A stretch of DNA of 64,000 nt from Flavobacteriaceae bacterium (GTDB lineage Bacteria; Bacteroidota; Bacteroidia; Flavobacteriales; Flavobacteriaceae), in NCBI GenBank assembly GCA_029238125.1, contig JAQWGQ010000005.1:1-64000 (forward strand), given 5' to 3'. This document shows, in pieces, positions 1-64,000 of this stretch. The notes under the pieces are model-generated. The model saw nothing but the letters and a program-made list of their open reading frames with translations, was not told the DNA's origin and made no database searches. Each line of letters opens with the position of its first letter. Position 1 is the first letter of the stretch. The position numbers and the translations under genes were made by a program.

Positions 1-591
1 TTTGGACAAATCCCAACCTCTGGCTGGGGAATATTCTCGTCCATACCAGATGATTTGAAGATGCAAGTCATTCCAACGATCTTTTGGAAAAAGTCGTTTG
101 GCATCCTTTTCGGTTTGCACCACATTTTTCCCATTGCTCAACCCCCAACGATACATCAACCGGTGGATGTGGGTATCGACAGGAAAAGCGGGTACGCCAA
201 AGGCTTGTGCCATCACAACGCTTGCTGTTTTGTGACCAACGGCGGGAAAGGTCTCCAAGGCTTCAAAATCGGCTGGAACCTCTCCATTATAATCGTCAAC
301 AAGGCGTTGAGAAAGCCCATGAATTCCTTTCGCTTTTTGGGGCGATAAACCTACGGGTTTGATGATTTCACGAATTTCGTCAACCGTTAGTTTGATCATG
401 TCATATGGATTGTCTGCTTTTCCAAAGAGAAAGGGCGTTGTTTTATTGACTCGAACATCTGTGCTCTGTGCAGAGAGCAAAACCGCAATGAGTAGGGTGT
501 AAGGGTCTTTGTGATCGAGTGGAATGGGGATTTCTGGATACAGTTCTTCCAAAGTGTTGATTACAAAAGCAACTTTTTGGGCTTTGGTCAT
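1..591 (-). CDS. nth: Endonuclease III, 3' end beyond window edge
   Basis: Reverse-complement translation MTKAQKVAFVINTLEELYPEIP...LLSAQSTDVRVNKTTP...FPAVGHKTASVVMAQAFGVPAFPVDTHIHR: HhH motif and catalytic K/D of the Nth family. Not in ORF track because it is open at the left edge. Confidence 0.9.
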   Translation of the reverse strand, partial: MTKAQKVAFVINTLEELYPEIPIPLDHKDPYTLLIAVLLSAQSTDVRVNKTTPFLFGKADNPYDMIKLTVDEIREIIKPVGLSPQKAKGIHGLSQRLVDDYNGEVPADFEALETFPAVGHKTASVVMAQAFGVPAFPVDTHIHRLMYRWGLSNGKNVVQTEKDAKRLFPKDRWNDLHLQIIWYGREYSPARGWDLSK

Positions 592-629
592 ATTTCGTAT
601 TTTTACAAAACTAAACTAAAATTATTGCT

Positions 630-1079
630 ATGATTCAAGTGGGTACAAAAGCTCCCGATTTTTCAGTTCAAGACCACGACGGAAACACGGTTTCTCTGTC
701 AGATTTTACCGGTAAAAAAGTGGTTATTTTCTTTTATCCCAAAGCCAATACGCCTGGCTGTACGCTGGAGGCCTGTGATTTGAGGGATCATTATTCAGAA
801 TTGACTGAAGCGGGCTATTCCATCCTTGGGGTCAGTGCCGATACGGTATCTGCCCAAGCAAAATTTGCCATGAAGTTTTCCTTTCCTTATCCGCTTTTGG
901 CTGATGTGGACAAGGTGTTGATCAATGGTTTTGGTGTTTGGGGACCTAAGAAATTTCAAGGACGTGATTACGAAGGTATTTTACGAACCACTTTTATTAT
1001 AGATGAGAATGGTGTGGTTGAGCGCGTTATTGACAAGGTAAAGACCAAGGTACACGCTTCTCAGATTTTAGAGGGCTAG
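630..1079 (+). CDS. bcp: Thioredoxin-dependent thiol peroxidase (peroxiredoxin Bcp)
   Basis: 149 aa with FYPKANTPGCTLEACDLRD active site typical of Bcp/PrxQ. Confidence 0.93.
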   Translation: MIQVGTKAPDFSVQDHDGNTVSLSDFTGKKVVIFFYPKANTPGCTLEACDLRDHYSELTEAGYSILGVSADTVSAQAKFAMKFSFPYPLLADVDKVLINGFGVWGPKKFQGRDYEGILRTTFIIDENGVVERVIDKVKTKVHASQILEG

Positions 1080-2530
1080 TCCAAGCGTTTGGACTTGTCA
1101 GGTTGATAGCCAAATAGATTCTTCTCTTTGATGAGTGCTGATACTTTCTCTGGGAGCATCGTTTCCCAACCGTCTTCTCTTTTGTTGATCATCTCAAGCA
1201 CTTCTTTTGAGTAAATACTGAGGTATTCCTTGTTATAGTCTGTAATATCGACAACTTTTTCGTTGTATTTAAAGAACTTATAGAGTTCTTTTACCTGAGA
1301 GGATACACGTACGTTTGTACTGTCAACTACTTCTCCTGTATTAGGGTCAATCATGGGGTAGAGGTACACCAATAGGTTTTTGAAAAACAGTTTTCCAAAG
1401 GCCTCCAGAATCCCACCGCTGAGGTTTCGGTAGTATTTTTCATCAAAAATTTCAATCAAATTACTGACGCCCATACTCAAGCGAATCTTTTTTGTGGTGT
1501 AGTTTGAAAAATACTCCACCAAGCGATAATATTCTTTAAAGTTGGAAATCATAACGGTCAGTCCCATAGCGCACAACAGTTTGGCACGATCCATAAAGTC
1601 TTGCTCGTCAATAAAACCAGTGCCGTTTGACCGCAAATTCGACAAGGTAATCTCAAAAATATTCATGGTGTTGTCTTCTTCCACGTCCTTGTCTTGGTAG
1701 AACAGGGTGGAAGAGCTTGTAAACATATCCATATTCACATTGGTCACAGGGCGAAAACTTCCACGAATGGCGAGGATATTTTTTTTGTAGAGCACACGCG
1801 CTGGAAGGAGATTGTTCCCGTCAGGATCAAACATAACCGCTTCCGTCATTCCATTCTTGACAAGTTCTAAACTCAATATGCGATTGTCAACATTTTTAAA
1901 CAAGGGTCCTGTGAAATTAATTGTATCAATTTCAATAGCTGATTTATCGATATGATCAAAGAGGTAACGCAGCATCTTTCGTGGACGATCGTGTTGGTAA
2001 AAGGCACCGTAAATGAGGTTCACACCCACAACTCCGACAGACTCTTGTTGGGAGCGCGCATCGATTTCGTGAAAACGCAAATGGGTACTGATCATGGAGT
2101 AGGGCCCATTGGGTTCGGTTTGGAACTTGATACCCATCCAGCCGTGACCCTTAAACTTTTTGGCAAAGTCGATGGTGGTTACTGTATTGGCATAGGTAAA
2201 GAAGATTTTTTTGTCTCGATCTTCCTCTGAAATTCTTTTTTCTAAGTGATTGATTTCTAAATCGAGCATCTTGTTCAACCGATCTTCTGAAACATAGCTT
2301 TTCCCTTTGCCGTAAATGGCGTCGCTAAAGTTTTTATCATAGGCACTCATTGTTTTGGCAATGGTGCCAGATGCACCGCCACAACGAAAGAAATGACGTG
2401 CTACTTCTTGCCCTGCACCGATCTCCGCAAAGGTGCCGTAGATATTGTCGTTTAGATTGATGCGAAGTGCTTTTGCTTCTAATGAAGGTGTGTTTTCAAA
2501 GGGCTGATCCCCAAGTAGAGAAACGGGCAT
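1076..2530 (-). CDS. Conserved Bacteroidetes protein of unknown function (~484 aa)
   Basis: Long intact ORF, convergent with bcp and sharing the CTAG stop overlap; resembles a conserved flavobacterial family with inconsistent annotation. Confidence 0.7.
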   Translation of the reverse strand: MPVSLLGDQPFENTPSLEAKALRINLNDNIYGTFAEIGAGQEVARHFFRCGGASGTIAKTMSAYDKNFSDAIYGKGKSYVSEDRLNKMLDLEINHLEKRISEEDRDKKIFFTYANTVTTIDFAKKFKGHGWMGIKFQTEPNGPYSMISTHLRFHEIDARSQQESVGVVGVNLIYGAFYQHDRPRKMLRYLFDHIDKSAIEIDTINFTGPLFKNVDNRILSLELVKNGMTEAVMFDPDGNNLLPARVLYKKNILAIRGSFRPVTNVNMDMFTSSSTLFYQDKDVEEDNTMNIFEITLSNLRSNGTGFIDEQDFMDRAKLLCAMGLTVMISNFKEYYRLVEYFSNYTTKKIRLSMGVSNLIEIFDEKYYRNLSGGILEAFGKLFFKNLLVYLYPMIDPNTGEVVDSTNVRVSSQVKELYKFFKYNEKVVDITDYNKEYLSIYSKEVLEMINKREDGWETMLPEKVSALIKEKNLFGYQPDKSKRLD

Positions 2531-2597
2531 GAAACTGCTTTTTACAAAGTTAAAGAAAGTGTTTGTGAATCAATATCTTTACCTAAATATTTTTTTT

Positions 2598-3362
2598 TTG
2601 AAGATTAGGTTTCTCGGTACTGGCACATCTCAAGGCATACCCGTCATAGGTAGCAGTCATCCTGTTTGCCTAAGCGAGGACCCCCGAGATGTGCGTCTTC
2701 GCTCTTCTGCTCTGGTCGAGTGGAGAGACTGCGCATTGGTCATTGATTGCGGACCAGACTTTCGCCAACAAATGCTTCGAACAAAGTGTACACATCTAGA
2801 CGCTGTTTTGTTTACTCACGAACACGCCGATCACACCGCTGGAATCGATGATATACGGCCTTTTTTCTTTCGACAAGGAGATATTCCTATTTATGCACTT
2901 CCAAGAGTAATCGACAGTCTGACTCACCGTTTTGGATATATTTTTAATAACGAAAACAAATACCCAGGCTCACCATCGGTTGACATTCACCCTGTGAGTC
3001 CCGATCATCCATTTTTGGTCCAACACAAGCATATTGTTCCGATTTTGGGACAGCACAACCGTCTCGAAGTCTTGGGATACCGCATCGACAATTTTGCATA
3101 TCTAACAGATATCAAAACCATAACAGATAAAGAATGTGAAAAACTTCAAGGTCTTGATGTTTTGGTGCTCAATGCTTTGCGTGAAGAACCGCATCACTCG
3201 CACCTTAATCTTGAAGAGGCGCTTAGTCTTTCCGCCAAAATTGACGCGAATAAAACCTATTTCACTCACATCAGCCATCATCTCGGTTTTCATGCTGATG
3301 TAGAAAAAAAACTCCCTAAAAACGTACATTTGGCCTACGACAACCTTTCAATCTCAGTCTAA
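2598..3362 (+). CDS. MBL-fold metallo-hydrolase (PhnP-like)
   Basis: FTHEHADHTAGIDDIRPF metal-binding motif. Domain starts KIRFLGTGTSQGIPVIG, so TTG at 2598 is a likelier start than ATG 2529. Confidence 0.85.
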   Translation: MKIRFLGTGTSQGIPVIGSSHPVCLSEDPRDVRLRSSALVEWRDCALVIDCGPDFRQQMLRTKCTHLDAVLFTHEHADHTAGIDDIRPFFFRQGDIPIYALPRVIDSLTHRFGYIFNNENKYPGSPSVDIHPVSPDHPFLVQHKHIVPILGQHNRLEVLGYRIDNFAYLTDIKTITDKECEKLQGLDVLVLNALREEPHHSHLNLEEALSLSAKIDANKTYFTHISHHLGFHADVEKKLPKNVHLAYDNLSISV

Positions 3363-3841
3363 TGCGAACAAAAATTCTTCAATATCTACTTATTTTTATT
3401 TCACTCATCGCGCTCTACCTTTTTGTGAGTGACCTTAACAAAACGGAGGCCTTTGCGGCTCGTCAGGAACGGATGGATGTCCGAATTGACACCCTCAATG
3501 ACTCCATTGCGCAACTTGTTGTTGATCAAACCGAAAACGCTTATTTTTCTCTTGATGGAAACCGCGATGCCCAGCAATTTCACTCCAAATTCACCCCCAA
3601 CGACTTGTTGGTTATGATTGAGGATAAGGTCTTGGCGGAAAACGATAACAAAAACGGAAACCCTGTCCTATCCGTGCTTGGCAAAGGATGGATTATCAAC
3701 AAAGTGCATTTGGTTAATCATCAATGGGCGTTGGTCGATTTTACTGATGGTAGCCGTTGGGGTGATGCCCTCCTTCACTATGGCGTTGACGCCAAGGGGC
3801 AAATCGAAATTAAACTCCTCGAGTCCGTTTTGTATCCGTAA
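3362..3841 (+). CDS. Conserved hypothetical membrane-anchored protein
   Basis: 159 aa ORF with N-terminal hydrophobic segment, directly following the MBL gene. Confidence 0.65.
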   Translation: MRTKILQYLLIFISLIALYLFVSDLNKTEAFAARQERMDVRIDTLNDSIAQLVVDQTENAYFSLDGNRDAQQFHSKFTPNDLLVMIEDKVLAENDNKNGNPVLSVLGKGWIINKVHLVNHQWALVDFTDGSRWGDALLHYGVDAKGQIEIKLLESVLYP

Positions 3842-3890
3842 GGATATTGGTTTTTTGAAGGATTGATTTCTTATTTTGCTTTTCGTTTAC

Positions 3891-3898
3891 TAAATTTG
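3891..3898 (+). promoter_or_regulatory. Candidate Bacteroidetes -7 element TAAATTTG
   Basis: Matches TAnnTTTG, 22 nt upstream of ATG 3921; no well-spaced -33 TTG seen. Confidence 0.4.
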
Positions 3899-3920
3899 AA
3901 CCCTAATTTACCCTTAAATC

Positions 3921-5369
3921 ATGAATAACCTACTACGTATCTTCTGCTATGGTTTTATTTTCCTTTTTATAAGTTGTGTTGAAAACGAAATCATATACTA
4001 TAATGTTGATGTAACAATTATCCCTGAAAACGCTGGGACAATAGATCCGCCAACCTTTGGACCTTTGTTCCCAGGGGATTCCATATCAATTTCCATCACA
4101 CCTAATGAAGGTTATCAATTTGATCAATGGACGGGAACAGTCTCTTCTTTTGAGCCAAACATTACAATCTTTGGCACAGAAGACCATCAACTTACCGCCT
4201 CGCTGGTGGAAACACCTGAATTGTCCGATCAAGTTCAGGTCTACAATGGCCCTCTAGTCGATCCCAATCCCATTTTTGCAGTTCGTTTAGGGGTAGCAAG
4301 TAGTGTGGTTATCAATAAACAAGGCATAATCGTCAATGAATATGAATTTGAAAACGACTTGGGTAATGATATTGAGATGCTGCCAAACGGAGAGTTCCTT
4401 GGAATGTTTAAACCAGATCAAATATAGGGTTTTACATTTGGAGGTGGTGGAGGTATTTTAAGGCGTGTCACTACTGACCAACAAACATTGTGGGAATACG
4501 AGATTGTTTCTGAAACAGAGCTAGCTCACCATGACTTGGAATTGTTGCCAAACGGAAATGTATTGACCATCGTATGGGAAGAGATAACGACAGAACAAGC
4601 AAAGACCTTAGGTGCTCAAACAGAACACCCCATATATACTGAAAAACTAATTGAAATCAATCCCGACAACAATGAGATCGTTTGGCAGTGGCGTAGTGTA
4701 GAGCATCTTGTACAAGATATTGACGAGACTGCAACTACTTTTGGATCGATTCGTGAAAACCCTCGTAAAATCAACATCAACTATAACAGTGACATGGATA
4801 ATGGTGACTGGATGCATGCCAATGGGATTGCCTATGACCATACCCGAGATCTGATTTTTATGACGGTAAATTTCTATGACGAAGTTTGGGTCATTGACCG
4901 AAGCACAACCACACAACAAGCCGCAAGCGGTGAAGGTGGAAATTATGGTGTGGGAGGGGATTTGGTCTATCGCTTTGGCAACCCTGCGGCCTATGGAAGT
5001 GAAACGCCTTCCATCTTTAATCGGGTTCACCACCCCAACTTTTCAAACGATAGCCATACCCAAATGCTGTTTTATAGCAATGGTGTTGATGCCGAGCAAT
5101 CTATCGTATTTGAACTACAGCTCCCGGAAACACTAGGTCTTGATGAGCAAAATGAAAACTTGCCAACAGAAGTGTGGCGCTTTACTGATCCCAGTCTCTT
5201 CAACCGCATTGTGTCTGGGGCAGTTAAACTACCCAATGGAAATGTACTGATTTGTGAGGGAGATTTTGGCTTTTGGGAGGTAACTCCTTCTGGACAAGTT
5301 GTTTGGAAAATGCAGGGCTATAAATCCGGATTTTGGCGTGCCTATCCACTAAATCCCAACTTTTTTTAA
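3921..5369 (+). pseudogene. ASST-like (arylsulfotransferase-type) lipoprotein interrupted by one in-frame TAG
   Basis: ORFs 3921-4427 and 4488-5369 are in the same frame; TAG at 4425-4427 is the only break (..MFKPDQI*GFTFGGGGGILRRV..). Lipobox-like FISC near the N-terminus; PNGEFLG/LPNGNVL repeats typical of the ASST beta-propeller. Confidence 0.7.
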
Positions 5370-5479
5370 ATTTATTTTTTGCAAGAAAACGCATAAAAAG
5401 TAATCAAAAATTCGATTTTTTGGTTGTTTTTGCTTCGTTTTGCGCTGTTTTTAGCCCAAAACTCCCAATCCCCCAAAAC

Positions 5480-5490
5480 GGGGGGGGGGG
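5480..5490. repeat. Poly-G tract (G11)
   Basis: Sequence ccccc-aaaac-ggggggggggg at 5470-5490. Confidence 0.95.
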
Positions 5491-5512
5491 TATTATTTAC
5501 AGACCAAATCCC

Positions 5513-5520
5513 TATATTTG
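5513..5520 (+). promoter_or_regulatory. Candidate Bacteroidetes -7 element TATATTTG
   Basis: Exact TAnnTTTG match 23 nt downstream of the G11 tract, upstream of the T9SS gene at 5642. Confidence 0.5.
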
Positions 5521-5641
5521 TAGTAGATAAACTTATATTTAACAGAAATGCCCCAAAGCACTCTCATTTTTTTATCGTTTTTCCGAACACAAATTCGTGA
5601 GTTTTTAGGGCTATTTTTTAATCTCTCTAAAACATATACTT

Positions 5642-6906
5642 ATGAACCCAATTCGATTTTTTACAACTAGCATTTTATTTTTTTCTTTTTCCATTCTGAT
5701 CGCTCAATACCCGCCAGCGAATAACACCTATCAAACAGCAACTGAGCTAAGCGTACAATCAGGTTCTTGTAGCACGCAAACAGAAGGTGACTTAACCCAT
5801 GCCACAAATAGCAATGGAAATGATTATTCGTCAGATTGCTTTTATTATATTTATGACGGAGCCAATCCTACATATGCCGATGTGTGGTATAAAGCGACTG
5901 TACCTGGCTCCGGAAAGCTTACTATTGAAACTTTTGCTTTTCTATAACGGATTCTCCTCTAAGGAGTGCTGTTCTTGTGGCGTATACTTTGAGTGAGGGT
6001 GTTCTTACGGAAATAGCTTGTGATGCTAATTATGCTGATAATGGTCGAGCTGCAAGCATTGAATTGTCAGGACAAGCCGAAAATACTGAAATTTATATTA
6101 TGGTAGTTGAATATCTTGATCAAAGGAATAATGATGACGGATATCGCGGTCCCTTTTACATTTGTGCTTTTGATCCTGATGGTGTCCAAGACCCGCCAGC
6201 GAATGACACCTATCAAACAGCAACTACGCTAAGCGTACAGCCAGGTCCTTGTAGCACGCAAACACAAGGTGACTTAACCCATGCCACAGACAGCAATGAT
6301 TCTGATTATTCATCAAATTGTCTTAGTGATTATTATGGAGGTGCTACATATGTCGATGTGTGGTATAAAGCGACTGTACCTGGCTCGGGAAAACTTACCA
6401 TTGAAACTTCTGAAGTATCGGGTTCTGCTACTAATAGTACCACTATTGTAGCGTATACTTTGAGTGAGGGTACACTTACGGAAATCGGTTGTGATTATTT
6501 TAGCGGCGTTGGTAGTGCATTTTCAAAACTTGAATTGTCAGACCAAGCCGAAAACACTGTAGTTTATGTTATGGTGACTGAATTTCGTGATTCAGCTGGA
6601 TACCACGACAATAATCGCGGTCCCTTTTACATTTGTGCTCTTGACCCTACTACTTTAGATTTTCCCCATGGCGAAAAACCATTGTTGTCGTACTACAGCA
6701 ATCCAGTGGGAAACCGCTTGTCAATCGAGAGTCCTTATCAAATCCAGTCTTTGGCCATCTACGACCTTGGGGGTAGAGAAGTACTGAGTAAGCAGCCAGA
6801 CAAACAAAAGCTAACCCTAGACACCTATTCTTTATCAGCAGGGGTGTATATGCTCAGCGTTCAAACTGCAGAAGGGGATCAAACGGTGAAGTTGGTTAAA
6901 AAATAA
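5642..6906 (+). pseudogene. Secreted tandem-repeat protein with T9SS type A sorting domain, frameshifted near 5938-5942
   Basis: ORF 5642-5947 and ORF 5977-6906 are in different frames but form repeat units 1 and 2 of the same architecture. Adding one T in gcttttcta restores ETFAFSITDSPLRSAVLVAYTLSEG. C-term YYSNPVGNRLSIES...YDLGGREVLS...LSAGVYMLSVQTAEGDQTVKLVKK is a T9SS type A tail. Confidence 0.75.
5710..6655 (+). repeat. Two tandem ~480-bp coding repeats
   Basis: cccgccagcgaat.acacctatcaaacagcaact at 5710 and 6192; gatgtgtggtataaagcgactgtacctggctc and cgcggtcccttttacatttgtgct present in both units. Confidence 0.9.
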
Positions 6907-6947
6907 CGACAGAGAGAGATTGGCGTTATTTGGGTGAGAAAAATGCG

Positions 6948-7598
6948 TTACTGTTTATTCAGTAGCGCATTTTGCCATGTAAGGAGTTTGTGAAAACCAT
7001 CTTGTGAGATGGTGTGCCCAACGGGGAAGGCGTCAAACTGTATGGCAAAGCCCTTTTGTTTGAGTAGTTCTGCCGAACGTTGTCCCCAGTCAAAAGGCAC
7101 CACCTCGTCCAAGGAGCCATGTGCTGCATAAAGTGCAGGGGCATCTTCGGGCTTTGGCAATTGGGTAATGTTTTCGTTGAGGTATCCACTGAGTGCAATC
7201 ACACTGGCAAATCGTTTTGGATTGGTCAATCCAAGGGCATAGCTCAATATTGCACCTTGGCTAAAGCCCAACAAATGCACTTGCGACTTGTCATAGAGAT
7301 GACTTTCCATAAGTTCGTCCAAAAACTGTAATACCAATTCGCATGAGCCAAGGGCTTCCTTATCGTCAGACCATTTCCCTTGTTCGGCATCAAAATGGAT
7401 GCTATACCAGGCATGTCCCATCATGGGTAGGTTGAGGGGTGCGCGTAGGGATATGACCAAGAAATCAGGATGAAGGTAGTCAGCGAAAGAAAACAGGTCG
7501 TTTTCGTTGCTTCCATATCCGTGAATCAATACAAGTAAAGGTGGATTTGTAATTCCTACGGATTTGGGTTGGCGTACAAGATATTTGAGTTTTGTCAA
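6948..7598 (-). CDS. Phospholipase/carboxylesterase family alpha/beta hydrolase
   Basis: LVLIHGYGSNENDLFSFADYL, LLGFSQGAILSYAL (GxSxG), AAHGSLDEVVPF. Confidence 0.88.
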   Translation of the reverse strand: MTKLKYLVRQPKSVGITNPPLLVLIHGYGSNENDLFSFADYLHPDFLVISLRAPLNLPMMGHAWYSIHFDAEQGKWSDDKEALGSCELVLQFLDELMESHLYDKSQVHLLGFSQGAILSYALGLTNPKRFASVIALSGYLNENITQLPKPEDAPALYAAHGSLDEVVPFDWGQRSAELLKQKGFAIQFDAFPVGHTISQDGFHKLLTWQNALLNKQ

Positions 7599-7601
7599 CG
7601 A

Positions 7602-8855
7602 CTAGTCGTTTAAGTGTAGCATACCATTATTCACAACACCATAAACCGTTCCGGGAATTTCTTTTCCGAGATAGGCGCTGTTTTTACTAGTAGATATGAT
7701 GTTTTCTTTTTGAACGGTAGTTTTTCCTTTTGGAGAGAACAAGCTGAAATCGGCTTTGGCACCAACTGCTATGGGTTGCTGTTGAATCCCAAAGCGTTCT
7801 TTTCCTTTACTGAGCAGAGTCGCTGCTGTTTGGGTGTCAAATAAGGCACACAAACTGCCATAAGCAGTTTCCAGTCCAATGCTTCCATGAGCAGCATGTT
7901 CAAACTCCATTTTTTTATGTTCAATATCCATTGGTTGGTGATCGGAAGTGACCATATCAATGGTACCGTCTTTGACGCCTTTGATGAGTGCTTTTTGATC
8001 GGAGCTTTCGCGCAATGGCGGCATGAGTTTAAAGCGGGTGTCAAATCCTTCTAGTTCTGCGTCAGTAAGCATAAGGTTGTGAATGGCAACACTGCAACTC
8101 ACATCGAGTTTTTCTTTTTTTGCTTGGCGAATAAGTGCAACGCCTTGTGCAGTAGAAATGGTGGGGATATGCAATTTTCCACCTGTGTAAGCGAGAATGG
8201 AGAGGTCTCTGCGAATTCGGATTTCTTCAGCGAGATTTGGAATTCCTGTCAATCCGAGGGAAGTACTGATCTTTCCTTCGTGCATAACGCCATGAACGGC
8301 GAGTAGTGGGTCGATCGGAAACGATTCGATTAGTCCATCAAACCCGCGTGCATACTGCAAAGCGAGTAACATAAGGTGTGGATCGTCAACGGGTTGTTTG
8401 TGATTGCTAAAGCAAATGGCACCTGCTTGCGACAAGTCGTGAAGCTCGGCGAGTTGCTGTGCGTTGTCTTGTGCAGTGATATGCCCTTTGGGGTGAAGGG
8501 TAGTGGGCGTGTGTGCAGCACTTTGAAGCAAAAAGGAAATATCGGCTTTAGATGTGGGTAGAGGGTTGGTGTTGGTGTTGTAAGCAATCTGCGTAAAGCC
8601 CGAAGCAGCAGCGACCGCAAGGCCGTGGGCTAGGGTTTCTCGTTCCTCATAACCGGGCTCCCCAAATGACACACTACTGTCAAACCAACCCAGAGAAATA
8701 CAAAGGTTTTTATGATCGATAACACTTGCTTTTGGTGCATCTATCGACTTGTCAATTTTGTCAATGATACCGTTGCGAATAAGGATGTCAAGAGTATTGC
8801 CGTGAAAGCTGCTAGTAGGATCGATAATTTTTGCGGACTTAAGAAGTATATTCAT
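7602..8855 (-). CDS. pyrC: Dihydroorotase-like amidohydrolase
   Basis: SLGWFDSSVSFGEPGYEERETLAHGLAVAAASGFT and TSDHQPMD; dihydroorotase architecture but HxH ligand pair absent. Confidence 0.75.
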   Translation of the reverse strand: MNILLKSAKIIDPTSSFHGNTLDILIRNGIIDKIDKSIDAPKASVIDHKNLCISLGWFDSSVSFGEPGYEERETLAHGLAVAAASGFTQIAYNTNTNPLPTSKADISFLLQSAAHTPTTLHPKGHITAQDNAQQLAELHDLSQAGAICFSNHKQPVDDPHLMLLALQYARGFDGLIESFPIDPLLAVHGVMHEGKISTSLGLTGIPNLAEEIRIRRDLSILAYTGGKLHIPTISTAQGVALIRQAKKEKLDVSCSVAIHNLMLTDAELEGFDTRFKLMPPLRESSDQKALIKGVKDGTIDMVTSDHQPMDIEHKKMEFEHAAHGSIGLETAYGSLCALFDTQTAATLLSKGKERFGIQQQPIAVGAKADFSLFSPKGKTTVQKENIISTSKNSAYLGKEIPGTVYGVVNNGMLHLND

Positions 8856-8919
8856 CCAAAAATTTCGATAAGATTGTTAATAAACTGATACAAAGATAGA
8901 AAACCTAAACGAAAGGGAG

Positions 8920-9690
8920 CTAAAACTTCTCAAAAACCCCCAATCCAAAAAGGGCAAAGTCGTATTTGACTGGGTCTATGGGGTCGAGTGTTCGCAATTG
9001 TTGGTCGAGTTCCCGTAGGGCTTTTTGATCGTTTTGTTTTCGTTTGAGCAATCCCAACTTTCGCGCGATATTCCCAGTGTGTACATCTAGTGGACAGGAT
9101 AATTTGGATGTCGGAATATCCGTCCACAAGCCAAAGTCAACACCGTTATTGTCTTTTCGTACCATCCAACGCAAAAACATATGAATCCGCTTTGCCGATG
9201 AGCCCTTGGCAGGGTTTGCAATATGTTTGCCGGTGCGTTTGGGGTGATCACATTCAAAAAAAAGATTTCGAAAACGACAAATGGCTTCGTCCATAAACGC
9301 TTCATCTACCTTCGGAAGAAATGCCCCATGCAAACCGCCATGGTTTGTATAAAGGTGTTGTAGGGCTTGCATACAATAGCGTAAATCGATGGTGTTAAAA
9401 GTGCGGTGCACAAAGTGATCGATGGCTTCCCAATCCGATTTTGTTGAATTGATGATGTAGTCATGAGGTTGCTCTCCCATGATACGCATCAACTTGGACG
9501 CACTTGTAATGATGCTCTTTCGATTTCCCCAAGCGATGATTGCGGATAAGAAAGCGGCAATTTCGATATCTGCTTTGTTGTGAAAGCGTTTGGGAATTTG
9601 GATGGGATCAGAGGAGATAAAGTCGGGATTGTTGTACTGTTGGGCTTTCTCGTCGAGAAAAACGCGCAATTCATCGGTATTTAGCTCCAT
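8920..9690 (-). CDS. TIGR02757/DUF2400 family protein
   Basis: AFLSAIIAWGNRKSI, FLRWMVRKDNNGVDFGLW..LSCPLDVHTGNIARKLGLL. Confidence 0.85.
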   Translation of the reverse strand: MELNTDELRVFLDEKAQQYNNPDFISSDPIQIPKRFHNKADIEIAAFLSAIIAWGNRKSIITSASKLMRIMGEQPHDYIINSTKSDWEAIDHFVHRTFNTIDLRYCMQALQHLYTNHGGLHGAFLPKVDEAFMDEAICRFRNLFFECDHPKRTGKHIANPAKGSSAKRIHMFLRWMVRKDNNGVDFGLWTDIPTSKLSCPLDVHTGNIARKLGLLKRKQNDQKALRELDQQLRTLDPIDPVKYDFALFGLGVFEKF

Positions 9691-10340
9691 TGCCCATCGA
9701 CAAGTTGGAGACTGCGATCGCCAAGCGCAGCGAGTTCTTTGTTGTGAGTTACCAATACGATGGTTTGATCAAAGTTATCGCGGAGTAACAAGAACAACTT
9801 ATGTAACTGGTCTGCAGTTTTGCTGTCCAGATTCCCACTGGGCTCGTCAGCCAGTAAGAGTTTGGGCTTGTTGATCAAAGCCCTGGCGACAGCCACGCGT
9901 TGCTGCTCACCCCCCGATAGCATAGCGGGTTTGTGATCGGCACGTTGGGCGAGACCCAAAAAGTCTAGCAATTCTAAAGCGTCTTTTTTTGCTTTTTGAA
10001 GTGGTGTTTTGCCAATCATTGCCGGGATACACACGTTTTCAATGGCACTGAACTCAGGGAGAAGTTGATGGGATTGAAACACAAAACCAAGATGCTCATT
10101 CCGAAACTTTGCCAATTCCTTTCCTTGGAGTGCAAATACATCCTGACCGCCAATCTCAAGCTTTCGATCGGTTTCATGATCAGCCACATCCAAAGTTCCC
10201 AAGATGTTGAGGAGAGTTGTCTTTCCAGCTCCAGAAGGGCCAGTAATCGTTACGATTTCTTTGGTTTTTACCTGAAGATCTACCTCATTTAGAACGGCTA
10301 AAGTTCCATAGGATTTGGACAGTTTTTTGGCATTTATCAT
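9681..10340 (-). CDS. lolD: ABC transporter ATP-binding protein, LolD-like
   Basis: Start [12 protein letters not shown] at 10340; Walker [27 protein letters not shown] signature, [11 protein letters not shown]. Confidence 0.85.
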
Positions 10341-10434
10341 CGGGCTAAAAGTACAAATTTGTTCTGGTATTTTTTTCTTCCCATTTGAAAAATCAACTTT
10401 TTTGTTTAAGTTTGTTGCTATATTGTTAAACAAA

Positions 10435-10968
10435 ATGATAGAGTTAGCAACATTAGCGAACGGTTGTTTTTGGTGTACAGAAACCATTTATCGACGTGTT
10501 CGTGGGGTGCTTTCGGTCAGTCCTGGTTATACAGGTGGTGTCGTCAAAAATCCGTCTTACCGAGAGGTTTGCAACGGGTCAACAGGTCATGTCGAGTGTG
10601 TTCAAATTGAGTATGACAATACACAGATTGCCTTTGCAAATCTGTTGAACGTGTTTTTTGATACCCATGACCCTACTACACTCAACAAACAAGGAGCTGA
10701 TGTAGGAACCCAGTATCGCTCTGCGATTTTCTATCACAATGCGCAACAGTTGGCTATTGCACAAGACATCATTGCATCAAAAACAAGTGCCTTTGATGAT
10801 CCGATTGTGACTGAGCTTACTCCTTTTAGCGTTTTTTATAAAGCGGAGGTGGAGCACCATGATTATTACAATCTAAATCCTTCACAACCCTATTGTCGTG
10901 CGGTCATATCGCCAAAAGTTAAAAAATTAATAACAAATCATACACAATTTCTTAAAGTAGAATTATGA
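10435..10968 (+). CDS. msrA: Peptide-methionine (S)-S-oxide reductase
   Basis: [30 protein letters not shown] active site; ORF-track start is extended upstream. Confidence 0.92.
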
Positions 10969-11561
10969 CATTTGAATCTATCGACACATATGACAATAGT
11001 ATTACCAACGCGATCAAATCGCATTATAAAGACATTATCCACAACATTGGAGAAAACCAAAATCGCGAGGGCTTACTCGATACCCCAAAACGTGCAGCCA
11101 AAGCGATGCAGTTTCTGACCCAGGGATACGATATGAACCCTGCTGAAATCCTTCGTGGAGCCATGTTTGCCGAGTCTTATAACGAGATGGTGTTGGTCAA
11201 AGACATTGAACTATACAGTTTGTGTGAGCATCATATGCTACCCTTTTTTGGAAAAGCGCATGTCGCTTATATTCCCAATGGTCATATTGTCGGTTTGAGT
11301 AAAATTCCTCGTGTGGTCGATGTGTTTTCACGACGACTTCAGGTTCAAGAACGCCTGACAGATCAAATTCTTGATTGTATCAATAGCACTCTGGAGCCAA
11401 AAGGCGTTGCGGTTGTAATTGAGGCCTCTCATATGTGTATGATGATGCGAGGGGTACAAAAACAAAACTCCTTAACCACAACTTCTGGTTTTCGTGGTAC
11501 GTTTGAGAAAATGGAAACGCGAAATGAGTTTTTGAAATTGATCGATTCCAAATTGTCTTAA
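10965..11561 (+). CDS. folE: GTP cyclohydrolase I
   Basis: [41 protein letters not shown] overlap with msrA. Confidence 0.96.
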
Positions 11562-11570
11562 ATCAACAGT

Positions 11571-14003
11571 TCAATAACTGAATTTGATTTTCAAGAGCAC
11601 ACTGCGACCTTGTTCGTCTGCATAATATCGCAATCGGTTGAGATAGTTTCTATATGAACTGTTCAGTAAGTTGTCAACCGAAAGTGAAATCTTGACGTTG
11701 GATGATAAAAACGCATAAGGACCCCATCGTAAGTCAGCTCCAATCAGGTTATATCCAGATGGTGGGGTGCTGATGTCAATCGTTTTGGTGATGTATTGCC
11801 CATCTTCAACGATATCGGTTTCAAAGTTGTAATCTGGATATTGGTTTTGACGGAACACATGTTTTGTGTTGAGTTCAAAAGAAAACCTTTCCCAACGAAC
11901 AGGCGAAACAAGGATGCTGTTGCGAAGACTAAGCGGAGGAATACTGACAAGAGGTCGACCAGTACGTGTATCCTTTGCGGCAATCCAAGAAGTGTTGTTG
12001 TTTAGGGTTACGCCTTTTGCAGGTGTGTAAGACAAATCCATATCAACCCCTTTGAATGTTGCATCTACTGCTCTAAACTCCCAAACTGGAAATGCTCCTC
12101 GAATCGTAAGTTCAACTCCTTCGGGTTCGATCACAATAAAATCATGGCTTAGCGTGAGATACGGGCTGAAATTGAATTGAAGATTACCACTTGTTTTGGA
12201 ATAATCCAAAACCAATTTGTGATTGGTCTCCGTTGTTAAAAATGGATTTCCATATTCGATAGCAGCAAGTGAATGGTGTAATCCATCACTAAACAATTCG
12301 GCAATATCGGGTGCCCGCTGAGACAAACTGTAATTGAGCCCAATATCTTGTGAATTGGAAAGATCATAACGCAAGCCCCCATGTAAGGAGACCGTATTGA
12401 AAAAGAGTCTTCTCCGAATCAACCTTTGGTTAGACAGTGCTTTGGTGACGTATTTCCCCAATCGCTGTTCGTAATTTTCAAGATTCCATCTCGATAGCTT
12501 ATAGTATTTTTGCACCTCATTGTTGCTGTGCTCATAGCGCGCACCAAATCCAACCGTAAATCGATTGGGGTTTACAGCGACTGTCAAAAAGCCACCTGTT
12601 TTAAACTTGATATAGTCGGGGATCAATCGCTTTACGCCCGTATCTGGATTGGTATAATTGTCTTGAACTTGCGTAAAGATCCCCGATTTTAATGTGGCAA
12701 GACCCTGAGTCCATTCATAGTGAGCTTGTGCGTTGTGCGTATTCAAATACAAATCGATAGACGGCTTGTATTTGTTTTCACCCCGACGTACGTCAAACTC
12801 TTTTCGATTGTTTCTTTGCCACCCGTATTGCAGTCCCCATTTGTGATTTGAAGAGGTCGTTTTGAGATACGAAAGGGTAGTGGTCAAGTGATTGTTGGTT
12901 TGCTTTGGCGCATTGATATCGTGACTGAACGGAAGAATCACTCTTGGCGTGTTCAATGAAATGGATTGGTACAGGTCTCGGACACTTCCAACATGTGAGC
13001 TGCGCAAAATCCCAACTTCATTGTTGAAAACACTCGCATAGAGTTTCCATTTGCTATTCGGGCTTTGCTTTCCAACGCTCAGCGAGAGATTGTATTCGTT
13101 TAAGGCGGTATTGGTCAAAACATAATCCGGGGCTACGCTATCCCCATAATTTTTATAGGTGCCTTGGGCTTTGAAATAAACCCCATTTTCAAAAGACCTT
13201 GTCAAAGAACTCAACAGGTTTATTCCTTTATTATTGCTATTCGCTTGCAATATGGTTTTGCCAAAAAGCGAGTCAATGGCCATGGGTGTAGTGGGTTCCA
13301 AGATGACGAGCCCACCAGGGTTGTCTCCAGTATATTGAAGTGTTGAAACCCCTTTTACGACTTGAATGTTGTCAAAAGCATTGACATCAACGTTCGGCGC
13401 ATGGTCTTGACCCCACTGTTGATTTTCCAATACCGTTTGGTCATATACAATCCCTACACGACTGCCAAACATGCCATGGATGATGGGCTTTGCGAGTCCG
13501 CTTCCTGTGGAGAGAGTACTCACCCCGCTAAATTGCGAAATGGCATTTGCCAATCCATCCCCGCTGTACCGCTCTTTTTGGATTTCACTAAGCGCAACCA
13601 CCGTTGCGGTGGGGGAGACTGTGTTTGTCTTTTCTTTTTGTAAAACAACCTCGTCAAGCATCTCGATATGGTGGTCCATATAAAATGTTCGGGTTGTTGA
13701 AGACACAAGATCAATGACCTCAATCCGTTTTTCACAATTTAAATGCGAAATGACAAGGGTAATTTTTCCTGCACAGAGCTTGTTGAACACAAAAAAGCCG
13801 TCCTTCGAACTAACCGCATTTTGATTGATTCCCGTGATTTGAACAACAGCAGCTTCGAGGGGGGCATTATCGAATAAGCTCAAAACCTTTCCTTCAAGGA
13901 CGAGCTTACAGTCTTGAGAATACAAAAAACAAGTAGCCAATAAAAGTATGCTATTGGCTACTGTCTTCAATGGGTTAAAAAAATTGTTTATTAGCATATT
14001 CAA
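11571..14003 (-). CDS. TonB-dependent receptor, putative metal (zinc) type
   Basis: N-terminal carboxypeptidase-like domain, plug HGMFGSRVGIVYDQTVLENQQWGQDHAPNVDVNAFDNIQVVKG, C-terminal beta-barrel; adjacent to His-rich lipoprotein genes. Confidence 0.85.
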   Translation of the reverse strand: MNMLINNFFNPLKTVANSILLLATCFLYSQDCKLVLEGKVLSLFDNAPLEAAVVQITGINQNAVSSKDGFFVFNKLCAGKITLVISHLNCEKRIEVIDLVSSTTRTFYMDHHIEMLDEVVLQKEKTNTVSPTATVVALSEIQKERYSGDGLANAISQFSGVSTLSTGSGLAKPIIHGMFGSRVGIVYDQTVLENQQWGQDHAPNVDVNAFDNIQVVKGVSTLQYTGDNPGGLVILEPTTPMAIDSLFGKTILQANSNNKGINLLSSLTRSFENGVYFKAQGTYKNYGDSVAPDYVLTNTALNEYNLSLSVGKQSPNSKWKLYASVFNNEVGILRSSHVGSVRDLYQSISLNTPRVILPFSHDINAPKQTNNHLTTTLSYLKTTSSNHKWGLQYGWQRNNRKEFDVRRGENKYKPSIDLYLNTHNAQAHYEWTQGLATLKSGIFTQVQDNYTNPDTGVKRLIPDYIKFKTGGFLTVAVNPNRFTVGFGARYEHSNNEVQKYYKLSRWNLENYEQRLGKYVTKALSNQRLIRRRLFFNTVSLHGGLRYDLSNSQDIGLNYSLSQRAPDIAELFSDGLHHSLAAIEYGNPFLTTETNHKLVLDYSKTSGNLQFNFSPYLTLSHDFIVIEPEGVELTIRGAFPVWEFRAVDATFKGVDMDLSYTPAKGVTLNNNTSWIAAKDTRTGRPLVSIPPLSLRNSILVSPVRWERFSFELNTKHVFRQNQYPDYNFETDIVEDGQYITKTIDISTPPSGYNLIGADLRWGPYAFLSSNVKISLSVDNLLNSSYRNYLNRLRYYADEQGRSVLLKIKFSY

Positions 14004-14039
14004 TAGCGATAAGCTACTTTCTGTTAATAGAAATGTGAT

Positions 14040-14657
14040 TTAATCTTCAAGTTCAATATGAACCTCAAATCCAGCCACAGTATCGTCTTCACCACCAAAA
14101 TCATTACGAACCGAACCTTCTTTTGTTTGCGGTTCGTGGATTAAATAGAGTTTGATATCACCAATTTCTTTAGCTGTTGTTGTCCAAGTCGTGTTTAAGT
14201 TGATCCCGAATCCATTGGTATCGATCACATCATCATCAGCAGATGTGATACTCAAGTTATTTAATCCGACGAATTCATAAAAAATGTAGTGTACATCATT
14301 TTCATCAATAATTTCAGGAGTGATATCCTCTCCTTCTTCCTCATGATCCCCGTCGTGGTCATGAGAATCCTCTTCTTCGTTAGTTTGATAAAATTCAGCT
14401 TCAACTGAATAGGTGGAATTTGGCGCTAACTCGATATGGCTTTCGTGTGCATGTTCATCATCATCGGTATGTTCTTCACCATCGTGCTCCAATTCCCACT
14501 TCACTTTAAAAGACGAATTGTCTGCAGTGTTTGTAAAATGAAGAATAACTTTATTGATTTCATGCTCGTGAATTTCTTCAGGATCATCTTTTGTACAAGA
14601 AACCGCCAATAGGATTGAGGCAATAAAAAGCGTTTGTAATTTAATTTGTTTAAACAT
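14040..14657 (-). CDS. His/Asp/Glu-rich lipoprotein (putative metal-binding)
   Basis: MFKQIKLQTLFIASILLAVSCTKDD lipobox; clusters EHDGEEHTDDDEHAHESH and EEDSHDHDGDHEEEGED. Confidence 0.75.
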   Translation of the reverse strand: MFKQIKLQTLFIASILLAVSCTKDDPEEIHEHEINKVILHFTNTADNSSFKVKWELEHDGEEHTDDDEHAHESHIELAPNSTYSVEAEFYQTNEEEDSHDHDGDHEEEGEDITPEIIDENDVHYIFYEFVGLNNLSITSADDDVIDTNGFGINLNTTWTTTAKEIGDIKLYLIHEPQTKEGSVRNDFGGEDDTVAGFEVHIELED

Positions 14658-14727
14658 GATATATATTTTAGATTTTATTAAAAAGGGATGACTTTCCACC
14701 AAGGGAAAGCAGTAAAAACAGAATGGT

Positions 14728-15021
14728 TTATACTGTTGGCGGACCTCTTAAAAATCTAAAATGTAAATCGGAGTTGTTGAAGAAAGGGTTGTATGAGCTG
14801 TACGCAATCAGTGTGGAGTGGCTAAGCAGTTTAACCTCGTGATTTTGAACAAGGAAGTTATTGCTAAATACAAAATCATCAAGGAAACAGGAATCTTCCT
14901 TATGATGAAAATGTACAGCGGTTTCCTCACACTCCTCATGCTCATGATGAGATAGTTCATGCGCATAGACCACCAAAGTTGGCAGAAAAATACTGAGCGT
15001 GAAAATTAGCCGAAAAAGCAT
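14728..15021 (-). CDS. Small His-rich exported protein
   Basis: MLFRLIFTLSIFLPTLVVYAHELSHHEHEECEETAVHFHHKED: signal peptide followed by His-rich stretch. Confidence 0.65.
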   Translation of the reverse strand: MLFRLIFTLSIFLPTLVVYAHELSHHEHEECEETAVHFHHKEDSCFLDDFVFSNNFLVQNHEVKLLSHSTLIAYSSYNPFFNNSDLHFRFLRGPPTV

Positions 15022-15028
15022 TAAGCGA

Positions 15029-15343
15029 TTATTTGTTTTTGTCCAATTTATGGATGGGCACACCTATACGAGACAACATTTTCTTTTCAAAGTTCCAAAA
15101 AAATTGGAATTCTCCAAATAAAAAACCACAAACCACCAAAATCACCTGATAAATTGGGAAGATCATCAGGATACGGATCGGCCAGTAGAGCCATAGATTG
15201 GTATTTTCAGGGGTAAGCCCAAGCCAATGGATGAGGGGTTCGGCAAGCATAGCCGATACACTGCCTGTGATGCCAAAGACAATGAAAATAATCAACAAGT
15301 GGAAGTTGGAGCGAATCCCCCAACGTTGTTTTAATTTTTTCAT
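15029..15343 (-). CDS. Small membrane protein, DUF6787-like
   Basis: 104 aa with two to three TM segments (FHLLIIFIVFGITGSVSAML; IFPIYQVILVVCGFLFGEFQFFWNFEKKML). Confidence 0.65.
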   Translation of the reverse strand: MKKLKQRWGIRSNFHLLIIFIVFGITGSVSAMLAEPLIHWLGLTPENTNLWLYWPIRILMIFPIYQVILVVCGFLFGEFQFFWNFEKKMLSRIGVPIHKLDKNK

Positions 15344-15347
15344 CAGG

Positions 15348-16301
15348 TTACCCTAAAATCGCATGGATTTGTTGTGCGAGTTCTGTGCCGATACGGTCCT
15401 GTGCTTCTTGCGTTGCTGCACCAATATGAGGCGTTAGCGATACGCTCGGATGCATCAATACCTTCATGGCAGGTTTTGGCTCGTTGACAAAGGTGTCCAA
15501 GCCAGCAAAGCTCAACTGACCACTTTCAAGAGCATCAAGCAACGCGACTTCATCGACAACGCCACCACGAGCGGCATTGATAAGTCCAGCGCCTTTTTTC
15601 ATCATACCCAGTTCTTTTTTTCCAATAACAGGCTTGTCCTGCGCAGGAACGTGCAAACTGATAAAATCTGCCTCTTTCAGTACAGACTCAAAACTGTTCA
15701 TCTCAACGGGAACATCAACCTCAGTTCCGTTACCCAATACCACCTTGACCTCTGCCTTGTCCATAAATGGGTCATGCGCAATGACATGCATGCCGACACC
15801 AAGCGCAATCTTAGCAGTTTCTTGTCCAATACGTCCAAAACCAATGACTCCCATGGTCTTGCCACGGAGTTCAGAACCGCCAGCATAATTTTTCTTTAGC
15901 ATCTTAAACTTGGTTTCACCTTCCAAGGGCATTTGACGGTTGGCATCAAATAGATAGCGAACACCACCGTATAGGTGGGCAAAGACCAGTTCTGCTACCG
16001 AAGCAGATGAAGCTGCTGGTGTGTTGATGACATGCAGGCCCTTTTCACGAGCATAGTCCACATCGATATTATCCATACCTACACCACCACGACCAATGAT
16101 TTTTAAACTAGGGCAAGCATCGATCAGGTCTTTTCGAACCGTTGTGGCACTTCGTACCAATAAGACATCAATCTCATTGGTGTTGATGTGATTTTCCAAT
16201 TGTTCCTGAGCGACATTGGTTGTGCTCACTTCATAACCATATTTCTCGAGTTCCTCCACTCCAGATGCTGATATGCCGTCGTTTGCAAGTATTTTTGCCA
16301 T
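15348..16301 (-). CDS. serA: D-3-phosphoglycerate dehydrogenase
   Basis: GRGGVGMDNIDVDYAREKGLHVINTPAASSASVAEL; GVIGFGRIGQETAK; adjacent to serC. Confidence 0.9.
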   Translation of the reverse strand: MAKILANDGISASGVEELEKYGYEVSTTNVAQEQLENHINTNEIDVLLVRSATTVRKDLIDACPSLKIIGRGGVGMDNIDVDYAREKGLHVINTPAASSASVAELVFAHLYGGVRYLFDANRQMPLEGETKFKMLKKNYAGGSELRGKTMGVIGFGRIGQETAKIALGVGMHVIAHDPFMDKAEVKVVLGNGTEVDVPVEMNSFESVLKEADFISLHVPAQDKPVIGKKELGMMKKGAGLINAARGGVVDEVALLDALESGQLSFAGLDTFVNEPKPAMKVLMHPSVSLTPHIGAATQEAQDRIGTELAQQIHAILG

Positions 16302-16310
16302 TGTTTTAAT

Positions 16311-17375
16311 TTATGCTGTTCGTTCCAATTCTTTCATAACATCCACAAGCGTCTGTACTGAAGCGAGTGGGAGTGCGTTGTACATAGAAGCACGATAACC
16401 CCCAACAGATCGGTGTCCATTGATACCGCTAATCAGTGCATCTGCACACATGCTGTCAAACTGTTCTTTTAATTCTGCTTTCTCCAAAGTAAAGGTTGCA
16501 TTCATCGTACTGCGATCGTCAACCGCTGCAAAGCCCTTAAACAATGGATTCCGATCGATCTCGCCATACATCAAGTCTGCTTTGGCGTTGTTTTTCGCTT
16601 CGATTGCTTTTATTCCACCAAGTTTTTGCAACCAATCTAAGGTCAGCATCGAGGTGTAAACCGCAAATACAGGTGGGGTGTTAAACATACTGTCTTTTGA
16701 GGCATGAATGCTGTAGTCTAGCATCGATGGTATTTTATGTGTCACCTTGCCCAAAACATCCTCTTTGACAATGACCAAAGTCGCGCCTGCAGGCCCCATA
16801 TTTTTCTGCGCACCTGCGTAGATGATTCCGAATTTTGAGAAATCAAGTTGACGAGAAAAAATATCGGAACTTGAATCACTAACCAGTACCGCATCGCTTT
16901 CTGGTAGAGTTTTGATTTGTGTCCCAAAAATGGTGTTATTTGTCGTGATGTGAAGGTAGTCCGCATCTGTTGGAACGCTGTATTCTTTCGGGATATAATT
17001 GAAATTGGTATCTGCCGACGAGGCGATCTCAACAACCTCACCCAATAGCTTTGCCTCTTTGATGGCTTTTGTGGACCAAGTTCCTGTATTGAGATAAGCA
17101 CCCTTGTTTTCCAACAAGTTGTATGCTGTGGCAAGGAATTGCATACTGGCACCGCCTTGTAAAAAGAGTGCTTTGTATCCTTTCCCAGTCAAACCAAGCA
17201 AGTCCAAAGCCAAAGCACATGCCTTGTCCATGATCTCAATAAAAGCGGGACTACGGTGAGAAATTTCGATGAGTGATAATCCGGAACCGTCCAACTCTTG
17301 AACGGCATGTGCAGCTTGCTGCATGACCTCATCTGGGAGTATGCACGGACCTGCACTGAAATTGTGTTTTTTCAT
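16311..17375 (-). CDS. serC: Phosphoserine aminotransferase
   Basis: MKKHNFSAGPCILPDEVM..ISHRSPAFIEIMD; AGAQKNMGPAG PLP-lysine motif. Confidence 0.95.
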   Translation of the reverse strand: MKKHNFSAGPCILPDEVMQQAAHAVQELDGSGLSLIEISHRSPAFIEIMDKACALALDLLGLTGKGYKALFLQGGASMQFLATAYNLLENKGAYLNTGTWSTKAIKEAKLLGEVVEIASSADTNFNYIPKEYSVPTDADYLHITTNNTIFGTQIKTLPESDAVLVSDSSSDIFSRQLDFSKFGIIYAGAQKNMGPAGATLVIVKEDVLGKVTHKIPSMLDYSIHASKDSMFNTPPVFAVYTSMLTLDWLQKLGGIKAIEAKNNAKADLMYGEIDRNPLFKGFAAVDDRSTMNATFTLEKAELKEQFDSMCADALISGINGHRSVGGYRASMYNALPLASVQTLVDVMKELERTA

Positions 17376-17443
17376 AGCTGAAAATTCTGTGCAAAGAAAC
17401 AAAATCAGTTTCGCTTCTTTTTACTTTAGCGTTATTTTTTTGT

Positions 17444-18490
17444 TCAATTTTTTAACAACAAATCCATGGTGTCGATATTGTCGGCATAGTCATGGAGTTG
17501 TGGGTACTGTGCTAGCCCAAAGAAAACATGGGTATTCTCTTCATTAGATGATACCACACACTGAATGTCATCTCGATTGGAAGCGATGGCCTGTTCCACT
17601 TCAGTTTGATTGTCGTAGAAGTTATAAAACAAGCAAGCGATCGGTGAAGAAATGCGATCATCTTCTTTGAGAATCAGAAATCCATTATCGAGTAAGGGCT
17701 CTTGATTCATCAAGAAAATGGCTTTGTTGTAATCATAGTTGTTTGCATAGCCGTTGTGATGGATGATGTCCTTGTGTTTGTACAAGGCACCAAATAAGAT
17801 GTCGAAATCATAATCTTTTGGTACCCATATTTTGGAAACACTACGACAGCCCAACCCAAAATAGAGACAAATGTCATCAGCCAATCCAGCGAGTTGATCA
17901 TCGCTTTCATCGCCTGTGAGTACCGCTACACTATTCCTGTTTTTTCGAATGACATGAGGAATATCTTTAAAATAATAAGAGAAATAACGACTGCTGTTGT
18001 TGCTTCCTGTTGCTATAACCTTGTCAATAGACCCGAGCTGATCACTGACAAATTGCACGCGCTCATTGATCTCGGGAAATTTTGATTGGAGGATACTGAT
18101 AAACGCAGGAATTAATACCTTGTCTTTGGAAGACAGCTTGATAACCGCCCGATGCCCGCTGAGCAATACACAAACCACGTCGTGAAATCCAACCAAAGGC
18201 AAATTGCCAGCCAAGACAAGTCCAACGGTTTGATTGCTCCATTTTACAGTAGGGTAGGCCGACAGCCAGCTGCTTATGGTCTCGCGTCGCAAAACCTCAC
18301 CCCAGTTGCGAAAAGCGGAATAGATATTTGTTGGGGTAAACCAGGCATTCTGAATACGAGCCGCCTCTACCGCTTCGTTTAGCGCGCGCGTTACTTTGGA
18401 GTTTAGTTGATTTCGGAGTTGCTCACCCAAGTGATCAAAAGCTTCGATCAAGGAATGAATTTTGTCTTTAGACTTGTCGGAGTTCTTCAT
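17444..18490 (-). CDS. Acyl-CoA reductase (LuxC-like)
   Basis: [74 protein letters not shown]. Confidence 0.85.
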
Positions 18491-18496
18491 AGCACG

Positions 18497-18512
18497 TACT
18501 TTTGCAAAGCTA
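18497..18512. promoter_or_regulatory. Abutting divergent -7 elements: TACTTTTG (+, 18497-18504) and TAGCTTTG (-, 18505-18512)
   Basis: Both exact TAnnTTTG. The + element has TTG at 18474-18476 (20-bp spacer) and precedes ferredoxin ATG 18524; the - element precedes the acyl-CoA reductase start at 18490. Confidence 0.55.
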
Positions 18513-18523
18513 AACAATTTAGA

Positions 18524-18877
18524 ATGGCAATTATCATCACAGACGAATGTATCAACTGCGGAGCATGCGAGCCCGAATGTCCAAACACAGCCATATTTGA
18601 AGGTGCTTTCGATTGGACATATGCAGAGGGAACGAGTCTGTCAGGAGATGTGGTATTACCCAATGGAAAAGCAGTAAATGCTGATGAAGCACAAGAACCT
18701 GTTTCAGATGAGGTATATTTTATCGCTCCCGATAAATGTACAGAGTGTAAGGGTTTTCATGATGAGCCACAATGTGCTGCCGTTTGTCCTGTAGATTGTT
18801 GTGTGCCCGATGAAGATCACGAAGAGACGGAAGAAGTACTGTTGGGCAAACAACGTTTTATGCACCCAGAAGAATAA
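18524..18877 (+). CDS. 4Fe-4S dicluster ferredoxin
   Basis: [27 protein letters not shown]...[24 protein letters not shown]. Confidence 0.93.
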
Positions 18878-18878
18878 A

Positions 18879-18909
18879 AAAAAAGTTGTGATAAAATCAC
18901 AACTTTTTT
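18879..18909. terminator. Bidirectional intrinsic terminator
   Basis: AAAAAGTTGTGAT-AAA-ATCACAACTTTTTT inverted repeat with flanking A and T tracts between convergent genes. Confidence 0.85.
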
Positions 18910-18927
18910 AAATCGATTAAAGTTTTT

Positions 18928-21615
18928 TTAGAAACTGAAATTCAGACTAGAGAATATATATCGACCATCAGACCCCATTTGAACAGAATCTGCAAGTCCA
19001 CCTTGGTCAGTCCACCCATCAAATTGAGATGTTGGATAATCATTCAATAAATTATTCGAACCAATCAACCATTTCAAGTTTTCGTTCAATTTATACCCAA
19101 CACTTATATCCACAATTTGAGCGGCCTCATAGGTGTCTGTAGCTACTTCATATAAAGCTTGGGCCTCTGCTTCTGTTGTAGCAGGACTATCTATCCATTG
19201 AAAGTCTTGTAAAATGACTTCACTAAAATGTGTAACTGACAAATTAGCAAAGAACTTTTTACTGTTTAAATTAAGGTTTAATCCAAATTTTTGATTAGGA
19301 GAAGCAGCCTCTAGGTAGGCCTGAGAAAAAGGTCCGAAAAAAGTAAACTCATTGAGGTCTCCGTGATTTATATTTTTAATTTCTAAAGTATTTATGTTCC
19401 CAACTAAAGTCGTGTTTATCTTAATGTCATCGCCTAAGTTAAAATTATACCCCAAGACAATGTCAACCCCACTGGTTTGTGTATCAACACCGTTGGCAAA
19501 AAACTGAGCAGCGTCAACATTTAATGGGCCTAAAATGTTTTGATCATTAAAATTGTCGGTAAGTATAATTCGGTCATCAACAGAAATTGAGTATGCGTCA
19601 ATGGTTGCTGTAAAAGCATTTTTTTTGTAAGTAATACCCACACTAGCATTATTTGCTTTTTCTTCATTGAGTTGTCCAATTCCAAATGCTCTTGTAACAG
19701 TGCTATTATTGGCCGAAAGTAAAGAGGGTACCGATGCCCCAGCAACGATATTGTTGAATACCAAATTATAATAAATCTGTGCCAAAGAGGGTGCTCTAAA
19801 CCCTGTAGAAACAGATCCTCTCAGGTTGAGGTGGTCACTAAGCTTATAACGCAGTGCTAACTTTCCATTGAGCGTTTGGCCAAAGTCACTGTAGTTTTCG
19901 AAGCGAAATGCTGTTGCAACTAAAAAGTTTTCACTCAGATTGATTTCTCCATCTGCATAAACACTAAAGTTATTACGATATCGATTCACTTCATTGTCTG
20001 GGCTGTATCCTGGAAATCCCTGCGAACCTCCATCTAAAATGTCTCCGTTTGCATCAACAGCAACATTTTGAATCGCAGGATTATTGATCAAGTTTCCTTC
20101 TGTATCATAAAGTCCATAAGAAGCTTCCTCTCCAGCAAAAATTCCAAAGTTCTCTTTTCGATACTCAACCCCAAACGCCAAATTTAATCCTGAAGCAACG
20201 TCATCAAAAACTTTGTTCAAATCCAAATTGGTAACATGCTGGGAAAGATAATGACCACCTGCATCAAAGTCTGTAGGGGAGGCGTCTTGTAGAGATGCGT
20301 TGTTTGAGTCTTTTGTGTAGTAATGAAAATTGTTTTTTCCATAACTGTGACTAAAATCTAATTTCCATCCGCTTTCATATTCATGAAAGATTCCGGCAGA
20401 AATTGAATTATCATCGATGACTGAAGTAATTCTGGGTGTAAAGCCATTGGGATACAAACTAGGAACTGATCTGTTGTCACCATCTGCGAAGCTGCTTCTT
20501 GAAAACGCATAGGCGTTAGTGTCTCTATTGCTTCTTCCACCAAAGGCATACAGCTCAGTACGGTCATTGATGGGCAAGGAAGCATTGATCATAAAATTAA
20601 AACTGTCCACGCCAGCACTTCCGTATCCTTTTCTCCAAGAAAATCCAGGTCTAAGTGTGTTGTTTTTTGAAACTAGTTCTGTTGTAAAATTGACAAAACC
20701 ACCTTTGTCGTTAAGGGATACACCATAGTTTGTTTGGATTTTTAGCGTTTCGCCATCCATGCTTTTGTCATTGCCGTCAAGTCTGTTTTTGCCCTCAACA
20801 TTGTAAAGGGTTTCACCTGATTTAGCTTCCCAGCCCTCACCAATGGCAGTGCTATATGCGCCATAAGTAACGCCAAAAGAGAACTCATCTGTGTTGTCAT
20901 TCAAAATAATGTTGATGATACCAGCAATTGCATCAGAGCCATATTGTGCGGATGCTCCATCTCGTAGGACTTCAATTTTTTTAATGGCTGTAGTCGGTAT
21001 GGCATTTAAGTCCGTTCCTGAGTTTCCTCGACCACGTGTGCCAAACACATTCACCAGAGAAGATTGATGTCTTCTTTTACCATTGATTAGTACCAGTGTT
21101 TGATCTGGTCCAAGCCCCCTAAGCGAAGCAGGTATGATATGGTCTGCACCATCCGATCCAGATTGCTTTGTGGCATTAAATGAAGGTGCAGCATATTGTA
21201 GTATATCAGTAGCCTCCACCTTACCAGTAGTTGAAGCTATTCCTGAAACGTTAATGACATCAACGGGAACGGGACTGTCGGCCGATGTTCTTCCACCAGT
21301 CCTCGAGCCAGTGATGACAATTTCATCTAGTTGTTCGCCTTCCACAAGCGTAACATTAATCTCTGACTGGGAATCTACCAAAACTTCTTTCGAAGCATAT
21401 CCGACATAGCTGAAAATGAGTGTAGAGTTCTTAGACACCTCAAGAATGTAGTTGCCATTAAAATCGGTTAACGTGCCATTTGACGCGTCTTTTTCTATAA
21501 TATTTACACCAATAATGGGTTGTCCGTATTCATCTTTTACATGTCCATTAATTTGAACTTGAGCGTGAGATGAAAATATTGAAACAAAGAAAAGTATTGT
21601 GATTATTCGTAACAT
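18928..21615 (-). CDS. TonB-dependent receptor (CarboxypepD_reg-like + plug + barrel)
   Basis: VQINGHVKDEYGQPIIGVNIIEKDASNGTLTDFNGNYILEV; TonB box region VTLVEGEQLDEIVITGSR; plug VLRDGASAQYGSDAIAGIINIIL. Confidence 0.93.
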   Translation of the reverse strand: MLRIITILFFVSIFSSHAQVQINGHVKDEYGQPIIGVNIIEKDASNGTLTDFNGNYILEVSKNSTLIFSYVGYASKEVLVDSQSEINVTLVEGEQLDEIVITGSRTGGRTSADSPVPVDVINVSGIASTTGKVEATDILQYAAPSFNATKQSGSDGADHIIPASLRGLGPDQTLVLINGKRRHQSSLVNVFGTRGRGNSGTDLNAIPTTAIKKIEVLRDGASAQYGSDAIAGIINIILNDNTDEFSFGVTYGAYSTAIGEGWEAKSGETLYNVEGKNRLDGNDKSMDGETLKIQTNYGVSLNDKGGFVNFTTELVSKNNTLRPGFSWRKGYGSAGVDSFNFMINASLPINDRTELYAFGGRSNRDTNAYAFSRSSFADGDNRSVPSLYPNGFTPRITSVIDDNSISAGIFHEYESGWKLDFSHSYGKNNFHYYTKDSNNASLQDASPTDFDAGGHYLSQHVTNLDLNKVFDDVASGLNLAFGVEYRKENFGIFAGEEASYGLYDTEGNLINNPAIQNVAVDANGDILDGGSQGFPGYSPDNEVNRYRNNFSVYADGEINLSENFLVATAFRFENYSDFGQTLNGKLALRYKLSDHLNLRGSVSTGFRAPSLAQIYYNLVFNNIVAGASVPSLLSANNSTVTRAFGIGQLNEEKANNASVGITYKKNAFTATIDAYSISVDDRIILTDNFNDQNILGPLNVDAAQFFANGVDTQTSGVDIVLGYNFNLGDDIKINTTLVGNINTLEIKNINHGDLNEFTFFGPFSQAYLEAASPNQKFGLNLNLNSKKFFANLSVTHFSEVILQDFQWIDSPATTEAEAQALYEVATDTYEAAQIVDISVGYKLNENLKWLIGSNNLLNDYPTSQFDGWTDQGGLADSVQMGSDGRYIFSSLNFSF

Positions 21616-21641
21616 AAGTTTTTATTTAAAATTAGGTTTAT

Positions 21642-21649
21642 CAAATATA
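21642..21649 (-). promoter_or_regulatory. Candidate -7 element TATATTTG for the TonB-dependent receptor
   Basis: caaatata on + strand, 26 nt between element and start at 21615. Confidence 0.45.
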
Positions 21650-21704
21650 GAGTTATTTATAAAACAAATAGTATTGCCGATTGTATATTTACCGAAATAT
21701 TTTT

Positions 21705-22799
21705 ATGAAAGCAGGAATCGTTGGTCTTCCCAATGTGGGCAAATCCACTTTATTTAATTGTCTATCAAATGCCAAAGCGCAAAGTGCCAATTTTCCCTTT
21801 TGCACCATTGAGCCAAATATTGGAGTCGTCAATGTGCCAGACCCTCGACTTGAGCGTCTTGAATCGTTGGTAAATCCCGAACGTGTGATGCCAGCAACGG
21901 TGGAGATTGTCGATATCGCTGGTCTTGTCCGAGGGGCAAGCAAAGGAGAGGGATTGGGCAACCAATTTCTGAGTAATATTCGTGAAACAGATGCCATACT
22001 GCATGTGTTACGATGCTTTGATAATGACAATATTGTGCATGTTGATGGCTCTGTTGATCCCATTCGCGATAAGGAAACCATTGACCTTGAGCTCCAACTC
22101 AAAGATTTAGAAACGGTAGAAAAACGATTAGAGAAAGTGAGTCGTGCTGCACGAACCGGAAACAAAGAAGCGATTAAAGAACAAGAAGTCCTTGATCAAG
22201 TGCAAAAAGGTCTAGCGACAGCAACCTCGGTTCGTGCTCTTGCAATCGCTGAAGATGATCGTCAGGCTTATGTAGTGTCTTTACAACTCTTGACCGACAA
22301 ACCTGTTCTTTATGTCTGTAATGTTGATGAATCTTCTGCCGTAAAGGGCAACGCCTATGTCGATGAAGTCCGCAAGACGGTAGCTCCTGAAGGGGCTGAG
22401 GTGTTGGTCCTTGCCGTCTCTACCGAAGCCGATATCAATGAACTAGAGACTTATGAAGAGCGTCAATTGTTCTTGGACGACCTTGGACTCACAGAGCCAG
22501 GTGCAGCAAAACTTATTCGGTCTGCTTACGCCATTCTTGATTTGCATACATATTTTACAGCTGGCGAAAAAGAAGTGCGCGCATGGACAATGTCCCAAGG
22601 GTTTACAGCTCCCCAAGCAGCGGGAGTGATCCATACCGATTTTGAAAAAGGGTTTATCCGTGCGGAAGTCATATCATATAATGACTACGATCAACTAGAA
22701 ACCGAAGCCAAAGTCAAAGAGGCAGGCAAAATGCGCGTGGAAGGGAAAGACTATGTCGTGCAAGACGGCGATGTGATGCACTTCCGGTTTAATGTGTGA
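21705..22799 (+). CDS. ychF: Redox-regulated ATPase/GTPase YchF
   Basis: MKAGIVGLPNVGKSTLFN; ANFPFCTIEPNIGVV; ends [11 protein letters not shown]. Confidence 0.96.
   Translation: MKAGIVGLPNVGKSTLFNCLSNAKAQSANFPFCTIEPNIGVVNVPDPRLERLESLVNPERVMPATVEIVDIAGLVRGASKGEGLGNQFLSNIRETDAILHVLRCFDNDNIVHVDGSVDPIRDKETIDLELQLKDLETVEKRLEKVSRAARTGNKEAIKEQEVLDQVQKGLATATSVRALAIAEDDRQAYVVSLQLLTDKPVLYVCNVDESSAVKGNAYVDEVRKTVAPEGAEVLVLAVSTEADINELETYEERQLFLDDLGLTEPGAAKLIRSAYAILDLHTYFTAGEKEVRAWTMSQGFTAPQAAGVIHTDFEKGFIRAEVISYNDYDQLETEAKVKEAGKMRVEGKDYVVQDGDVMHFRFNV
22690..22795 (+). repeat. Direct repeat copy A (within ychF 3' end)
   Basis: 106 bp atcaactagaaaccgaagcc...cggtttaatgt, one mismatch to 25254-25359. Confidence 0.95.
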
Positions 22800-22823
22800 T
22801 CGTCGTTATACTTTTTTATATAT

Positions 22824-23690
22824 CTAGAATGTGTAGCTCAGACCTACTGATAAATCTACGCGACTAATATTTTCAGAACTATCACTGTCCAACTCGAAGG
22901 TTTGTGTTCTCCCATTGCTTTCAACATTGATTTCGTTTAGGACGCCAGAAATAGATGAAATTCGGGCTACCAAAGATAACTTTTTAGCGATTGTGTGATT
23001 ATAGCCAACGTCAAACGAAAAACCTGCTGTATTCCCTTCTATCTTTATAGGGTCAACAAGATATCCTACGTTTGTATAGCTCATTGAGCCAAAAGAAAAA
23101 TTTAACAAAAAAGCATTGTTGCTTGAATTGACAAATCGGGTAGAAAACATTGGGCCAATAAACGATATTGAAATGTCATCACTCATTATACCAGTTCTCT
23201 CATTTCCAAAATCGTCAATTATATAAATGTTGTTGAGCCTGCCTGATGTCCCAAATTGGTGGTATTTCAATCCAGCTCCGATACTTTCGGACCAATAATA
23301 TGTGACGTCAAAACCAAAATGAGCCCCTTTTCTTAAATCTTCGGCGTAATCTTTAAAATCATCTGGCACATCGTCTGAAACCTCAGCTGTGTGTGTGCTA
23401 TAACCTCCGTAGAAGGTGGCTATTAACTGTTGGATTTTGTCAGGCCAAACCACCTTGTCTTCGGGAACCTCACTTGTTTCAAAAAATCCTTGTTGATGGG
23501 TTTTGACAGTTGTCAATTGTAACATGGTGTTTCTGATTTCTTCGTCGTGTTTAAAAGTAAAATAAATCATTTCGGGCTTGACCTTGGTGATTTTAGCATT
23601 AATTGTATCACCTTCCTGCGTCACAATCAAATCCTGCGTTATTGCGATGTTAACGCAGAGTGTTAGTAAAAAGAGGATTGTATTTTTCAT
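22824..23690 (-). CDS. Hypothetical outer-membrane beta-barrel-like protein
   Basis: Signal peptide MKNTILFLLTLCVNIAITQ, alternating aromatic strands, C-term VGLSYTF. Confidence 0.65.
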   Translation of the reverse strand: MKNTILFLLTLCVNIAITQDLIVTQEGDTINAKITKVKPEMIYFTFKHDEEIRNTMLQLTTVKTHQQGFFETSEVPEDKVVWPDKIQQLIATFYGGYSTHTAEVSDDVPDDFKDYAEDLRKGAHFGFDVTYYWSESIGAGLKYHQFGTSGRLNNIYIIDDFGNERTGIMSDDISISFIGPMFSTRFVNSSNNAFLLNFSFGSMSYTNVGYLVDPIKIEGNTAGFSFDVGYNHTIAKKLSLVARISSISGVLNEINVESNGRTQTFELDSDSSENISRVDLSVGLSYTF

Positions 23691-24415
23691 TTGTTTTTTG
23701 TTTTAATTGAATCAAATTCTGCTTCGCCGGTTTGTCGGTCTACCAGCTCAAGGGAAGGGCGACCTAAAAACAATCCTGTTTTTATGCCACATCTTAAATA
23801 ACATATCTTTCCGTGCTTGAGATTAATCGGAACCTCAACCTTTGATTCTGTCTTTGCCCAAAGTGTATTTAATCCATCTTTTTTGATATGAATAGTTTTC
23901 TTGAAATTGTTTTTGACTCTGCAGATCACAGAGTCACTAAGATTAAGGTTGTAACTGACGGTAGCTCCTGAAAAATTTTTTTCTCGATAGACTTTAACAA
24001 TGGCATAGTCAACGTCCAACAATTCTTCGTCTCTGACTTTATCAGGCACATACGATTCAATGTCATTAATCTTTAAAATTGCAGCAGTTATTCTGTGACA
24101 TGAACTTCCTAAAAATTCAGGTTTTTTGTGTTTGATGATTTTGATAGCGTTTCCACCAACTTTTCTTGCCTCTGTTTTTACTTTGTCAATAGCAACGTCA
24201 TAACCGCAGTTGACACTCAATCCCGTGTCTTGAACTTTGACTTCACCAATTATCTCTGCTTTTTCAGGGATCTCCTGATCTAATCGTAGAAGAACGACAT
24301 CTTTTTTGAAGTCTATGGGTTGATATCTTTTTGTGATGCTAGTCGTAATTTTTAAACTACATGAGTTGAATAAAATAAATAGAAGAATAAGCGGAATTGA
24401 TATTTTTGTTTTCAT
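23687..24415 (-). CDS. Hypothetical lipoprotein
   Basis: MKTKISIPLILLFILFNSCS lipobox; ATGA overlap with 22824-23690. Confidence 0.65.
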   Translation of the reverse strand: MKTKISIPLILLFILFNSCSLKITTSITKRYQPIDFKKDVVLLRLDQEIPEKAEIIGEVKVQDTGLSVNCGYDVAIDKVKTEARKVGGNAIKIIKHKKPEFLGSSCHRITAAILKINDIESYVPDKVRDEELLDVDYAIVKVYREKNFSGATVSYNLNLSDSVICRVKNNFKKTIHIKKDGLNTLWAKTESKVEVPINLKHGKICYLRCGIKTGLFLGRPSLELVDRQTGEAEFDSIKTKNK

Positions 24416-24655
24416 GTGTTATTTGGGTTTGATGTTTTGGGACTTTTTATTTTTCTAGTTGCCTTTTTTACGCTAAAAGAATCTTCTCCTAGGAAAAAGA
24501 AAGTTGAAAAATAGATGTAATAGGATGTAGGTTGTTCAATGTTTTAAATTTGATTTAGGGGTAATTTTCTATTGTAAATATAAAAAAAATTAAAACAAAA
24601 TATTTCTACTGTTAGAATAAGTGAAAATCTTTTTTTAAGTGAATTTTATAAAGTT

Positions 24656-25096
24656 GTGGATACTTTGGATTTTGGAGGTAGTCAATCCTTAGCATATTAC
24701 AGAAAAGAAGATTTATTTCAAGAAAGCGTTGTTGCATCTTGTGATTACTGCACTTCATTTTATCTAGATGGCTCAATTTTAATTTTTGAAAATGAGAGTA
24801 TTCCAGAAAAATTAATAGTTTGGCGACTCAATGGGGAATTCAACTCCTACTTACACTTTTTCGTTATAGACGAAGATGTTAACTTCCACAAGCTAGGTGA
24901 AATTAACTTAGGCTATATATGTGATAAATGCGACGTTTTTCGTGTTCCAGATGAAATAATGGAAGTTTCAAAGGACAGTTTAGGGTTTGAAATTTTGTTT
25001 AGAGGGACAACATTTTTCTTAATACAAGATTCAATCCAAACAAAAAAGGGTGGAAGAATCGAAGGAAAAAATATGCAAATTAGATTCTATTGGTAA
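24656..25096 (+). CDS. Hypothetical protein (146 aa, GTG start)
   Basis: Intact ORF in AT-rich interval; no family recognised. Confidence 0.45.
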   Translation: MDTLDFGGSQSLAYYRKEDLFQESVVASCDYCTSFYLDGSILIFENESIPEKLIVWRLNGEFNSYLHFFVIDEDVNFHKLGEINLGYICDKCDVFRVPDEIMEVSKDSLGFEILFRGTTFFLIQDSIQTKKGGRIEGKNMQIRFYW

Positions 25097-25253
25097 TCTC
25101 AATAAAATATTATTGAATGTCGATCACTTTTTTATATGAGGTACGTTCTATGAAAAACGGAGGTACTTTTTGGGAACAGCCACCAAGACCCAGAGTAAGC
25201 CCTGTGAGTACGCTAAAACCCCACGGAATAGAAAGCATAGACCCGCCAGATCA

Positions 25254-25359
25254 ATCAACTAGAGACCGAAGCCAAAGTCAAAGAGGCAGGCAAAATGCGC
25301 GTGGAAGGGAAAGACTATGTCGTGCAAGACGGCGATGTGATGCACTTCCGGTTTAATGT
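25254..25359 (+). repeat. Direct repeat copy B: duplicated 3' end of ychF
   Basis: 105/106 identical to 22690-22795; continues to the codons GTT TAA (V stop) while copy A uses GTG TGA. Confidence 0.95.
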
Positions 25360-26080
25360 TTAATCCTTTTTTTTTTGCAAATAAAGGTCTGTCTAGTTGC
25401 ACAGAAAAACCTGCGCTAACAACATAGCTATTAAGTCCCCCGTTTGGCTGCCAAAAAACATTACTAATATGTCTAAACCCTGGTCTTATTTCGAAAAAAA
25501 TATTTGGATCTATTGAAAAGCTTAATCCAATGAAAATGCTGTTGGAAAAGATAAATCCTCTTTTTTGTCTTTGAGGGACATCTGAAACATAATGTGGCCC
25601 CGAAGTTAAAATAAGAAACACCTGAATTGTTTCATCCAATAAGGTATAATAAAATTTGTTTCCCATATTCAGTCCAAATTCAAAAGATTTATGTTTTTTA
25701 GTTGAATGGGCAAAATCTTTAAATTCAGCAATGTTAAGTTGTGGTTGAGTGAGTAATTCTATTCCCCAACTCTCTTTTTCAACGAGAGTAATATAGTACT
25801 GAAATTGGTAAAATTTATTGATGTAAACATAGTCTACATGAAGATCAATTTTGTCTGGATTAATTCCCAGTTGAGTGATTGTTGAAGCAATCTGATTTTT
25901 TCTTTTAGTGCTGTCGTTTCTAAAAAAATGATCAAATTCTTGTCCACCATATCCAAACACAAAACCAACTTTTGGTGTAGAATCATGGAATATTTCATTG
26001 ATTTGAGCGAATGTTTCTGTAAAAAGAAATTGTAGAAATAAAGTTTTGTAAAATAAAACATGACGTAGGCTATTGTTCAT
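25259..26080 (-). CDS. Acyloxyacyl hydrolase / PagL-like lipid A deacylase family
   Basis: [32 protein letters not shown] matches the HxSN..PNxGxN region of PagL-like proteins; C-terminal ~30 aa are antisense to the ychF repeat. Confidence 0.7.
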
Positions 26081-26104
26081 GCAATTGACGATTTGAGATT
26101 ACGA

Positions 26105-26112
26105 CAAATGTA
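26105..26112 (-). promoter_or_regulatory. Candidate -7 element TACATTTG for the PagL-like gene
   Basis: caaatgta on + strand, 24 nt upstream of the start at 26080. Confidence 0.45.
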
Positions 26113-26129
26113 TTAAACAATCATATAGG

Positions 26130-26864
26130 TTATATTTTGATGTAGACCTCTTCAAATGGAATCCGAAAGCGTTTGCCATACACGCCCTTTGGATCACGAA
26201 TCCCACAGCCAATTACCATATTGATTTCGGCTTTTCGGCCAATTCCCAAGGCACGCTTTACGCGTAAACTATCATGCCCCTCCATCGGACAAGTGTCATA
26301 GCCAATCGCTGCCATTGCAATCATAAAATTTTGCGCCGCTAGACCAGCACTCTTTTGAGCGACGACACGCAAATCACTTCTACGATTTTGGCGGTACATC
26401 GGTCGGAATAAGCCAACAATCTGAGCGAATAAAAATACTAGCCATCCTTTAACACCAAAAAATGTACTGTAAAGCGTAGGAATTAGTTTTCCGTAATAAT
26501 TGAGCGCCATTTTTTTTCGAGCAGGACTAAACGAATTGGTGGTTTGAAACGCATCTGACAAATAGGTGTAATTGGCTTTGGCACGACTTCGCCAAAGGTC
26601 ACGTCGGGCAACAACAACAACCAGTTGGTTGGCGGTTTTGGCAGCCCCTTGATTGAAACACGCCTTTGCAATCTCTTTACACTTTTCTTTGTCTGTAACA
26701 TGGTAAAACTCCCACAATTGCAAGTTGCTGCTCGTTGGAGCGAGCGTAGCTTGTTGAATACAATCCTTGACCTTGTCATCATCAAGAGCTTCATCGGTAT
26801 ATGCGCGCACAGACCGTCGATAGGCAATCGCTTCCCGAACGGTTTTCTCTTTTATCCCAGCCAT
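26130..26864 (-). CDS. Nitroreductase family protein
   Basis: AIAYRRSVRAYTDEALDDDKVKDCIQQATLAPTSSNLQLWEFYHV; likely start MAGIKEKTVREAI at 26864. Confidence 0.88.
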   Translation of the reverse strand: MAGIKEKTVREAIAYRRSVRAYTDEALDDDKVKDCIQQATLAPTSSNLQLWEFYHVTDKEKCKEIAKACFNQGAAKTANQLVVVVARRDLWRSRAKANYTYLSDAFQTTNSFSPARKKMALNYYGKLIPTLYSTFFGVKGWLVFLFAQIVGLFRPMYRQNRRSDLRVVAQKSAGLAAQNFMIAMAAIGYDTCPMEGHDSLRVKRALGIGRKAEINMVIGCGIRDPKGVYGKRFRIPFEEVYIKI

Positions 26865-28246
26865 TTGAGCAATGGTTTTAGGAATTTTATTTTCTTTTTG
26901 TATGGTGCATAACGCATGGAGGGGTCTGGCCAACTGCTACGTTGGATAAAGGGTTTGTCATGCGAAAAAGCAAAAAAGCTATGCTTTCCATGATAAGCTC
27001 CCATGCCACTTTGACCAATGCCACCAAACGGAAGATTGCGATTGGTAAACTGCAATAGCGTATCATTGATAATTCCCCCGCCATAGGAATAGGTGCGCAT
27101 CAAGTTTTTTGCCCAGCGTTTTCGTTGGGAAAACACATAAAAAGACAGCGGTTTTTCATATTGCTGGATGATGGCCTTTAAATCTTCATCCGTCCGATAA
27201 GTGAGAATCGGTAAGATTGGCCCAAAAATCTCTTCTTCCATCAAGGGGTTAGTCGTATCATTTACATCTACTAGCGTTGGCTGTATGTATCGTTTTTTGG
27301 TAATGGTTTTTCCACCGTATCGGATGCGTTGGCGATGAAGCAAGTTTTTTAACCGTTCAAAATGATTGGCATTGATAATGTGCCCATAATCATCTGACTT
27401 GGATTCATCCGCACCATAACTCTCTTGTATCGATACAATCATTGCGGCAATCAATGACTCTTTTACAGATTCATGCACCAATATGTAGTCAGGTGCAATA
27501 CAGGTTTGTCCACAATTGAGAAACTTGCCAAATACGATACGTCGGGCAGCAACCCGTATTCGAGCAGTATAATCAACAACACAAGGGTTTTTTCCACCGA
27601 GCTCGAGCATCGTTGGGGTGAGGTGCTTTGCTGCTGCTTGCGCAACAATTTTGGCGACGCGAACACCTCCAGTGTACATAATATAATCCCATCGCTCTTC
27701 TAGCAGTGATTTTCCAATCTCGGGGCCGCCTTGTACAACGGTCACCCAATCTGGCGGAAATACCAACTTGATGATTTTTTTTATACAATCTGTAGTGTGC
27801 GGTGCAAGTTCTGAGGGTTTCACAACAACCGTGTTGCCCGCAGCTATAGCCCCGATCAAGGGCGTAAAAACAAGTTGAAACGGATAGTTCCAAGGACTGA
27901 TGTGCAACATCACACCATGGGGTTCAGGGACAATAAAGTCTTTTGAAGGCCAATTTAAAAGAGAATTGGTTACGCGCTTGGGCTTAGCCAACTGTTTGAG
28001 GTGTTGCTTGAAGTAATCAATTTCTGTCAGCACAAGCCCAACTTCAGACAGAAAGGTTTCACTCGAAGATTTTCCCAAATCCTTTTTAAGAGCTTCATTG
28101 ATGGCTTTTTCCTCAACCAGGATGACCTGCTTTAAGGTCTGTAATACTTGCTGCCTCGATTGTAGCGATCGCGTACCACCATTGTCAAAAAATTGACGTT
28201 GTGCCAATACCAAAGGATTTTGATTTGGGAAATCATCTTTTTTCAT
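26852..28246 (-). CDS. Aldehyde dehydrogenase family protein
   Basis: ISPWNYPFQLVFTPLIGAIAAGNTVVVKPSE; TMLELGGKNPCVVD; FLNCGQTCIAPDYILV. Confidence 0.93.
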   Translation of the reverse strand: MKKDDFPNQNPLVLAQRQFFDNGGTRSLQSRQQVLQTLKQVILVEEKAINEALKKDLGKSSSETFLSEVGLVLTEIDYFKQHLKQLAKPKRVTNSLLNWPSKDFIVPEPHGVMLHISPWNYPFQLVFTPLIGAIAAGNTVVVKPSELAPHTTDCIKKIIKLVFPPDWVTVVQGGPEIGKSLLEERWDYIMYTGGVRVAKIVAQAAAKHLTPTMLELGGKNPCVVDYTARIRVAARRIVFGKFLNCGQTCIAPDYILVHESVKESLIAAMIVSIQESYGADESKSDDYGHIINANHFERLKNLLHRQRIRYGGKTITKKRYIQPTLVDVNDTTNPLMEEEIFGPILPILTYRTDEDLKAIIQQYEKPLSFYVFSQRKRWAKNLMRTYSYGGGIINDTLLQFTNRNLPFGGIGQSGMGAYHGKHSFFAFSHDKPFIQRSSWPDPSMRYAPYKKKIKFLKPLLKWLG

Positions 28247-28510
28247 AATACTACAATGTTACAAAAATTCACGTGGATTCAATTTTTTGTAAAAAATAAA
28301 AGGGTTTTATTGGTGAAAACTTGAATTTCCCCCATCTTTGAACTTTAAAAAATAAAAAATTGTTGGACGTCATTCAAAATAATCAATTAACTTATTGATA
28401 ATCAATATCTTAAAAATATTTATTGAATTTGGGTATCTATACGTGATTTTTACATTCTTATTACCTAGTTCATCTTTAGATAGTTTTGATTTTAATTTGC
28501 ATATTGTATA

Positions 28511-30184
28511 ATGAACAGATACAGTAAAACCGTAACGCAAGATCCAACCCAGCCAGCAGCACAAGCCATGCTTCATGCGATTGGCTTGACTGATGAGGAC
28601 TTACAAAAGCCACTGGTCGGCATTGCATCGACTGGTTATGAAGGCAATCCTTGTAACATGCACCTCAATGATTTGTCAACCCATGTAAAAAAAGGGACAG
28701 CGCAAGTTGACCTTGTTGGGTTGATCTTTAATACCATTGGGGTTAGCGATGGAATTTCGATGGGTACACCAGGAATGCGCTTTTCATTGCCCTCCAGAGA
28801 TTTGATTGCAGACTCTATGGAAACGGTTATGGGTGCGATGTCTTATGATGCTATGGTAACCGTTGTTGGTTGTGACAAAAACATGCCAGGTGCTTTAATG
28901 GCAATGCTGCGCCTCAATCGCCCATCTGTACTTCTTTATGGCGGCACGATTGCAGCAGGTTGTCTCAACGATAAAAAACTCGATGTGGTCTCTGCTTTTG
29001 AAGCATGGGGACAAAAAGTAGCAGGGTCGATTGACGAAAAAGAATTTAAAGCTGTCGTGCAAAATGCCTGTCCAGGAGCTGGCGCATGTGGCGGGATGTA
29101 CACGGCCAATACGATGGCTTCTTCTATAGAAGCCCTGGGAATGTCACTTCCTTACAGTTCTTCTAACCCTGCGGTTGGTGAAGAAAAACAAGGCGATGCG
29201 ATTGCTGCTGGAAAAGCGTTGCATCATCTTCTGGAAAAAGACATTAAACCACGTGATATTGTGACCAAAAAATCTTTGGAAAACGCACTTCGGTTGATTA
29301 CCGTCCTAGGGGGATCAACCAATGCCGTGCTTCACTTTTTGGCAATTGCCAAAGCAGCACAGGTTGACATAAGCATTGATGATTTTCAGCGAATTAGTGA
29401 TTGTACGCCTTTTTTGGCAGACTTAAAGCCAAGCGGAAAGTTTTTGATGGAAGATGTTCATCGTGTGGGTGGTATTCCTGCTGTAATGAAATATATGCTT
29501 GAAGAGGGTATGTTGCACGGAGACTGTCTAACAGTTACAGGCAAAACAATTGCAGAAAATCTAGCAGATGTAGAACCACTTCAAGTTGGTCAAAAGGTCA
29601 TACGTTCTGTTTCTGACCCCATCAAACCAACGGGACATATTCGTATTTTAAAAGGAAATCTAGCAGAAGAAGGGTCAGTTGCTAAAATCACTGGAAAAGA
29701 AGGTTTAGTTTTCAGTGGACCTGCTCGCGTTTTTGATGGAGAGTTTGAAGCCAACGACGGTATTCGAACAGGAAAAGTGCAAAAAGGAGAAGTCGTTGTG
29801 ATTCGTTACGAGGGACCGCAGGGAGGACCCGGAATGCCTGAAATGCTAAAACCCACAGCCGCGATTATGGGTGCTGGACTGGGGAATGATGTCGCTTTGA
29901 TTACTGATGGACGATTTTCGGGCGGTACACACGGATTTGTCGTGGGGCATATCACACCTGAAGCACAAATCGGTGGTGCACTTGCTCTTGTAAAAGATGG
30001 AGATATGATCACCATCAATGCGGAAGATAATACCATTATCTTGGATGTTGATGACAAAGAACTCGAATCGAGAAAGGCGCAATGGAAAGCTCCAGAACTC
30101 AAAGTCTCACGAGGAGTATTGTATAAATATGCCAAAGCAGTTTCATCTGCATCTGCTGGCTGTGTAACTGATGAAAATCTCTAA
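28511..30184 (+). CDS. ilvD: Dihydroxy-acid dehydratase
   Basis: [49 protein letters not shown]. Confidence 0.97.
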
Positions 30185-31902
30185 TGAGCGCAAAAACAAC
30201 TCTCCAAAATCCAAAAGGCCCAATCAGTGGTGCTGAAGCAGTAGTGCGCAGTTTGGTCGCTGAAGGAGCTGACCTGATTTACGGATATCCTGGTGGTGCC
30301 ATTATGCCAGTTTATGATGAGCTTTATAAGTTTCAAGACCATATCAATCATGTGCTTGTGCGTCATGAACAAGGTGCTGCCCATGCCGCTCAGGGTTTTG
30401 CGCGAGTTTCGGGTCAAGTGGGAGTCTGCATGGCAACCTCTGGTCCTGGTGCAACCAACTTGGTGACTGGAATTGCGGATGCGATGATTGACTCCACGCC
30501 ACTTGTATGTGTCACAGGGCAAGTTCCCTCTCATTTGTTGGGCTCAGATGCCTTTCAAGAAACAGATATAATCGGAATTTCAACCCCTGTTACCAAATGG
30601 AGTTATCAAGTCACCCGCGTTGAGGAAATTCCAGAAATCATTGCAAAAGCATTTTATATCGCTCGTTCTGGTCGTCCGGGACCTGTATTGGTTGATATCA
30701 CCAAAGACGCCCAATTTGGAACAAGTGATTTTTCATACACCCCATGTACAAAAATTCGAAGCTATAAACCCGTTCCTGAAACAGAAGAAAACGATTTGGT
30801 GCAAGCTGCCAAGCTGATCAACGCAGCAAAAAACCCCCTTATCGTATGGGGACAGGGTGTGATTTTGGGCGAAGCTGAGGAGGAGTTCCGTGCATTTGTT
30901 GAAAAGTCAGGAGTTCCTGCTGCATGGACGATTCTTGGCGTTTCTGCTATCGAAACCTCTCATCCACTAAACGTTGGTATGGTTGGAATGCATGGTAATT
31001 ACGCGCCAAACCTCCTTACCAATGAATGCGATTTATTGCTTGCAATCGGAATGCGATTTGACGATCGTGTAACTGGTGATTTGGCTACCTATGCCAAACA
31101 AGCCAAAATCATTCATTTTGAGATTGACCCCGCAGAAGTCAACAAAAATGTAGAGGTTGATGTAGCCGTTATGGGGAGTGTAAAACATACCCTCAAAGCG
31201 ATTCTCACTCATTTACAAACAAAAACATACCCCAACTGGCTCAAACGATTTAAAGAGCTTGATGCAATCGAGTTTGACAAGGTTATCGACGATGAAATCA
31301 ACCCGACAAAGTCTGGTTTGACAATGGGTGAAGTCATCAAAACGATTAATGCGAATAGTGGGGGCGAAGCTGTCATAGTTACCGACGTTGGGCAACATCA
31401 GATGATCGCTTGTCGATACGCAGAATTTTCACAATCTAAAAGCAATATCACTTCTGGTGGTTTGGGAACCATGGGATTTGCTTTACCAGCCGCACTGGGT
31501 GCCAAAATGGGTGCTCCAAATCGAGAAGTAGTTGCAGTGATTGGAGATGGTGGATTTCAAATGAACATTCAAGAATTGGGTACGATTTTCCAAACCCAAG
31601 CTGCGGTTAAGATTGTGATTCTAAACAATGACTTTTTGGGTATGGTACGTCAGTGGCAACAGTTGTTTTTTGACAAACGATACGCTTCTACTGAAATGGT
31701 AAACCCAGATTTTGTCAAAATCGCAGAGGGTTATTTTATCGATTCAAAACGAGTAACAGAACGAGAGGAAATGACTGCTGCTGTAGCCGAAATGATGAAG
31801 TCCGACAAACCCTATCTTCTTGAGGTTTGTGTGGAAAAAGAAAACAATGTATTTCCGATGATTCCTTCTGGGGCATCGGTCTCAGACATCAGACTCGAAT
31901 AA
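30184..31902 (+). CDS. ilvB: Acetolactate synthase large subunit
   Basis: YGYPGGAIMPVYDELY; VRHEQGAAHAAQGFARVSGQVGVCMATSGPGATNLVTGIADA; GDGGFQMNIQEL. Confidence 0.97.
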   Translation: MSAKTTLQNPKGPISGAEAVVRSLVAEGADLIYGYPGGAIMPVYDELYKFQDHINHVLVRHEQGAAHAAQGFARVSGQVGVCMATSGPGATNLVTGIADAMIDSTPLVCVTGQVPSHLLGSDAFQETDIIGISTPVTKWSYQVTRVEEIPEIIAKAFYIARSGRPGPVLVDITKDAQFGTSDFSYTPCTKIRSYKPVPETEENDLVQAAKLINAAKNPLIVWGQGVILGEAEEEFRAFVEKSGVPAAWTILGVSAIETSHPLNVGMVGMHGNYAPNLLTNECDLLLAIGMRFDDRVTGDLATYAKQAKIIHFEIDPAEVNKNVEVDVAVMGSVKHTLKAILTHLQTKTYPNWLKRFKELDAIEFDKVIDDEINPTKSGLTMGEVIKTINANSGGEAVIVTDVGQHQMIACRYAEFSQSKSNITSGGLGTMGFALPAALGAKMGAPNREVVAVIGDGGFQMNIQELGTIFQTQAAVKIVILNNDFLGMVRQWQQLFFDKRYASTEMVNPDFVKIAEGYFIDSKRVTEREEMTAAVAEMMKSDKPYLLEVCVEKENNVFPMIPSGASVSDIRLE

Positions 31903-31904
31903 TC

Positions 31905-32429
31905 ATGGAACAAAAAAACTATACGATTTCAATTTATGCAGAAAACAATGTCGGTTTGCTTTCTCGTGTGTCTGCGATTTTCCTGAAACGACATATTAAT
32001 ATCGATAGTTTAAATACGTCGATGTCTGAAATTGAAAATATCTTTCGTTTTGTGATTGTTGCCCAGCTTTCAGAAGAACAAGTCCAGAAGATCGTCAAGC
32101 AAATCGAAAAACAAATCGAAGTGATCAAGGCGTTTTATCACACTGATGAAGAAACGATTTTTCAAGAATCAGCTTTGTATAAAGTGAAATCAAACTCGTT
32201 GTTTGAACAGCGTCAGATTCAAAATGTGATTAAAAAGAGTTATGCCAACATTGTGACGGTCAATCCCGAGTTTTTTGTTATCGAAAAAACAGGATTTCGA
32301 GAGGAAACCGAGCAATTGTATAAAGAATTGGTACCTTATGGTCTGTTGCAGTTTGTACGCTCTGGTCGAATCTCTGTGACAAAATCACCGATGCAAATTT
32401 CCCATATATTAAAAGAATTCTCTAAATAA
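31905..32429 (+). CDS. ilvN: Acetolactate synthase small subunit
   Basis: [42 protein letters not shown] domain. Confidence 0.95.
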
Positions 32430-32436
32430 ATTTATC

Positions 32437-33909
32437 ATGTCAAATTACTTTAATACCCTCTCTTTACACGAAAAATTCGATCAACTTGCACGTTGTCGTT
32501 TTATGGACTCCTCGGAGTTTTCCAATGGCATTGCGGCTTTGGAAGGCAAAAATATTGTTATTGTTGGTTGTGGTGCGCAAGGACTCAACCAAGGGTTGAA
32601 CATGCGTGATGCGGGCTTACGTGTTTCCTATGCACTTCGTGCGGGAGCGATTGAGCAAAAACGAGCCTCGTACAACAATGCGGTCTCCAATGACTTCCCT
32701 GTTGGTACCTATGAGGATATGATTCCATCAGCAGATTTGGTGATCAATTTGACCCCAGATAAAAATCACACATCTGTTGTTGAAGCAGTTATGCCTTTGA
32801 TGAAAAAAGGGGCGACTTTGTCCTATTCTCACGGATTTAATATCGTAGAAGAAGGAATGAAAATCCGAGAAGATCTTACGGTAATTATGGTAGCACCAAA
32901 GAGTCCTGGATCAGAAGTCCGGGAAGAGTATAAACGAGGTTTTGGCGTTCCTACATTGATTGCTGTTCATGTAGATAATGACCCTCAGGGCTACGGTCTT
33001 GAGCAAGCAAAAGCATATTGTGTAGGAACTGGTGGACACCGAGCTGGCGTATTGGAATCGTCTTTTGTCGCCGAGGTCAAATCTGATTTGATGGGTGAGC
33101 AAACGATTTTGTGTGGGGTGTTACAAACAGGATCGATCTTGTGCTTTGACAAAATGGTTGCGCAAGGAATAGATCCAAACTATGCGTCAAAACTCATGCA
33201 ATTTGGTTGGGAAACCATTACGGAAGCATTGAAACACGGCGGAATTACCAATATGATGGATCGTTTGAGTAACCCTGCGAAAATCAAGGCCTTTGAACTG
33301 TCAGAAGAACTAAAAGAGATCATGACTCCATTGTTTCAAAAGCACATGGACGATATCATGTCAGGTCACTTTTCAAAAACCATGATGGAAGATTGGGCGA
33401 ATGATGATAAAAATCTGCTGACATGGCGCGCTGCAACAGGCGAAACGGCATTTGAAAAAACTGTCATAACAGACAAGGAAATCGCGGAACAAGAATACTT
33501 TGATCATGGGGTATTGATGGTCGCTTTTGTTCGTGCAGGGGTGGAGTTGGCATTTGACACCATGGTTGCCTCTGGCATCAAGGATGCATCGGCATACTAC
33601 GAATCGCTACACGAGACGCCATTGATTGCCAATACCATTGCACGTAAAAAGTTATTTGAAATGAATCGTGTGATTTCAGACACAGCCGAATATGGTTGTT
33701 ATTTGTTTGATCATGCTTGTAAACCATTGCTTACCGACTTTATGAAGAAAATCAATACAGATGTGATTGGGACTTCTTATCAGTCAAATGATACAGGCGT
33801 TGATAACCAGAAACTCATTGCAATCAATGCTGTTATTCGCAATCACCCTGTTGAAGTAATTGGTAAAGAATTGCGCGAATCGATGACCGCAATGAAAAAA
33901 ATCGTGTAA
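32437..33909 (+). CDS. ilvC: Ketol-acid reductoisomerase (long, class II type)
   Basis: [23 protein letters not shown]; 490 aa; [26 protein letters not shown]. Confidence 0.96.
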
Positions 33910-33912
33910 AGT

Positions 33913-35163
33913 TTGGCAAAGCTTTTCGACATACAGAGCATTCAAGAAGCAAAGGGTATCGTTCGCGATGTCGCTTTGGAAACGCCTCTACAACTCAATG
34001 AGAGATTGAGTGAGCAGTACGGCGCCAAGGTGTATTTCAAACGAGAAGACCTTCAGCCGATACGCTCATTTAAACTTCGAGGGGCTTATCACAAAATATA
34101 TAAGTTATCTACAGAAGAAAGAGAGCATGGGATTGTTTGTGCAAGTGCAGGCAACCATGCGCAAGGCGTTGCGCTTGCCTGTAATAAACTTGGAATCAAG
34201 GGCACGATTTTTATGCCCGTTCCTACACCAAAACAAAAACTTGGTCAAGTCCGAATGTTTGGCGGTTCGAATATAGAAATCCGGCTCATTGGCGATACTT
34301 TTGATGATGCCTATGCTGCTGCGCAGTCTTTTAAAGATAAAACCAACAGTATTTTTGTGCATCCCTTCGAAGATAAGGATGTGGTCATTGGTCAAGCAAC
34401 GCTCGCATTGGAACTCATTGAGCAAGCCGAGGAACCGATCGATTATATTCTTGTTCCGATTGGTGGGGGAGGTCTTATCTCTGGTGTGATACACGTATTT
34501 AAAACACTTTCACCTCAGACCAAAGTGATAGGCATTGAACCAGAGGGAGCGCCTGCCATGCAGCAATCACTGGCCAATGGTAAAAACACGGTACTCAATA
34601 ATATCGATCCTTTTGTCGATGGAGCTGCAGTTCGAAAAGTTGGCGATGATGCGTATACATTGTGCAAAACTTTTTTAGACAAGCTTGTAATCGTATCTGA
34701 AGGAAAAATATGCCAATCTATCCTTAAATTATACAACAAAGAAGCCATTGTCGTTGAGCCAGCTGGTGCGATGTCTACAGCATCTCTAAAAATGATTACC
34801 GAAGAGATCAAAGGAAAAAACGTGGTATGTCTAATTTGTGGAGGAAACAACGACATCACACGAATGGCAGAAATCAAGGAACGTGCTCTGTTGGAAGCCA
34901 AGTTATTACATTATTTTATCGTTCGTTTTCCACAGCGAGCGGGTGCTTTAAAAGAGTTTGTCGCAGAAGTGCTAGGTCCAAATGATGACATTACCTTTTT
35001 TGAGTATTCTAAGAAAAACAACCGATCCAATGGTCCTGCTGTAGTTGGGATTGAAATTAAAAACCCGGATGATTTTGACAGTCTAGTCAAACGAATGAAG
35101 TCAAAAGGGTTTTATGGAGATTATATCAACAATAAACCTGACTTGTTTCAATTTTTAATATAA
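33913..35163 (+). CDS. ilvA: Threonine ammonia-lyase (threonine dehydratase), TTG start
   Basis: [47 protein letters not shown]. Confidence 0.95.
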
Positions 35164-35179
35164 TTGTAAAAAAATTTGC

Positions 35180-36778
35180 ATGAAATCTACGTATTCCTCA
35201 ATACCTAAAGAATACGCTATAGATCAAACTATAGCTCATTCCACTTATTTGATAGACGGTCAAATCGGAACTTGGAATGGAGGCACTGCTGAAGTGTACT
35301 CTTCAATACAAACCGAGAATAAAAATGGTGAGTTTGGACCCACTCTTTTGGGAACCGTTCCTGACATGGATGAAGATGCTGCTTTAGAGGCACTTCATGC
35401 TGCCGATAGAGCGTTTCAAAAGGGCCAAGGACAATGGCCAACCATGAAAGTATCCGAGCGTGTGGCATGCATGCAAAAGTTTGTGGACTTGATGAAACTC
35501 AAGCGTGAGGAAGTGGTGAAGTTGATCATGTGGGAAATCGGTAAAAACCTTAATGATTCTCAAAAAGAATTTGACAGAACCGTTGACTATATCAACGATA
35601 CCATTGCAGCATACAAGGATATTGACCGAGCAAGCGCTAAAATTCATCACGAAGGTGGCGTACATGCGCACATTCGTAGAGGACCAATTGGTATTGTTCT
35701 TTGTTTAGGTCCCTACAATTATCCACTTAATGAAACTTTTTGTTTGCTGATCCCTGCAATCATGATGGGGAATACAGCGATTTTTAAACCCGCAAAGCAT
35801 GGGGTATTGTTGATTGCTCCTTTGTTGGATGCATTCCAAAAAAGCTTTCCACCTGGTGTCGTGAACATTGTTTTTGGTCGAGGACGAACCATTGCCTCTC
35901 CGATAATGAAAAGTGGACTTGTGGATGTATTGGCTTTGATTGGTCACAGTAGCTCTGCCATTTCGCTACAAGACTTACACCCGAAAAAAAATAGACTTCG
36001 TCTGGTATTGGGTCTTGAGGCAAAAAATCCAGGAATTATTTTACCAGATGCTGACTTGGATCAAGCAGTTGCTGAGTGTATTAGCGGATCCTTGTCATTT
36101 AATGGTCAGCGTTGTACCGCCCTAAAAGTATTGTATGTTCATGATGACATTCGTGAGTCCTTCTTGGAAAAATTTTCGAAAGCAGTTGACGCACTCCAAG
36201 TCGGACTGCCATGGGAAAACACCTTGTTGACACCATTGCCCGAGCCAAACAAACCCGCATACATCAAAGATTTGATCGATGATGCGGTTTCAAAAGGCGC
36301 ATCGGTTATGAATAGTAGAGGTGGTGAGATGACAGCAAACTACTGTTTCCCAGCAGTACTATATCCAGTAACCCCTGAAATGAAGGTTTATGAGGAAGAG
36401 CAATTTGGACCAGTGGTACCTGTTTTATCGTTTTCCGATATTCAGAAACCCCTCGATGATATGTCCGCATCTTCCTATGGGCAGCAAGTAAGTTTGTTTG
36501 GTAAGAACGTAACCCAACTGGGACCACTAATCGACACGCTTGCCAATTTGGTTTGTCGAGTTAACCTCAATAGTTCTTGTCAGCGTGGCCCTGACGTCTA
36601 TCCGTTTACGGGTCGTAAAGATTCTGCGGTTAGTACGCTAAGCGTTAATGATGCTTTGCGTTCGTTCTCGATTCGAACTTTCCTTGCAACGAAAGACAAT
36701 GACATTAACAACGAAATTTTGGAGCGCTTGATGGCATCCAAAAAGTCAAAGTTTATCAGTACAGACTATATCCTGTAA
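35180..36778 (+). CDS. gapN: NADP-dependent glyceraldehyde-3-phosphate dehydrogenase-type ALDH
   Basis: [71 protein letters not shown]. Confidence 0.85.
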
Positions 36779-36787
36779 AGCTTCACT

Positions 36788-37906
36788 TTAGTTGTTGAGC
36801 ATAACGGGCATCACTAGCATGGTGATTTGCTCATTTTCTTCAGTTCCGTCGAGTGGAGTTAACAAACCTGCACGATTGGGGAGTGACATTTCCAATTGCA
36901 CCTCTTTACAAGTCATGTTGTTGAGCATTTCGATTAAAAAACGGGCGTTAAAACCGATTTGCATATCACTTCCTTGAAAAGAACAACTCAAGCGCTCTTC
37001 TGCGCGATTGCTATAATCGATGTCTTCAGCGGAAATATTGAGTTCGGCACCAGCCAATTTTAATCGAACTTGGTGTGTGGTTTTGTTTGAGAAGATGCTC
37101 ACACGCTTCATCGTTGTCAAAAATAAATTGCGATCGATAGTGAGTACATTGGGGTTGTCTTTTGGGATTACCGCCTCATAGTTCGGATATTTCCCGTCGA
37201 TAAGGCGACAAGTCAATTCGATATCATCAAAAACAAAACGGGCATTGCTGTTGTTGTACTCCAACTTTACATCTACTTCATTCCTAGTTAAGATTGACTT
37301 TAATAATGTCAATGGTTTTTTTGGCATGATGAATTCTGCGGATTCATCACTCGTGATATCAGCTCGAACATAACGAACCAATTTGTGTGCGTCGGTTGCA
37401 ACAAAAGTCAATCCAGTTGAAGAAAACTGAAAAAACACACCACTCATAACGGGACGAAGATCGTCGTTACCAGATGCAAATAAAGTGCTATTGATTGCAG
37501 TAGCAAGCACGTTGCCAGGCATACTGATTTGACTGGCATCACTTACGATAACGGCTTTTGGAAATTCTTCTGCAGTGGCATAAGCCAAGGCATACTTTCC
37601 ATAGTTAGAGCTGATTTCGACCGTGTTTTGATCTGTTAAGTTAAAGGTCAATGGTTGCTCTGGAAAGGTTTTGATCGTTTCAAGTAGCAACCGTGCTGGC
37701 ACAGCTATACTTCCACTATCGTCGGATTCTACGCTGATAACGGCAGACATGGTCGTTTCCAAATCGGTTGCGATAACCCGTAGGTTATTGTCACTCACCT
37801 CAAATAGAAAATGATCTAAAATGGGCAAGGTGTTGGTTGTATTGAGAACACCACTCAAGATTTGAATGGGTTTTAATAGTGCAGAACTGGAGACGATAAA
37901 TTTCAT
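36788..37906 (-). CDS. dnaN: DNA polymerase III beta subunit (sliding clamp)
   Basis: MKFIVSSSALLKPIQILSGVLNTTNTLPILDHFLFEV...; 372 aa. Confidence 0.96.
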   Translation of the reverse strand: MKFIVSSSALLKPIQILSGVLNTTNTLPILDHFLFEVSDNNLRVIATDLETTMSAVISVESDDSGSIAVPARLLLETIKTFPEQPLTFNLTDQNTVEISSNYGKYALAYATAEEFPKAVIVSDASQISMPGNVLATAINSTLFASGNDDLRPVMSGVFFQFSSTGLTFVATDAHKLVRYVRADITSDESAEFIMPKKPLTLLKSILTRNEVDVKLEYNNSNARFVFDDIELTCRLIDGKYPNYEAVIPKDNPNVLTIDRNLFLTTMKRVSIFSNKTTHQVRLKLAGAELNISAEDIDYSNRAEERLSCSFQGSDMQIGFNARFLIEMLNNMTCKEVQLEMSLPNRAGLLTPLDGTEENEQITMLVMPVMLNN

Positions 37907-37925
37907 GTGTTATACCTTAAACTAA

Positions 37926-37933
37926 CAAAAGTA
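37926..37933 (-). promoter_or_regulatory. Candidate -7 element TACTTTTG for dnaN
   Basis: caaaagta on + strand, 19 nt upstream of the dnaN start. Confidence 0.45.
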
Positions 37934-37971
37934 ACTTTTCCTTTTTGAATATGGAAACGAACTTATCAACA

Positions 37972-38805
37972 CTATTCAAAGTGTACTGAAACCACGTCGA
38001 GATATTGTAAGCCAAATAAGCTCGAAGCGCCTCCCGTGTGCTTTGGGTTACTTTTATAGATCGCCAATTCAAGTAAACCTAAAGAATTAAAGAGAGCAAG
38101 TTCTTTTCCGCCTTCCATTCGTTTGTTTTTATCGATATCAAAACGGATCACATCTGCATAGGAATGAACCACTTGTTTGATTTCGTTATTGCGGACTTGG
38201 ATCGTAAACGGACGACCTTGCCCAATTTCCAAAAACAATTCTTCAGAAATGTTGGTGATAACGTTTTCATAATTATCGATATAAATGACCTTGCCTGTGA
38301 TCGTCTTTTTGTCATTGTTTACGCTTGGCGTAAAAGGTAGGCGAACATTAATTTGTTCTATTTTTTTGCCAATCACACTTGGTGCCCCGCCCCGCATGAG
38401 GTGGGCAGCAGCTTGCACAAAAATTCCTCTTGTACTAAAACTATCGATGGTTGCTTTTTGGATATCGATTTCATACACCTCATCTGGCTTGAGTTTTGGT
38501 GAGATTAACGACAGTATGCCATTATCTGCACAGACAAAATAGTGCTTGTTGAGTTTGGCAACAATGGGTTTGTTTTCAAGACTCACCGTGTCATCGATAC
38601 ACAAAATATGCACCGACCCTTCGGGAAAATGAGCGTAACTATTTTGTACTACAAAAGCTGCTTGTGCAATGTGAAAGGGTTCAATTTCATGAGAGATGTC
38701 AATAATCACTGGATGTTCGAGCAAACGGTGAAGCTCTCCCTTGAGGGAAGCCAGATAGGGGTCTTTTTGTCCAAAATCCGATGTGAGTGTAAAAACAGGA
38801 TTCAA
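37972..38805 (-). CDS. SAM hydroxide adenosyltransferase (DUF62 family)
   Basis: FTLTSDFGQKDPYLASLKGEL; IIDISHEIEPFHIAQAAFVVQNSY. Confidence 0.9.
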   Translation of the reverse strand: MNPVFTLTSDFGQKDPYLASLKGELHRLLEHPVIIDISHEIEPFHIAQAAFVVQNSYAHFPEGSVHILCIDDTVSLENKPIVAKLNKHYFVCADNGILSLISPKLKPDEVYEIDIQKATIDSFSTRGIFVQAAAHLMRGGAPSVIGKKIEQINVRLPFTPSVNNDKKTITGKVIYIDNYENVITNISEELFLEIGQGRPFTIQVRNNEIKQVVHSYADVIRFDIDKNKRMEGGKELALFNSLGLLELAIYKSNPKHTGGASSLFGLQYLDVVSVHFE

Positions 38806-38900
38806 ATTGATCGCATTAAATTAAGCCGTAGAAGACAAAAATCATTAAATTTGAAATCAAAGTTACCAAAAAAAAAGGGTAGCAATGATGTAAAAATAAT

Positions 38901-39863
38901 TTGCCATTGAACGAAATCTCAATACAGCTCGCCGAAGTTAATCCAACTGTATTTTACGGCGGCAGCAAAAGCAAAAATATCGCCATACTTAAGCGATATT
39001 TCCCCAAATTAAAAATCGTAGCACGAGGCGACATTGTCACCGCCTATGGTGAGGAAGAAGTCCTTGAAGAATTTGAAAAACAAATGGATCGCTTGATGAT
39101 GCATTATGGCAAATACAATTCACTCGATGAATCGACTGTTGAGAAGATTTTAACCTCTTCAACTGAAGATAACTTCGGTTTGGATCAATCAGATGTTCAA
39201 ACCATTTTGCATGGTGTTGGTGGTAAAATCATCAAAGCACGCACCGTCAATCAAGCAAGATTAGTAGAGTCGATTGCTACAAATGACTTGGTGTTTGCAG
39301 TTGGTCCCGCTGGTACGGGTAAAACCTATACAGGCGTTGCCATGGCGGTAAAAGCACTTAAAAACAAAGAGGTCAAACGTATTGTACTGACGCGTCCAGC
39401 CGTAGAGGCAGGAGAGAACCTCGGATTTCTACCGGGAGATTTAAAAGAAAAGCTCGACCCCTATATGCAGCCCTTATACGATGCGCTTCGAGATATGATT
39501 CCCGCCGAAAAACTCTCGAGTTATATCGAAAAGGGAACCATACAAATTGCGCCTATGGCCTTTATGCGTGGGCGTACACTCGATGATGCCTTTGTCATTT
39601 TGGACGAAGCACAAAACACCACACACAACCAAATGAAGATGTTTTTGACCCGTATGGGTAAAAGCACCAAGTTTGTAATTACAGGAGACCCCGGCCAGAT
39701 CGATTTACCAAGGCGTGTGATTTCGGGTCTAAAGGAAGCATTACTGATCTTGTCTGACGTGAAGGGAATTGATGTCATTCAGCTCGATGGACGAGATGTG
39801 ATCCGCCACCAACTGGTCAAAAAAGTAATCGACGCGTATAAGAAAACCGAGCACCACAACTAA
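38901..39863 (+). CDS. phoH: PhoH family protein (TTG start)
   Basis: [57 protein letters not shown]. Confidence 0.94.
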
Positions 39864-40810
39864 TGGCGACCAATACCTTGATGCATACCGATTTTGAATT
39901 TGTTGGTCAGACCAATAAATACACTGGTAAAGTTCGTGAGGTTTACGCCTTGGAAGATGATACGCTCATTATGATTGCGACAGACCGCTTGTCGGCTTTT
40001 GATGTTGTGATGCCTCGGGGAATTCCGTTCAAGGGTCAGATTCTCAACCAAATTGCAACTCACATGATGCAATCAACAGTTGATTTGGTTCCCAATTGGA
40101 TTCTTTCAACCCCTGATCCAAACGTTGCGATCGGGAAAAAATGCACTCCTTTTAAGGTGGAAATGGTCATTCGCGGCTACCTTTCCGGACATGCAGCTCG
40201 TGAGTATAAGGCCGGCAAACGTATGCTTTGTGGAGTCCCAATGCCCGAGGGCATGAAAGAGCACGATGCCTTTCCAAGTCCGATCATCACTCCCGCGACT
40301 AAAGCAGAGCAAGGAGACCATGACCAAGACATCAGTGAAGAACAAATTCTAGAAACCGGGATTGTTTCTGAAGCAGATTATAAGCTGCTTAAGCATTACA
40401 CAAACAAGTTGTTTGCAAGAGGAACAGAGCTTGCTGCCAAACAGGGTTTATTGCTGGTCGATACCAAGTATGAATTCGGAAAAGATGCAAATGGAAATAT
40501 CCTTTTGATCGATGAGATACACACTCCCGACTCGTCTCGTTACTTTTATGCCGAGGGCTATCAAGACCGTCAAGACCAAAATGAACCACAGAAACAACTC
40601 TCCAAAGAATTTGTACGTCAATGGCTGATTCGAAATGGTTTTCAGGGACTAGAAGGACAAAATTTACCTGTGATGAACGATGACTATATCGACAGTGTTT
40701 CCCAACGATATATTGAACTCTATGAACAAATTATGGGTGTTCCTTTTGAAAAAGCTCCGATCGATCATATCGATGAGCGTATGCGTCACAATCTGAGAGC
40801 TTTTCTCTAA
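39863..40810 (+). CDS. purC: Phosphoribosylaminoimidazole-succinocarboxamide synthase
   Basis: [56 protein letters not shown]. Confidence 0.96.
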
Positions 40811-40811
40811 G

Positions 40812-41717
40812 CTAGGGTTGTTTTGGTAATTTGCTAACCAAATCCTCGTCTGAAATTGTCGGGCTGATCCGAATGGTATTGCTTTCTTTTCTACGTATCC
40901 ATGTCATCTGACGTTTCGCATAATGCCGTGTGTGCTGCTTGATTTGAGCAATGGCTTCATCCAAATTGATTTTCTGTTCAAAAAAATCAAAAACTTCTTG
41001 ATAGCCAACGGTCTGTAAGGCATTGAGTTCACGATATGGGTAGAGGGCTTCGGCTTCTTGAAGCAGCCCTGCATTGATCATTTTATCAACACGATCGTTG
41101 ATGCGATCATAGAGGATTGTTCTGGGAACATCAACTGTGAGCGGCAATACCGAAAAAGGTCGCTTTACTTTCTGTTGGTTCAAAAAAGAGGAATAGGGCT
41201 GACCAGCAGCCAAACTCACGCCCAAAGCACGTAATACCCGACTCGGATTTTGGATGTCCATTTTTTGATAATGATCGGGATCAAGTGTTTGTAATTCTTT
41301 TTGCAGATCCTCCAAGTCATTGGATTTCAGACGCTCCCCGAGTTCAGTTCGAATTTGTTCTGGCACTTCAGGAAATTGATCAATCCCTTCAACGACGGCA
41401 TGCATATACAGACCAGAGCCACCCACCAATATTGCGAAGTCGTGATCTGCAAAATACTCCGTGAGGGTGTCCATTGCATCTGCTTCAAACTGTCCAACAG
41501 AATATGGTGATTGAATGCTTTTGTGTTGTATAAAATGATGGGGGATTTCCTTCAGTTCCGTTTCGCTAGGCACAGCGGTACCAATTGACATTTCTTTGTA
41601 AAACTGCCGCGAATCACAGGAAAAAATCTCAGCGCCTAGTGTTTTTGCGATTCGGATAGATAGAGCTGTTTTGCCACTTGCTGTTGGCCCAGATAAGGTA
41701 ATGAGTGTTTTATTCAT
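40812..41717 (-). CDS. miaA: tRNA dimethylallyltransferase
   Basis: LITLSGPTASGKTALSIRIAKTLGAEIFSCDSRQFYKEMSIGTAVPSETE. Confidence 0.95.
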   Translation of the reverse strand: MNKTLITLSGPTASGKTALSIRIAKTLGAEIFSCDSRQFYKEMSIGTAVPSETELKEIPHHFIQHKSIQSPYSVGQFEADAMDTLTEYFADHDFAILVGGSGLYMHAVVEGIDQFPEVPEQIRTELGERLKSNDLEDLQKELQTLDPDHYQKMDIQNPSRVLRALGVSLAAGQPYSSFLNQQKVKRPFSVLPLTVDVPRTILYDRINDRVDKMINAGLLQEAEALYPYRELNALQTVGYQEVFDFFEQKINLDEAIAQIKQHTRHYAKRQMTWIRRKESNTIRISPTISDEDLVSKLPKQP

Positions 41718-43084
41718 TTTTTTTGAAGCGGTATGATTTTTAGGTTTTTGTGTTTTCGGAGGTAACTTTTGATAATATGACGTGCTTCCCTTGAGTCTTT
41801 CATGGGATAGATAATATTTTTGAGTGCTTCGGGATGCGTGATTTGATGCGATAAATTGATATAGCCAAAGCCAACAAGTTTTTTGTTTTCAATCAAGATT
41901 ACACTTTGTTCCTCTGGGTTTCGACCACGGTCTACGATCACCATTTCAGGATGGCTAAACTCAATATCAGAGATGAGTTGTTGAACCCGTTGGTTATAAT
42001 GTTCAGCAGATTCTTCACCAACGCAGGCTCCGTGGCATTCTTGTTTGAGGTGTAAACTACACGAACCCTCTTTCTTGTCTAGACTCAAGAGTTGCAGACA
42101 CAGGGAATACTTTTCAGCATAATGAAACAAGACAGCACGTGCACGATTGAGATTTTTAAAGGTCGTGAGATATTCATCTTCAACATTGGCATGCACGAGT
42201 CGTAATACTTGATAATCGTTTTGGTTCTGCACCAAGCTAAGTCCAAATTTGATAAAACTGCTTTTGTACACGCGGTTGTGTTTGGGTTTATGGAGTTTGA
42301 TTTCATCCAATTCCTTGAGTAGGGCAACAAGCTCACTTCCCGTTTCTTCCACACTGATCGAGTCTGTTTCCAGTTGGATCCGTAATTGTTTTTTTCCAGA
42401 ACTGCTAAAATGCTGATTCACCCGACGCTTCATGTTTTTGCTCTTTCCAATGTAGATCACATCACCCTTGGCATTGTGGAGATAATAGACACCCATAGTG
42501 GCAGGAACCGTTTGTAGGAGCTTTAGAAGATGTTTTGGTTTTTTGGAGTTAGAATGCGCTTTGATCAGGTTTTTGACAATATGCTTTTCGCCGTCCTTAT
42601 GAAGCAAAATCTTTAACAGTTCTAGGGTTGCACGTGCGTCCCCAGCAGCACGATGACGGTCGCTTAGTGGAATTCCCAAGCTGCGTACAAGTTTACCGAG
42701 TTTGTAGGATTCTACATCGGGGATAAGTTTTTTAGAGAGTTCAACTGTACAGAGTGTTTTTCGTTCAAAATCAAATCCCAGCCGGTCAAACTCGGTTTGT
42801 AACATGCGGTAATCAAAAGAGGCATTGTGCGCAACAAGCACGCAGTCGGTTGTAATTTCAACGATGCGTTTTGCGAGTTCATAAAATTTGGGGGCGTTCC
42901 GAAGCATACGCTGATTGATTCCTGTCAGATTTTCTACAAATGGCTGAATAGGCCTTTCGGGATTGATCAGTGAAATCAATTGAGCGGTGATTTCATGCCC
43001 ATCATATTGATAAACCGCAATTTCTGTGATGCCCTCCTCACCGTACTTTCCACCAGTCGTTTCGACATCTACAACAGCGTACAT
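41714..43084 (-). CDS. DnaQ-like 3'-5' exonuclease fused to GIY-YIG (UvrC-like) nuclease domain
   Basis: YAVVDVETTGGKYGEEGITEIAVY exonuclease motif; MGVYYLHNAKGDVIYIGKSKNMKRRVNQHF GIY-YIG motif. Confidence 0.9.
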   Translation of the reverse strand: MYAVVDVETTGGKYGEEGITEIAVYQYDGHEITAQLISLINPERPIQPFVENLTGINQRMLRNAPKFYELAKRIVEITTDCVLVAHNASFDYRMLQTEFDRLGFDFERKTLCTVELSKKLIPDVESYKLGKLVRSLGIPLSDRHRAAGDARATLELLKILLHKDGEKHIVKNLIKAHSNSKKPKHLLKLLQTVPATMGVYYLHNAKGDVIYIGKSKNMKRRVNQHFSSSGKKQLRIQLETDSISVEETGSELVALLKELDEIKLHKPKHNRVYKSSFIKFGLSLVQNQNDYQVLRLVHANVEDEYLTTFKNLNRARAVLFHYAEKYSLCLQLLSLDKKEGSCSLHLKQECHGACVGEESAEHYNQRVQQLISDIEFSHPEMVIVDRGRNPEEQSVILIENKKLVGFGYINLSHQITHPEALKNIIYPMKDSREARHIIKSYLRKHKNLKIIPLQKK

Positions 43085-43089
43085 AGCTC

Positions 43090-43728
43090 TTAGTTTCGTG
43101 TGCCAAATATACGGCTACCCACACGAATCATCGTGCTTCCACAGGATAAGGCAAGCGGATAATCCCCACTCATTCCCATAGAAAGGGTATCCCATTCGTA
43201 CTGATCCTGGTACTGTTTGTAATATTGAGCTAGCGATTTGAATTCGCTTTCGACTTGGGTTTGGTTGTCCGTAAAACTCGCCATGCCCATCAAGCCACGA
43301 ATGCGAACATGCGTATGATTATTTTGATTCAGAATCTCTTCACAGCTATCGAATGTGAGTCCAAATTTGGTTTCTTCCTCTGCAATTCTAACTTGTAACA
43401 AGCAATCAATTACTCGATCGTTTTTTTTTGCTTGCTTGTCAATTTCATTGAGTAATCGAATGCTATCCACACTGTGAATAAGCGACACAAATGGCGCAAT
43501 GTATTTCACCTTGTTTCGCTGCAAATGGCCAATCATATGCCAACGGATATTTTGTGGAAGTGCCGACGCTTTATCAGCCATCTCTTGCACCTTGTTTTCT
43601 CCAAAATGGCGCTGTCCTGCTTCATAGGCCTCCAAAAGACTCTCAACAGGTTTTGTTTTTGAAACTGCAACGAGGGTTGCAGAGTCAGGAATGGATTGCA
43701 GAAGGGCAGAAAGATTGTCTTTGATCAT
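43090..43728 (-). CDS. yggS: YggS family pyridoxal phosphate-dependent protein
   Basis: TLVAVSKTKPVESLLEAYEAGQRHFGENKVQEM; LSMGMSGDYPLALSCGSTMIRVGSRIFG. Confidence 0.94.
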   Translation of the reverse strand: MIKDNLSALLQSIPDSATLVAVSKTKPVESLLEAYEAGQRHFGENKVQEMADKASALPQNIRWHMIGHLQRNKVKYIAPFVSLIHSVDSIRLLNEIDKQAKKNDRVIDCLLQVRIAEEETKFGLTFDSCEEILNQNNHTHVRIRGLMGMASFTDNQTQVESEFKSLAQYYKQYQDQYEWDTLSMGMSGDYPLALSCGSTMIRVGSRIFGTRN

Positions 43729-44882
43729 TGTGATAAAAAATCAAAGATAAGCATCCCATGTAAAGGTTTGGGCTTGATGTGCGTGCTCTTTGGGGGAAGT
43801 AAATCAGAATCTTCAACTGTTGCGACGATATCTGAGAACGGAATTGGGTAGTGTTGCAATCCAAAAGCAAATTCACCCTTGTCTACAGATTCTTTGATCT
43901 GTTGTTCTGGATATTCAAAATGGATATAGGAGATTCGTTTGTCCTTTTGCAGGTTATGGATATTGAGTATTGGTTTTGCAATGTCTTCATAAATGATGTT
44001 CGTGGGGATTCTGCTCAGGGTTGGTGTTAGCGATTGGTCACGCTTGGAGGTCAAACGAAACCAGTTTCCTTCGATATAGATGCTAAACTCAAATGCGTTT
44101 TTTGGAGCTTTATAAGCTGATAGTCTTTCAACCATGAAATTGTTTGACAATTCCGCAATAAAATGGTCAATCCGCATTTCATTTAAGTTGTTGAACATTC
44201 GGCAAAAACTATCAATTTGAAGTTGATCGTGGGGGAGTAGCATGGCCAAAAATTGATCTTTTGTTTTGTCTTCTTTTGAATACGACAAGGAAGAAAAGCA
44301 GCGGTGATGCCCATCAGCGATATACAAAGAATCAATTGACTTGAAGACAGTATTTATTCGATCAATGAGAATGGGATGTTCAATTCGCCAAAGCTTATAA
44401 TCGTTTTCCTTTCTTTTAAATTCTGCAAACGCTTTCGAATTGGTAAACTGATTACAAATCTCTTCGAGTTCTTTATTTGGTGGATGACAAAGCATAACGG
44501 GCTCTGCATTGAGCTGTGTATTCTTTAGGTACTCCTTAAACGTTTTAACGCGACTATTTTCTATATCTTCATGGGGTTTAATCTCACCCGTATTCAGTTT
44601 TCTAGCTTGAACACAACCTATAAATCCCAACCACTTGCTATTGCCAGATTGAATTTGAAGCAGATACAAACTCGGGTTTGGATCTCGAACCAACACTTCT
44701 TGCTGAAGGAATGCGTGCAATCGCTTTCGGATTTGGACGGTATTATTTGATTCTGGTTGAATCAGAGACAAAAAATCAGGTAAATCTTTGTTCTGACTTG
44801 CAGTTTCTCCGATTTGTCTATTGACCCAGAATTTTAGTTGATGTGGTCGAGGACGTATGGCTTTAAATGGGGCTAGAATCAT
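43725..44882 (-). CDS. DUF1015 family protein
   Basis: APFKAIRPRPHQL; YIADGHHRCFSSLSYS. Confidence 0.88.
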   Translation of the reverse strand: MILAPFKAIRPRPHQLKFWVNRQIGETASQNKDLPDFLSLIQPESNNTVQIRKRLHAFLQQEVLVRDPNPSLYLLQIQSGNSKWLGFIGCVQARKLNTGEIKPHEDIENSRVKTFKEYLKNTQLNAEPVMLCHPPNKELEEICNQFTNSKAFAEFKRKENDYKLWRIEHPILIDRINTVFKSIDSLYIADGHHRCFSSLSYSKEDKTKDQFLAMLLPHDQLQIDSFCRMFNNLNEMRIDHFIAELSNNFMVERLSAYKAPKNAFEFSIYIEGNWFRLTSKRDQSLTPTLSRIPTNIIYEDIAKPILNIHNLQKDKRISYIHFEYPEQQIKESVDKGEFAFGLQHYPIPFSDIVATVEDSDLLPPKSTHIKPKPLHGMLIFDFLSQ

Positions 44883-44884
44883 GG

Positions 44885-45853
44885 TTAAAAACGATTTAAA
44901 ATTTGGTAGGCGACTTGCAACGCCGAAGCTCCTGCTTGTAAAGATACAGCAGGTTCTTTATTCAAGCGAATGGCATCGGCAAAATTTTCCAACTCCATCA
45001 AAATCGCATTCCCTTCACCGACTTTGGGATTGTCAAAAAAAATCTGTTTTTTAATACCCTCTGCATTTTCGAGTATCATCGAAAAATCTTCGGGTGATTC
45101 GGGTGCATCTTGCATGCGAACAAGCTCTACTTTCTTTTCGAAAAAATCGACAGACACATAGGCATCTCGTTGAAAAAACCGTGATTTCCGCATGGTTTTC
45201 ATCGATATCCGACTTGCGGTTAGGTTTGCAACACATCCGTTCTCGAATTGCAATCTTGCATTGGCAATATCTGGAGTTTCGCTAATGATCGAAACACCAC
45301 TTGCTTGCACATCGACAACTTTTGAATTTACAACACTCAATATGGCGTCGATATCGTGAATCATTAAGTCCAATACAACAGAAACATCTGTACCTCTTGG
45401 ATTGAACTCTGCCAAGCGATGGGTTTCGATAAACATGGGGTTTTGAATATACGAGCTCGCTGCCATAAACGCTGGGTTAAACCGCTCCACCTGTCCTACC
45501 ATCCCCAAAAGCCCTTTGGTTTTGGCCATGGACACGAGTTCATGTGCTTCTTTGACGGTGGCTGTAATTGGCTTTTCCAAAAAAATATGTAAGCCACTCT
45601 CGAGGGCTTTTTTGGCCAATTCAAAATGGCTGATCGTTGGTGTGACGATATCAATCACATCTACTTCCGAAAACAAGCTATTGATATCTGAGAAAGAGCG
45701 GTATCCAAACTCTCTTGATATTTTCGCCGCAATTTGAGATTGAGAATCATAAAAACCAACCAACTCGTAGGCCTCTGATTCCGCTAACAAACGCAAGTGA
45801 ATTTTTCCCAAATGCCCAGCACCAAGTACGCCGATTTTAAGTTTTTGATCCAT
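44885..45853 (-). CDS. Gfo/Idh/MocA family oxidoreductase
   Basis: KIGVLGAGHLGKIHLRLLAESEAYELVGFYD; HIFLEKPITATVKEAHELV. Confidence 0.92.
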   Translation of the reverse strand: MDQKLKIGVLGAGHLGKIHLRLLAESEAYELVGFYDSQSQIAAKISREFGYRSFSDINSLFSEVDVIDIVTPTISHFELAKKALESGLHIFLEKPITATVKEAHELVSMAKTKGLLGMVGQVERFNPAFMAASSYIQNPMFIETHRLAEFNPRGTDVSVVLDLMIHDIDAILSVVNSKVVDVQASGVSIISETPDIANARLQFENGCVANLTASRISMKTMRKSRFFQRDAYVSVDFFEKKVELVRMQDAPESPEDFSMILENAEGIKKQIFFDNPKVGEGNAILMELENFADAIRLNKEPAVSLQAGASALQVAYQILNRF

Positions 45854-45858
45854 AGGAA

Positions 45859-45866
45859 CAAAGGTA
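45859..45866 (-). promoter_or_regulatory. Candidate -7 element TACCTTTG, 5 nt from the oxidoreductase ATG
   Basis: TACCTTTG-TTCCT-ATG on the minus strand. Confidence 0.45.
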
Positions 45867-45923
45867 GGATTTATCGATTAATTATTCTTTAGAAAATCCG
45901 TAAAGTCTTTGTAATTTTATGCT

Positions 45924-46565
45924 GTGATTGATAGCACCAAGCATCAGGGGATGCGTAGGCATTTGGTCGAGCAACTACGCAAAAAGGGGATTACTGACGA
46001 AGAGGTTTTGTCAGCCATTGGAAGTGTGCCCCGCCATTTGTTTATGGACAGTGGGTTTGAATCCCATGCCTACCAAGACAAGGCATTTCCCATCGCAGCA
46101 GAGCAAACCATATCCCAACCCTACACCGTTGCTTTCCAGTCTCAACTTCTGCAAGTTGAACAAGGACAAAGCGTACTCGAAATCGGTACGGGATCGGGTT
46201 ATCAAACAGCCGTATTAACATTGTTGGGTGCCGATGTGTACTCCATTGAAAGACAACATCAGTTATATCGCTACAGTATGCGTCAATTGCCAAAACTCGG
46301 CTATCGCCCAAAAAAACTGGTCTTTGGAGATGGATATAAAGGTCTCCCGGAGTTCGCCCCTTTCGATCGAATACTCGTCACAGCTGGTGCTACAGAAGTG
46401 CCTAAGGCCTTGCTCAATCAACTCGCAATAGGGGGGCGTATGGTAATCCCTGTGGGAGCCGGAACGCAAGAGATGATTTTGATGGTCAGAATCTCTGCCA
46501 AAGAATTTGAAAAGCAAAAGCATGGAACCTTTCGATTTGTACCCATGCTAACCGACAAAAACTAG
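45924..46565 (+). CDS. pcm: Protein-L-isoaspartate O-methyltransferase (GTG start)
   Basis: [58 protein letters not shown]. Confidence 0.95.
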
Positions 46566-47026
46566 CGATTGGAAAAACTCTTCTTCACCCGATCGAGTTG
46601 CCTTTTGTTGTCCCGATCCTTGATGGTATCTCGTTTGTCGTGAATTTTTTTCCCTCGTGCTAGGGCAATTCGCAATTTGGCATATCCTTTTTTACTGATA
46701 AACAGATTGAGAGGAACAATGGTCAGTCCAACATTCTTGACTTCTTTGTGAAGTTTGCGAAGTTCTTTCTTTTGGAGTAGCAGCTTCCGGTCGGCGCGAA
46801 CACGATGATTGACATACCCCCCATTACTATAGGTCTCAATGGACATATTGATCACAAACAACTCGCCATGATCATTGAATTCACAAAAACTTTCGGCAAT
46901 AGATGCCTTAGCGGCACGAATCGATTTAATCTCCGTCCCTGTCAATACAATACCAGCAGTGTACTGGTCGATAAGCTCATATTCAAAACGAGCTCGTTTA
47001 TTCTTGATATTGACTTCCTTTTGCAT
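46562..47026 (-). CDS. smpB: SsrA-binding protein
   Basis: [57 protein letters not shown]-type C-term. Confidence 0.96.
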
Positions 47027-47030
47027 GACG

Positions 47031-47038
47031 CAAAGGTA
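47031..47038 (-). promoter_or_regulatory. Candidate -7 element TACCTTTG, 4 nt from smpB ATG
   Basis: TACCTTTG-CGTC-ATG on the minus strand. Confidence 0.45.
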
Positions 47039-47049
47039 GGAACTAAAAT

Positions 47050-49623
47050 TTAGCTATTTTGAAACACCAATTCTTCATCAAAAGCATCCAAAAGAATGAT
47101 TTGCTCTTTATCAATTTCATTTTCGAGCAGCTTTTTAGCCAATTCGTTTAAAACAAGCGTTTGTATCACTCGTTTGATGGGACGTGCACCATACTGTGGG
47201 TCAAATCCTTTTTTGGCCAGTAGGGCAAGGGCTTCTTTCGTCGCATCAATAGTGATATGTTGATCTGATAGTCGCTTAGCCAAACTCTTGATCTGCAAGC
47301 TGACAATTTCTTGGATTTCTGCTTTACCAAGGGGATTAAATACAATGATATCATCAATCCGATTGATGAACTCTGGTCGGATGCATTGGCGCATCAAAGC
47401 CAATACCTCATTTTCTGCATTTTTCATCGCAGTATCCAAATTGTCTTCTTTTTGAAAGCTATTTTCAATCCGTTCGCTACCGAGGTTACTCGTCATGATG
47501 ATAATGGCATTTTTAAAATCCGCAACACGCCCTTTGTTATCTGTCAAACGGCCTTCGTCGAGTACCTGTAACAAAATATTAAACGCATCGGGATGTGCTT
47601 TTTCAATCTCATCGAGCAAGATTACCGCATAGGGACGTCTTCGAACAGCTTCTGTGAGCTGCCCACCTTCCTCATAACCTACATATCCTGGTGGTGCACC
47701 CACCAAACGACTCACGGCATGCCGCTCCTGAAATTCACTCATATCGATTCGAGTCATGGCCTGATCATCGTCAAAAAGCTGTTCGGCCAAGGCCTTTGCC
47801 AATTCGGTTTTACCTACACCAGTAGTTCCCAAAAACAAAAAACTCCCCACTGGCTTGTTTGGGTCTTGGAGTCCCGATCGACTTCGACGCACTGCATCGC
47901 TAACCGCTGTGATTGCGCGGTCTTGACCAACGATTCGTTTTTTTAACTCCGTTTCCAAATGAAGTAATCTTTCTCGTTGACTTTGAATCATTTTGGCAAC
48001 AGGAATTCCTGTCCATTTGGCAACAACGTCTGCAATGTCTTCCTGAGTCACCTCTTCCTTGACCATGGTGCTTTGACTGTTGGTGAGTTCTGCTTGTGCT
48101 TTTTTGAGTTGCTCTTGCTCATTTTTGATTGTTCCGTAACGCAACTCAGCGACTTTCCCATAATCGCCCTCACGTTCGGCACGGTTGGCTGCCAAACGCA
48201 AGCTTTCAATTTCGATTTTGTGTTGCTGAATCCGCTCAATAAGACCGCGCTCTGCACTCCATTGCCCATATATGACAGATCGGTCTTCTTTTAGATTTGC
48301 CAACTCACTATTCAAGCTTTTGAGTTTTTGCGCATCTTTTTCGCGCTTAATCGCTTCAATTTCGATTTCGAGTTGCATGATTTTCCGATCCATTGCGTCG
48401 AGCTCCTCTGGCTTGGAATTGATTTCCATACGCAACTTGGCAGATGCCTCATCCATTAAGTCAATGGCCTTATCGGGAAGAAAACGATTGGTGATATAAC
48501 GCTCGGAGAGTTTTACCGCCGCAATTACCGCATCGTCCTTGATGAGCACCTTGTGATGCTGTTCATATTTTTTTTTGATTCCGCGTAGAATCGAAATCGC
48601 ACTTTCGGTATCTGGTTCATCAACCAATACTCTTTGGAATCGCCTTTCGAGTGCTTTGTCTTTTTCGATGTGTTTCTGATACTCGTCCAGGGTTGTGGCA
48701 CCAATAGTACGCAATTCTCCTCTAGCGAGAGCTGGTTTAAGAATGTTTGCAGCATCCATAGCCCCTTCGCTACCACCTGCTCCGACGAGTGTATGGATTT
48801 CATCGATGAACAAAACGATATTGCCTGCACTTTCTACCACCTCTTTAACAACGCTTTTGAGTCGTTCCTCAAACTCGCCCTTAAATTTGGCACCAGCCAC
48901 CAATGCCCCCATATCGAGTGCAAAGATTTGTTTATCCTTGAGGTTGTCTGGTATATCTCCAGCAATTATGCGATGCGCTAAACCCTCGGCAATTGCGGTT
49001 TTGCCTGTCCCTGGCTCACCCACCAAAACCGGGTTGTTTTTTGTGCGTCTTGTCAGTATCTGAAGTATTCGCCTGATCTCATCATCTCGTCCAATTACAG
49101 GATCCAGCTTTCCCTCCTGTGCCATTAGATTTAGATTTCTAGCATATTTGGCCAAAGATTGATAGGTGTTTTCTGCAGATGTAGAAGTTACGCGCTTCCC
49201 TTGTCGCAGTTTGGCAATTGCCTCTCTTACTTGCTTTGCGGTGAGACCTTGGTCTTTGAGAAGTTGTCTTGCGCTTGACTTGCCATTAATCAGGGCTTGT
49301 AAAATGTACTCTACAGCTACAAATTCATCCTTCATCTCTTTGGAAAGGCCTTGCGCTTCCGTGAGTAAACGACTGCTTTCTGCCGAAAGTGCCAGTTGAC
49401 CACCATCAACTTTAGCTTTGGACAATAGGTTTTTTTCAACCAGTTTCCGAACCAATGCAAGGTTGAGTTGGCACTGACCATACACAAACTGCAAGCTATC
49501 CACTTCGAGCAAAGCAGATAAGAAATGATCATTATCGATTTGTGCATGTGAAAATTCTTGTGCCAACTGCTGGGCAGTTTGCACCAGTTCTTGTGATTTT
49601 AGGGTAAATGCGTTTAGATTCAT
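47050..49623 (-). CDS. clpB: ATP-dependent chaperone ClpB
   Basis: [34 protein letters not shown]; 857 aa with coiled-coil middle domain. Confidence 0.97.
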
Positions 49624-49823
49624 TTTTGCTTTTAAACATTGATTTTCAACAATAATACCTTTTTGCTGTGAGCGACATTTTGACGTTTTTTTTTGGTTTA
49701 CAAAGACAAAATGACATCAATAACAAAAAGTACTCTGTTGAATAATCGGTGTATAGCTTCCATTCAAACTCAAAAAAAAAGATATGGAATTGTTTGCGGT
49801 TTGCTGTATTTTTGCCCTTTGTT

Positions 49824-51110
49824 ATGACTATGGAAAATGCAAGAGATCATCAATTATTTGAGCTTATTGAAGCCGAACATCAACGACAACTCGGTGGGCT
49901 AGAGCTAATCGCTTCCGAAAATTTTACCAGTCCACAGGTTATGGAAGCCACGGGCTCGGTTCTAACCAACAAGTATGCAGAGGGCTATCCAGGCAAACGT
50001 TATTACGGCGGATGTGAGGTTGTCGATGAGGTCGAAAACCTGGCTATAGAGCGTGTGAAAACCCTTTTTGGGGCTGATTATGCAAACGTTCAACCGCATT
50101 CGGGCTCACAAGCAAATACGGCAGTATATCATGCCTTTATCAAGCCGGGAGATAAGATTATGGGCTTTGACCTTGCCCATGGTGGGCATCTTACCCACGG
50201 TTCGCCAGTGAACTTCTCTGGTCGTCTTTATAATGCCGTGTTTTATGGGGTTGACAAAGAAACCGGACTCTTGAATTATGATACCATACAGGAGATCGCA
50301 GAAAGAGAAAAGCCACAGATGATTATCGCTGGGGCATCTGCCTACTCTCGTGATATCGATTTTAAACGTTTTCGAGAAATTGCCGATAGTGTAGGTGCTT
50401 TTTTACTCGCTGATATTTCTCATCCTTCTGGTCTGATCGCCAAGGGATTGCTCAATGATCCGATTCCACACTGCCATGTGATAACCACCACCACCCATAA
50501 AACCCTAAGAGGGCCAAGAGGTGGTTTGATTTTGATGGGGAAGGATTTTGAAAACCCTTTTGGAATCACGCTGAAAAGTGGAAAAAAACGCATGATGTCA
50601 TCATTGGTTGATGGGGGCGTATTTCCTGGAAACCAAGGTGGACCCCTTGAACATGTAATTGCTGCCAAAGCGGTTGCCTTTGGAGAAGCCCTTACCGATG
50701 AGTTTATGCACTATATTGTTCGGGTGCGCAACAATGCACAAGCCATGGCAAAGGTATTGCTATCGCGAGATTACAATATCATCTCTGGTGGCACAGATAA
50801 CCACATGATGCTCCTCGATTTGCGCAACAAAGATATTTCTGGTAAAGATGCCGAAAACGCTTTGGTAAAAGCCGAGATTACAGCCAACAAAAACATGGTC
50901 CCTTTCGATGATAAATCACCTTTTGTCACGTCAGGAATTCGCTTTGGAACGGCGGCTATTACAACTCGTGGTTTACAGGAAAGTGATATGGAACAGGTGG
51001 TTGATCTAATCGACCGAGCAATTCAAAATCACACAGACGAAAGCGTATTGAAAAGCATTGGACAAGAAGTGCATGAGCTGATGTCACACCGTCCTTTGTT
51101 TATCGCTTAA
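49824..51110 (+). CDS. glyA: Serine hydroxymethyltransferase
   Basis: [71 protein letters not shown] lies just upstream (49807-49814). Confidence 0.96.
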
Positions 51111-52657
51111 TCCTCTTCGAAAACCTCATGTTGAAGTGCGCCTAAGTCAGGTGCAATCGTGCGGTTTATCCCTTTTAAATCCAAGGGTACGCTTGCTGCA
51201 TGGGCGCTTTTTCCCAGTCCGATGACTTCACTCTCTTGGGATATCCGAAAATCGTTTTCAGTCGGTTGATGAAACGCAGCTTGTTTGTTGAGAATCAATT
51301 TGGGGTATAAGCTTGAAGAGCTAAAGTCGTAATAGGGATTTTCAAAAATGGTCTGGTCAACTGGCGAGAAGCGCAGTGCTGTATGATCAAGAGCAAACGA
51401 AAGTTCCTCATCTCCCTTTTGTTCCACACCAAATTCCACAGTTTGGTTTCCATCAATAATGCAATTAGCAAATATTGCTTTTTCGAGGGGCATGACGAAA
51501 TCTTCAGTTTCAGAAATTGGTATGTAGTCATTGAGAATCACAGCGGGAGTAGAGCGAAAACTGCGAATCCAGTAGTTGGCAAAGGTGCAATGTGTGAATT
51601 CGTAAGACCCCCCAATGTTTCCATAAAAGGATGCATTACCCGCATTTCCAAAAATGGAGTTCACAGCGCGCACATGTCCAGTTTTTGCCCATAAGCCAAC
51701 AGCACTGCTGTTGTGGATTTGAGTTTGTTCTAATACTAGAGTAGGGTTCTCCGATTCGTCGTTGTAGTCCATCAAGATTCCAACAGAAGCGTTTTTGATT
51801 GTGGCATGACGAAAAATGTGATTCGTACTTCCCGCAGTTAACCAAATGGCACCCCACTGTCCAGGAATATTTTCAAAAAACGGTTCGAGCCGATCCCCTT
51901 CAAAAACAACTTCCCCCTCAAGTGATTCAGGGTCAGCACTTCTTTTGCCAAGTACATGTACACTGCTCGACTGCGCAGCAATCAGACCCGAGTTGTCATG
52001 AAAATGAATTCGTGCGCCTGCTTCAAAACGAACTGTTTTTTCTGGGGGAACGCCAGCATATCCATAAATAACATAAGGGCGTTCATTGGAAAAAACCAAT
52101 TCGTCGTCTTCCAAATAAAAACCTTCAATGCCAAATTTATTTCCCTCATCATCTGTTCCTAATGGAATGATTTCTTTAAAGCCGTCTTCTCTCTCTGGAT
52201 ATAAAAATATGGCGTCTTTGACCAGTGTAATGAGTTCAACAGATTGCTCATCGACAAGGAGTTGGTCATTGTACAGAAACTCGGTTGCAGTGGTCGCATA
52301 GTCTTTGATGTCTACAGTGGTTTCGATAAATATATAGACACTGTCTTTTGCAAGGATTTCGATGTTATTAAAATCTTCCCCATGCATGCCGTCTACGTTT
52401 AGGCGAAATTGGGAATTGCTGCCTTGACCCAAGCGGATCGAACCGATTTCGATATTGCGATCTGATTGGTTGTAAATTCTAAGGTTATAAGTCGAAGAGC
52501 CAATTGCGGTAAACACGGTGTCGAGATAGACGGTGTCGCTGCTAAATCCGATGTCTTGTGTTTGTGCAGGAGAAAAGCTGAGATCATAATCACAGGCCTT
52601 GGTCAATCCGATTGCTATGAAAAGACAAATGATTTTTCTCCATTTTTTAGTTTTCAT
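51107..52657 (-). CDS. Lipoprotein with right-handed beta-helix-like repeats, hypothetical
   Basis: [13 protein letters not shown] lipobox; parallel-helix-like [31 protein letters not shown]. Confidence 0.7.
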
Positions 52658-53682
52658 TCTTTCTTTACAATTTCGACTTCGAAGAGTTTGTCCCAGTATT
52701 TGCCCGTGACAAAAAAGCTATTGCGTTTGGGATGATAGGCAATGCCATTGAACACATCGAGCTGTGGGTGCTGTGTCACTTGTTCTTTCAGTCCAGAAAA
52801 ATCAACAACACCAACCACCTGACCACTAGCGGGCTTGATAATCAATACCACTTCTTTATTGAATTGGTAGGTGTTGGCATAAATCAAGCCATTGGCATAC
52901 TCTAATTCATTGACCTTGCTGATGAGTTTGTTGTGCGTAACGATGTCCACATATCCTATCTCAGTAAAAGTAGTGGGGTCAAGTTTCCACAGTTTTTCAG
53001 TTCCATCTGTTTTGTACACCACGGCACCGTCGTTGCACAGTCCCCAACCTTCTTTGCTTTTGTCATAATTAAACGAACGGAGCAGTTTAAAGTTGTTTGG
53101 GTCATATATAAAACCGAGGTTTTCCTTCCAAGTCAACTGAACGGCTTGGTCATTGATAAAGGTGAGTCCCTCACCAAAATAGGAGGCGTCAAGCGATAAT
53201 TTTTGGATCACTTCTCCTGTTGTAAACGCTGTTTTCCGAATCGATGAAAGTCCATATTGCCCAGTGCTTTCATACAATACCCCTTGGTAAAACTCCAACC
53301 CTTGGGTGTAGGAATTTTTATCATGCGGATAGGTATTGATGAGTTTGTAGGTGTAAATGTCAGGGGCTTTATCGGCAAACACAACAAATTGCTCTTGAAT
53401 CGAAAAGGGCTTGCTACCTGCTTTAAAATCAGCCACCAAACGCTGATTACCCAGTGATTCGATGATCGTATATTGATCGTCAATGGACCTGCCGTTAAGA
53501 GAAAAATGGAGATCATTGAGATTGTGTTCTTTTGGATTGGACAAACTAAAAAACAAGGTGTCACCGATGGCTATCTTGTTTGTCTCTCCTGCGATAGATA
53601 ATGAAAAATGCCCGGGAGAAATTGAGCTGCAACCAGACAGAAGTATAAAGAGAAAAAAAGAGAGAACTTTCATATGCTTCAA
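52654..53682 (-). CDS. Glutaminyl-peptide cyclotransferase-like lipoprotein
   Basis: YPHDKNSYTQGLEFYQGVLYESTGQYGLSSIRK; LTWKENLGFIYD; LDVFNGIAYHPKRNSFFVTGKYWDKLFEV. Confidence 0.9.
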   Translation of the reverse strand: MKHMKVLSFFLFILLSGCSSISPGHFSLSIAGETNKIAIGDTLFFSLSNPKEHNLNDLHFSLNGRSIDDQYTIIESLGNQRLVADFKAGSKPFSIQEQFVVFADKAPDIYTYKLINTYPHDKNSYTQGLEFYQGVLYESTGQYGLSSIRKTAFTTGEVIQKLSLDASYFGEGLTFINDQAVQLTWKENLGFIYDPNNFKLLRSFNYDKSKEGWGLCNDGAVVYKTDGTEKLWKLDPTTFTEIGYVDIVTHNKLISKVNELEYANGLIYANTYQFNKEVVLIIKPASGQVVGVVDFSGLKEQVTQHPQLDVFNGIAYHPKRNSFFVTGKYWDKLFEVEIVKKE

Positions 53683-53708
53683 TTAATAACGAAATTATTC
53701 AATAATTA

Positions 53709-53741
53709 TTGAATGAGAAAATCCGAATCACGTTATATTTG
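53709..53741 (+). promoter_or_regulatory. SRP RNA promoter: TTG-N22-TATATTTG
   Basis: TTG 53709-53711 and TATATTTG 53734-53741, 4 nt before the predicted RNA 5' end. Confidence 0.65.
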
Positions 53742-53745
53742 CAAC

Positions 53746-53841
53746 GGGTAAGTTCTACACAACTAGCTCCTGCCAAATCCCCCAGGGTGGGAACGCAGCA
53801 AGGGTAGGCAGTTGTAGCAGTGTGATGTAGGTCGCTTACCC
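53746..53841 (+). ncRNA. ffs: Signal recognition particle RNA, small bacterial type (4.5S)
   Basis: Conserved CCAGG-GTG-GGAA-CGC-AGCAA apical domain with GGAA tetraloop; closing helix GGGTAAG (53746-53752)/CTTACCC (53835-53841); followed by T6. Confidence 0.9.
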
Positions 53842-53857
53842 TTTTTTAAAACATACA

Positions 53858-54658
53858 ATGCAAGTTGTACTTATCACAGGTGGATCGTCGGGAATTGGAA
53901 GAGCAACAGGGGAATTGTTACAATTCAATGGCTATGCTGTGATTGGTACCAGTCGTTCTCCAGAACGCTACACAGATCATCCTTTTCCTTTAATTCAGAT
54001 GGATTTGCACAATGCCTTATCGATACAAAAAGCAGTGGAAACCGTAGTTTCTAAATATGGTGCTATAGACGTACTTGTCAACAATGCAGGTAAAGGAATA
54101 GCGGGACCAATAGAAGAAACACCACTTGAAGAAATTCGTAGTGTTTTTGAAACCAATTTGATAGGCACAACGGCTGTAGTCCAATCTGTAATCCCTGTCA
54201 TGCGGACACAAAACAAGGGAAAGATTATTAATATTACTTCCATAGCGGGTTATTCGGGTTTGCCCTTTCGGGCTGCGTATTCAGCAACGAAAAGTGCACT
54301 ACATATGCTAACAGAAAGCCTTCGGCTTGAGCTAAAGCCAACCAACATCCAATGTTGCACACTTGCGCCTGGAGATGTGGCAACCAATATTTCGCAAGGC
54401 AGATACCATGTGCCTGTAAAGGAAAACTCTCCCTATCAAGAGATTTACGGTGCTGCCAGAAAAGATATGGATGCACATGTGGACGATGGAGTTTCGGCAA
54501 AAACTGTTGCGATTTTTATCTATCGCCTTATCCGAAAAAATAAATTCAAACCCCACTATACTGTCGGGCCGTTTTTACAGCGTTTTTCAGTATATTTAAA
54601 ATCCTATTTACCAGCAAAACTCTACGAGTCCATTCTCAGTAAATTTTATAAACTCTAA
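53858..54658 (+). CDS. Short-chain dehydrogenase/reductase
   Basis: VVLITGGSSGIGRATGELL; VLVNNAGKG; YSATKSAL (YxxxK). Confidence 0.93.
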   Translation: MQVVLITGGSSGIGRATGELLQFNGYAVIGTSRSPERYTDHPFPLIQMDLHNALSIQKAVETVVSKYGAIDVLVNNAGKGIAGPIEETPLEEIRSVFETNLIGTTAVVQSVIPVMRTQNKGKIINITSIAGYSGLPFRAAYSATKSALHMLTESLRLELKPTNIQCCTLAPGDVATNISQGRYHVPVKENSPYQEIYGAARKDMDAHVDDGVSAKTVAIFIYRLIRKNKFKPHYTVGPFLQRFSVYLKSYLPAKLYESILSKFYKL

Positions 54659-54670
54659 TCAACAAACAAC

Positions 54671-55324
54671 ATGAAATTTTTTATCGATACTGCCAATCTC
54701 CAACTAATCAAAGAAGCCCAAGGCTTAGGTATTTTAGATGGGGTTACCACCAACCCCTCACTTATGGTCAAAGAAGGCATCACTGGAAAAGAGAATATTT
54801 TAAAGCATTATGTTGACATCTGTTCTGCCGTGACAGGGGATGTGTCTGCAGAGGTGATTTCAACAGACTTCGAAGGGATTGTTAAAGAGGGCGAAGCTTT
54901 GGCTGCCTTACACCCTCAAATTGTTGTTAAGGTTCCTGTGATTAAGGAGGGGATAAAGGCCATTCGCTATTTTTCTGATAAGGGTATTAAAACCAATTGT
55001 ACCTTGATATTTTCTGCTGGACAAGCCCTTTTAGCTGCTAAAGCAGGGGCAACCTATGTTTCGGCTTTTATTGGACGATTGGATGATATTTCGTCAGACG
55101 GCTTAAATCTCATCGATGAAATTCGGTTGATTTATGACAACTACGATTTCAAAACACAAATTTTGGCTGCCTCTGTCCGTCACACAATGCATGTACTTGA
55201 GTGTGCCAAAATCGGAGCCGACGTTATAACAGGGCCATTGAGTTCGATTACCGGCTTGCTGAAACATCCATTAACCGAAAGTGGTTTGGCGCAATTCTTA
55301 GCAGATCACAAAAAAGGAAACTAA
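54671..55324 (+). CDS. fsa: Fructose-6-phosphate aldolase / transaldolase-like
   Basis: MKFFIDTANLQLIKEAQGLGILDGVTTNPSLMVKEG; 217 aa short form. Confidence 0.92.
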   Translation: MKFFIDTANLQLIKEAQGLGILDGVTTNPSLMVKEGITGKENILKHYVDICSAVTGDVSAEVISTDFEGIVKEGEALAALHPQIVVKVPVIKEGIKAIRYFSDKGIKTNCTLIFSAGQALLAAKAGATYVSAFIGRLDDISSDGLNLIDEIRLIYDNYDFKTQILAASVRHTMHVLECAKIGADVITGPLSSITGLLKHPLTESGLAQFLADHKKGN

Positions 55325-55337
55325 ATCTTTTCGCGTA

Positions 55338-55367
55338 TTGATAAAGCTGGGGTTTTGCGTACTTTTG
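55338..55367 (+). promoter_or_regulatory. Promoter TTG-N19-TACTTTTG for the ABC-F gene
   Basis: TTG 55338-55340, TACTTTTG 55360-55367, ATG at 55386. Confidence 0.6.
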
Positions 55368-55376
55368 CCACTTTAG

Positions 55377-57214
<1,838 letters not shown>

Positions 57215-57217
57215 TGG

Positions 57218-57865
57218 CTAGTTGTAATAGGTGCTATCCCAAATCGCCCTGCTAAAATTTTTGCCAGCAGCAAAAGAGTAATAAATTACAATAGCTGCAA
57301 TGGACTTAAACATAAACAAGAAAATCAAAATAAAGTCAGACCAGTTTGGTTCCATACTGAACAGGGTAAGCGGCATAAATGAAGTCAAAACAAAGCTCAG
57401 TAATAAAATCGAAAGGATGCTGGTAACAATGTTTTTAAACGGCCACATCATCAACTGTCGAAGGGGATGGAGGTCATTCCCCCATTTGTGAATCAAATAG
57501 TAATACTGATTACCGATCGGAACAAACAATAAAGGGTCATCTGCATTTTTGAGTTTGAATAACTTGGAAGGAGCAACAATTTTCATGTTTTGTAACTCCG
57601 TGTTGTGCGCTTGCTCTAATGCTTGTATGCTTTCAATGGCTTCAACAGGGACATCACCCTTAAAATAATCAAGATCCAAAAAACGTAAGCGGTAGTCGAT
57701 ACACGTATTTTTAATTGTGTCGCGATGAAAAATTCGCTCGGTTTCCAATTGCTCAAAATCGAATTGATTGTACTTGCGACGTAATGATTTTTCAGGTGTC
57801 GAAAATGAAGGAATCGTGTCTTGAGATTGAAGGAGTACTTTGTGAAGGTCGATAGCGGGTAACAT
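57218..57865 (-). CDS. Hypothetical membrane protein
   Basis: 215 aa with C-terminal TM pair (NIVTSILSILLLSFVLTSFMPL; FILIFLFMFKSIAAIVIYYSF). Confidence 0.7.
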   Translation of the reverse strand: MLPAIDLHKVLLQSQDTIPSFSTPEKSLRRKYNQFDFEQLETERIFHRDTIKNTCIDYRLRFLDLDYFKGDVPVEAIESIQALEQAHNTELQNMKIVAPSKLFKLKNADDPLLFVPIGNQYYYLIHKWGNDLHPLRQLMMWPFKNIVTSILSILLLSFVLTSFMPLTLFSMEPNWSDFILIFLFMFKSIAAIVIYYSFAAGKNFSRAIWDSTYYN

Positions 57866-57887
57866 ATTTTTTCTTTTTTAGCAATAC

Positions 57888-57895
57888 CAAATGTA
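57888..57895 (-). promoter_or_regulatory. Candidate -7 element TACATTTG
   Basis: caaatgta on + strand, 22 nt upstream of the start at 57865. Confidence 0.4.
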
Positions 57896-57935
57896 CACAA
57901 AAGAAAAAGAAACCCAAAAAAAACAAAACGGTTTA

Positions 57936-60340
57936 CTAACGCAATTCAGCGTCAAAATCATTTTGAAGCTTATCAAAAATCTTTTTTATAACTTATCTAC
58001 CTGTTTGTCTGTAAGTGTTTTACGATTGTCATTTAAAGTAAAACTTAAACCATATGACTTTTTGCCTTCTGGTATCCCTTTCCCTTCATACACATCAAAA
58101 AGTTGAATTGAAGTCACTAACTTTTTTTCGGTTTCTTGGGTAGCTTTTTGTAGGGATTCATAGGAGATATCGCGGTTGACAATAAGGGCTAGATCACGGT
58201 TGACAGAAGGAAATTTAGAAATCGCTTGAATATGCTTTGCTGTATTTGTTGCGAGTGCTTTGTATGCCTCGATATCGATTTCCGCAACAAAAACTTCATT
58301 CTCGATACTTAGGCCTTCAAATGCTGTAGTGTCTAGTTTTCCAATAGATCCAAATTCTTTTTGTCCACTTTGAAGAGATATTCCTTCGTTGAGATACTTT
58401 TGGTTCTCTAGTGTGTTTTCTGTGTAAACGATTCCTGCTCGTTTGCAAAGGGCTTCGATTATCCCTTTTAAGTAAAAGAAATCATTGGACTGCTCGTTGC
58501 TTCGCCAATGATTTTCCTGTTGCATTCCAGTTAGGCCGATTACCAGCTGTTTTCTTTCAATATAATCCGAGCCATCTTTTTGATATACATTTCCAATTTC
58601 AAAAAATCGACAATTGTTATTTTTCCGATTTCGGTTGTACTGTATGGCATCAACCAAGCCCCCAAATAAGGATGTACGCATCGCTGAGAGTTCTTGACTC
58701 AGCGGATTGACAATCGAAACCGATTTGTCATTCTCATTCTCTTGTAATTTGGTCAGGGAGTTATTGTAGATTTCAAAAAAACCAAGATTCGCCAGTTGTT
58801 GACTGAGCATCCTTACCTCTTGGTCGGCTGGTTTTCCACCAGTCGGCATCGAAGTGATTAAGCGATCTGAAAAATTAATGCGGTTGTATCCATAAACCCG
58901 CAAGATTTCTTCAACAATATCTGCAGGTCGAGTTACATCTACCCGATAACTGGGGATTGACAGTCCAAGCGTAGTTTCAGAAACATTGTTGATTTTGATA
59001 CCTAAGGAAGTTAAGATCGATTTAATCTCTTCTCTGGGTATCTCTTGTCCGATCAACTTGTTGATGTAATCAAATTGAATGGTCAACTGATTTTGTTCTA
59101 CCTTGGTGGGATAATCATCAGAGATTTCACTTGTAATTTTACCACCCGCAACTTCCATAATGAGCAATGCAGCACGTTTGAGTGCGTAATCACACAGTTG
59201 AATATCAATTCCACGCTCAAAACGAAAAGAGGCATCTGTGCTCAGCCCATGACGTTTGGCTGTTTTTCGAATTCGAACAGGGTCAAAATAGGCACTTTCT
59301 AAAAATACTTCTTTTGTTTTCTCTGTAATTCCTGAGTCAATTCCGCCAAAAACACCTGCGATACACATGGGCTTATCACCATCACAAATCATAAGGTCTT
59401 CTTCGTGCAGCTTTCGTTCAACACCATCAAGAGTTGTAAATGTAGTCCCTTTCGGTAGTGTTTTCACTTTAACAGTATTGGAAGTGATTTCTTTCGCATC
59501 AAAGGCATGCAAAGGCTGCCCGATTTCGTGTAGAATGTAATTTGTCGCATCAACAACATTGTTGATCGGACTAAGTCCAATTGCCTTGAGTTTGTTTTGT
59601 ATATGGGCTGGTGAGGGACCTACACTGATCCCCGAAATCCGGACACCACAGTAGCGAGGTGCTGCTTTGGCGTCGATGACATCAACCCGAATGGGTTTGA
59701 GAGATTGATGGATGTGAAAATCGTTAATACTGGGAGTGATGAGTTCCATCTGTATACCCTGTTGCAACCAACCAGCTTTTAAATCCCTGGCGACGCCCAT
59801 ATGACTCATGGCATCTGCACGGTTGGGAGTTAGGCCGATTTCAAATATTTGATCGCTTTCGGGTAAAAACACCTCCTTACATGGAGTTCCTGGTTTATAT
59901 TTATCATCTAAAACGATAATCCCATCATGGCTTTGACCAATACCAATTTCATCTTCAGCACAAATCATACCCATGCTCACATGATCACGGATTTTGGCTT
60001 TTTTGATTTTAAATGGCTCGCCAACAATCGGATAAATGGTGCTTCCCACGGTCGCAACGACAACTTTTTGTCCTTTGTCAACATTTGGCGCTCCACATAC
60101 AATTGACAATGGCTCATCTTCACCCACATCAACACTTGTGACTTTGAGCTTGTCTGCATTGGGATGTTTTTCGCAAGTGAGTACCTCGCCAACCACCATA
60201 CCGTCTAACATTCCCGGTATAGATTCATACGTGTGAATACCTTCAACCTCCAAGCCCAAATCTGTTAGAAGGTCACTTATTTGGACTGCACTCCAGTCTG
60301 TATTGACAAATCGCCGTAGCCAGTTTAATGATATTTTCAT
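57936..60340 (-). CDS. pheT: Phenylalanyl-tRNA synthetase beta subunit, apparent frameshift near the C-terminus
   Basis: MKISLNWLRRFVNTDWSAVQISDLLTDLGLEVEGI..; ORF stops at 57986 (..LTDKQVDKL*). The -1 frame continues KKIFDKLQNDFDAELR* to 57936, matching an expected PheT terminus. Confidence 0.92.
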
Positions 60341-60394
60341 TGATTAATGATAATGGGGTAAAGATACAACGAAGATTTTTTCTATGGATGCTTT

Positions 60395-62500
60395 TTATGA
60401 GATGTACTTCCAAATTCCCTTGCCAGCTTGTAGCATTCGTAAGGTATCGGCAATCGGCTTATTTTTCGCTTTTGCCAAAGTCGGATCGTCCGCCAATAAA
60501 TCAATGGCTACATTCCGAACTTGAAGGATGACTTGAGCATCACGGCTTAGGTTGGCGATACGCATCTGTAGGATTCCACTTTGCTGGGTTCCCATAAGAT
60601 CTCCAGGGCCTCGGAGTTTTAAATCCACTTCGGCAAGCTCAAAACCATCCTGGGTTCGTACCATGGCCTGGATTCGGGTTTTGGCGTCGTTTGACAATTT
60701 TACACCAGTCATTAAAATACAGTAGCTTTTGTCTGCTCCACGTCCAATGCGCCCTCGTAGCTGATGAAGTTGGGACAGTCCAAATCGCTCGGCACTCTCG
60801 ATGACCATCACACTTGGGTTTGGAATATCCACACCCACCTCAATGACTGTGGTCGCCACCATGATTTGTGTTTTTCCGCTTGAAAAACGTTCCATCTCAA
60901 ATGCTTTGTCCTCCGATTTCATTCGCCCATGAAGAATACTAACTTGATAATCCGGTTGTGGAAAATCACGTGATATGCTTTCAAATCCATCCATTAAATC
61001 TTTATAATCCATCGTTGAAGATTCCTCGATTAATGGATAGACTATATAAACCTGGCGTCCTTTTTCGATTTCACTTTTCATAAACTGATTGACTGCCAAT
61101 CGGTTTCGATCAGTACGTTGAGCTGTTGTAATCGGTTTTCTACCCGGAGGCAATTCGTCGATAATTGAGCTTTCCAAATCGCCATAGAGTGTCATTGCCA
61201 AGGTGCGGGGGATGGGTGTGGCCGTCATTACCAATATATGGGGAGGAATTTGATTTTTCTTCCATAGCTTGGCTCTTTGGGCGACACCAAATCGGTGTTG
61301 CTCATCAATGATTGCGAATCCTAAATTTTGGAAATGAACATTGGGCTCGAGGATCGCATGCGTGCCGACAAGAAGTTGCAATTCACCAGATTGAAGCTGG
61401 GTGTGTATTTCCTTTCTTTCAGCCGTTTTGGTAGCGCCAGTAAGGAGCTTGATGGTTAGACCAAGTGGTGCAGCAAGTTGAGATAGAGTCTGGTAGTGTT
61501 GCTGTGCCAAGATCTCAGTAGGAGCGACTATGGTCGCTTGCATTTGATTGTCTAAGGCAATCAGCGCACTTAAAAACGCCACGATCGTTTTTCCAGAGCC
61601 GACATCACCCTGTAAGAGTCGATTCATTTGTGCCCCGCTACCAAAATCAGAACGAATCTCTTTGATCACTCTTTTTTGTGCATCTGTCAACGAAAAGGGC
61701 AAATGATTGTTGTAAAAGCGATTGAAAAAATCACCAACTTTATCAAATAAATGTCCCTTAAACTGTTTTCGATGATCCAATTTTTTCTGCAAGAGTTGAA
61801 GTTGGATAAAAAATAATTCCTCAAATCGCAGGCGTTTTTGAGCTTTTTCGAGCTGACCTAAATCTTTTGGAAAGTGAATGGCAGCTAGTGCTTCTGTGGC
61901 TCCGATCAATCCATGATCATTTCGAATATTATCCGACAGCGTTTCCCGTACACCCAAATGCAATTCGTCAAAAAGGTGTTGCATAATTTGACGCATCGTT
62001 CGGTTGGTAATACTTCGATTTATGAGTTTTTCGGTAGATGCATATACGGGCTGAAATACGGCAGACTTTATTGTTGCATCTGGTGTTTCTTCCTCAAGTT
62101 CGGGGTGAGCAATGGAGCAGCGAGAGCCGTACCACAATAGTCGACCGAAAGCAATATAGCGAACATTTGTTTGAAGCTGCTTTTGAATCCACTGATATCC
62201 GCGAAACCAAACGAGCTCAATTTCGCCAGTTGAATCTTGAAAGCTAGCAACCAGACGTTTCCCTTTGGCTTGATTGATTAGGCGGATATCGGTAATTCTT
62301 CCGATAATCTGGACGTCAGCTTGCACTTTTGGTAGCTCGGCGATGCTGTAAAACCGAGTGCGATCTACATATCGGTTTGGAAAGTGATACAGTAAGTCCT
62401 TACAGGTGTCAATCCCCAATTCGCTGCGAAGTAAAGTGCCGCGATTTGGACCGACTCCTTTTAGGTACTCAATGGGTTTTTCTAACAACGCTGCTGCCAT
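60395..62500 (-). CDS. recG: ATP-dependent DNA helicase RecG
   Basis: LLQGDVGSGKTIVAFLSALIAL; DEQHRFGVAQRAKLW; LHQLRGRIGRG. Confidence 0.96.
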   Translation of the reverse strand: MAAALLEKPIEYLKGVGPNRGTLLRSELGIDTCKDLLYHFPNRYVDRTRFYSIAELPKVQADVQIIGRITDIRLINQAKGKRLVASFQDSTGEIELVWFRGYQWIQKQLQTNVRYIAFGRLLWYGSRCSIAHPELEEETPDATIKSAVFQPVYASTEKLINRSITNRTMRQIMQHLFDELHLGVRETLSDNIRNDHGLIGATEALAAIHFPKDLGQLEKAQKRLRFEELFFIQLQLLQKKLDHRKQFKGHLFDKVGDFFNRFYNNHLPFSLTDAQKRVIKEIRSDFGSGAQMNRLLQGDVGSGKTIVAFLSALIALDNQMQATIVAPTEILAQQHYQTLSQLAAPLGLTIKLLTGATKTAERKEIHTQLQSGELQLLVGTHAILEPNVHFQNLGFAIIDEQHRFGVAQRAKLWKKNQIPPHILVMTATPIPRTLAMTLYGDLESSIIDELPPGRKPITTAQRTDRNRLAVNQFMKSEIEKGRQVYIVYPLIEESSTMDYKDLMDGFESISRDFPQPDYQVSILHGRMKSEDKAFEMERFSSGKTQIMVATTVIEVGVDIPNPSVMVIESAERFGLSQLHQLRGRIGRGADKSYCILMTGVKLSNDAKTRIQAMVRTQDGFELAEVDLKLRGPGDLMGTQQSGILQMRIANLSRDAQVILQVRNVAIDLLADDPTLAKAKNKPIADTLRMLQAGKGIWKYIS

Positions 62501-62600
62501 ATAACGAAGATAATTTTTTTCAAGAGAATTGTTGATAAAGTCTCCTTTTGTTATGGGTTAGCGACTGGATTTTTTCTTTTTTACACGTACTTTAGTAGCT

Positions 62601-64000
62601 GTGGAAGATTACCTATCACAACTCAACGAAGCACAACAAGAGCCCACAACCCATGTGGATGGACCGCTTATGGTCATTGCAGGTGCTGGATCTGGAAAAA
62701 CAAGAGTTCTGACCTATCGGATTGCGTATTTGATGCAACAAGGGATAGATGCGTTTTCCATACTGGCACTGACCTTTACCAACAAAGCAGCTCGAGAAAT
62801 GAAAACTCGAATTGCTGAGATTGTTGGCGAGAGTGAATCCAAAAATCTATGGATGGGAACCTTTCACTCTGTTTTTGCTCGAATCTTACGTGCAGAAGCA
62901 GATCGATTGGGCTATCCTTCTAGCTTTACGATTTACGACACCCAGGACTCGGAACGCCTTGTCAAATCGATTATCAAGGAGATGAATCTGGATGCAGATA
63001 TCTACAAGCCAAAGCAAATTCGAAACCGGATTTCATCCTTTAAAAATAGTTTGATAACGGTTCGTGCCTATCACAACAACCCCGAATTGGTTGAAGCAGA
63101 CAGAGAGGCCAGACGCTCGGCCATGGGAAATATCTATAAAAACTACGTCGAACGTTGCTTCAAAGCAGGAGCGATGGATTTTGATGATTTATTGCTCAAA
63201 ACCAATGAGCTTCTCAATCGATTTCCTGATGTATTGGCAAAATATCAAGATCGCTTTCGATATATTTTGGTCGATGAGTACCAAGATACCAACCATTCCC
63301 AATATCTGATCGTACGCGCCTTGGCAGATAAATTTCAAAATCTATGTGTGGTAGGTGACGATGCGCAGAGTATCTATGCGTTTCGTGGTGCCAACATTGA
63401 AAACATATTGAATTTTCACAAGGATTACCCCGATGCAAAAACCTATCGACTTGAACAAAACTATCGCTCTACAGAATATATCGTCGAAGCGGCCAACAGT
63501 GTGATCAATCACAATCAAAACAAACTCGATAAAACCGTGTGGACTGCCAACGAAAAGGGCGAAAAGATTGTAATTCATCGTAGTCCATCAGATGGTGATG
63601 AGGGTCGATATGTGGCACAATCCATTTTTGAGCAAGCAATGAACTTGCAACTGCCTTATACTTCCTTTGCCATTCTGTATCGAACCAACGCACAATCCAG
63701 AGCGATGGAGGATGCGTTGAGAAAGCGAAATATCCCATACAGAGTGTATGGAGGCCTTTCATTCTATCAGCGGAAAGAAATCAAAGATATGCTCGCTTAC
63801 CTTCGTTTAATTGTCAACCCGAAGGATGAAGAAAGCTTGCGAAGAGTAATCAATTACCCCGCTCGCGGTATTGGGCTGACTACGATGAACAAACTGGTGG
63901 TTGCCGCAGAAGAACACAATCTTACTTTGTTTGAAGTTGCTGATCAAGCCAACCATTTGCCGCTGCAAATTCATGCTGGTGCAAAAACAAAACTGGTCAA
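62601..64000 (+). CDS. uvrD: UvrD/PcrA-type ATP-dependent helicase, 3' end beyond window
   Basis: Translation from GTG 62601: VEDYLSQLNEAQQEPTTHVDGPLMVIAGAGSGKTRVLTYRIAYLMQQG..LALTFTNKAAREMK..ILVDEYQDTN..VVGDDAQSIYAFRGA. Not in ORF track because it is open at the right edge. Confidence 0.93.
   Translation, partial: MEDYLSQLNEAQQEPTTHVDGPLMVIAGAGSGKTRVLTYRIAYLMQQGIDAFSILALTFTNKAAREMKTRIAEIVGESESKNLWMGTFHSVFARILRAEADRLGYPSSFTIYDTQDSERLVKSIIKEMNLDADIYKPKQIRNRISSFKNSLITVRAYHNNPELVEADREARRSAMGNIYKNYVERCFKAGAMDFDDLLLKTNELLNRFPDVLAKYQDRFRYILVDEYQDTNHSQYLIVRALADKFQNLCVVGDDAQSIYAFRGANIENILNFHKDYPDAKTYRLEQNYRSTEYIVEAANSVINHNQNKLDKTVWTANEKGEKIVIHRSPSDGDEGRYVAQSIFEQAMNLQLPYTSFAILYRTNAQSRAMEDALRKRNIPYRVYGGLSFYQRKEIKDMLAYLRLIVNPKDEESLRRVINYPARGIGLTTMNKLVVAAEEHNLTLFEVADQANHLPLQIHAGAKTKLV

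Follow-up and report, generated by a model that had tools for sequence, protein, structure and literature searches.

A candidate inherited poly-G contingency tract at the predicted promoter of a frame-disrupted T9SS cargo gene in a flavobacterial genome

Surface variation in the Bacteroidota is known mainly through DNA inversion, and promoter switches made by homopolymers are established in Neisseria and Treponema. In Neisseria meningitidis, a poly-G tract lies between the -35 and -10 elements of porA, and a poly-C tract lies over the -35 region of opc (PMC7864442). For the poly-G promoters of Treponema pallidum tprE/G/J, tprL and tp0126, length variation and effects on expression have been measured (PMC7864442). 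Phase variation of the Bacteroides fragilis surface is brought about by DNA inversion of promoters (PMC4747536). Searches of a collection of open-access papers found no precedent for a promoter poly-G switch in the Bacteroidota. Might some flavobacteria nevertheless carry one?

The locus considered here lies in a 64-kb stretch of DNA, the whole of which was analysed and which we call the window. An arylsulfotransferase-like gene (3921-5369) is separated from the T9SS cargo gene downstream of it (5642-6906) by a gap with a run of eleven Gs, and the orthologous gap of a congener, G012, holds a run of fourteen. The features are as follows.

3921 to 5369, + strand: upstream arylsulfotransferase-like gene with an in-frame TAG at 4425-4427; its orthologue in G012 is intact
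5470 to 5479, + strand: C5-AAAAC just before the G-run, able to pair with the first Gs
5480 to 5490, + strand: G11 homopolymer, the proposed contingency tract, read directly from the sequence
5513 to 5520, + strand: TATATTTG, an exact TAnnTTTG -7 element of a predicted promoter, by consensus match
5521 to 5641, + strand: predicted 5' leader, akin by alignment to those of the tandem cargo genes in G012
5642 to 5947, + strand: 5' part of the cargo gene, with a signal peptide (by eye) and the start of a GBD_T9SS_assoc domain
5977 to 6906, + strand: 3' part of the cargo gene in another frame, with a GBD_T9SS_assoc repeat and a type A T9SS sorting domain
L067:2996-3009, in G012: G14 at the orthologous intergenic site

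How does this arrangement compare with the described switches? As at porA and opc, a long G or C homopolymer is found at the promoter of an outer-surface protein, in the spacer or a -35-like region. Length-dependent transcription has been shown for those two genes, whereas switching in the window is predicted, the promoter here belongs to the -33/-7 class of the Bacteroidota, and the G012 tract lies upstream of the -33 box. The T. pallidum genes offer a likeness in their G-runs of about 7-11 adjoining the promoters of putative surface proteins, several per genome, and a difference in that the window gene is broken and lengths are known here across species only (G11 and G14). With B. fragilis the locus would share the switching of Bacteroidota surface-molecule promoters by a change in the DNA, as proposed here, but there the change is recombinase-driven inversion and not homopolymer slippage, and an unsystematic look at the present locus showed no segment flanked by inverted repeats.

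Along the DNA, CCCCC (5470-5474) is followed by AAAAC (5475-5479), G11 (5480-5490), 22 bp and then TATATTTG (5513-5520), exactly the letters and positions reported in the initial annotation. By the counts the tract is exceptional: it is the sole G or C run of at least 7 in the window, where the next-longest run is 6, and when the window was simulated 60 times with an order-4 Markov model, the longest G or C run was 6-9, never 11. The MAG that carries it (1.47 Mb in 38 contigs, 82% complete, the window being from contig C32) has five other G or C runs of at least 8, each exactly 8, and G11 is unique in the assembly.

The predicted promoter is recognized by its -7 element, TAnnTTTG being the flavobacterial sigma-A consensus (PMC9723704). 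Exact matches occur in the window about once per 2 kb per strand, and the chance of finding one within 36 bp of the tract is about 2%, a proximity that adds little alone, because some promoter ahead of the gene is expected anyway. Of the two Bacteroidota sigma-A elements, the -7 TAnnTTTG is present and the -33 TTTG or TTG, about 17-23 bp upstream, is absent. A scan for sigma-70-type promoters found none. The earlier placing of the tract at a plausible Bacteroidota promoter is upheld, G11 lying 22 bp from an exact TAnnTTTG in a promoter that is predicted.

Is the tract peculiar to this genome? The G012 locus (JAQWIL010000037.1) is intact, with the arylsulfotransferase-like gene, G14, three tandem T9SS cargo genes and an esterase, so the promoter tract ahead of T9SS genes that was proposed for the window recurs in a congener whose downstream genes are whole. 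The two G-runs are in register in an alignment of the intergenic regions and the flanking DNA has diverged; the tract is kept at the orthologous site with a different length, G11 in the window and G14 in G012, these being lengths from one short-read MAG per species that may be off by one base or more. Since G012 has only three runs of at least G9, two of which precede T9SS cargo genes, the chance of such a tract falling in the orthologous gap of about 300 bp is of order 6e-4, and coincidence is unlikely. We take the tract to be an inherited feature and no artefact, because the congener has G14 in the orthologous region though the surrounding DNA has diverged. A second orthologous pair, G8 in G000 (C35) and G9 in G012 (C6), lies just upstream of a promoter-like site; the gene there encodes an intact T9SS-tail protein in G012, and G000 shows a remnant of the tail only.

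Conservation of the tract at the cargo locus rests on one species pair, because the eight other congeners with a readable syntenic region show a remnant (G006, G008, G010), no locus (G001, G005, G009), or a contig end at or adjoining the cargo gene (G003, G011). The intact promoter with three tandem T9SS genes is found in G012 only, most congeners having an eroded locus or none. No G or C run of at least 7 is present at other arylsulfotransferase-like loci, among them one in a Candidatus Arcticimaribacter record (L117). The three tandem cargo genes of G012 (L067:3164-6592) have near-identical C-termini, related leaders and divergent central repeats. The single cargo gene of the window is most like the second of the three, and the difference between array and single gene suggests expansion and loss by recombination.

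The cargo gene of the window has its sorting domain (TIGR04183, 2.7e-12; PF18962, 3.4e-9), but tblastn with the second of the G012 genes finds its match in frame 1 as far as about 5938 and in frame 3 beyond. This puts the signal peptide and the type A sorting domain in different frames, and the window gene, disrupted near 5938, does not encode in one frame the intact surface-exposed product that G012 encodes. In the upstream gene the TAG lies in the context PDQI*GFTFGG, where G012 has PENRNGFSFGG, and both halves of that gene are otherwise well conserved. Neither the split of the cargo gene nor the upstream stop was seen in the initial annotation. Its proposal of a target for surface variation finds no support, as regards a live target, in the window genome, with one gene frame-disrupted and its neighbour carrying a stop. 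The frame change taken alone could be an assembly error. We favour a real decay of the locus, because of the in-frame stop in the neighbouring gene and the losses across the genus.

What, then, is the G11 tract? We tentatively prefer, with confidence just short of even, to see it as this genome's copy of a poly-G contingency tract that has been inherited at the promoter of a T9SS surface-protein gene or gene array. Slipped-strand replication would change the number of Gs in a tract that adjoins the RNA polymerase site, directly upstream of the -33 box in G012 and against or over the -33 position in the window. A changed G count would alter engagement of the promoter by RNA polymerase or a regulator, and with it transcription, and the length changes would thereby lead to stochastic expression of the surface protein. 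Three steps here are inferred: transcription from the predicted promoter, tract lengths that differ within populations, and expression that depends on tract length. Such length switching is plausible. As in homopolymer phase variation, a tract of at least about 8 residues adjoins a predicted promoter and is kept at an orthologous site with differing length. Counting against the contingency-tract reading are the frame-disrupted target, the unequal distance from tract to TAnnTTTG (22 bp in the window, 35 bp in G012) and the lack of a phylum-wide enrichment. What the window retains is probably a remnant or a recently disabled switch, since the target gene and the neighbouring gene are both broken.

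Sites with G9, then 10-40 bp, then TAnnTTTG were counted against a reversed control. With runs of at least G9, 301 family genomes gave 13 sites versus 4 in the control, and with runs of at least G11, 400 family genomes gave 5 versus 1. Across 393 phylum genomes the counts were 33 and 26, which is no general enrichment, and many of the matches were inside genes. The arrangement is rare and lineage-specific, and no rule of the phylum. The clearest lineage is the Flavobacteriaceae genus g24, with 8 sites versus 0 in the control among 20 genomes (reference G035). The g24 gap between tract and TAnnTTTG is clustered at 7-9 bp, in a layout of AT-rich TTAAC-type sequence, G9-G15, TAAA and TAnnTTTG (L205, L207, L208, L210, L104), mostly followed after about 50 bp by a short lipoprotein or a predicted secreted protein; one of the eight sites is inside a gene, and one precedes no correctly oriented gene. 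The g24 loci are strong candidates, on their layout, for poly-G promoter switches elsewhere in the family. Their tracts lie in the spacer, and the nearer analogues are porA and tp0126; for a tract placed upstream of the -33 box, like that of G012, the closest parallel is a poly-G outside the spacer, such as that of tprL, rather than porA (PMC7864442).

Similar tract and promoter pairs precede surface lipoproteins in other lineages too. Besides g24, genus g298 has three genomes in which paralogous lipoproteins of the SCNSPTEPK... type have a conserved promoter with G9-G11 just upstream of it (L144, L145, L189, L196), and in G252, also of the Flavobacteriaceae, a tract lies near TAnnTTTG before a lipoprotein or predicted secreted protein. 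G252 has 69 runs of at least G9 (L157-L186), in coding and intergenic DNA alike, and because it is tract-rich everywhere, with many tracts in coding DNA, its promoter tracts are weak evidence. Recurrence in other lineages makes a regulatory use plausible and is no proof for the window locus. In G035, three paralogous outer-membrane proteins of SusC-like appearance share a G9 at one in-frame position (L187, L190, L198), and these runs are a possible coding contingency tract.

Could the window tract instead be a neutral homopolymer without any part in regulation, lengthened by slippage where intergenic DNA is free of constraint and passed on to both species? We give this real weight, though we doubt it. 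Four of the six runs of at least G8 in the window genome are intergenic, some of them at places that are not promoters; congener G010 has an intergenic G12 beyond the end of a T9SS gene (L084); the locus is decaying; and the association with TAnnTTTG is absent phylum-wide. Against it, these genomes have almost no runs of at least G11, yet the same gap has one in both species between diverged flanks. Two of the three G012 tracts lie ahead of T9SS cargo genes, and the tract-promoter geometry of g24 is fixed, with its 8 sites against 0.

The initial annotation had a more specific model, in which the -33 position is taken by the G-run, whose length sets the -33/-7 geometry in the manner of opc or porA. 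This describes the window correctly: no TTG or TTTG is found at spacings of 15-25 upstream of TATATTTG, and positions 22-25 upstream are GGGG. The g24 promoters also place the tract between an AT-rich upstream element and TAnnTTTG. It does not describe the intact G012 locus, where the promoter is complete as TTTG-N20-TACATTTG, with exactly 20 bp between TTTG and the -7 element, and the tract ends 35 bp before TACATTTG, upstream of the whole promoter. The window is without a stretch matching the G012 -33 box, its tract abuts the predicted promoter, and the missing stretch fits promoter decay at least equally well. We consider the model improbable. Since in G012 the -33/-7 promoter is complete downstream of the tract, the G-run as -33 element is, as we read the two loci, not the ancestral design.

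Less probable again is that C5 and G5 form the stem of a terminator or hairpin belonging to the upstream arylsulfotransferase-like gene. A scanner does report a terminator-like stem at 5469-5488 (2 found, 0.5 expected), but beyond the stem come further Gs and a mixed tail, not a T-run. The DNA folding z of the region is -0.89 in the window and +0.19 in G012, where the C5/G11 hairpin suggested earlier comes down to 3 bp, no better than shuffles. The pairing not being conserved in G012, a hairpin or terminator role for C5 and the G-run was dropped. The window leader (5521-5641) contains a loose inverted repeat, GCCCCAAA...TTTAGGGC, followed by ATTTTTT. An inverted repeat GCCYCAAA ... TTTTGGGGC, then a T-rich stretch, is common to four cargo-gene leaders, that of the window (5540-5641) and those of G012, and is possibly a leader terminator or attenuator.

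An assembly or sequencing artefact from poly-G read tails is hardly credible, for although both genomes are metagenome assemblies, G-runs are error-prone and a contig-end G12 in G008 (L075) looks like just such an artefact, the window tract is inside a 147-kb contig and the G14 of a separate MAG is at the orthologous spot inside a 116-kb contig, which limits the doubt to the exact G count. Two runs in G007, G9 (L080) and G10 (L085), are inside otherwise conserved genes and apparently shift the frame; G-run counts in the congener MAGs are therefore unreliable or polymorphic.

Returning to the contingency tract as the preferred reading, does it extend beyond this locus? It is conceivable, though we hold the idea loosely and rather doubt it, that the marine genus of the window, g24, G252 and g298 independently phase-vary T9SS cargo and surface lipoproteins by means of poly-G beside or inside a -33/-7 promoter. 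If so, a slippage-based switch would stand alongside the invertible promoters known from Bacteroides. The window locus is a decayed example, and the G012 and g24 loci are the better test cases. If tract length controls the expression of T9SS cargo or lipoproteins, flavobacteria, both free-living and host-associated, would possess a second form of surface variation, one that needs no recombinase and may touch on phage receptors and adhesion.
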